35,582 bases of DNA from IMG/VR virus record IMGVR_UViG_3300041403_001008, positions 1 through 35,582 of that record; one strand, 5' to 3'. This DNA comes from a virus. The notes beneath the pieces were generated by a model. It did not search any database and was not told the origin of the DNA. It was given only the letters and a program-made list of their open reading frames with translations. A program made the translations under genes and the position numbers. Of the stretch, positions 1-35,582 are shown piece by piece (positions within the stretch are counted from its first letter, which is position 1; every line of letters begins with the position of its first letter).

Positions 1-1
1 G

Positions 2-604
2 CACTTGCTTTTTTGCGACGCGCAAGAAGTCGTCACGCACGCCTTCACTTATGATGAGGCGCGCAACATCGTGCTCGGCATTCGGGCGAAAGTGCTCGAC
101 CCCGACCGCAAGCCCGTCGTGAATCAATATTGCTCATGGTGCGCCCTCAATGAGACGTGCACCCCCAGGCTCGAAGCCGCTCAACGAGCGCTCGAATACG
201 CGAACGGGCTCAACGTGCGCGAGGGTATCGGTGAGATTCTCGGCTCACCCTCAAAACTCTCGGCTTTCCTCGATGCGTGCGACGCACTCAAAGGCTTCGA
301 GAACGTCGCGCAAAACCGCGCAAGGTGGAAGCTCGAAGAGGGTGAAGAGTTGCATGGGTGGGCATTGACGCGCGTGCTCGGCATCGGGCACGTCACGCCC
401 GCCGCCGCGAAGATGCACACGAAGAAATTGCCGAAGGGGCAAGAGCTCACGCTCGAAAAGCTCTTCGATGCTCTCGGACCTCTCACCCCGTTTCAATTCA
501 AGAATATCATGAAAGCCGTCGAGAAGCCATTGCCGAAGCGATGGCGCTCGAAGGGGCGCCCCTCGACCTACCTCATGCGGGCGCCGAAAAAGAAAAAAAT
601 TTGA
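2..604 (+). CDS. PD-(D/E)XK nuclease of the RecB/Cas4 type, C-terminal part (5' end outside window)
   Basis: The reading frame is open to the left edge, so the start lies outside the window; the TTG at 5 is only the first possible in-window start. What remains resembles the C-terminal half of phage RecB-like exonucleases (DUF2800-like). Counting from that TTG, Cys43, Cys46 and Cys52 form a Cys cluster (YCSWCALNETC) of the kind that, with an upstream Cys, binds an iron-sulfur or zinc centre in this family. The catalytic D...ExK residues would lie upstream and cannot be checked. Followed by an SSB-like gene and an SF2 helicase, it probably belongs to a phage recombination or replication module, processing DNA ends in the cytoplasm. 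The last residues are Lys-rich. Family assignment is likely; activity is inferred. Confidence 0.7.
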   Translation, partial: HLLFCDAQEVVTHAFTYDEARNIVLGIRAKVLDPDRKPVVNQYCSWCALNETCTPRLEAAQRALEYANGLNVREGIGEILGSPSKLSAFLDACDALKGFENVAQNRARWKLEEGEELHGWALTRVLGIGHVTPAAAKMHTKKLPKGQELTLEKLFDALGPLTPFQFKNIMKAVEKPLPKRWRSKGRPSTYLMRAPKKKKI

Positions 605-605
605 G

Positions 606-633
606 TTGAAGCGTGCATTTTAGTGCGCACTCT
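606..633 (+). promoter_or_regulatory. Class A control element upstream of the SSB gene
   Basis: Core TGCATTTTAGTGCGCA at 614-629. The whole 28-base block 606-633 recurs without change at 3437-3464. The core fits a 6+6+6 layout: TGCA/TGCGCA box, AT-rich spacer, TGCGCA box. It lies between the nuclease stop and the next start, followed by an A/C-rich leader made of ACAACCA-type repeats. Promoter or operator role is inferred from position and recurrence. Confidence 0.6.
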
Positions 634-680
634 TCGGCTCACCTTACAAAACAACAACCAACAACCAACAACCGAAAAAA

Positions 681-1088
681 ATGCCTAGCTACATAAGCGG
701 ACAACAAAGCAAACGAACAGATTGCCACAAAGACGGCAATTACCTTCTAGCCGTCATCGGCGCCGAAGAAAAAACGAGCTCGAAAGGCTCGGAAATGATC
801 GAGCTCAAGCTCGAAGTCATCGGGCCCGACATCGAAGAAGGCCAAGGGGCGATTCTCTTCGATTACCTCGTCTTTACCGAATCTGCCGCCTGGAAAATCG
901 ACCAGTTTCGGCGCGCGTGCGGCGAGAATATCGTCGAGGGCAAGGAAGTCGAAGTCGAGGCGAGCGACCTCGAAGGCAAGAGCGTCGAGGCGCATCTCGT
1001 CATTGAAGAATTCAAGGGAAAGAAGCGCAACAAGGTCGGCGACTATATCAACCCGAATGCGGAAAAAGACGGGACCGAGCCCTTTTAG
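681..1088 (+). CDS. Phage ssDNA-binding protein, DUF669-like
   Basis: A 135-residue protein whose pattern DGNYLLAVIGAEEKTSSKG followed by an LxLEV strand, an FDYLVF strand and a C-terminal region near VGDYINP is typical of DUF669 proteins. These are OB-fold-like single-stranded DNA-binding partners in phage replication and recombination modules. It is acidic at the C-terminus, ending in EPF, as SSBs often are. The ATG at 681 follows an unusual A/C-rich leader (ACAACCAACAACC) with no Shine-Dalgarno sequence, and a class A element lies 50 bases upstream. Sitting between a RecB-like nuclease and an SF2 helicase supports a role coating ssDNA at replication or recombination intermediates. Family assignment rests on remembered motifs. 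Confidence 0.7.
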   Translation: MPSYISGQQSKRTDCHKDGNYLLAVIGAEEKTSSKGSEMIELKLEVIGPDIEEGQGAILFDYLVFTESAAWKIDQFRRACGENIVEGKEVEVEASDLEGKSVEAHLVIEEFKGKKRNKVGDYINPNAEKDGTEPF

Positions 1089-1138
1089 GTCGGCAACCGC
1101 GCCCTCACCCCTTTTCGGTTGTCTAGGGTGCACGGCGG

Positions 1139-1163
1139 CGCCGTTGAGCGAAAGCTCGCGGCG
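1139..1163 (+). other. GNRA-type hairpin in the SSB-1214 spacer
   Basis: CGCCG-TT-GAGC-GAAA-GCTC-G-CGGCG forms a stable stem with a GAAA tetraloop between two genes. There is no T-run after it, so it is more likely an mRNA processing or stability element than a complete intrinsic terminator. Confidence 0.45.
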
Positions 1164-1213
1164 TCGCTCACCCAGGCGCCGAGCAACCTCGACAAATTAC
1201 AACACCCGCACCG

Positions 1214-1444
1214 ATGACTCAATCTTTACTTATCGACGTGCCCCCGAGCCCGTCACCTTTCAAAACTCGATGCGCCGAGCTCGGAATCGAGACGACGCCC
1301 GCCGAAGAAATTACCGCGAAGGGCGTCACCGTAACAACGCTTCACGTCGCAACTTTCGGCAAGATTCACGCGACGAGTGAAGAGAGTGAGCGCGACGCCG
1401 CTCTCAAGATTTGCGAAGCTCTCGGTATTCAATTCGAGAAATGA
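1214..1444 (+). CDS. Small protein with a dsRBD-like outline
   Basis: 76 residues, not recognised with confidence. The order PFKTRCAELGI, a central beta-like stretch (TVTTLHVATFGKIHATS) and a final helix ERDAALKICEALGI resembles the alpha-beta-beta-beta-alpha outline of double-stranded-RNA-binding domains, whose last helix typically reads AxxxAAxxALxxL. The similarity is weak and could be chance. ATG 1214 follows an A/C-rich leader (ACAACACCCGCACCG). The stop overlaps the next start (ATGA at 1441), so it is probably translationally coupled to the next two genes, the last of which is the helicase. Confidence 0.6.
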   Translation: MTQSLLIDVPPSPSPFKTRCAELGIETTPAEEITAKGVTVTTLHVATFGKIHATSEESERDAALKICEALGIQFEK

Positions 1445-1734
1445 GCACCCCCATGCAATCGGGCAATGATCCGGCGGCATGGAGTGAAGAAGAAATCGTC
1501 GGGCGAGCCCTCTTCGAGCTCTTTCAAGAGCAACCGAGCTTCGGCTTCGAGATTGGCATTATAGAAATCGTCGGCGAATTCATCGACGTGCGCCCCGACG
1601 GCTCTCGCGTGCCCTCAATCATGCTCACAACATTCGACGCGGCAACGGCGGGCGTCTTCATGGAGGGCTCGCCGCTCAATCGACGGCTCGCTCAACTCAT
1701 CGAAAAGCCCGTCGTCGTCACTTATACCGGATGA
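1441..1734 (+). CDS. Conserved-looking small phage protein, unknown
   Basis: 97 residues from ATG 1441, chosen because it overlaps the stop of the previous gene as ATGA; an upstream in-frame start at 1411 would lie inside that gene. The protein has an acidic N-terminal half and a beta-rich centre (GFEIGIIEIVGEFIDVRPDG...VPSIMLTTF) suggesting a small beta-barrel or DNA-metabolism accessory. Its stop again overlaps the helicase start (ATGA at 1731). Tight coupling 1214-1441-1731 suggests that all three serve the same DNA-processing step. No family recognised. Confidence 0.65.
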   Translation: MSTPMQSGNDPAAWSEEEIVGRALFELFQEQPSFGFEIGIIEIVGEFIDVRPDGSRVPSIMLTTFDAATAGVFMEGSPLNRRLAQLIEKPVVVTYTG

Positions 1735-3440
1735 AGTTGCGACCCTATCAAACCGAATTCATAGACAATAGCCTCAAGGCTTTCGAGGAAAATCAACGAG
1801 TGCTCTCGTGCGCGGCGACTGGCGCGGGCAAGACTATCATCGCGAGCGAGCTCATGCGGCGCGAGAAGGGAAATTGCCTTTTTCTCGCCGACGCCGAAGA
1901 GCTCATCAAGCAAAACGCCGACAAATTCTTCAAATTCACGGGCGAAGTCGCGGGCGTCGAGCGCGGGAAGTCTCACGCGATGCTCGGCGTTGACCGCGTC
2001 GTCGTCGCGACGAGTCAAACGCTTTGGAGGCGACTCGACCGCTACCCCGAAGACTATTTCAATCTAATCATCGTTGACGAAGCGCACCGCAACACGCTCG
2101 GCAAGATGAGTGAGCGCATTCTTGAGCACTTCGGCGAATTCTCGAAGGTGCTCGGCGTCACCGCGACACCCTACCGCACCGACCGCAAGCAACTCGGCGA
2201 CTATTACGAGACGCTCGCCGTTGACATCGGGCTCGACCGTCTCATTCGCGAGGGGTGGCTCTCGCGAATCATGATTAAGGGCGTGCCGCTCGACATCGAC
2301 TTGAGCGCGGTGCGATCAAGCGGCGGCGACTACAAGGCGAGCGACCTCGATGCCGTCATCGAGCCTTGCCTAGTGAAAGCCGCCGAGCTTCTTCGCGAGA
2401 CGATTCGAGAACACAACCGCAAGGGCACCGTCGTCTTCTTGCCGCTCATAAAGACCTCGAAACGCTTCGTTGAGATTCTTTGCGCGATGGGCGTGCGGGC
2501 GGTGCACGTTGACGGCGAAGACCGAAGCTCGCTTTCGCTTTTCGAGAGCGGGAAAGCCGAAGTCGTTTGCAATTCGGCACTTCTCTCGACTGGTTGGGAT
2601 TGCCCGCGCGTCGATTGCATTTACCCGCTCTCACCGACGAAGTCGCTCTCGCTATTCTCTCAACGAGTCGGGCGGGGCACCCGACTTTACCCCGAGAAAG
2701 ATCACTTGTTGCTTCTCGATCCGCTTTACCTTCACGAGACGCATCGACTCATCACGCCCGCAAGTCTCGTTGCTAGCGACGCCGATGAAGCCGCCGAGAT
2801 TCGCAAGAAGATTCGCGAGGGCGAAGAGTGCGGCGCGGGCTTTGCCGACCTTCTCAAGAGCGAGGAAGAAGCCGAAGCCGACCGCGAAGATTCTCTTCGC
2901 AAGCAACTCGAAGAGGCGAAGAAGAAAGACCCGAGGCTCGTCGATGCCCTCGACTTCGCAATCTCGTCGGGTGACTTGGGAACCGCCGAATATCAACCGA
3001 CGACTCGGCGGGAAGAGGGCGAGCCGACGGCGAAGCAACTCGCTTGCTTAGAAAAGAACGGCTTCAACACCGACTCAATCAAGACCTTCGGGCAAGCCTC
3101 GAAGCTCATCGACTTGCTCTTCACTCGTCGCGAGAAGGGGCTCGCGACGCCGAAGCAACTGAGAATCTTGAAGCGCTTCAAGCACCCCGACCCAGGCGCC
3201 GCAACCTTCGAGGAAGCGAGCGACTTCATCGACAAGAAGCTCAAGGGGAAAGATGAGCGCTTCGAGAATACGAACCCCATCACGGCGCTTCAAATGGTGA
3301 AGCTCAAGCAAATCGGAATAAAGCCGAGCGACGTGAAGAGCCGCGAGCTCGCCGAGCGAATCTTGCGGGAAGCCCGCACCCCCGAAGAAGCCGAGGCGAT
3401 AATTGCCGAGCAATCCGAAGAAAGTGAAATAAACTCTTGA
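1731..3440 (+). CDS. SF2 DEAD/DEAH-box helicase (SSL2/RecG-like phage helicase)
   Basis: 569 residues. Motif I is ATGAGKT (29-35), motif II DEAH (116-119), motif III TATP (144-147) and motif VI QRVGRGTR (311-318); the Q-region RPYQ is at 4-7. This is a complete SF2 ATPase core as in phage type III restriction/SSL2-like helicases that unwind or remodel DNA at forks. After an acidic coiled stretch (360-400), the C-terminus carries three copies of a short module, TxKQLxxLxxxG...FxxASxxI, at about 432-462, 472-504 and 517-549. Such modules occur at the ends of several phage helicases and may bind DNA or partners. The start overlaps the preceding stop. Helicase call is firm; its exact pathway is inferred from the neighbouring SSB and PrimPol. 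Confidence 0.9.
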   Translation: MKLRPYQTEFIDNSLKAFEENQRVLSCAATGAGKTIIASELMRREKGNCLFLADAEELIKQNADKFFKFTGEVAGVERGKSHAMLGVDRVVVATSQTLWRRLDRYPEDYFNLIIVDEAHRNTLGKMSERILEHFGEFSKVLGVTATPYRTDRKQLGDYYETLAVDIGLDRLIREGWLSRIMIKGVPLDIDLSAVRSSGGDYKASDLDAVIEPCLVKAAELLRETIREHNRKGTVVFLPLIKTSKRFVEILCAMGVRAVHVDGEDRSSLSLFESGKAEVVCNSALLSTGWDCPRVDCIYPLSPTKSLSLFSQRVGRGTRLYPEKDHLLLLDPLYLHETHRLITPASLVASDADEAAEIRKKIREGEECGAGFADLLKSEEEAEADREDSLRKQLEEAKKKDPRLVDALDFAISSGDLGTAEYQPTTRREEGEPTAKQLACLEKNGFNTDSIKTFGQASKLIDLLFTRREKGLATPKQLRILKRFKHPDPGAATFEEASDFIDKKLKGKDERFENTNPITALQMVKLKQIGIKPSDVKSRELAERILREARTPEEAEAIIAEQSEESEINS

Positions 3441-3464
3441 AGCGTGCATTTTAGTGCGCACTCT
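3437..3464 (+). promoter_or_regulatory. Class A control element, second exact 28-base copy
   Basis: Core TGCATTTTAGTGCGCA at 3445-3460, starting at the end of the helicase gene. The next ATG (3473) follows after only 12 bases, including CTCTCACC, a short leader sequence also found in front of the genes at 13171 and 27049. Exact recurrence of 606-633 supports a real regulatory site. Confidence 0.6.
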
Positions 3465-3472
3465 CTCACCGC

Positions 3473-3748
3473 ATGAAGAAACTCAACCGCACTCAAAAAG
3501 CCCTTCGAGCGAAAGGCTTCGCCGCTATGAGGACTAGGGGCAAAATTCGCACGTCGAGCGCCGCTTCACCGTGGCGCAACGCTTTCCCCATCGCCGAACC
3601 CGAGCCCATTATTCAAGATCACCCGACCGGCAAGCGCATCGCAACGACCATCGTGCCGACCATCGCAGGGGAAGTCATGCCAGTTTGCTTGCATCGGTGC
3701 ACTCACATCAACACGCGGCACGGCTCGAAAGCCGAGCGTCGCGCCTGA
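3473..3748 (+). CDS. Small basic protein, unknown
   Basis: 91 residues, strongly basic N-terminus (MKKLNRTQKALRAKG), a central stretch rich in Pro and Ile, and a Cys/His-containing end (VCLHRCTHINTRHGSKAE) that might bind a metal. No family recognised. It is the first gene after a class A element with a very short leader, so it is probably the head of the transcript that runs through the small genes into the primase. Coding is supported by position and codon bias; function unknown. Confidence 0.55.
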   Translation: MKKLNRTQKALRAKGFAAMRTRGKIRTSSAASPWRNAFPIAEPEPIIQDHPTGKRIATTIVPTIAGEVMPVCLHRCTHINTRHGSKAERRA

Positions 3749-3770
3749 CACTCACCCCTAAAAAAAAGCC

Positions 3771-3953
3771 ATGAATACAGAAAAAATACTCATTCAACAA
3801 GAAGTAGAAAAACGAGAAGCGCATTCCAATTCACTTGCCGAAGAAAGGCTCAAAATCGAGCGGGAGCTTCGCCGCAATGCAATCCTCATCACCGCCGAAA
3901 AAGCAAAGCTCAAAATAATCATTGAAGCCATTGAGAGCGGTGAGCTCTTATGA
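3771..3953 (+). CDS. Small coiled-coil protein, unknown
   Basis: 60 residues, almost wholly alpha-helical by composition: Lys/Glu/Ile-rich heptad-like pattern (EVEKREAHSNSLAEERLKI...). The A/T-richer codon choice (AAA, ATA) differs from its neighbours. It starts in MNTEKILIQQ, reminiscent of the first residues of the gene at 7149 (MNTEQILNIL), but the rest does not match. It starts 22 bases after the preceding gene and ends 4 bases before the next start at 3958. Confidence 0.5.
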   Translation: MNTEKILIQQEVEKREAHSNSLAEERLKIERELRRNAILITAEKAKLKIIIEAIESGELL

Positions 3954-3957
3954 CCTC

Positions 3958-4362
3958 ATGGGCAACAACGCTATCGCCGAGCGAATTCGTCGCTCGATGG
4001 AACGCGAGAAAGCCGAGAAAGCTCAACGCGAAGCCGACCCCGACGGGCGCGCCGCTCACGCATCGGGGCGCTCATTCACCCAGGCGCCAAGCGCCGAGAA
4101 AGAGCTCACCCCCGTCGTCGAGACGCCCGACAACTCTCTCACCTTCGAGGCGACCGTCGAGCGCAACTGGCGAAAGGTCGGCATGAGCCCGAAAGACTCG
4201 CTCGGCAACCTCGAAATGAACCTCAAGCGCGGCGGCTCGATAAGTGGCACGCTCGCGCTTCGCTACCTCAACGAGCCTCTTTTACTAGCACTCACGAAAC
4301 TTCGCGGCGACGGCTCAAATCAGTCTCGGCGCTTCAAGGTGACAATATCAATCGAAGAATAA
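3958..4362 (+). CDS. Unknown protein of the replication block
   Basis: 134 residues from ATG 3958; an in-frame TTG at 3922 would overlap the previous gene and is less likely. The N-terminal 60 residues are charged and low-complexity (RRSMEREKAEKAQREAD), then a compact domain follows (SLTFEATVERNW...LGNLEMNLKRGGSISG...RRFKVTISIEE) that looks like an alpha/beta fold ending in two strands. No family recognised. Its stop overlaps the next start (TAATG at 4360-4364), linking it to the membrane peptide and the primase-helicase downstream. Confidence 0.6.
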   Translation: MGNNAIAERIRRSMEREKAEKAQREADPDGRAAHASGRSFTQAPSAEKELTPVVETPDNSLTFEATVERNWRKVGMSPKDSLGNLEMNLKRGGSISGTLALRYLNEPLLLALTKLRGDGSNQSRRFKVTISIEE

Positions 4363-4565
4363 TGATCGGGCCGAATTCCGAAGCCAACATCACCGCCGAG
4401 AGCATCTTCAACGTCTTCGCCGTGAGTGGGGTGCTCGTGCTTCTCATGCTCATCGTCGCCGCATGGGTGCTCATTCGCAAGAATCGGCGCGATACGCCTC
4501 ACGAGAGCGAGCTCGCAAGTCATCACCGCCTTCGCGGCATTCGGCGCGACGTTTCCAATTCCTGA
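4362..4565 (+). CDS. Small single-span membrane protein
   Basis: 67 residues. One transmembrane segment at about 17-39 (FNVFAVSGVLVLLMLIVAAW) is followed at once by a basic patch (IRKNRR), predicting N-terminus outside and the basic tail in the cytoplasm. It starts in a TAATG overlap with the preceding gene and ends three bases before the primase gene. Phage membrane peptides in replication operons can anchor replication complexes or block superinfection; neither is shown here. Confidence 0.6.
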   Translation: MIGPNSEANITAESIFNVFAVSGVLVLLMLIVAAWVLIRKNRRDTPHESELASHHRLRGIRRDVSNS

Positions 4566-4568
4566 TAC

Positions 4569-6773
4569 ATGGGCTTCAAATACAAGAGCGGCGCCTCGAA
4601 GCGCACCGAATTCAACCCCGACGACGCACCCTTGCCGCCGAGCGTGCAAGAGTATCTCGACGGGCCCGTGCCCGAGGGTGGGCGCAACCGCGCACTCTTC
4701 AATGCGGCGGGGCAATTCCGCGACATCGGCGAGAGCAAAGAAGAAGCACTCGCGCTTCTCGGCTCGAAGGCGATGCGCGACGGCTTGCCCGAGAGCGAAG
4801 TGCGCACTTGCATAGAGAGCGCTTACAATCAACCGCCGCGTGAGGCGCCCCGAGCGAAAGGCAAGAGCGCTTCACCCAGGGGCGGCGGGCGCCGCGTGAG
4901 CGACTACACGCTCAAGCGGGGCACCTTTGCGGGCTCGAAGCCCGAGCAAGTCGCGCCCGTCAAGACGCTCGAAGAAGCGACGCCGATGACGGTGCCCGCA
5001 CCGATTGAAGAAGACGGCTTCGAGAGCTTCTTGCTTGCCGCCTTCGAGGAAGGCGAAGGCGTTTGCCTTTCTCGCGGGCGCGAGCTCGACGACGGGACAA
5101 TCGCGCCCGACGTCGGCGTCACGCTTGAGCGTGAGAAATGGCTCGAAAGGGTAAGGCGCAAAGGCGACGTCACGAAAGTCGAAAGCACGAAGCTCGGGCT
5201 TTACGTGCGAATGAATCCGTTGAAGCCGCTCTCGAAGCGCAACCTCAACGAAGACGTCACCGCCTTTCGGCACGTTCTCGTCGAATTCGACACCGACGCG
5301 AACGGCGAGACGATTCCGAAAGAGAAGCAATTCGGCATGATGCTCGCGAGCGATTTGCCCATCACGGCAATCATCGACTCGGGCAACAAGAGTTTGCACG
5401 CCTGGGTGCGAGTCGATGCCGAAGACGCCGAGCAATATCGCGAGCGCGCCGAGAAGATTTACTCGCTCTTTCCAGATGTTGACGAACAAAATCACAACCC
5501 GAACCGACTGAGCCGCGCGCCCGACGGCTTTCGCACCGTCAACAACGAAGTCAGGCGGCAACGGCTTCTCAAGCTCAACGTCGGCGCGCAAAACTTCGAG
5601 GCATGGGAAGCGCTCAACGAGGCGAAAACGCAAGGCGAAGGCTACACGCTCGACGAGCTTCTCGCCTATGACGTCGAAAATGATCCGAATACCGTCATCG
5701 GGCAACGATGGCTTTGCAAGAATGGCTCGCTCGTCATCGTTGCGCCGTCGGGCGTCGGCAAGTCGGCGCTCACGTCGCAACTCTCGCTCGGGTGGAGCAT
5801 CGCACGCAACGACCTCACCTTCGGCATCGAGCCCATCAAGCCGCTTCGGCAACTCATTCTTCAAGCCGAGAATGACAAAGGCGACCTCGCCGAAGGGCTT
5901 CAAGGAATCATCAAGGGCGCGAAGCTCTCGACCGCCGAGCGCCGCAAGGCGAACGAAAATCTCTTCTTTCGTCGCATCACGACTCTCACGGGCGAGGCAT
6001 TTTTGCACGCCGTCGAGGGCTTCGTGCAACTTCACCGCCCCGACATTTGCTGGATTGACCCGCTTCTCAACTTCATCGGCGACGACGCCAGCAAGCAAGA
6101 AGTCATCGCTCGCTTTTGCGTCGAAGGGCTCAACACAATCGGGCACCGCACCGGCACAATCTTCGCCCTCATTCATCACACGGCAAAACCGAAGACCGCC
6201 GCCGACAAGAAGGGGCAAACTGCAACCGACCTCGCCTATGCGGGCTTTGGCTCATCGGGGCTCACAAATTGGGCTCGCGAAGTCATGGTGCTCGACCGCG
6301 TAGAAGTGCCCGAGGGCGAGCCGCCGACGTTTACTTTGACCGCGTGCAAGCGACGACTTCGTGCGGGCATGAAGACGATGACGCCCGACGAAGACGGCGC
6401 GCCGATGGACGGGCAGCCGACCGCGCAAATTTACATTCGGCACTCGACCGACCGCATCGCCTGGGTGCAATGCCCGAAGCCCGAGAGCGAAGAAGACGAG
6501 AAGCCGCGCGGGCGCCGAGGGGCGAAGAGGGGCGACGACTCCAACAACCCGAAAGGGCGCCCGAGCTCGCTCACCGATGCGCAACGCCTCGACATCGCCG
6601 ACGCCGTCAACGCGAACGGCGGCGACCCGCGCATCGGGCCCGAGGCGACCGACGCGCTCGCGCGCAAAATCGGGAAGCACCCTCGAAGCGTGCAACGCTA
6701 CCTCAACGAAGTCGCCGAGCGGGCGGCGAAGGCTCGCGAAGAGCTCATCAAGGAAGGGGCAATCAAATCATGA
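4569..6773 (+). CDS. Primase-polymerase fused to RepA-like replicative helicase
   Basis: 734 residues. Residues 45-92 resemble a PriCT-type helical module. Residues about 150-340 look like an archaeo-eukaryotic primase domain: EFDTD (239-243) as the metal-binding acidic pair, HAWV (277-280) and NPNRLSR (310-316). The second half is a RecA-fold ATPase of the RepA/AAA_25 kind, with Walker A APSGVGKS (392-399), Walker B CWIDPLLNF (494-502) and the HHTAKP motif (536-541). The basic C-terminus ends in an HTH-like stretch (HPRSVQRYLNEV) that could bind the origin. Such PrimPol-helicase fusions can prime, synthesise and unwind in phage replicons with no separate polymerase. No other DNA polymerase is seen in this window, and an origin-like region lies 1.3 kb downstream. 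Confidence 0.85.
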   Translation: MGFKYKSGASKRTEFNPDDAPLPPSVQEYLDGPVPEGGRNRALFNAAGQFRDIGESKEEALALLGSKAMRDGLPESEVRTCIESAYNQPPREAPRAKGKSASPRGGGRRVSDYTLKRGTFAGSKPEQVAPVKTLEEATPMTVPAPIEEDGFESFLLAAFEEGEGVCLSRGRELDDGTIAPDVGVTLEREKWLERVRRKGDVTKVESTKLGLYVRMNPLKPLSKRNLNEDVTAFRHVLVEFDTDANGETIPKEKQFGMMLASDLPITAIIDSGNKSLHAWVRVDAEDAEQYRERAEKIYSLFPDVDEQNHNPNRLSRAPDGFRTVNNEVRRQRLLKLNVGAQNFEAWEALNEAKTQGEGYTLDELLAYDVENDPNTVIGQRWLCKNGSLVIVAPSGVGKSALTSQLSLGWSIARNDLTFGIEPIKPLRQLILQAENDKGDLAEGLQGIIKGAKLSTAERRKANENLFFRRITTLTGEAFLHAVEGFVQLHRPDICWIDPLLNFIGDDASKQEVIARFCVEGLNTIGHRTGTIFALIHHTAKPKTAADKKGQTATDLAYAGFGSSGLTNWAREVMVLDRVEVPEGEPPTFTLTACKRRLRAGMKTMTPDEDGAPMDGQPTAQIYIRHSTDRIAWVQCPKPESEEDEKPRGRRGAKRGDDSNNPKGRPSSLTDAQRLDIADAVNANGGDPRIGPEATDALARKIGKHPRSVQRYLNEVAERAAKAREELIKEGAIKS

Positions 6774-7045
6774 ACACGACACGACACGAACACGGCAACA
6801 AGGGCAAGTTTCGCCCGAGCAAAAACTCGCCCCATTTCTACGGCATCGTGAGAAGCGAAACCGAGCAACGAGAGCTCGAAGCCGAAGAGAGAGAGCTCAA
6901 GAATTGCGCAATCGTGCGCCGAGCGTGCGACGCCTTCTTCGAGCGTCGAGGGCTCGACATCAACAACCCCATCGAGCCGCCCCCGTGGAGCGACACGCTC
7001 ATCGAGGCTTGCTTCGAGCGCAACCTCACGCTCGCGACGGCGTGA
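6770..7045 (+). CDS. Small protein coupled to the primase gene
   Basis: 91 residues from ATG 6770, which overlaps the primase stop as ATGA. The N-terminus is Arg/His/Lys-rich, the middle is a charged helix (ETEQRELEAEERELKNCAIV), and the end has NNPIEPPPWSDTLIEACFER. No family recognised. Translational coupling and a strong terminator 5 bases after the stop make it the last gene of the replication transcript, so it is likely an accessory of the primase-helicase. Confidence 0.65.
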   Translation: MNTTRHEHGNKGKFRPSKNSPHFYGIVRSETEQRELEAEERELKNCAIVRRACDAFFERRGLDINNPIEPPPWSDTLIEACFERNLTLATA

Positions 7046-7049
7046 CGAG

Positions 7050-7074
7050 AGCCCCGCTTCGGTGGGGCTTTTTT
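7050..7074 (+). terminator. Intrinsic terminator after the replication block
   Basis: Stem AGCCCCGC / GTGGGGCT with a TTCG loop followed by six T residues. It directly follows the stop at 7045 and precedes a class A plus class B promoter region. Confidence 0.9.
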
Positions 7075-7090
7075 GCGCCTGGGAAAAAAA

Positions 7091-7140
7091 TGCGCATTTT
7101 TATGCAAAAAGAGCTTGCATGACAAGCCCCTTGTGATAAT
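7091..7140 (+). promoter_or_regulatory. Class A dyad followed by class B promoter/operator
   Basis: TGCGCATTTTTATGCA (7091-7106) is a class A-like site. It is followed by TTGCAT (7115-7120), the perfect palindrome ACAAG-CCC-CTTGT (7122-7134) and GATAAT (7135-7140) in an extended -10 context (TGTGATAAT). The start codon at 7149 lies eight bases after the -10-like box, so the mRNA would be leaderless or nearly so. The 14-base spacing between TTGCAT and GATAAT is constant in all four class B copies. Confidence 0.7.
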
Positions 7141-7148
7141 CTTACAAC

Positions 7149-7346
7149 ATGAACACCGAGCAAATTCTAAACATCCTTCATCAAGCCGATTGCGCCTCTT
7201 CCTTCCTTCAATCTGATTCAGCACCTCAGAAGCTCGAAGAAGGCGGCAAGCGCTTCGCTAATCAAACCGAAGCAAACCGCGAGCAACTCAAGAAGGCGGC
7301 AAGAGACTTGCAAGCCGCCCTTCGCGCTATCCAGCACGCAATGTAG
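7149..7346 (+). CDS. Class B cassette gene 1: small helical protein
   Basis: 65 residues, Gln/Ala/Glu-rich and predicted all-helical (REQLKKAARDLQAALRAIQ). One Cys, no membrane segment, no recognisable family. It sits alone between two terminators (7050-7074 and 7367-7391) and behind its own class B promoter with almost no leader. It is therefore an independently transcribed unit, the usual build of a phage moron or early host-takeover gene. Such genes often encode anti-defence or host-modulating proteins, but nothing in the sequence shows which. Confidence 0.65.
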   Translation: MNTEQILNILHQADCASSFLQSDSAPQKLEEGGKRFANQTEANREQLKKAARDLQAALRAIQHAM

Positions 7347-7366
7347 ATCAACCCGAGCGTGACGAG

Positions 7367-7391
7367 AGCCCCGCTTCGGCGGGGCTTTTTT
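7367..7391 (+). terminator. Intrinsic terminator after cassette 1
   Basis: AGCCCCGC / GCGGGGCT stem with TTCG loop and a run of Ts. The sequence around it (GTGACGAGAGCCCCGCTTCG) closely repeats the terminator at 7050, suggesting that the cassette arose by duplication or insertion between like terminators. Confidence 0.9.
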
Positions 7392-7410
7392 GCGCTTGGG
7401 AAAAAATCGA

Positions 7411-7463
7411 AAAAGTGCACTTTTTTTACCTTTTCACTTGCACCGCAAGCCCTTTGTGATAGA
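7411..7463 (+). promoter_or_regulatory. Degenerate class A site and class B promoter 2
   Basis: GTGCACTTTTTTTACC near 7415 is a partial class A site. TTGCAC (7438-7443) is followed after the invariant 14 bases by GATAGA (7458-7463). The operator is imperfect: GCAAG-CCC-TTTGT. The ATG at 7472 is again eight bases after the -10-like box. Confidence 0.6.
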
Positions 7464-7471
7464 GTCTTCAC

Positions 7472-7702
7472 ATGCAAACGAACAACATCACACTCGCCAT
7501 CAATTCCGCAATCGTCGCCGCCGCCGAAAAGCACGCCGACCAATACGCACAAGTCACCGACAAATATCTCTTCGCCGAGAGCGAAGTTGATTCTCTTCGA
7601 GACGCTCAAGGCTTCATCGTCGAGCGCATCACGCCGCAAGAGAGAAGGCTCTTGATTGCGAGATTTGAAGACACCGCCGACGAAATCATCGAGAAGCGAT
7701 AA
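7472..7702 (+). CDS. Class B cassette gene 2: small acidic protein
   Basis: 76 residues, acidic, helical (TLAINSAIVAAAEKHADQYA...). No family recognised and no resemblance to the cassette 1 protein beyond size. Its promoter is the second class B copy. It is followed after 7 bases by a GC-rich hairpin lacking a T-run (7710-7727) and then by another small gene, so here read-through into 7751 is likely. Confidence 0.65.
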   Translation: MQTNNITLAINSAIVAAAEKHADQYAQVTDKYLFAESEVDSLRDAQGFIVERITPQERRLLIARFEDTADEIIEKR

Positions 7703-7709
7703 TCACCGA

Positions 7710-7727
7710 GCGGGGCGAGAGCCCCGC
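7710..7727 (+). other. Hairpin between 7472 and 7751 genes
   Basis: GCGGGGC-GAGA-GCCCCGC, a perfect stem without a T-run. It resembles the terminator stems on either side with its tail removed, so it may be a decayed terminator or an attenuator controlling expression of the 7751 gene. Confidence 0.5.
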
Positions 7728-7750
7728 GCAACTCCAACATCAAGAACACC

Positions 7751-7993
7751 ATGAAAAAAACCGTTTACTTCATCGCTTCACTCACCGAGGGCATCGCGCT
7801 CGGGCACGATATGCGCCGCGACTTCGCCGCACACTCTCACGGCACCCGTGACAAGGCGAAGGCTATCAAATGGCTCGCCGATTGCCGCGCGAAATTGCCC
7901 GACGCTTCGATTCATCTCTTCTCGACGCCGAGCTTCGTGCTCGACGAGAGTGCCGAGCTCACCGAAGAGCTCGTCGAGCCCGCGACCGCATAG
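7751..7993 (+). CDS. Small protein, unknown, in the cassette region
   Basis: 80 residues beginning MKKTVYFIASLTEG; first strand hydrophobic, then a basic helix (RDKAKAIKWLADCRAKL) and an acidic tail. The N-terminal stretch is not long enough for a convincing signal peptide. The leader (CAACTCCAACATCAAGAACACC) is A/C-rich and lacks a Shine-Dalgarno sequence. It has no class B promoter of its own and probably depends on read-through from 7472. A clear terminator follows 20 bases after its stop. Confidence 0.65.
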   Translation: MKKTVYFIASLTEGIALGHDMRRDFAAHSHGTRDKAKAIKWLADCRAKLPDASIHLFSTPSFVLDESAELTEELVEPATA

Positions 7994-8012
7994 CGACTCG
8001 GCGCCCTCGAAG

Positions 8013-8042
8013 AGCCCCTCGATTCGCGTCGAGGGGCTTTTT
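8013..8042 (+). terminator. Intrinsic terminator before the non-coding region
   Basis: AGCCCCTCGA / TCGAGGGGCT stem with a six-base loop and a T-run. It ends transcription of the small-gene cluster and shields the structured region that follows. Confidence 0.9.
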
Positions 8043-8096
8043 CGCGCGTTGCAGGAATTACGCAACAATCTCTTTTGTTGCAAGAAACTTGCACGA

Positions 8097-8133
8097 GACA
8101 AAAATGACAAAATTGAGTTTTGTAATTTTTGTC
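8097..8133. repeat. Long AT-rich palindrome of GACAAAA words
   Basis: Arms 8097-8112 and 8118-8133 pair with one mismatch around a five-base centre (TTGAG). Each arm is built from GACAAAAAT and ACAAAA. The outer flank TTTTGTCTTGAG can instead pair with CTCAAGACAAAA at 8185-8196, giving two competing folds. Confidence 0.75.
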
Positions 8134-8153
8134 TTGAGCTCGGCATAAATTGA

Positions 8154-8168
8154 GGCTCAACGACTTAC
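8154..8168 (+). repeat. Direct repeat copy 1 (GGCTCAACGACTTAC)
   Basis: Exact 15-base repeat of 8233-8247, 79 bases apart, inside the structured region. The flanking inverted repeat GGCATAAAT/ATTTATGCC lies just before each copy, so the two repeats look like paired sites around a folded core. Confidence 0.8.
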
Positions 8169-8232
8169 TACTAAAAAAGAGCCCCTCAAGACAAAACTCT
8201 CGGGCATTTTTGTCATTTATGCCAGTATCGAA

Positions 8233-8247
8233 GGCTCAACGACTTAC
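8233..8247 (+). repeat. Direct repeat copy 2 (GGCTCAACGACTTAC)
   Basis: Second exact copy of the 15-base repeat at 8154-8168. It is followed by GCAAGACGAGG rather than the TACTAAAAAAG found after copy 1. Confidence 0.8.
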
Positions 8248-8321
8248 GCAAGACGAGGTTCGAAAATGGCACTTTTGTCTTTTTGTTTTGTCGCGAAATT
8301 TTCCCCTCTCAATTCTCCCCG

Positions 8322-8356
8322 AGCCCTTGCACGGCGGGGCTTCGAGCCGAAGGGCT
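8322..8356 (+). repeat. Two-level hairpin inside the TTTTGTCGCG inverted repeat
   Basis: AGCCCTT (8322-8328) pairs with AAGGGCT (8350-8356), enclosing a second small hairpin GGCT-TCG-AGCC (8338-8348). The whole structure is flanked by the 10-base inverted repeat at 8286-8295/8361-8370, giving a nested cruciform-like arrangement. Confidence 0.6.
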
Positions 8357-8379
8357 TGCTCGCGACAAAATACGAAAGC

Positions 8380-8434
8380 AAGCCCCTCGCTCTTCTTTCC
8401 CTTCCAAGGGGAAGGAGAAGAGCGAGGGGGGCTT
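8380..8434 (+). repeat. Very long hairpin, about 25-base arms
   Basis: Left arm from AAGCCCCTCGCTCTTCT through TTCCCTTCC and right arm GGAAGGAGAAGAGCGAG through GGGGGCTT are nearly complementary, with a few bulges and an AAGG tip. It has no T-run. The size exceeds the usual terminators of this phage; it may be a structural RNA element or part of the origin. Confidence 0.7.
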
Positions 8435-8546
8435 ACGCCCTTTCTAATTGTTGTCGCTCACGCGCTCTTCCCTTCGGCTCAATACCCCGCCAAGCAACCC
8501 TGGCGCCGAAGGCTTTTTGTCACCCTGACACTTTCACCTTGCGAAG

Positions 8547-8562
8547 TGCATTTAAGTGCGCA
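8547..8562 (+). promoter_or_regulatory. Class A site upstream of the HTH regulator
   Basis: TGCATTTAAGTGCGCA, differing from the 614 copy at one position. The ATG of the regulator follows 11 bases later, giving a very short leader. If the regulator binds class A sites, this copy would make it autoregulated. Confidence 0.6.
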
Positions 8563-8573
8563 CCCTATCGCGC

Positions 8574-9128
8574 ATGGACCCCGAAAATTCCGCCCCTTAC
8601 GATGCGCGACGATCCGCGCTAGATGAAGAATACAAGACCGCATTTAATGACTGGCTCGCGAGCTTGACGTCCGAAGAGAGAAAGCAAGCCGAAGAGCTCG
8701 GCGTTGCTTCGCCTCATATCGACGCGCAAGGCGTCGGCGCCCCCGAGCTCGACACCGACCGACTCGCCGACGAGGGCTTCATTCCTGACTTCGACTTCGA
8801 TGAGCCCGAGAAGGAAAAAGCCGAACTCAAGCAAGCTATCGACCGACAAGTCAACCGGCAAGTGCGTCGCGTTATTGTCGAGCTTCTCGAATCGAAAAAC
8901 GCCCGCCTCACCGTCGAGTGCATCGCGCTCGTCACCGGCATCGGTTATCTCGGGATTTCCGAAACGAGCATCGCGAAAAAATTCAACGTAACCCGCGCGG
9001 CAGTCTCGAAGAGATGCGTTGAGCTTTGCGACAAGCTCGGCTTGCCGCCCTCGCGCTCGATGAAGAGCACCCAGGCGCGGGCGAGCTATCGCAAAAGCCG
9101 CAACCGCGTCGTCGAAGAAGAAGGTTGA
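8574..9128 (+). CDS. HTH DNA-binding regulator (sigma-70 region-4-like)
   Basis: 184 residues from ATG 8574; a GTG at 8556 lies inside the class A site and is rejected. The N-terminal 85 residues are acidic; a helical segment (KQAIDRQVNRQVRRVIVELL) leads to a helix-turn-helix at about 131-156, SIAKKFNVTRAAVSKRCVEL, with the form of sigma region 4 or a MarR-like recognition unit, followed by a basic tail (RASYRKSRNRVV). It probably binds DNA as a transcriptional regulator of the phage. Its position just after the non-coding region, with class A sites on both sides (8547 and 9146), makes it the first candidate for recognising class A sites. Similar proteins are remembered from Verrucomicrobiota-type prophages; this is not verified. 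Confidence 0.75.
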   Translation: MDPENSAPYDARRSALDEEYKTAFNDWLASLTSEERKQAEELGVASPHIDAQGVGAPELDTDRLADEGFIPDFDFDEPEKEKAELKQAIDRQVNRQVRRVIVELLESKNARLTVECIALVTGIGYLGISETSIAKKFNVTRAAVSKRCVELCDKLGLPPSRSMKSTQARASYRKSRNRVVEEEG

Positions 9129-9145
9129 AATTTTCGGTTGCGCCG

Positions 9146-9161
9146 TGCATTTAGGTGCGCA
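9146..9161 (+). promoter_or_regulatory. Class A site upstream of 9218
   Basis: TGCATTTAGGTGCGCA, followed by a long A/C-rich leader (CTAACAACAACCCCCCATC) as after the 614 copy. It lies between the regulator gene and the 9218-11137 gene group. Confidence 0.6.
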
Positions 9162-9217
9162 TCATTGCGACTCTAACAACAACCCCCCATCACCCCATAA
9201 ACACCGAGCCCCAAAGC

Positions 9218-9388
9218 ATGAGCCCCGAGGAACACGAGAGCCGAATGAGAGCAACGCGCGTTGCGATTCAAGGCGCCTTTGAATTCGACCGGCAACGCCG
9301 ACGCCAGCAAGAGCTCGCTCTTGGCGCTTTTGTCGTAAGTATCACCGCCTTTGTCGTCGGCTTTATGCTTGGGGCTTTGATTTTTTAA
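9218..9388 (+). CDS. Small tail-anchored membrane protein
   Basis: 56 residues from ATG 9218 (upstream GTG at 9155 is inside the class A site). Charged N-terminal part (RATRVAIQ...FDRQRRRQQE) and a C-terminal transmembrane segment at about 35-56 (GAFVVSITAFVVGFMLGALIF), so the basic domain should face the cytoplasm. It ends 3 bases before the next gene. No family recognised. Confidence 0.6.
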   Translation: MSPEEHESRMRATRVAIQGAFEFDRQRRRQQELALGAFVVSITAFVVGFMLGALIF

Positions 9389-9391
9389 CGC

Positions 9392-10123
9392 ATGGAAACT
9401 ATTGAAAAATCAAAACCCGTCGAGCTACCTTCGAAAGTTGAAGAATGGGGGCAAGGCGTCGAAATCACGAAGAAGGGCGTCATTTTCACGGGAGAGAACC
9501 CCGAGAAACTTCCACCTTCGACAATCATCGACCTCATCAAGAAGTGCGCGCAAACCGAGACGGCGCTCGCATTCGCTCAAGGCGACCTCACGAATTTTCT
9601 CATCGGCGCAAAGGGCAAAGACCTTCGCGAGATTGCCGATGAAACCGGCATCGCGGCGGGCGACCTCAAGCGACGCGCCGCGACTTGTCAGCGCATCACT
9701 TACGACAACCGCGTCGAGCAACTTCACTTCGACTTTCACGCCGAAGCCGCGAAGAGTAAAGCCGACGACCCCGAGCAATGGCTCAAGCTCGCGACCGATG
9801 AGAAGCTCGACCGCAAGCGCCTCAAGAAGAGCATCGAGCTCGACCGACTAGCGACCGACGAAGACCTCAAGCCCGTCGAGGAAGAGAACGACGGCGGCAC
9901 CGAGAACTTCGGCACGAACATCAACCGCATCGTCGTGCTCAACGGCAAACTCGACCGTGCGGGCAATTACGACGAAATGACCGTCGAGCAACTCTTCGAG
10001 CTTCACGCCGACTTCATGCCCGCCGTCAAAGTATGGGCCGAAATCGTGAAGCGCTTCAAAGACAAGTTGCCGCCCGAGCTCGCCGCCGAATTCCGCGAGC
10101 ATCTCGCCGAGCTCGCTCTTTGA
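9392..10123 (+). CDS. HTH protein paired with the ParB-like gene
   Basis: 243 residues. A helix-turn-helix-like unit at about 77-97 (DLREIADETGIAAGDLKRRA) is the clearest feature, in the middle of a helical domain (about 45-170), followed by an acidic linker and a C-terminal helical part rich in Leu/Glu. The layout resembles partition- or KorB-like DNA-binding proteins without the ParB catalytic domain, which is instead encoded by the gene at 10293. A joint role of the two proteins is an inference. Coding strength is high; in 9421-10080 there is one CAG and no CTG. Confidence 0.65.
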   Translation: METIEKSKPVELPSKVEEWGQGVEITKKGVIFTGENPEKLPPSTIIDLIKKCAQTETALAFAQGDLTNFLIGAKGKDLREIADETGIAAGDLKRRAATCQRITYDNRVEQLHFDFHAEAAKSKADDPEQWLKLATDEKLDRKRLKKSIELDRLATDEDLKPVEEENDGGTENFGTNINRIVVLNGKLDRAGNYDEMTVEQLFELHADFMPAVKVWAEIVKRFKDKLPPELAAEFREHLAELAL

Positions 10124-10209
10124 CTTTGCCCAAAGAGGTGCGCCGCTCGGAATTGCAAGTCGAGCCGCTTAAATGCAAAGGCGCACCCGATAACGATAAA
10201 GATTTAATC

Positions 10210-10296
10210 ATGACGGAATTTTTTATGACAATCGCAATTTGCTTCGCCGCGATGGGCGCTTTGCTTGGGATGATTGACGGAATGCTCTCGCAATGA
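10210..10296 (+). CDS. 28-residue membrane peptide
   Basis: ATG 10210 to TGA 10296, too short for most gene finders. The sequence MTEFFMTIAICFAAMGALLG is one hydrophobic span. The stop overlaps the ParB-like start (ATGA at 10293), the coupling pattern used throughout this phage, which supports real translation. The 86 bases before it hold no other gene. It may act mainly as a translated leader for the next gene. Confidence 0.4.
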   Translation: MTEFFMTIAICFAAMGALLGMIDGMLSQ

Positions 10297-10919
10297 AAGC
10301 ACTCACCAACAACGGCGACATTTTCGTCACCAATGAAATCGAGATACTCGCCGACGACGACCTCATCGACCGCAAGGGCAACTCGAAGAAGCACCCGCCC
10401 GAGCAACTGGCAAGGCTTGCGGGCGCGATTCGCGAATTCGGCTTCACCGTGCCGCTTCTCGTCGATGAAGGCAACGTCATCATCGCGGGGCACGGGCGGC
10501 GCATCGCGGGGCGCTCGGTCGGCATGGAAGCCTTCCCGTGCGTGCGGGCTTCGCATCTTAACGCGGGGCAAGTGCGCGCGCTCGTGCTCTTTGACAACAA
10601 AATCGCCGAGACGGGCTTCGACCCCGCTCTTCTCAAGGTCGAGCTCGAAGAGCTTCGCGACCTCGATGAAGAGCTTCTCGGGCTCACGGGCTTCGATGCC
10701 GCCGAGCTCGACAAGCTCACCGCCGACCTTGAAGGCGACGATGACGAAGGCAATGACGGCGACGAGCCGAAGGCGCCCGAGCTTCGCTTCGGCGAGCAAA
10801 AAATTCCGATGAGCGGGCCCGAGCTTCAAGCGCTCGAAATGCTCGCCGAAACCTATCTCAAGAAGCACGGCGACTTCGTCGGTTTCGTCGAGAAAGCACT
10901 TCTCAAAGCGCACCGATGA
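10293..10919 (+). CDS. ParB/Srx-fold nuclease-domain protein
   Basis: 208 residues. The N-terminal 120 residues are a ParB/sulfiredoxin-like domain: KHPPEQLARLAGAIREFGF (substrate helix), VPLLVDEGNVIIAGHGRR with the signature GHGRR at 66-70, and DNKIAETGFDPALL near 101-115. In phages this domain is usually found in ParB-like CTPase/nuclease proteins or fused to DNA methylases near the terminase genes. Here it stands alone, with an acidic tail (EGDDDEGNDGDE) and a final helical part. No methylase domain is present in this gene, but a C5-methyltransferase-like gene lies at 16802. The function may be DNA binding or modification support; nuclease activity is not shown. Confidence 0.8.
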   Translation: MKALTNNGDIFVTNEIEILADDDLIDRKGNSKKHPPEQLARLAGAIREFGFTVPLLVDEGNVIIAGHGRRIAGRSVGMEAFPCVRASHLNAGQVRALVLFDNKIAETGFDPALLKVELEELRDLDEELLGLTGFDAAELDKLTADLEGDDDEGNDGDEPKAPELRFGEQKIPMSGPELQALEMLAETYLKKHGDFVGFVEKALLKAHR

Positions 10920-11137
10920 GCTTTTCAACAACGCCCGAATTCAAGGGGCTCTTTGCCTCACCGCCCGAACCCCGTCGCCCGCTCGACTGGCTCATTTTTA
11001 TCTCTCTTATTTTCGGGCTTCTTTTCCTTCTCTTGAAACTCACGGCTTGCGAGACGGGGGCGCCCGTTTTGCCGACCTGGGGCGAGACGCCCCGCAATCA
11101 GCAAAACCCCGACTCCGCGCTTTTTCCGACACCATAA
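10916..11137 (+). CDS. Small membrane protein with a lipobox-like LTAC
   Basis: 73 residues, start overlapping the ParB stop (ATGA). After 22 polar residues a hydrophobic span (DWLIFISLIFGLLFLLLKL) ends in LTAC-E, which fits a lipoprotein lipobox, followed by a Pro-rich tail (TGAPVLPTWGETPRNQQNP). Small Pro-rich lipoproteins of this type include outer spanins such as Rz1, but the long polar N-terminus and the absence of other lysis genes nearby argue for caution. It could equally be a simple membrane-anchored protein facing the periplasm. Confidence 0.55.
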   Translation: MSFSTTPEFKGLFASPPEPRRPLDWLIFISLIFGLLFLLLKLTACETGAPVLPTWGETPRNQQNPDSALFPTP

Positions 11138-11329
11138 AGAACCCGTTTTTATCATTTTGCTCGTCGCCGTCCCGACCGCAAAAGATTCTCGACCCCCGTG
11201 CGGGCTCTTCGTAAGAAGGTCGGCACCAAGCCCTCGAATGTCATAAACTTTACTCTCACGAAAACTTAACGTAATTAAATTATTGAAATTACTTTAATAA
11301 TGCGCATTTTAATGCGCATCTTAAATTCT
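11138..11329 (+). promoter_or_regulatory. Intergenic region with AT-rich promoter/operator and class A site
   Basis: 192 bases without a gene. The first part has a CCGACC...GGTCGG inverted repeat around CCCCCGTGCGGG but no terminator T-run. From about 11236 the DNA is very AT-rich (ATTAAATTATTGAAATTAC) and ends in the most symmetrical class A site, TGCGCATTTTAATGCGCA at 11301-11318. The ATG at 11330 follows 11 bases later. It is likely a promoter with operator control; -35 and -10 boxes cannot be fixed. Confidence 0.55.
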
Positions 11330-11578
11330 ATGACAAATACCATCGCACCCATCGAAGTAAATCTTGCCGAGAACACTAAAAAAATCGCACGGACACAGGC
11401 GTCGCGCCCAGATTGGAACAAGCCGTATAAAGGGCTCACTTGGCGCGACATGCCGAGTCAGTCTTCGTCCGGCACAACTTGCCGAAAGTTGCTTTTCGCG
11501 CTCTATCGCAAAGGGGCGACGACGCGCGAAGAAAACTTCTTCATCGAAGAAAAGCGTCGCAGGATTGGGCTAAACTAA
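11330..11578 (+). CDS. Small protein behind a class A site, unknown
   Basis: 82 residues from ATG 11330; the ATG at 11300 is inside the class A dyad. Rich in Arg/Lys/Thr with the central motif DWNKPYKGLTWRDMPSQ and a helical basic end (TREENFFIEEKRRRIGLN). It looks like a small DNA-interacting protein (the helix/loop pattern is reminiscent of regulatory phage proteins) but no family was recognised. The immediate AT-rich promoter suggests independent expression. Confidence 0.55.
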   Translation: MTNTIAPIEVNLAENTKKIARTQASRPDWNKPYKGLTWRDMPSQSSSGTTCRKLLFALYRKGATTREENFFIEEKRRRIGLN

Positions 11579-11612
11579 TTTCTCGAAACCTCGACTTTTC
11601 CCGCTCGCGAAA

Positions 11613-12188
11613 ATGGCTCATCACACGAGAGGCGTCTTCGGCTTGCTCGCTCAACGCGAAACCGAAGGCAAGTGCTTCGCCGAATTCGCCGACAATGGCT
11701 TTTCGACTTCTATGCGGCTGAACCGAAAAAAAGCACTCTTCAAGATGAAAGACCCGAACAACAACCCCGTCGTGCACGAAGTCGCTCGCGACCTAGTGAA
11801 GACCGAAACCGAAAAGGCGAAGCACGCCGAGAAGGTGAGCGCCGCAACCCAGGCTCGCGAAGAGGCTCGTGACGCGACGCAAGAAGCCCGCGTCGAAGCC
11901 GACCGCATTCTCGCCGAGGCTCAAGAGCGCGCCGCCGCTCTCATCAAGGAAGCCGACGACGCGCACGTCGCCGCCCGTGAAGCTCTCGTCGAGGCGAGAG
12001 AAGGCGCCGACGAGCTCGAAGGGCGCCTCGACGAGAATCGCGCCGCTCTTCACGTTGCTCGCGAGAGTGCCGACGAAGACATCGAGCTCGTCATCGGCTC
12101 CCACGTCGTGCGGGCTCGTGAGACGAGCGACGGCACCGAAGTCTCGTGCACGACTCCCGCGAAGGTGAACAAGATTTCTGCCTTCTAA
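11613..12188 (+). CDS. Ala/Glu-rich coiled-coil protein
   Basis: 191 residues from ATG 11613; the codon pattern of the extension (GAA-ACC-GAA-GGC-AAG) agrees with coding, but ATG 11745 (147 residues) is a serious alternative. Residues 65-160 form one long coiled coil (KHAEKVSAATQAREEARD... ALIKEADDAHVAARE), similar to phage scaffold-like or filament-forming accessory proteins; the C-terminus is a small beta-type tail (VIGSHVVRARETSDGTEVS). It is not next to head genes, so a scaffolding role is not indicated. Function unknown. Confidence 0.6.
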   Translation: MAHHTRGVFGLLAQRETEGKCFAEFADNGFSTSMRLNRKKALFKMKDPNNNPVVHEVARDLVKTETEKAKHAEKVSAATQAREEARDATQEARVEADRILAEAQERAAALIKEADDAHVAAREALVEAREGADELEGRLDENRAALHVARESADEDIELVIGSHVVRARETSDGTEVSCTTPAKVNKISAF

Positions 12189-12247
12189 CGCACGCACAAG
12201 CGGCGGCGGCAATAAGTGCACCGCTCGAAAGAGAGTTAAAAAAGAGC

Positions 12248-12433
12248 ATGAGCCGCCGCCGCAAGCGCGTCATCAAGATCAAGCCGCCGAAGGTGAAAGA
12301 ACGCAAGCGCCTAACCCCGCCTTCGGTGCCGCACAAAAAGAAGAAGGGGCGAGGCTCTTACGACCGAAAAAAATTGCACCCAGGAATCGCAAGCGACGAA
12401 ATCACTTTTGAACAAATCAAGAGATTGCCATGA
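12248..12433 (+). CDS. Highly basic small protein
   Basis: 61 residues from ATG 12248. The first 40 residues are mostly Lys/Arg/Pro (RRRKRVIKIKPPKVKERKR), so it probably binds nucleic acid electrostatically. Its stop overlaps the start of the MazG-like gene (ATGA at 12430). No family recognised. Confidence 0.6.
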   Translation: MSRRRKRVIKIKPPKVKERKRLTPPSVPHKKKKGRGSYDRKKLHPGIASDEITFEQIKRLP

Positions 12434-12999
12434 ACGACCTCGAAACCCTCAAGGATAAAGCCGACGCTAACCTCGACAAATGGGGCGAGCAAGACCTAGA
12501 AACGCTTGCCCTTTCCATCGCCGAAAAGAGCGGTGAGCTTGCGAAAACCGTGCTTCAAGATCGAGACAAGGGCGGCGACCGTGACCGCATTCGGCAAGAA
12601 GCCGTCAACCTGGGCGCGCTAGCTCTTCAAGTGCTTCGGCACTTTCGCAAGAAGCGCGTGCTTTACGTCGAGCCCGCCGAGAATTACATCAACCTCGCAC
12701 TAGAACAATGCGGGCTTGTAACTTGCACTCGAATCGTTCACGACTTCGACACGGTGCACGATGTCATCAAGTCAATTCAAAGCAACGCTGGGCGCGCCCT
12801 CGATGAAGTGCGCATTGATACTACTTACCGCACCGCCGAAGCCCGTGAGCAAGCGATGCTCTACGGATGGCGTGAAGATTGCACTTTCGACGTAAAGGAA
12901 TTGATACGGCTCGCTCATACATTCCCCTTGCCCCTCGCTATGGTGAAGAAGCAAAAGCCTCGCGCAACCGTGCGCGCGGCGCCGAGTGGGTGCACGTAA
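12430..12999 (+). CDS. MazG-like protein with degenerate active site
   Basis: 189 residues. Residues 15-75 recall the helical MazG/dUTPase-like nucleotide pyrophosphohydrolase fold: KWGEQDLETLALSIAEKSGELAKTV then RQEAVNLGALALQVLRHF. The usual EExxE of family members appears as EKSGE (32-36), and the second acidic pair as QEAVN, so two metal-binding acids are missing. It may be inactive or bind another nucleotide. The C-terminal 100 residues (NYINLALEQCGLVTC... DELIRLAHTF region) are not recognised. It closes a coupled pair with the basic protein before it. Confidence 0.5.
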   Translation: MNDLETLKDKADANLDKWGEQDLETLALSIAEKSGELAKTVLQDRDKGGDRDRIRQEAVNLGALALQVLRHFRKKRVLYVEPAENYINLALEQCGLVTCTRIVHDFDTVHDVIKSIQSNAGRALDEVRIDTTYRTAEAREQAMLYGWREDCTFDVKELIRLAHTFPLPLAMVKKQKPRATVRAAPSGCT

Positions 13000-13090
13000 G
13001 GAATCTTTTGGAGGGGGGGCTTCCCTGCCGGCTAATCGCGTCAAGCATGTTGCGTTTTTGTGAGAAAATGTTGAAAAACACTTCCCACGT

Positions 13091-13159
13091 TCACAAGGGG
13101 CTTGCAATGCGAAAAAAGAATCGAAGAAAAGAGTTGCATCACAAGCGGCTTGCGATAAA
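13091..13159 (+). promoter_or_regulatory. Double operator and class B promoter 3
   Basis: Two copies of the operator palindrome, CACAAG-GGG-CTTGCA (13092-13106) and ACAAG-CGG-CTTGC (13141-13153), about 49 bases apart, so a bound dimer pair could loop. TTGCAT (13134-13139) and GATAAA (13154-13159) are again 14 bases apart. The leader ends in CTCTCACC directly before ATG 13171. Confidence 0.65.
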
Positions 13160-13170
13160 TTGCTCTCACC

Positions 13171-13641
13171 ATGAAAACGAAAAGCACCCATCTCACCCGC
13201 AAGCTCGAAGCGATTCGCGAGCGCCTCAACGCGCAAGACCTCGAAGAGCTCGTCGCCTTCCTCGAAGACTTTGACCTCAAGGCGCCCGCAACGAAGCTCG
13301 AAGCCGTCGAGAAAATCATGAGCCTCGCCGAGCGCGGCGGCTCGTGGCTTCAAGAAATCGACAAGGGCTATCACGCCTGGAACACGCCGAGCGAGGCGCC
13401 CGCCCCGAAGCTCGAGTTGCCCCGCGCAATCCCGACAACCCGCGCGAAGCTCGAAGCCGACCCCCGCGTCGATTCCGTCTTCGTCGATGAGTCGCCCTTC
13501 ATGCGCGGCGAATCTTACCGCGTGCTCATCTACCTCGCCGACGGCTACGTCGCCGAAGATCAAACCTCGACGCTCTACGGGCGCACGATTCGCGAAGCCG
13601 CTCAAGGGCTTCGAGGCGTCACCGAAGGCGAACCGATTTGA
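13171..13641 (+). CDS. Class B cassette gene 3, unknown
   Basis: 156 residues. The N-terminal 60 residues are helical and charged (LTRKLEAIRERLNAQDLEEL); the middle is Pro-rich; the C-terminal 60 residues suggest a small alpha/beta domain (VDSVFVDESPFMRGESYRVLIYLADGYVAED... TLYGRTIREAAQGLRGV). No family recognised. It is a self-contained unit with its own class B promoter (with two operators) and its own terminator at 13665. As the largest cassette protein it is the best target for structure prediction. Confidence 0.7.
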   Translation: MKTKSTHLTRKLEAIRERLNAQDLEELVAFLEDFDLKAPATKLEAVEKIMSLAERGGSWLQEIDKGYHAWNTPSEAPAPKLELPRAIPTTRAKLEADPRVDSVFVDESPFMRGESYRVLIYLADGYVAEDQTSTLYGRTIREAAQGLRGVTEGEPI

Positions 13642-13664
13642 GCCCCGCGCTCGCCGCACCGAAG

Positions 13665-13694
13665 AAGCCGAGCTCGAAAGGACTCGGCTTTTTT
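13665..13694 (+). terminator. Terminator after cassette 3
   Basis: AAGCCGAG / CTCGGCTT stem with a ten-base loop and six Ts, followed by CGTGC. Stem and trailing TTTTTTCGTGC recur at 17424-17460. As the stem is symmetric it could also act on the minus-strand gene ending at 13700, giving a bidirectional terminator. Confidence 0.85.
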
Positions 13695-13699
13695 CGTGC

Positions 13700-14053
13700 T
13701 CACTCTTCGAGCAACCCGAGAAGCTCGTCGTCGCTCTTCGTGTAGCGCTCGCAATGGCGCGCGATTCGGTCGAGCGTCTCGGCGTTGAGTTGCTTCTCGG
13801 TGAGGCGAATGACCTTGAAGCCGAGAAGGGCGGCTTCGAGATACTTCTCGCAATCCTTCTCGAATCCCGAGCCGCGCGAGTGCCGCCCCTTCACCCATAT
13901 TCCGCCCTCGACCTCAATGATCGTCATGCTCTCAAGGTGCGCGAAGTCGGCGCGCCATTTCCGAATGGGGTGAAATTGATACTCGGGTGCGAGCTCGGGA
14001 CCGCTTACGCTTTTCCAAGTGAGTTGAAAACGTCGCTCAAGGTGAGATGCCAT
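13700..14053 (-). CDS. Vsr/DUF559-like endonuclease (PD-(D/E)XK fold)
   Basis: 117 residues; the only convincing minus-strand gene. Start at 14053 (MASHLERRFQLTWK); longer readings run into the terminase gene. Motifs: RADFAH with Asp36, IEVEGG with Glu47/Glu49, then RHSRGSGFEKDCEKYLEAAL and a final FKVIRLT strand, the signature of very-short-patch-repair-like or Holliday-junction-type phage endonucleases. The enzyme would cleave or nick branched or mismatched DNA in the cytoplasm and could aid packaging by resolving junctions. Its start codon lies head-to-head with, and overlapping, the terminase start, so its promoter must be inside the terminase gene. Confidence 0.8.
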   Translation of the reverse strand: MASHLERRFQLTWKSVSGPELAPEYQFHPIRKWRADFAHLESMTIIEVEGGIWVKGRHSRGSGFEKDCEKYLEAALLGFKVIRLTEKQLNAETLDRIARHCERYTKSDDELLGLLEE

Positions 14054-14811
14054 CACCGAAGCGCAAGACGTCAACGGCGAAGAAGAAAGTCGCCCCGAAG
14101 AAGAAGGCGCCCGCACGCAAGCGGGCACCCGCGAAGAAGGCGGCACCCTCGAAGCCGTCGTCACCCATCACCGCCGACATCGCCGAGCGACTCTTGCGCG
14201 CCGACCTCGCGAACATCGTGCGCAAGGTGAAGTCGGGCAAGACGCTCACCGCACAAGAGCGGCGCACGTTGCAAGCCGCAAGCGATGGTGACGACGACGC
14301 GACCGCACCCGCCTTCGTCAAGAATTACACCGAGCTCGCCGAGATTCTCGGCGTGACTCGACGCACCCTTCAAGACTGGCGAAAGATGGAGGGCGCGCCC
14401 CAAGCGGCGAGCAACGGCGAGCACGACGTCGCGGCGTGGCAAGACTTTCAACGGCGCATCGGCGGCAAGGGCGCCGCTCAACCCGAAGACACCGAAGCCG
14501 AAGACGGCTTGCCGACCGAGCCGATTCTCAAGCGGCGCAAGCTCTTGCTCTTTTGTCGAGAGAAAGAGATGCAACTCGCCGAGAAGCGCGGCGAGCTCAT
14601 CGACGTCGCCCTCGTGCGGGCAACCTGGGCGAAGAAGTGCGCGGCGGCGAATTCGCTCTTGCGCAAGCGGCTCGAAAACGAATTGCCGAGCGAGCTCGAA
14701 GGAATGGAAGCCGCCGACATTTACGAAGAGCTTGTGAAAGTCGTTGACGAATTCAACGAAGTCATGAGCTCGGGCGATTCGGCGGGGCTCGAAGAAGAGG
14801 GCGACGCATGA
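14047..14811 (+). CDS. Terminase small subunit with histone-H1-like N-terminal tail
   Basis: 254 residues. The first 40 are almost entirely Lys/Ala/Pro (KKKVAPKKKAPARKRAPAKK), like the tails of bacterial and eukaryotic H1 histones. A Nu1-like helix-turn-helix follows at 94-113 (YTELAEILGVTRRTLQDWRK), and a helical C-terminal half (KLLLFCREKEMQLAEKRGEL) fits the oligomerisation region. It recognises phage DNA and delivers it to the large subunit, whose start overlaps its stop (ATGA at 14808). The basic tail is unusual for a terminase subunit and may add non-specific DNA binding or condensation. It starts just 7 bases inside the divergent endonuclease gene. Confidence 0.85.
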   Translation: MPSPKRKTSTAKKKVAPKKKAPARKRAPAKKAAPSKPSSPITADIAERLLRADLANIVRKVKSGKTLTAQERRTLQAASDGDDDATAPAFVKNYTELAEILGVTRRTLQDWRKMEGAPQAASNGEHDVAAWQDFQRRIGGKGAAQPEDTEAEDGLPTEPILKRRKLLLFCREKEMQLAEKRGELIDVALVRATWAKKCAAANSLLRKRLENELPSELEGMEAADIYEELVKVVDEFNEVMSSGDSAGLEEEGDA

Positions 14812-16763
14812 CCGACAAAGAAGTGCTTGAGCATCTATGGCGCGACTCGTGGCACCCGCCCGACCGTCGCCCGCCGTGGCAATGGTGCGAGGAACACGTC
14901 GAAACGATTCCGCACTCACCGAAGAGCGGGCGCTTTCGGTCGAGTGAGTCGCCGTGGCTTCGCGAGCCGCTCGAAGAAATCGCGAACCCGCGCACCGTGC
15001 TCATCTCGATTCTCGCCGCGATTCAATCGGGCAAGACTCTTTTCGCCGAGCTCGGCATCGCGTGGAAATTCGTCAACTCACCTTGCCCGATGCTCGTCTT
15101 GCATCAAAAAGATGACGACGCTTCGCACTATTGGGTGAACCGATTCCGCCCCTTTTGCGAAGCAATCAAGAGCGTCAAGGCGCTCATGCCGAAGGGTGAC
15201 GCCTACCGCACGAAGATCAAGAAAGACTTCGCGAGCTTCGTGAATGGCGCGACCGCTCTCTTCAAGGGCGCCTTCAACAAGAAAAATCTTCAAGGCCACA
15301 CAATAAAAGAAATCTGGGGTGATGAAGTTTGGCAATGGCCCGAGGGGCACATGACCGAAGCCGAGGGGCGCGTCTCATCCTATGACTTCAACTCGCTCGT
15401 CGTGTTCTACTCGCAAGGCGGCGAGAAAGACGACGACACCGACAAGAAGCACGAGACGACCGACAAGCGCGAATGGAATTACAAGTGCCCCGAGTGCGAG
15501 GGCTTCTTCCCGTGGGAATGGTCGCAAGTCGAATGGAGCGACAAGGCAAAGCAAGCCGACGGCACCTATGACTTCAACGTCATTCGAGCAACCGCAAAAT
15601 ACAAGTGCAAGGGGTGCTCTCACGAATTCGACGACACGCGCTTCAATCGAAAGGCGATGAATCGTGCGGGCAAATACTTCGCGACGAATCCCCAGGCGCC
15701 GAAGGGCAACGTCGGCTTTCATTGGAATCAACTCGTTTGCAAGTCGTGGGGCTACCTCGCCGAGCTTTACGTGCGCGCGAAGGCTCTCGCTCGCAAGGGT
15801 GACATGGAAGAGCTCAAAAAGTTCTATCAAAAGCGCCTCGCTATTTCATGGGAAGACAACCTCGAAGCCTTTGAAGCCGACATCACCCCGAGTAACTATG
15901 ACCCCGCCGAGCAATGGGAAGGCGAGGGCATCATTCACCGGCAAGGCTTTATCACTGAGCGAGCCGAGCCCGTCTTCGAGGAAGACTTCGAGAGCGACGA
16001 GGAAGGACTCGAAGAGGCTCGCCGAGAGTATCGCGACACGATGCGCGGCTCAACGCCGTTGCGCTTTCTCACCGTCGATTGCCAGCAAACGCACTTCTTC
16101 GCCGTCGTGCGCGCCTGGGCACCCGATGGCTCAAGCCGACTTCTCGAATGGAAGGGCGGCGAGAAGGGTGAGAAGTCTCTCTTGCTTTGGGAAGACATCG
16201 AAGAGCTTCGCGCGAAGTGGGGCGTGAAGCCCGCACTCACCTTCATCGACAACGGCTTTGACACGAGCAACGTGAACCTCGAATGCGCGAAGCGAGGCTT
16301 CACCGCCCTTCAAGGCTCGCCGCGTTACACGTTCAACCATCGCGTCACTAAGCGCGATAAGAGCGGGCACAAGCGCCGCATGAATGTCGAGCGCTATTAC
16401 TCGACGATGAAGAAAGTTGCGCTCGGCAAGAAGGGCGTCATCGCCCGCGTGCACTATTGGAGCAACCTTCACATCAAAGACACGCTTGCGCGCCTTCGCT
16501 CGAATCAAGACCCCGCCGAGGGCTCAACCTGGGAAGTCTTCGACGGCGTCGAAAAAGCATACCTTCGGCAACTTGACGCCGAGCAACGCATCAAGGACGG
16601 GAAGACGGGAAAACCGCGATGGGTGCAAATCGGCAAGCGCCCGAATCACTTGCTCGATTGCGAGGCGATGCAAGTCGTCGCGGCAACGATTCTTCGCATT
16701 CTCGGAAGTGAAGCGAACGTCGGCACGGGCGCCGAAGCCGACCCCGATGAGGGCGAAGAATAG
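14808..16763 (+). CDS. Terminase large subunit, GpA type
   Basis: 651 residues, as usual for lambda gpA-like subunits. ATPase: Walker A-like AAIQSGKT (70-77) and Walker B IWGDEV (169-174). A zinc ribbon follows: Cys227-x2-Cys230 and Cys267-x2-Cys270. The nuclease part is RNaseH-like: TVDCQQTHFFAVVRAW supplies the first metal-binding Asp and TFIDNGFDT the next. It drives ATP-dependent DNA packaging into the prohead through the portal and cuts concatemers. Coupled to the small subunit by an ATGA overlap. A short gap with a class A-like site separates it from the methyltransferase. Confidence 0.95.
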   Translation: MTDKEVLEHLWRDSWHPPDRRPPWQWCEEHVETIPHSPKSGRFRSSESPWLREPLEEIANPRTVLISILAAIQSGKTLFAELGIAWKFVNSPCPMLVLHQKDDDASHYWVNRFRPFCEAIKSVKALMPKGDAYRTKIKKDFASFVNGATALFKGAFNKKNLQGHTIKEIWGDEVWQWPEGHMTEAEGRVSSYDFNSLVVFYSQGGEKDDDTDKKHETTDKREWNYKCPECEGFFPWEWSQVEWSDKAKQADGTYDFNVIRATAKYKCKGCSHEFDDTRFNRKAMNRAGKYFATNPQAPKGNVGFHWNQLVCKSWGYLAELYVRAKALARKGDMEELKKFYQKRLAISWEDNLEAFEADITPSNYDPAEQWEGEGIIHRQGFITERAEPVFEEDFESDEEGLEEARREYRDTMRGSTPLRFLTVDCQQTHFFAVVRAWAPDGSSRLLEWKGGEKGEKSLLLWEDIEELRAKWGVKPALTFIDNGFDTSNVNLECAKRGFTALQGSPRYTFNHRVTKRDKSGHKRRMNVERYYSTMKKVALGKKGVIARVHYWSNLHIKDTLARLRSNQDPAEGSTWEVFDGVEKAYLRQLDAEQRIKDGKTGKPRWVQIGKRPNHLLDCEAMQVVAATILRILGSEANVGTGAEADPDEGEE

Positions 16764-16766
16764 CAG

Positions 16767-16797
16767 TTGCATCGTTCATTTAAGTGCGGATTATAAT
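16767..16797 (+). promoter_or_regulatory. Class A variant and TATAAT upstream of the methyltransferase
   Basis: GTTGCATC (16766-16773), the degenerate class A core TTCATTTAAGTGCGGA (16775-16790) and a perfect TATAAT (16792-16797). ATG 16802 is only four bases after TATAAT, so the mRNA would begin within or just at the start codon if that hexamer is the -10 box. It is the only class A site that adjoins a consensus -10 box. Confidence 0.5.
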
Positions 16798-16801
16798 ACG
16801 C

Positions 16802-17398
16802 ATGGAAACCGAAAAATTTGCCTTGATAGGGTGCGAGTGCTCGGGCGTCGTTAGCGACGCATTCGCCGAGCACGGCGTCACCGCACTCTCTTGCGACTTG
16901 AAGCCGTGCGAGCGCGGCGGGCGTCATATTCAAGCCGACGTGATTGACGCAATCAATTCTCGCGAGCAATGGGATTTCATCGGCTTGCACCCCGAATGCA
17001 CCGCGCTCGCCGTCTCGGGTAATCGCCACTACGCCGAAGGCAAGCCGCTTCATCACAAGCGCATTGCGGCGGTGAAATGGACGGTTGACCTCTGGAACCT
17101 CGCGAAGAGCAAGTCGCGATTCGCGTATCTCGAAAATCCCGTCGGCGTCTTGCCGAAGATGGGCGGCATGACCGGCAAGCGCCAAGTCGTGCAACCGTGG
17201 CAATTCGGGCACGGCGAAGTCAAGGCAACTTGCCTTTGGCTTCACAATCTCCCCGAGCTCAAGCCAACGAATATCGTCGAAGGTCGCGAGCCTCGCGTCT
17301 GGAAAATGCCGCCGAGCGATCAAAGGGCAACCGAGCGCTCTCGCACGTATCAAGGAATTGGTGACGCGATGGCGGCGCAATGGTCGCCGCTCTTGTGA
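16802..17398 (+). CDS. C5-cytosine DNA methyltransferase-like protein
   Basis: 198 residues from ATG 16802; upstream GTG at 16784 lies in the regulatory site. Motif I-like IGCECSGVVSDAF (9-21); GLHPECTALAVSG (61-73) corresponds to motif IV with Cys66 as possible catalytic cysteine, but the usual PPC reads PEC; YLENPVG (109-115) matches motif VI ENP. The short length means that the target recognition domain is small or absent, as in a group of phage Dcm-like proteins. If active it would put 5-methylcytosine on phage DNA against host restriction. The specificity is unknown. It sits alone between the terminase and head-joining genes with its own terminator. Confidence 0.7.
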   Translation: METEKFALIGCECSGVVSDAFAEHGVTALSCDLKPCERGGRHIQADVIDAINSREQWDFIGLHPECTALAVSGNRHYAEGKPLHHKRIAAVKWTVDLWNLAKSKSRFAYLENPVGVLPKMGGMTGKRQVVQPWQFGHGEVKATCLWLHNLPELKPTNIVEGREPRVWKMPPSDQRATERSRTYQGIGDAMAAQWSPLL

Positions 17399-17400
17399 GC

Positions 17401-17420
17401 CCCAGTCTCACCCAGTCTCG
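17401..17420 (+). repeat. Tandem decamer CCCAGTCTCA / CCCAGTCTCG
   Basis: Two adjacent ten-base copies directly after the methyltransferase stop and before the terminator. They contain CAG, a word otherwise rare in this DNA, so they may be imported or a protein-binding site. Confidence 0.5.
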
Positions 17421-17423
17421 AAG

Positions 17424-17453
17424 AAGCCGCGCTCGAAAGGGCGCGGCTTTTTT
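17424..17453 (+). terminator. Terminator after the methyltransferase
   Basis: AAGCCGCGC / GCGCGGCTT stem with loop TCGAAAGG and a T-run, then TTCGTGC and a TTGACA element (17462-17467). Nearly the same hairpin as 13665-13694. Confidence 0.9.
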
Positions 17454-17483
17454 CGTGCGCGTTGACATCGCCGACTTCGGCGA

Positions 17484-17738
17484 ATGCAAGTGCCCGACTA
17501 TTACACCGGCTTCACTCAAGAAGAAGTCGAAGAGATGCTTCGAGTCTTCAAGCCCGAGCTCAAGAAGTGCATCGCTCAATATGCGAGCAACGGCGATTCG
17601 GTGACTCGCATTCGGCGCGATGAGTTGCGCCTCGAAGTGCTCGGTTGTCAACGGGCGCTCAAGAAATTTGACCCCGACACCTACGGCAAGCGGCACCGCA
17701 CAATGACGAGCCGAGTCGATGGGCACATTCCCCGATAA
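17484..17738 (+). CDS. gpW-like head-tail joining protein
   Basis: 84 residues. The pattern FTQEEVEEMLRVFKPELKKCI (helix), NGDSVTRIRRDELRLEVLG (beta turn then helix) fits the small gpW fold, in which a hairpin lies between two helices. In lambda the W gene lies between terminase large subunit and portal, the same place as here. gpW closes the filled head below the portal and prepares the tail-binding site. The start follows a TTGACA element by 16 bases; no Shine-Dalgarno sequence. Confidence 0.65.
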   Translation: MQVPDYYTGFTQEEVEEMLRVFKPELKKCIAQYASNGDSVTRIRRDELRLEVLGCQRALKKFDPDTYGKRHRTMTSRVDGHIPR

Positions 17739-17741
17739 AGC

Positions 17742-19181
17742 ATGAGCAAACCTTCACTTCTCTCTCGACTCAAGATTGCGGGCTCTCTCCTATGGGGTGG
17801 CGGCTCGGCATGGGAGGGCGCCAACACATCGCCGAATCGCGGGCGCATCAACGGCGCCGCACCGAGCGACTTTCATCATGAGTTTTCTGGATGGGCACGC
17901 GATGAGCTCATGATGAAAATGCGTTACTTGCGCAAAAACTCGGGCTTCGTGCGCGAGTATATCAACACGCTCGCTTTATATTCGGCACCCGTGAAACCGC
18001 AAAGCCTCGTCGAAGATCACGAATGGAGAAAGGAAGCCGAAGAGCTTTATGCCGACCGCCGACGCATCGCCGACGTCACGGGGCGCTTCACGGGTGAGCA
18101 AGTGCAAACGCTCATCTCGAAAGCCATCGACACCGACGGCGAAATCTTCGTGCTCAAAACCATCGACCGAGCGAATGACTTGCCCCGCCTTCAACTCATC
18201 GAGGCGCACCGAGTCGGCGACTTCGGCACGCATAACACCATCGACGGCATCAAAGTAAATGCAAGAGGGCGACCGACTGGCGTGAATGTCATGCAAGACA
18301 ACGGAAAAAGCCGATTGATACCCATGCGCGGAATTATGCACGTATTCGACCCCGAGAGCGCAACGGCATTGCGACACCCTTCGCCGCTCGCTCACGCAAT
18401 CAATCACCGGCTCGACGTTGAAGAGCTTTTAGCCATCGAGAAGAAGGGCGTGAAAGACAACCTCGAAGTCACCCGCATCATTCAACGGCTCGCTGGTGAC
18501 GACGTCGATGACGACGAGCTCAACGAGCTTCTCGGCGGCGACGGTGCAACGCGCGAAAGCACGACCGACCCGAAGGCGATGCAAAAGATTCTCGGCGGCA
18601 AAGCCTTCATCACCGAGCCTGGGGAGAAGGTCGAGTCATGGGTGCCGAATCGCCCGACGCCGACCTTCAACGGCTTCATCGACATTCTCGACCGAGAGAG
18701 CGCGCTAGGCACGTTGCCTTACGAATTCTTCATCAACCCCTCGAAGCTCAACGGCGCCGCCGCGCGCCTCATCACGGCGCGAGTGCAACGCATATCAATG
18801 CGCCGCTCGCAAGTGCTTCTTGAGCGCTACCTTCGCCCCGACTGGTTTTTTGTCATCGGCACCGCAATCGACAACGGTGAGCTCGCACCCGTGAAAGGGT
18901 GGCACCGAATCGCGGGGGGCTTCCCGAAACAAGTCACCGTTGACGCGGGGCGCAACGACGAGAGCCTTCGCCGCAACCTCGAAATGGGCGTCGTGACGCC
19001 GAGCGAAGCCTTCGCCGAGCAAGGGCGCAGTTTTGAAGAGGCGATGGAGCAAAAAGCGCAAGACTTAAAGGCGCTCGAAGCTATCGCCGAGCGCAACGGA
19101 ATTGACCCCGCACAACTCTTCGCCTTCGCGGCGAAGGCGGCTTCGGCAATGACGCCGCCGAGCGCGAAAGAGCCAAGGTAA
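17742..19181 (+). CDS. Portal protein, lambda gpB family
   Basis: 479 residues. Features of lambda-type portals: the early helix SGWARDELMMKMRYLRKNSG, the wing core GEIFVLKTIDRAND... LQLIEAHRVGD, and the clip region HVFDPESATALRHPSPLAH with the following helix. The C-terminal part (EQGRSFEEAMEQKAQDLKAL) is a helical barrel-like region. Twelve copies would form the DNA channel at the head vertex, docking the terminase and later the tail. Four bases after gpW-like gene; the head protease gene follows after the 19211 gene, so the order W-B-(insert)-C of lambda is kept. Confidence 0.95.
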   Translation: MSKPSLLSRLKIAGSLLWGGGSAWEGANTSPNRGRINGAAPSDFHHEFSGWARDELMMKMRYLRKNSGFVREYINTLALYSAPVKPQSLVEDHEWRKEAEELYADRRRIADVTGRFTGEQVQTLISKAIDTDGEIFVLKTIDRANDLPRLQLIEAHRVGDFGTHNTIDGIKVNARGRPTGVNVMQDNGKSRLIPMRGIMHVFDPESATALRHPSPLAHAINHRLDVEELLAIEKKGVKDNLEVTRIIQRLAGDDVDDDELNELLGGDGATRESTTDPKAMQKILGGKAFITEPGEKVESWVPNRPTPTFNGFIDILDRESALGTLPYEFFINPSKLNGAAARLITARVQRISMRRSQVLLERYLRPDWFFVIGTAIDNGELAPVKGWHRIAGGFPKQVTVDAGRNDESLRRNLEMGVVTPSEAFAEQGRSFEEAMEQKAQDLKALEAIAERNGIDPAQLFAFAAKAASAMTPPSAKEPR

Positions 19182-19210
19182 TTTTTTACGCACAACACCG
19201 CACGCACAAC

Positions 19211-19888
19211 ATGCCCGAGAACACCCCCGAAAAAGAAGGGTGCGATTGCCTTCGCCCCGATTGCGTTGAATGCTGGCAACGAGAGAATCGTCGCGCTATA
19301 GCCGAAGCCGCCGAGCCGCCGAAGTCGTGCGGGTGCGGGTGCGACGATTGCGTCGAGTGCTTTCCTCAATCAGCTTTTTGCACCGATTGCGGCGAGAATC
19401 ACGGGCTCAACCCGTGCCTCGAAGCGAAGGCGCCTTGCACCCATTGCGGGCACAAGCACGAAGAAAGCGAGCCCTGCGTCGGCGACGCCGTGCTTCCCGA
19501 CTCGGGTGCCCGCTCTCACTTCGAGACGGGCGCGGTGCGCGACGCGAGCGAGGGCAAGGGCTTCTTCGCCATGATTCCGCCCGAAGCCGAGCGTCGCATC
19601 GCTCGGCGTTTCGAGGACGGCGCTCGCAAATATGGGCCCGAAAACTGGCGCAAGGGCATCCCGCTCTCGCGCTATCACGACGCAATGCGGCGGCACCTTG
19701 CCGCCTGGGCTCTCGGCAAGACCGAAGAAGATCATCTCGGCGCCGTAGGGTGGAATTTTGCCGCCGCCGTATGGACCGAGCGCGCCATCTATGAGGGGAA
19801 ATTGCCCGAGTCGCTCAACGACCTTCCCGAGCGAGGGGAACACAACCTCGAAGAAGTGCGGGCTTTTCTCGCAAGCGTGGCACTTTGA
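19211..19888 (+). CDS. Cys-rich zinc-finger domain fused to dATP/dGTP diphosphohydrolase-like domain
   Basis: 225 residues in two parts. Residues 1-92 hold four short Cys/His clusters (CDCLRPDCVEC, CGCGCDDCVEC, CTDCGENHGLNPC, CTHCGHKHEESEPC), the last two with zinc-ribbon-like CxxCGxxHxxxxC spacing. Residues 105-215 match the DUF5664/dGTP_diPhyd-like fold: FAMIPPEAERRIARRFEDG, ARKYGPENWRKGIPLSRYHDAM, RRHLAAWALGKTEEDHLGAVGWN and AAVWTERAIYEG. That family hydrolyses dATP/dGTP in phages that make modified purines; here the function is unproven. A nucleotide enzyme between portal and head protease is unusual. An A/C-rich leader precedes ATG 19211. Confidence 0.7.
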   Translation: MPENTPEKEGCDCLRPDCVECWQRENRRAIAEAAEPPKSCGCGCDDCVECFPQSAFCTDCGENHGLNPCLEAKAPCTHCGHKHEESEPCVGDAVLPDSGARSHFETGAVRDASEGKGFFAMIPPEAERRIARRFEDGARKYGPENWRKGIPLSRYHDAMRRHLAAWALGKTEEDHLGAVGWNFAAAVWTERAIYEGKLPESLNDLPERGEHNLEEVRAFLASVAL

Positions 19889-19898
19889 CACGGTGAGC
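19885..19898 (+). repeat. TTGACA element, TTGACACGGTGAGC copy 1
   Basis: The 14-base word precedes the protease start by 6 bases (TTGACA itself by 14). The identical word occurs at 20752, upstream of an internal ATG in the same gene. It belongs to a family of TTGACA-starting elements just upstream of late genes. Confidence 0.5.
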
Positions 19899-19904
19899 TT
19901 GTCG

Positions 19905-21326
19905 ATGAAAGACAAGCTCGAATTTTTCAAACGCCCCTGGGCAATCACTCGTGACGCCTTCGAGATTCTCGCTGGTTACGACTTCGACCGATGCGAAGAT
20001 TCGCCCGCGCTCGCCGAAGTGAGTCTCGAAGAATTCAACGAGAAGCTCGAAGTCGATGAGCTCAACGGTATTGCGAAGCTCGACATCTCGGGCCCGCTCA
20101 TGCAAAACCCCTCGCTTCTCGCGCGCTTTTTCATGGGTGCCGCCGACCTAGTGCGAATCGAGAAGCTCATTCGCTCGGCGAAAAGCAACCCCGACGTGCG
20201 GGCTCTCGTGCTTAACATGAACACCCCAGGCGGCACCGTCACCGGCACGCCCGAAGTCGGCAATGCCGTCGCCGACTTCGTCAAGAGCGGCAAGCCCGCT
20301 TACGTCTTCTCGAATGGGCTCGTCGCATCGGCGGGCTATTGGATCGCGGCGCCAGCAACCGAGCTCGTCGGCACCGAGTCTTCTCGATGGGGAAGCGTCG
20401 GCGTCATTCGCCCTCACGTTGACTTGAGCGAAGCCCGTCGGCAAGCGGGCATCAAGGTCGAGCTATTCACGAGCGGCAAGCACAAAGCGGCGGGCGCATT
20501 CGCAACCTCTCTCACCGAAGAGCAACGCGAAGAAATCAAAGCCGAAGTCGAGAGGCTCGGCGCGAAATTCCGCGAGCACGTCAAAGAGTATCGCCCCGAC
20601 ATCGACGACGAAGACCTTGAAGCGCTCGTTTACTACGCCGACGACGCGAAAGCGAAAGGCTACCTCGACCGCACCGTCGCGAATTACGACGAATTTATTG
20701 CGGGCATCATCAAGAAGCACGGTGCGGATTCCCTAGGCACCGCCGCTCAAGTTGACACGGTGAGCACGGGTGAAGATCAAGGCGACCTCGCCGATTCCGA
20801 AACCATGAAAAACGAAACCGACAACACCGAACACGACGACGAGCTCGACACGGGCGCCGAAGTCGAAGGCGAAGTCGAGGACACCGCAAGCGAAGGCGAG
20901 GGCGCACCCGAGGGCGCGACCGATTCCGCCGACACGAGCGACGACTCAACCGCCGAAGACATCGCGACCGAGAGCGAAGCCGCCGACACCGAAGACGAAG
21001 TCGAGCTCACCGAGAGCGAAGACGTCACCCCCGACGTCGCTCTAGCGAATGCGCTCAACCGAATCGAAGTGCTCGAAGGTAAGCTCGAAGACTTCGACGC
21101 GAAAGTCGATGAAGCCGCCGCAAAGAAGGCGGCTCGATTTGCCGCCGAAGCCTCGACCGACGCCGCCGACGTCACGACCGAAGGCGACGCAACCGCAACC
21201 GAAGAATCTCGCTTTTCTTCCATGAGCTCATCTGAGCTATGGGCTGAATATGAGAAGATTCGCGGCGCGAGCGGCGACGCAAAGGCAAGCGAATTTTACA
21301 AGAAGCATATCGAAGGGCGCGGATAA
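19905..21326 (+). CDS. Head maturation protease (S49/ClpP fold) with C-terminal scaffold domain
   Basis: 473 residues from ATG 19905, chosen because longer readings overlap the previous gene and the TTGACA element lies just upstream. Residues 50-250 have the S49 fold: GIAKLDISGPL, LVLNMNTPGGTVTG, NGLVASAGYW with catalytic Ser142, SSRWGSVGV and ELFTSGKHKAAG with the catalytic Lys at 192 or 194. From about 300 on, the protein is acidic, low-complexity and then coiled-coil (NALNRIEVLEGKLEDFDAKVDE), ending SELWAEYEKIRGASG...FYKKHI as in phage scaffolding domains. As in lambda gpC/Nu3, protease and scaffold are encoded in one frame. It cuts scaffold and connector proteins inside the prohead. Confidence 0.85.
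   Translation: MKDKLEFFKRPWAITRDAFEILAGYDFDRCEDSPALAEVSLEEFNEKLEVDELNGIAKLDISGPLMQNPSLLARFFMGAADLVRIEKLIRSAKSNPDVRALVLNMNTPGGTVTGTPEVGNAVADFVKSGKPAYVFSNGLVASAGYWIAAPATELVGTESSRWGSVGVIRPHVDLSEARRQAGIKVELFTSGKHKAAGAFATSLTEEQREEIKAEVERLGAKFREHVKEYRPDIDDEDLEALVYYADDAKAKGYLDRTVANYDEFIAGIIKKHGADSLGTAAQVDTVSTGEDQGDLADSETMKNETDNTEHDDELDTGAEVEGEVEDTASEGEGAPEGATDSADTSDDSTAEDIATESEAADTEDEVELTESEDVTPDVALANALNRIEVLEGKLEDFDAKVDEAAAKKAARFAAEASTDAADVTTEGDATATEESRFSSMSSSELWAEYEKIRGASGDAKASEFYKKHIEGRG
20752..20765 (+). repeat. TTGACA element, TTGACACGGTGAGC copy 2 (inside the protease gene)
   Basis: Exact copy of 19885-19898 within the coding sequence, 47 bases (TTGACA) upstream of ATG 20805, which would start the scaffold-only protein. 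The match to a non-coding leader supports a function beyond coding. Confidence 0.5.
20805..21326 (+). CDS. Probable internally started scaffolding protein (Nu3-like)
   Basis: In-frame ATG 20805 would give a 173-residue protein (MKNETDNTEHDDELDTGAEV...) with exactly the acidic and coiled-coil region of the protease gene and none of its catalytic fold. In lambda the scaffold Nu3 is made from an internal start in gene C. Here the start is supported by the 14-base word at 20752-20765 that also precedes the full-length start. No Shine-Dalgarno sequence is visible. Expression is inferred. Confidence 0.5.
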   Translation: MKNETDNTEHDDELDTGAEVEGEVEDTASEGEGAPEGATDSADTSDDSTAEDIATESEAADTEDEVELTESEDVTPDVALANALNRIEVLEGKLEDFDAKVDEAAAKKAARFAAEASTDAADVTTEGDATATEESRFSSMSSSELWAEYEKIRGASGDAKASEFYKKHIEGRG

Positions 21327-21382
21327 TCGCGCCCCGAGACGCTAACAACCTAAACCTCACAAGATCACAATTTCTTCAATTT

Positions 21383-21388
21383 TATAAT
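21383..21388 (+). promoter_or_regulatory. Possible -10 box (TATAAT) before the coat protein gene
   Basis: A perfect TATAAT in an AT-rich leader 17 bases before ATG 21406, giving a short A/C-rich leader (CTCAAACCCCAAAAACA). No good -35 hexamer is seen at the usual distance, so this is only suggestive. Confidence 0.35.
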
Positions 21389-21405
21389 CTCAAACCCCAA
21401 AAACA

Positions 21406-27364: not shown

Positions 27365-29104
27365 ATGGCGAGCGAAATCAATGCCGAGCTCATGCTCGAA
27401 ATCAAGGGCTTCTTGGAAGGAATCAAGAAGTCGCAAAACGCCGCGACGAAATTCTCGAAGAAAGGGAAGGACGGCGCGAGCGGTTGGGGCTCGGCTCTCA
27501 AGAAGGTCGCGGGCGGGCTCGTTGCCGTCGGCAAGGCGGCACTCAAAGCCGCCGCCGTAGTCGCTGGCATCGGCACCGCCGTCGCGGGTGCGATGGCGGC
27601 GGGGCTCAAGAACGCCCTCGATATGGGCGGGCGGTTTTCAGACCTCGCCGCGCAAATGGGAACGACGGCGGGACGGGCGCGCGTGCTCGCGGCGGCATTC
27701 GAGAACAACGGAATGCAAGCCGACGAGACGGCGAAGACCGTCAACAAAATGCAAAAGAGCTTCAACGATGCGGCGAATGGCTTGAGCACCGCGAAGCGCG
27801 CCTTCGGTGAGCTCGGGCTCGACCCCGAGGCGCTCATGACGAGCGACCCCGTTGACGCCTTTCACACTATCATCGACGCACTCGGCGGAATCGAGAGCGA
27901 ATCAAAGCGCACCGCCGTCGCGATGGATATTTTCGGGCGCTCGGGCGGCAAGCTCAACGTGCTCTTGAAGGATAAAGACGCGATGAAAAATGCGCGCAAC
28001 CTCATCGGCGGGCAAGCCGACCTTCTCGACGAGCACGCCGAGAAATTCGACCGCGCGAGCGACGTGCTCAATCAAGTCAAAACGAAGGTGCAAGGCTTCT
28101 TTGTTGGCGTCGGCGCGAAGATCATCGAGCAAATCATGCCCGCAATTGAGGCACTCAACAAGCTCGACCTCACCGGCATCGGTGAGCGCTTCGGCGCCGC
28201 ACTCTCGGGCGCCCTCGACATTGCAATCGCCATCTTCAAGACTTTTCGCTCGATGAGCCTCGCCGAAGTCGCGAAGCTCTTCGGCGTTGCTATTCGCCTG
28301 GGTATCTCGAAGGCAATCAATTTTTTCTGGTCGGGCTTTCAAGCCGTGATTTCCGCTGTCATTACTTATTTTGTTGAAGGCTTCAAGAATATCATTGCTT
28401 TCGTCGGCATTCTTGCAACCGCCGATTTCTGGAAAGGAATGCTCAACGCATTCGTCGGCATATCGAAGGTTTTCGTCGGGCTTCTCTTGCAAGGCGCGGG
28501 CAAGCTCGTCAACATGCTTCGCGACGCAATGGGCCCGCTCGGCGACGAGCTTATCGGTGACTCTGGCGACGCGCTCAACGAAGTCGGCGAAGGGCTTGTC
28601 GATGAAAGTGAAGATGATTTTGCGAATGCGGGCAAAAATCTCGAACCCGCACTCGATAAGGTCGGCGAGAGAATGCGCGAGACGGGGCGAGCCGTCGCTC
28701 AAGGCTTTCAACGCGGGCTCGCGAATGCAACCGACATCATCGACACAAGCGGCGACGAAGCCGTGATGGCGGACATCGCGGCGCAAGTCGCAAACACCGC
28801 CGCCGCCATCAAGAGCGACCGAGAAAAGAAGAAAGCCGAGACGGGCGCCGCCGAAGATGAGGAAGGTAGCGGCACGACTGACTCGGGCTTGCCGAAGCTC
28901 AACTCTCGACTCGCGGGCGCGATCAACACTATTGCGGGAAGAAGCGCGAATGCCGTCATCGCCGCCGAGGCATCGAAGACGAGCGCCAACACCGAGCGCA
29001 CGGCGAAAGCCGCCGAGGAAATCGCGAAGAATACCGCGAACAATGGCGGCAACCCTAGACCGAAGCCGACGCCCGTATCGAATATGGGTGGAAAATTCGG
29101 TTGA
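27365..29104 (+). CDS. Tape measure protein
   Basis: 579 residues. Long Ala/Gly-rich helical stretch with hydrophobic segments (KVAGGLVAVGKAALKAAAVV, at about 46-80), the tape-measure-like RARVLAAAFENNGMQADETA and DPEALMTSDPVDAFHTIIDAL region with RTAVAMDIFGRSG, and several later amphipathic segments (SKAINFFWSGFQAVISAVIT). The IFGRSGGKLNVLL pattern is typical of TP901-like tape measures. It sets tail length and is ejected with DNA. At 579 residues the tail should be short for a siphovirus (well under 100 nm by the usual 0.15 nm per residue). Confidence 0.85.
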   Translation: MASEINAELMLEIKGFLEGIKKSQNAATKFSKKGKDGASGWGSALKKVAGGLVAVGKAALKAAAVVAGIGTAVAGAMAAGLKNALDMGGRFSDLAAQMGTTAGRARVLAAAFENNGMQADETAKTVNKMQKSFNDAANGLSTAKRAFGELGLDPEALMTSDPVDAFHTIIDALGGIESESKRTAVAMDIFGRSGGKLNVLLKDKDAMKNARNLIGGQADLLDEHAEKFDRASDVLNQVKTKVQGFFVGVGAKIIEQIMPAIEALNKLDLTGIGERFGAALSGALDIAIAIFKTFRSMSLAEVAKLFGVAIRLGISKAINFFWSGFQAVISAVITYFVEGFKNIIAFVGILATADFWKGMLNAFVGISKVFVGLLLQGAGKLVNMLRDAMGPLGDELIGDSGDALNEVGEGLVDESEDDFANAGKNLEPALDKVGERMRETGRAVAQGFQRGLANATDIIDTSGDEAVMADIAAQVANTAAAIKSDREKKKAETGAAEDEEGSGTTDSGLPKLNSRLAGAINTIAGRSANAVIAAEASKTSANTERTAKAAEEIAKNTANNGGNPRPKPTPVSNMGGKFG

Positions 29105-29124
29105 TTGACACCGTCGCTTTCGCG

Positions 29125-29817
29125 ATGGCGACGCAATCTTTCCGAATGGCGGGCACGAAAGGCTCGCGCGATGACACGGGGCTCTTGAGTATCACCGTGC
29201 CCTTTTACGTGCCCGATGAAGCCGAAGTGCTCACCGTAGGCATCGAGCCCCCTTTTGGGCTTGTCGAAGTCGGGCGTGAATGGTCGGACGTCGAAGGAAT
29301 GAGCGGCTTTGAAGTTACGGTGAATTACGAGGGGCTCGAAGACGGAAAAGACGAGGGCGATGAAAGCATCGAATTCGACCCGAGCTTCGCCGAAGAGCCC
29401 ATCGAGTCGCACCCCGCCTTCATCACCCTCAAGAACAAATACGGCGGCACCCTCGACGACAAGGGGCGCGTGCAATGGACCGAAACTTATAAGCCGAGCA
29501 ACTCGGCACTTCAAGCAAACACCGGCACGAGCGAAAAGAAAAACCCGCTCTTCGGCATATCGACTTACCTCTCGCTCAAGAGCGTCTTTCGCCGCACTTA
29601 CACTTTGCGCGACTTGCCGAATGACATTCTCGACGACCTGGGCGGAATCGAAGAGAGCTTGCCCGATGGCTTCCCGACGCCGAGCGGGCGCAACTGGCTT
29701 CGCTTACCGCCGAAACTAAGCAAGCGCGGCAACTCTTATCAAGTATCCGAAGAGCTCATCTTGAGCCCCCCAGGCGGCAAATGGCCCGAGGGCGTGCACG
29801 GGCTCATTGAATCCTAA
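29125..29817 (+). CDS. Tail tip or distal-tail-like protein, unknown
   Basis: 230 residues from ATG 29125; TTGACA at 29105 precedes it by 14 bases, and an in-frame TTG at 29101 would lie inside this element. Beta-rich (LLSITVPFYVPDEAEVLTVG, EGMSGFEVTVNYEGLEDG) with an aromatic/basic C-terminal half (SLKSVFRRTYTLRDLPND). Position directly after the tape measure is that of distal tail or tail-tip proteins; no direct family match. Confidence 0.55.
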   Translation: MATQSFRMAGTKGSRDDTGLLSITVPFYVPDEAEVLTVGIEPPFGLVEVGREWSDVEGMSGFEVTVNYEGLEDGKDEGDESIEFDPSFAEEPIESHPAFITLKNKYGGTLDDKGRVQWTETYKPSNSALQANTGTSEKKNPLFGISTYLSLKSVFRRTYTLRDLPNDILDDLGGIEESLPDGFPTPSGRNWLRLPPKLSKRGNSYQVSEELILSPPGGKWPEGVHGLIES

Positions 29818-29820
29818 GTA

Positions 29821-30459
29821 ATGGCAATTCCGCGTGAAATTCGCGCGCGGCGCGGCGACTGGATTCTTCCCCGATGGCTCGCGCTCTTGCGCTTCATCGA
29901 CCGCACGAGTAAAATCGTGCGCGGCGCGGGCGTGCGTGTTCAATACTTGCCGAGCGGCGGCATTCACATTTTCGCCGACGACAATTTCAACCCTTGGACA
30001 AGCCCTTTTAAGGTGCGCGTCACCGGCACCGAGGCAACCGTGCGCGAAGGCACCGTCAACGGCGTCGTGCCCGCAATCGGTGACATCAGGCTCGACGGCA
30101 CCGACGCCGACGGCGCCTTCGTCGAAGAGCCGAAGCTCGAAGTCGAGCATCTCGGCGGCTCTCGCTCTTTCATCGCGCTCAAGCTCACTTTTACCGAAGA
30201 GCCCGTTGAATTCGATGCCGCCGACCCTCAAGCGGCGCAAATTGTGCACGTTGAAGAAGTGCACCCGCTCTTTACTCAAGGCGGCGCCGTCATCAATGAC
30301 GACAACTCGACGCTCTACCCTCTCGCCTCGATTGCATGGAAGGATGACGGCACCGTGCGGCGCTCGTTTCAAATCGTTCACCATAACCTCAATCATCGCT
30401 TTGTGCGGGGCTCGGCTTCATTGGGCAAGCCGTCACGTCATCTTTTTTGGTCGGCATGA
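29821..30459 (+). CDS. Tail-tip/baseplate-type protein, unknown
   Basis: 212 residues. Start close to the previous gene (TAAGTAATGG). Pattern of beta strands (VRVQYLPSGGIHIFADDN, GTVNGVVPAIGDIRLDG) and a central KLEVEHLGGSRSFIALKLTF, as in tail-tip proteins. It ends in FWSA, overlapping the next start. With the genes at 29125 and 30456 it appears to form the tail tip; the residues do not identify an enzyme. Confidence 0.55.
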   Translation: MAIPREIRARRGDWILPRWLALLRFIDRTSKIVRGAGVRVQYLPSGGIHIFADDNFNPWTSPFKVRVTGTEATVREGTVNGVVPAIGDIRLDGTDADGAFVEEPKLEVEHLGGSRSFIALKLTFTEEPVEFDAADPQAAQIVHVEEVHPLFTQGGAVINDDNSTLYPLASIAWKDDGTVRRSFQIVHHNLNHRFVRGSASLGKPSRHLFWSA

Positions 30460-31565
30460 TAGGGGAAAGCGTGACAATAAAGCGGCTCATTCAACGAGCC
30501 GAGAGGGCGCGCAAGGAAGTCTTCGAGCTCACCGCCGAGGCATGGAATCGAGCCGTCGAAACCTACGCCCGAAGCCGCCCTCTCATCGTGAAGGGCGACC
30601 GTCGCGGCGGGTGGCTTCACCCGTGGCAATTCTCGGTGCGATGGAATACCGACCGCGAGCAATGGGAGGCGCGAATCAACCCCGGCTTTGTCAACGGGCT
30701 CGACGCGACGGTGCGGGTGCCGAGCGAGATTGCACCCGAGGAAACTCTCGCGCGCCTGGGTGACATCGAAGACGGCGAGCGCGTCGATTCTCGCCTCACC
30801 GAAGAGCCCGACGTGCCGATTCCGATGACGGCGTTGCGCTCAATCGGGCCCGACGGGCCCGCTCTCGGCACGACTGGCGAGGGCTTCGACTCTCGCGTCT
30901 CTTATGAGCCAGTGCCCGATTTCTTCGCCGCTCTCGGCGTCGGCGACCCGCCCGAGCAAACCTTCGACACGTTCAAGGGCATCAATACGAGCGCCGACTT
31001 CTTGAATCAAGAGAGCCTCAACGCTAGGCGACTTCTTCGAGCCGTTGACGTCGTGCTCAATCAAGACCGCCCCGCCGTCGCGGCGGAATGGCGCACCGGC
31101 ACGGGCGCCGATGGAACGATTGCGCAATTCGACGTGACCTATGCGAACACGCCTAACCATCGCGACCGCGCTCACGTCGGTTTCACCGTGAAGCATGAGC
31201 CCCAGGGTGAGAGCGACGAGGGCGTGCTCGCCCGCCTTCTCGGCGCCGTCGATTCATCACCCTTCGACCGTTTGCACGTCGCAACTATCTACTTCATGAG
31301 CCCCCCAGGCGAGCCGGCGGGCGCCGAAGTCTCGAATGAATGGCAACCCTTCGTGAAGCATAGGCTTTTCTGGAATCTCAACCATGCTCTCAATCGGCTT
31401 CCCGTCACGGTGCCGAATGACAACCTTACCTTCGACATTCCGCTCGCGGGCGGAATCGGCACCGCGCTTGCAAACACGATTCTCGCAACGAACAACGACG
31501 CCCGCGACGCCGCGAGTGAATTTCTCAACGCGCGCTCTCTAAAGGGGCGTTTCTGGACTACATGA
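30456..31565 (+). CDS. Tail-tip structural protein, unknown
   Basis: 369 residues from ATG 30456, which overlaps the previous stop (ATGA). N-terminal helix (RAERARKEVFELTAEAWNRA), Trp-rich region (GGWLHPWQFSVRWNTDREQW) and a long beta-rich part; repeated PPGEPAG and Pro/Gly loops. No enzyme signature. It probably builds the tail tip or hub. Its stop overlaps the next small gene. Confidence 0.55.
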   Translation: MIGESVTIKRLIQRAERARKEVFELTAEAWNRAVETYARSRPLIVKGDRRGGWLHPWQFSVRWNTDREQWEARINPGFVNGLDATVRVPSEIAPEETLARLGDIEDGERVDSRLTEEPDVPIPMTALRSIGPDGPALGTTGEGFDSRVSYEPVPDFFAALGVGDPPEQTFDTFKGINTSADFLNQESLNARRLLRAVDVVLNQDRPAVAAEWRTGTGADGTIAQFDVTYANTPNHRDRAHVGFTVKHEPQGESDEGVLARLLGAVDSSPFDRLHVATIYFMSPPGEPAGAEVSNEWQPFVKHRLFWNLNHALNRLPVTVPNDNLTFDIPLAGGIGTALANTILATNNDARDAASEFLNARSLKGRFWTT

Positions 31566-31789
31566 GCACCCTCGAAGACGTAGCAAATAACATCGCGAGC
31601 CGATACGGCAACGATGAGGCTTTGAGCAAGACGAAGCGCCGAGAGCGTGAGCGGCGCGAGCGCGCACTCGAAGAAGAAGAAAGCGTCGAGCTTGAGCCGT
31701 CCTTCCCCTTCACCGTCGTCGAATTCGACCCCGCTTTCTTCAACGTGCCCGCGACCCCGCCCGAGCGCCTTCGCCCGAGCGAAGATTGA
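31562..31789 (+). CDS. Small charged protein at the end of the tail-tip group
   Basis: 75 residues; a highly charged central helix (KTKRRERERRERALEEEESV) and a Pro-rich end (FDPAFFNVPATPPERLRPSED). Start overlaps the previous stop as ATGA. Its stop directly adjoins the class A sites that begin at 31790. Perhaps a tail assembly accessory; unrecognised. Confidence 0.55.
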   Translation: MSTLEDVANNIASRYGNDEALSKTKRRERERRERALEEEESVELEPSFPFTVVEFDPAFFNVPATPPERLRPSED

Positions 31790-31850
31790 GTGCGCACTTT
31801 TATGCGCTTTTTTCTTGAAGTGCGCACTTTTATGCGCATTATTGTGCGCA
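31790..31850 (+). promoter_or_regulatory. Tandem class A sites upstream of the UvrD-like helicase
   Basis: Two copies, TGCGCACTTTTATGCGC (31791-31807) and TGCGCACTTTTATGCGCA (31821-31838), then a lone TGCGCA at 31845-31850 that runs into the start codon. The first begins right at the end of the previous gene. Spacing of 30 bases between copies is near three helical turns, so two proteins could bind the same face. Confidence 0.65.
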
Positions 31851-33382
31851 TGGCAAACTTCACTCCATCACCCTATCAAGCCGCAATCTTCGACAAGATC
31901 GAAAACACGCGGGAAAGCCTCATCATCGAAGCCGTCGCGGGAAGCGGCAAGACGACGACCATCGTGCAAGGCGTCGAGCTCATGCCGCCGAGTGCGAGCA
32001 TTCTATTCCTAGCCTTCAACAAGGACATCGCAAACGAGCTCGGCGAGCGGTTGCCTTGGCGTTGCATCACGAAGACCTTTCACGCGATTTGCCTCGGCGC
32101 ATGGCTTCGCTATTGCGGCGGCTCGAAAGACCTCACGGAATTCATCGACGGCGACAAGATGCGCCGCATCGTGAAGAAGGGGCTCAAGCTCACCGACATC
32201 GAAATCGAGCTTTACATCGGCTTCGTGCTCAAGCTCGTCGGTTTTGCGAAGAATGCGGGCGTCGGCTTCCTCGTCGAAGACAAGCCCGCCGAATGGCTCA
32301 AGCTCGTCGATCACTTCGACCTTCAACTCGATTCCGAAGACGCGACCATCAAAAGGGGCGTCGAGATTGCCCGCGCCGCCCTTCACATGAGCATCAAATA
32401 CGCCGACCGCGTGATTGATTACGACGATATGCTCTTCATGCCGCTCTTGTGCAAGTGCAACTTCTTTCGCAATGACTTCGTGCTCGTCGATGAGTCGCAA
32501 GACACGAATGCCGTGCAACGCGCGCTCTTGAAGAGAATGCTCAAGAGCGACGGGCGCCTCATCGCCGTCGGCGATTCCGCGCAAGCAATCTATGGCTTTC
32601 GCGGCGCCGATTCCGATGCAATGGAAATCATCGCCCGAGAATTCGGTTGCGTGAAAATGCCGCTCACCGTCTCTTACCGTTGCCCGAAAGCCGTCGTGAA
32701 AAAGGCGCAAGAAGTCGTGCCACACATCGAGGCTTTCGAGGGCGCCTCCGACGGCGAAGTCATCGAGCTCGCGGGCTATACCGAGCACGACTTCACCCCA
32801 GGCGATGCCGTGATTTGCCGCAACGTCGCGCCGCTCGTCTCGATGGCTTACGGGCTTCTTACCCGCAACGTCGGTTGTAAGGTGCTCGGGCGTGATATCG
32901 GCGAGGGGCTCGTCAAGCTCATCGAGAGGCTCAAGGCGAAGGGCATCGACCGCCTTCTTGAGAAGCTCGAAGAATGGCGAGCCCGCGAAGTCGAGAGGGC
33001 TCGCGCGAAAGAAAACGAAGCAAAAATTGAGAGCATCAACGACACCACCGAATGCGTGCGGGCTTTCGTCGGAATGCTCGACGAGAACAACCGCACCGTG
33101 CCCGCACTCGTGCGCAAGATTGAGTCGCTCTTCGGCGACGGCGAAGATGAAGACCTCATCACGCTTTGCTCGGCTCACAAGAGCAAGGGGCTCGAATGGC
33201 GCACCGTTTACCTTCTCGACGCCGACGAACTCATGCCGAGCAAATGGGCCCGCAAGGCATGGCAACAAGAGCAAGAGCAGAATCTCATTTACGTCGCTTA
33301 CACCCGCGCAAAGCGCTCGCTTCGATTCATCAATTCGGGCGCTTGGGTGAAAGCCGACGCCCCCGAGAAGGTCGCGGCATGA
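31850..33382 (+). CDS. UvrD/Rep-type SF1 DNA helicase
   Basis: 510 residues from ATG 31850; upstream GTG at 31790 lies in the control sites. Q-motif YQAAIF, motif I AVAGSGKTT (28-36), motif Ia ILFLAFNKDIANEL, motif II VDESQD (213-218), motif III GDSAQAIYGFRG (241-252), motif IV-V region DLITLCSAHKSKGLEW and motif VI YVAYTRAKRSL. All core motifs are intact, so a 3'-5' DNA translocase/helicase is expected, acting in replication or recombination. It stands alone among tail genes with its own control region and a hairpin after it, like a moron. Confidence 0.9.
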   Translation: MANFTPSPYQAAIFDKIENTRESLIIEAVAGSGKTTTIVQGVELMPPSASILFLAFNKDIANELGERLPWRCITKTFHAICLGAWLRYCGGSKDLTEFIDGDKMRRIVKKGLKLTDIEIELYIGFVLKLVGFAKNAGVGFLVEDKPAEWLKLVDHFDLQLDSEDATIKRGVEIARAALHMSIKYADRVIDYDDMLFMPLLCKCNFFRNDFVLVDESQDTNAVQRALLKRMLKSDGRLIAVGDSAQAIYGFRGADSDAMEIIAREFGCVKMPLTVSYRCPKAVVKKAQEVVPHIEAFEGASDGEVIELAGYTEHDFTPGDAVICRNVAPLVSMAYGLLTRNVGCKVLGRDIGEGLVKLIERLKAKGIDRLLEKLEEWRAREVERARAKENEAKIESINDTTECVRAFVGMLDENNRTVPALVRKIESLFGDGEDEDLITLCSAHKSKGLEWRTVYLLDADELMPSKWARKAWQQEQEQNLIYVAYTRAKRSLRFINSGAWVKADAPEKVAA

Positions 33383-33413
33383 TGGAGTGAAGACCGCCGC
33401 CGCGACCCCCTAA

Positions 33414-33444
33414 GAAGCCCGAGCCTCACCGCTCGGGCTTCTTC
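33414..33444 (+). terminator. Hairpin after the helicase, identical to 27309-27339
   Basis: Same 31 bases as at 27309, here followed by a better T-run (CTTCTTTTTG) that merges into TTGACA (33448-33453). Probably terminates the helicase transcript. Confidence 0.75.
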
Positions 33445-33474
33445 TTTTTGACACGACGAGCTTGTCGATCACCT

Positions 33475-35582
33475 ATGCAAGCGCTCGCTTATCTCGACCT
33501 CTCACGAAAGAAAGCAACCGAAACGCTCGGCGGCTCGGTTTTTAGATTTCCCTCGCTCACCTATGGGGAAGACGTGACGCTTGCGATTCGATTCGCCGAG
33601 CGACTCAACGGCGAGACGGTTGAGTCATCGAAGACCGTGCAAGAGCTTCGCGCGAGCATCGGGCGAATCGACGCTCGCCCCGAGCTCGGAAAATTTCAAA
33701 TTCTCGTCGGCGATAATCCCGCCGCGCTCGGCACAAACCTCACCGCCGAGATTCCGCACAACGCGAAGGCGAGCACCATAGAGAGCGCCCTCAACGCTCT
33801 CACCGTCGTCGGCACAACTTACGGCGCCGCGAGCGTCGAGCTCAAGGGCGAGTCGTGGCTCGTGACCTTCGACGGCGAAGGAGCCGCCGTGCCGCTCGAA
33901 GCGGGCGGCAACTCACTTTTTCCGCTCTCTTTTCTCCGCGTGCGGGCGAGTGAGCTCAACGGCGAATTTGTGCACGACCTTCGCCTCATTCAAGCGCCCA
34001 TCGCCTCGACCGATCAAAGCGCGCGAGTCGTGCCGCCCGCGCCGACCGTCACGACGCTCGAAGACGGCTCGACCGACGAAACGGGCACCGATTACCCCGA
34101 GACGCAAAAACTCTTCATTCCGCCGAGCTTTCGCGGCGTTTATCAGATTCGCCGAGGCTTTCGCAAAACCGGAATGCTTGACCGAAGCGATGACGAAGCC
34201 GTCGTCGCGAAAGAGCTCAACGACAATCTCACCGAGGAAGACGACGAGCTCTTCGAGTGCACGTTACCGAGCGACAACACTTTTCACATTTCCTTCAAAG
34301 GAGCTCTTGCGGGCATTAATCACGACCCGCTTGAGATTGAAGTCTTCGACGCGCCCGAAGGCGACCTCACCTTTACTCTTGACCTAAACACGCCCGAGCT
34401 TCACGCGCTCTTGCGAAAGAGCGAAAAGGTGACTTTGCCGATTGAAATTGAAGCCGACATAGAAGACGACAACGACGACTCAATCGTTTACACGCGCACC
34501 CTTCTTCGCGACACCGTCACCATCGAGCGCGAGCTTCACTTTGAAGAGCTCTCGACGGTTGCCTCGATTGATTGGCAACGCCCGCCCTTGCCGAAGTCTT
34601 ACGTGCCCTTTACCGCCGACCAGGTGAGCAACGGGCAAATTCACTATGCAACCGCCGACTTCGGTGACGGCTCGGCGGGCCCGTATGTCATCGACCACAA
34701 TCTCGACACTCCCCGCATCGACGTCACCATTTACCCGAATTCTTCGAGCGGCGAACCGTTGAAGCTCGGCACTCTCGCCGAAGTTGCGGCGGGCGACGCC
34801 GACTTCGGCTTCTCGCGTGTCACCGACAACTCTCTCGAAGTCACCTTCGCGAGCGGGAAAGAGCCCGCTTACAACGATTACCTCATCACCGTTCTCGGGC
34901 TTGAGCAAACGAGCTTCTTCGATACTCACACGCACACGATCGAGCAAATCGTCGGGCTTCGCGCGATTCTCGACGACCTGGGAAACCGAGTGAGCGACCT
35001 CGAAAACCGAAGCGGCACCGGCAAGCTAAAAGGCGAAGACGAGGCGAGCGGGCAAGCCGCGCATTGGCAACTTCCTTCGCTCTTTGAAGTCTTTCCGAGT
35101 CGCAAGTCTCTCGAAGTCGAGCCCGCTCGACTTGTCGAACTCAATCCTTCCGAGCTCGGGCGCGCTCGCGGGCTTCTCGCCGCCGTGCACGACGCGACGA
35201 CCGAAGACTTGCCCTCGACGATTCCGACGCCCGCCGACGATTACATCGGGCGCGTCTTTGAGAATAACACGGGCGGCACCGTGCTTCTTCCAGGCGGCAA
35301 GGGTATTCGCTCTTCAAAAATAAAGGCGGGCGAATTTGCCGCTTGCGATGGGCGGCTTTGGTATCCCGTCGCTCGCTACGGCGAGCATGAAAGCGGCGTG
35401 ACTTTTACGACTGATTACGCGAGCGACGCGAATGAGCTCGTTGCCGCCGAAAACGAATACCCCGACGGCACCATCGTCAACGCCTCAACGACCGACACCT
35501 TGCCAGCACCCCTCGATGCGGGCACCGATTACGAGATTCTCAACCGCACCGACGACACCGTCGAGCTAACGACCATCGGTGG
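33475..35582 (+). CDS. Large tail/fibre protein, 3' end outside window
   Basis: An uninterrupted frame of more than 700 codons from ATG 33475 to the window end, starting MQALAYLDLSRKKATETLGG. It is rich in Thr/Asp/Gly with many beta repeats; near 440-470 it has SAGPYVIDHNLDTPRIDVTI, a sequence of the kind found in tail-fibre domains, then DTHTHTIEQIVGLRAILDDL as a short coiled coil, as often seen before receptor-binding domains in phage fibres. The TTGACA element (33448) lies 21 bases before the ATG; the word at the usual start position reads ATC rather than ATG. It is probably a tail-tip or receptor-binding protein. Confidence 0.7.
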   Translation, partial: MQALAYLDLSRKKATETLGGSVFRFPSLTYGEDVTLAIRFAERLNGETVESSKTVQELRASIGRIDARPELGKFQILVGDNPAALGTNLTAEIPHNAKASTIESALNALTVVGTTYGAASVELKGESWLVTFDGEGAAVPLEAGGNSLFPLSFLRVRASELNGEFVHDLRLIQAPIASTDQSARVVPPAPTVTTLEDGSTDETGTDYPETQKLFIPPSFRGVYQIRRGFRKTGMLDRSDDEAVVAKELNDNLTEEDDELFECTLPSDNTFHISFKGALAGINHDPLEIEVFDAPEGDLTFTLDLNTPELHALLRKSEKVTLPIEIEADIEDDNDDSIVYTRTLLRDTVTIERELHFEELSTVASIDWQRPPLPKSYVPFTADQVSNGQIHYATADFGDGSAGPYVIDHNLDTPRIDVTIYPNSSSGEPLKLGTLAEVAAGDADFGFSRVTDNSLEVTFASGKEPAYNDYLITVLGLEQTSFFDTHTHTIEQIVGLRAILDDLGNRVSDLENRSGTGKLKGEDEASGQAAHWQLPSLFEVFPSRKSLEVEPARLVELNPSELGRARGLLAAVHDATTEDLPSTIPTPADDYIGRVFENNTGGTVLLPGGKGIRSSKIKAGEFAACDGRLWYPVARYGEHESGVTFTTDYASDANELVAAENEYPDGTIVNASTTDTLPAPLDAGTDYEILNRTDDTVELTTIG

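Follow-up and report, generated by a model that had tools for sequence, protein, structure and literature searches.

We analysed a window consisting of the whole 35,582-base virus record IMGVR_UViG_3300041403_001008 from IMG/VR (positions 1 to 35,582). The window encodes a 734-residue primase-helicase (4569-6773, plus strand), identified with Pfam and Foldseek and considered here as the candidate initiator, which is followed by small open reading frames and, 1.3 kb from the gene, by a block dense in repeats (8043-8545). A terminator-like hairpin followed by a run of T (8010-8041, plus strand) is recognizable as an inverted repeat between the gene at 7751-7993 and the block, and is absent from the list returned by the terminator scan. 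The next gene after the block encodes a conserved regulator with an HTH (8574-9128, plus strand), assigned from its relatives and a weak HTH_11 match. A near-identical 16-nt site, which we regard as a candidate operator, occurs upstream of the regulator (8547-8562) and again upstream of the following gene (9146-9161); the relative L002 carries a similar 16-nt site just after its regulator. Further along lie a ParB-like gene (10293-10919) and the terminase genes (about 14.0-16.8 kb), with terminase and portal genes contained within about 14-19 kb. No tRNA was found in the window, and neither a megablast search of positions 1-24000 nor a distant blastn search of the block returned a match among phage records.

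Repeat structure and folding of the block

The word TTTTGTC, or GACAAAA on the opposite strand, occurs 12 times in the 35.6 kb of the window, and nine of these copies, as the original prediction had counted, fall inside 8097-8521 in both orientations. A word scan places TTTTGTC on the plus strand at 8127-8133, 8208-8214, 8273-8279, 8286-8292 and 8515-8521, and on the minus strand (GACAAAA on the plus strand) at 8097-8103, 8106-8112, 8190-8196 and 8364-8370; the three copies outside the block are at 9328, 14551 and 18848. Over 1000 dinucleotide shuffles of the block the word averaged 0.17 copies, with a maximum of 3, and any 7-mer at nine copies was encountered in 2 of the 1000. Among 197 repeated-word segments of the window the block ranks first. 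As is typical of an iteron origin, a short word is concentrated here in many copies, in this case 1.3 kb away from the putative initiator gene.

A repeat scan confirmed the additional structure that had been described for the block. The palindrome is present at 8091-8139 and carries iterons in its 22-nt arms (8091-8112/8118-8139, 86% complementary), while the direct repeat, reported as 15 bases long, proves to be an exact 16-nt repeat on the plus strand (8153-8168 and 8232-8247). An exact scan of IMG/VR for this repeat returned 25 contigs with one match each, which we took as chance. The further inverted repeats and the hairpin were found as well, with 19 inverted pairs listed in 611 bases over the block region and a GC-rich hairpin at 8383-8429 whose outer arms (8383-8396/8416-8429) pair perfectly over 14 bp. 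Near this hairpin lie the iteron at 8364 and a partial inverted word at about 8451, and a long-range inverted repeat with 28-nt arms encloses it (8327-8497; 8327-8354/8470-8497, 82%). The suggestion that pairings compete within the block is borne out by a perfect 12-nt pairing between 8127-8138 and 8185-8196. The description of the block as AT-rich holds for its left half (8043-8300), where a GC content of 0.40, against 0.58 in the window, provides a stretch suited to melting; it does not hold for the rest of the block, which at 0.58 equals the genome.

Folded as RNA, the region 8043-8570 yielded a z-score of -8.8, and the block itself (8043-8545) yielded -8.0 for the plus strand and -8.5 for the minus strand; the z-scores of 15 other 503-nt windows of the genome ranged from +1.2 to -5.2. 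The equal folding of both strands is as expected of DNA dyads and singles out no RNA strand. Rfam returned no match at gathering score in the window. The best sub-threshold match of the scanned region (E 9.7e-05; 26.4 bits, where the gathering score is 48) is located at 7950-8044, before the block, and the 25 sub-threshold matches obtained with an E-value limit of 10, mostly to microRNA families, were disregarded. GC skew, put forward as a check on the origin, displays no turning point at the block (8 kb) and so lends it no support, in a test that is weak either way in a 35-kb co-directional fragment.

Domain architecture of the primase-helicase

From its N-terminus, the primase-helicase comprises PriCT_1 (residues 29-88 by Pfam), a primase domain with AEP motifs recognized by eye, a RepA-type helicase domain (AAA_25, residues 376-541) and a C-terminal HTH. 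PriCT_1 precedes the primase-family match, which starts at residue 153; Pfam found no primase-domain match in the primase-helicase set. Among 18 aligned members, Pfam detected PriCT_1 in 10 and AAA_25 in all 18, and the EFD and SLHAW stretches are invariant in the alignment, their assignment to motifs I and II being by eye only. A Foldseek search with the full model placed RSF1010 RepA best (E 4.9e-10). The protein has the published architecture of 'InversePrim', in which PriCT-1 comes before the primase and is fused to a RepA-family helicase (PMC5862659), a source whose accessible portion names no origin for the family.

The C-terminal domain (80 residues, 6531-6770, plus strand) is predicted to be a three-helix homeodomain-like HTH and constitutes the candidate reader of the iterons. 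Its AlphaFold2 model has a mean pLDDT of 82.8. Foldseek ranked homeodomains best with an E-value of 0.03, with none at E<=0.001, and VIA-align gave a best Z of 9.8, a range in which helical domains often score. Many of the matching homeodomain structures were solved on DNA.

Comparable blocks in Verrucomicrobiota relatives

A profile of three primases retrieved 80 loci in IMG/VR and 11 in GTDB genomes, all 11 of the latter titled as Verrucomicrobiota; relative loci are designated here by L-numbers. The window regulator used alone as a query retrieved no relative in IMG/VR. Most relatives keep the order of primase-helicase and then regulator, with the block between them, and a comparable block built on a different repeated word usually lies directly 3′ of the primase-helicase gene, closer than in the window. 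The nearest relative, L002, has between these two genes its own block, with 8-11 copies of AAAGAAA and a perfect 18-bp hairpin, and similar blocks with other words occur in L029-L034, L045, L046 and L107-L109. The repeated word is thus GACAAAA in the window, AAAGAAA in L002, AAGTAAG in L029 and GGAAAAA in L030, L031, L033 and L034, with CTGCAA, CTGACA, CTGCCA and others among further relatives.

The ranking of blocks covered loci whose primase match was at 1e-40 or better and whose sequence extended far enough beyond the gene. For the 21 loci with an HTH-type tail, the window included, the top word of the block marks the strongest repeated-word segment in 13, including L047, whose block was located after inspection of the results, and falls within the top four in 19, the lower ranks belonging to L032 (6 of 36) and L040 (16 of 98). 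The blocks of many relatives hold a long perfect hairpin that is the best of its locus, and the GC-rich hairpin at 8383-8429 is the counterpart of this central hairpin. Across ten aligned blocks, eight stems are without mismatch other than G-T, their arms having changed together.

Absence of the block from relatives, named in the original prediction as counting against an origin, was seen at the gene end in L003, L049, L050 and L110, the block being present in most relatives. The primase of L003 ends without an HTH tail, and the joint lack of tail and block in this locus favours a pairing of the two. In L050, a dense CCTTTGC array lies upstream of the primase gene (about 5976-7500) and not downstream. 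The primase reading frame of L108 (749-3061) runs on through the iteron block without a stop, and L044, L054 and L064 have a small gene after the block whose product resembles, by eye, the primase C-terminal domain of the GTTTGAA clade.

An open reading frame crosses the block in two large clades of relatives, which supplies another reason for conservation there. In the GTTTGAA clade, the small frame is open in all 15 loci examined (e.g. L052 8828-9073, L066 2155-2400), begins by the primase stop and ends over the regulator start, and its substitutions by codon position (1274/1646/2094) represent a weak coding signal. Repeat ranks in this clade are mixed, with many at 1-7 and L053, L075, L083 and L084 at 22-26. 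Because of the frame crossing the block and these mixed ranks, the clade is not used here as key evidence.

Covariation of iteron word and C-terminal domain

Close relatives illustrate how word and C-terminal domain vary together. In the core of the protein, L036 shares 85-86% identity with L035 and L109, as against 41-45% in the C-terminal domain, and it has the word GCTGACA instead of CTGCAA; with L042 it shares both the C-terminal domain (79%) and the word GCTGACA. When ten aligned blocks are divided into two groups, 12 of the 26 scored iteron columns differ, compared with 8 of 53 other columns (Fisher p 0.005). In the Verrucomicrobiota set of 21 loci, word and C-terminal domain show a partial correlation of 0.24 given the core (12 of 2000 permutations), and word and core one of 0.13 given the C-terminal domain (178 of 2000), in permutation tests that treat loci as exchangeable and ignore shared descent, many relatives not being independent. 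Taken alone, the partial correlation in this set is modest.

A second set consisted of 25 named Firmicutes phages, six picked by genus and 19 more for diversity, drawn from 49 records that reached 80% coverage or more, a selection that omits duplicates and some distinct records. In 23 of them, the 7-mer repeated most often in the fetched stretch belongs to the gap 3′ of the primase-helicase, the misses being Castelnaud (14 of 106) and Javan161 (4 of 52). In these 25 phages the word correlates at 0.80 with the C-terminal domain and at 0.49 with the core, and the corresponding partial correlations are 0.74 (0 of 2000 permutations) and 0.23 (31 of 2000).

A scan along the protein in 19 Streptococcus phages gives correlations with the word of -0.09 to 0.10 as far as residue 665 (-0.09 for residues 606-665, just before the C-terminal domain) and of 0.56, 0.75 and 0.83 in the last three protein windows (the last ~100 residues). 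The flank after the gap correlates with the word at 0.07, as measured on flanks of unequal length. GGACA words number 7-18 in each of the 10 Streptococcus phages that have the helix SEKT(I/V)RRW, and of the nine without it seven carry none and the other two 1 and 6, with both the motif and the GGACA threshold chosen after inspecting the data. By these sequence comparisons, the word tracks the C-terminal HTH and not the rest of the primase-helicase. The sharp boundary at the domain, a downstream flank that does not follow the word and iterons that changed in concert make a functional pairing the more likely explanation, and do not amount to proof.

Alternative explanations

The word might instead follow the C-terminal domain merely because the two are neighbours that are exchanged together, the word having no binding partner in the domain. 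Phages do recombine as modules and the C-terminal domain adjoins the block, yet the correlation is limited to that domain, being lost both in the residues that precede it and in the downstream flank, and the iteron copies have changed in concert inside an otherwise conserved spacer, so that we consider this explanation unlikely. It is also rather improbable that the block is an operator region whose words are sites for a phage regulator, such as the 8574 protein, controlling transcription from the block. Its position just upstream of the regulator, the terminator-like hairpin that precedes it and the 16-nt operator-like repeat at 8547 and 9146 are all consistent with such a role; the consensus scan, however, found no promoter-like site on the plus strand, and it is the primase-helicase whose C-terminal domain the word follows. 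Moreover, the recognition helix of the regulator (TRAAVSKRC or a close variant) is present in nine of the ten loci whose available tail reaches it, L047 being the one that differs. Since this helix is nearly constant while the words differ, the regulator is probably not the reader of the word. The original prediction had proposed either this regulator or the HTH end of the primase-helicase for that part, and the latter is favoured because the word follows it.

The other alternative raised in the original prediction, that the plus strand yields a structured non-coding RNA, would account for the strong predicted fold (z -8.8) and for hairpin arms that change in step among relatives. It is weakened by the equal folding of the minus strand, the lack of any window match to Rfam at gathering score and the presence of words in both orientations, as well as by words that differ between relatives and the lack of a sequence match in phage records, and we regard it as very improbable. 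We think equally little of the possibility that the block is a site of partition, incompatibility or packaging (pac/cos) and no origin: iterons also mark partition sites and the window does contain a ParB-like gene, but that gene is found in only a few relatives, the terminase genes lie far from the block, and the neighbour that recurs beside it among relatives is the primase-helicase.

A candidate replication origin

Viewed as a whole, the stretch looks like the replication start of a Verrucomicrobiota phage. We read the repeats, their recurrence beside this gene family with phage-specific words and the correlation between word and C-terminal domain as marks of a candidate iteron origin at 8043-8545 that is recognized by the C-terminal domain of the primase-helicase itself, a reading in which binding and origin activity are what we infer and to which we assign a probability of roughly 0.78. 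The proposal of an iteron-bearing replication origin thus appears supported by the recurrence of the iteron block beside the same primase-helicase family. In the proposed mechanism, copies of the primase-helicase would bind the GACAAAA words through their homeodomain-like HTH, and several bound copies would assemble as a helicase ring. The ring would open the AT-rich left half of the block (8043-8300), and the primase domain would then begin to copy the strand that had become accessible, at a point of entry or priming that may be determined by the GC-rich hairpin. Among literature titles on origins of Verrucomicrobia phages, on coevolution of primase-helicases with iterons and on RepA origins in Streptococcus phages, we found no report of a pairing between word and primase-helicase.

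The alpha protein of P4 combines primase-helicase activity with a C-terminal DNA-binding domain. Replication in that system proceeds by one protein and its cognate ori (PMC6092414), and we compare it here by description. In SaPIs, the C-terminal domain of Rep recognizes iterons directly downstream of its own gene (PMC7581432), and in PICI origins two iteron sets flank an AT-rich region (PMC6092414); iterons have been described in a satellite origin as well (PMC7145576). The blocks compared here share with the systems of PMC7581432 and PMC6092414 element-specific words, an arrangement of iterons around a central element and, for most relatives, a position of the iterons immediately 3′ of the gene for the initiator helicase. 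They differ from them in that the initiator is a RepA-type helicase with a PriCT-1-first primase, in that the centre is a GC-rich hairpin instead of an AT-rich stretch alone, and in the displacement of the window block by 1.3 kb, with small ORFs between, whereas the blocks of relatives are mostly directly 3′.

The SCCmec helicase Cch2 also has a putative origin downstream of its gene, made up of direct and inverted repeats that its C-terminal domain binds in vitro (PMC7581432). That system differs in its separate primase and AAGTG iterons, and PMC7581432 does not demonstrate its replication in vivo. In the pRN1 plasmid a large stem-loop follows the primase-helicase gene on the 3′ side and is conserved in its structure and not in its sequence (PMC4234260), as are the hairpins compared here; the pRN1 protein, unlike ours, has an SF3 helicase and a winged helix, and the stem-loop is the required element of pRN1. 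The Sfi21-type origin (Per) is likewise a non-coding origin-like element in a Streptococcus phage replication module (PMC6356513). It is from the analogy with the SaPI, SCCmec, PICI and pRN1 systems that we regard the candidate block as an origin, and operation in the manner of the SaPI, P4 and pRN1 origins appears to be the best explanation for it.

Beyond this locus, we lean slightly towards the view that a readable origin code is common to the InversePrim-type phages of Firmicutes and of Verrucomicrobiota. In this code a few residues of helix 3 would set the iteron word, and C-terminal domain and block would be exchanged together as a single specificity cassette within replication modules that are conserved in other respects, perhaps through origin competition between co-infecting phages. 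The block provides a concrete origin candidate for the InversePrim family, and the differences in word and C-terminal domain between many close relatives constitute a natural experiment in origin choice by an initiator. If phage origins do switch specificity by cassette swap, this would bear on origin-based phage resistance of the Per type.
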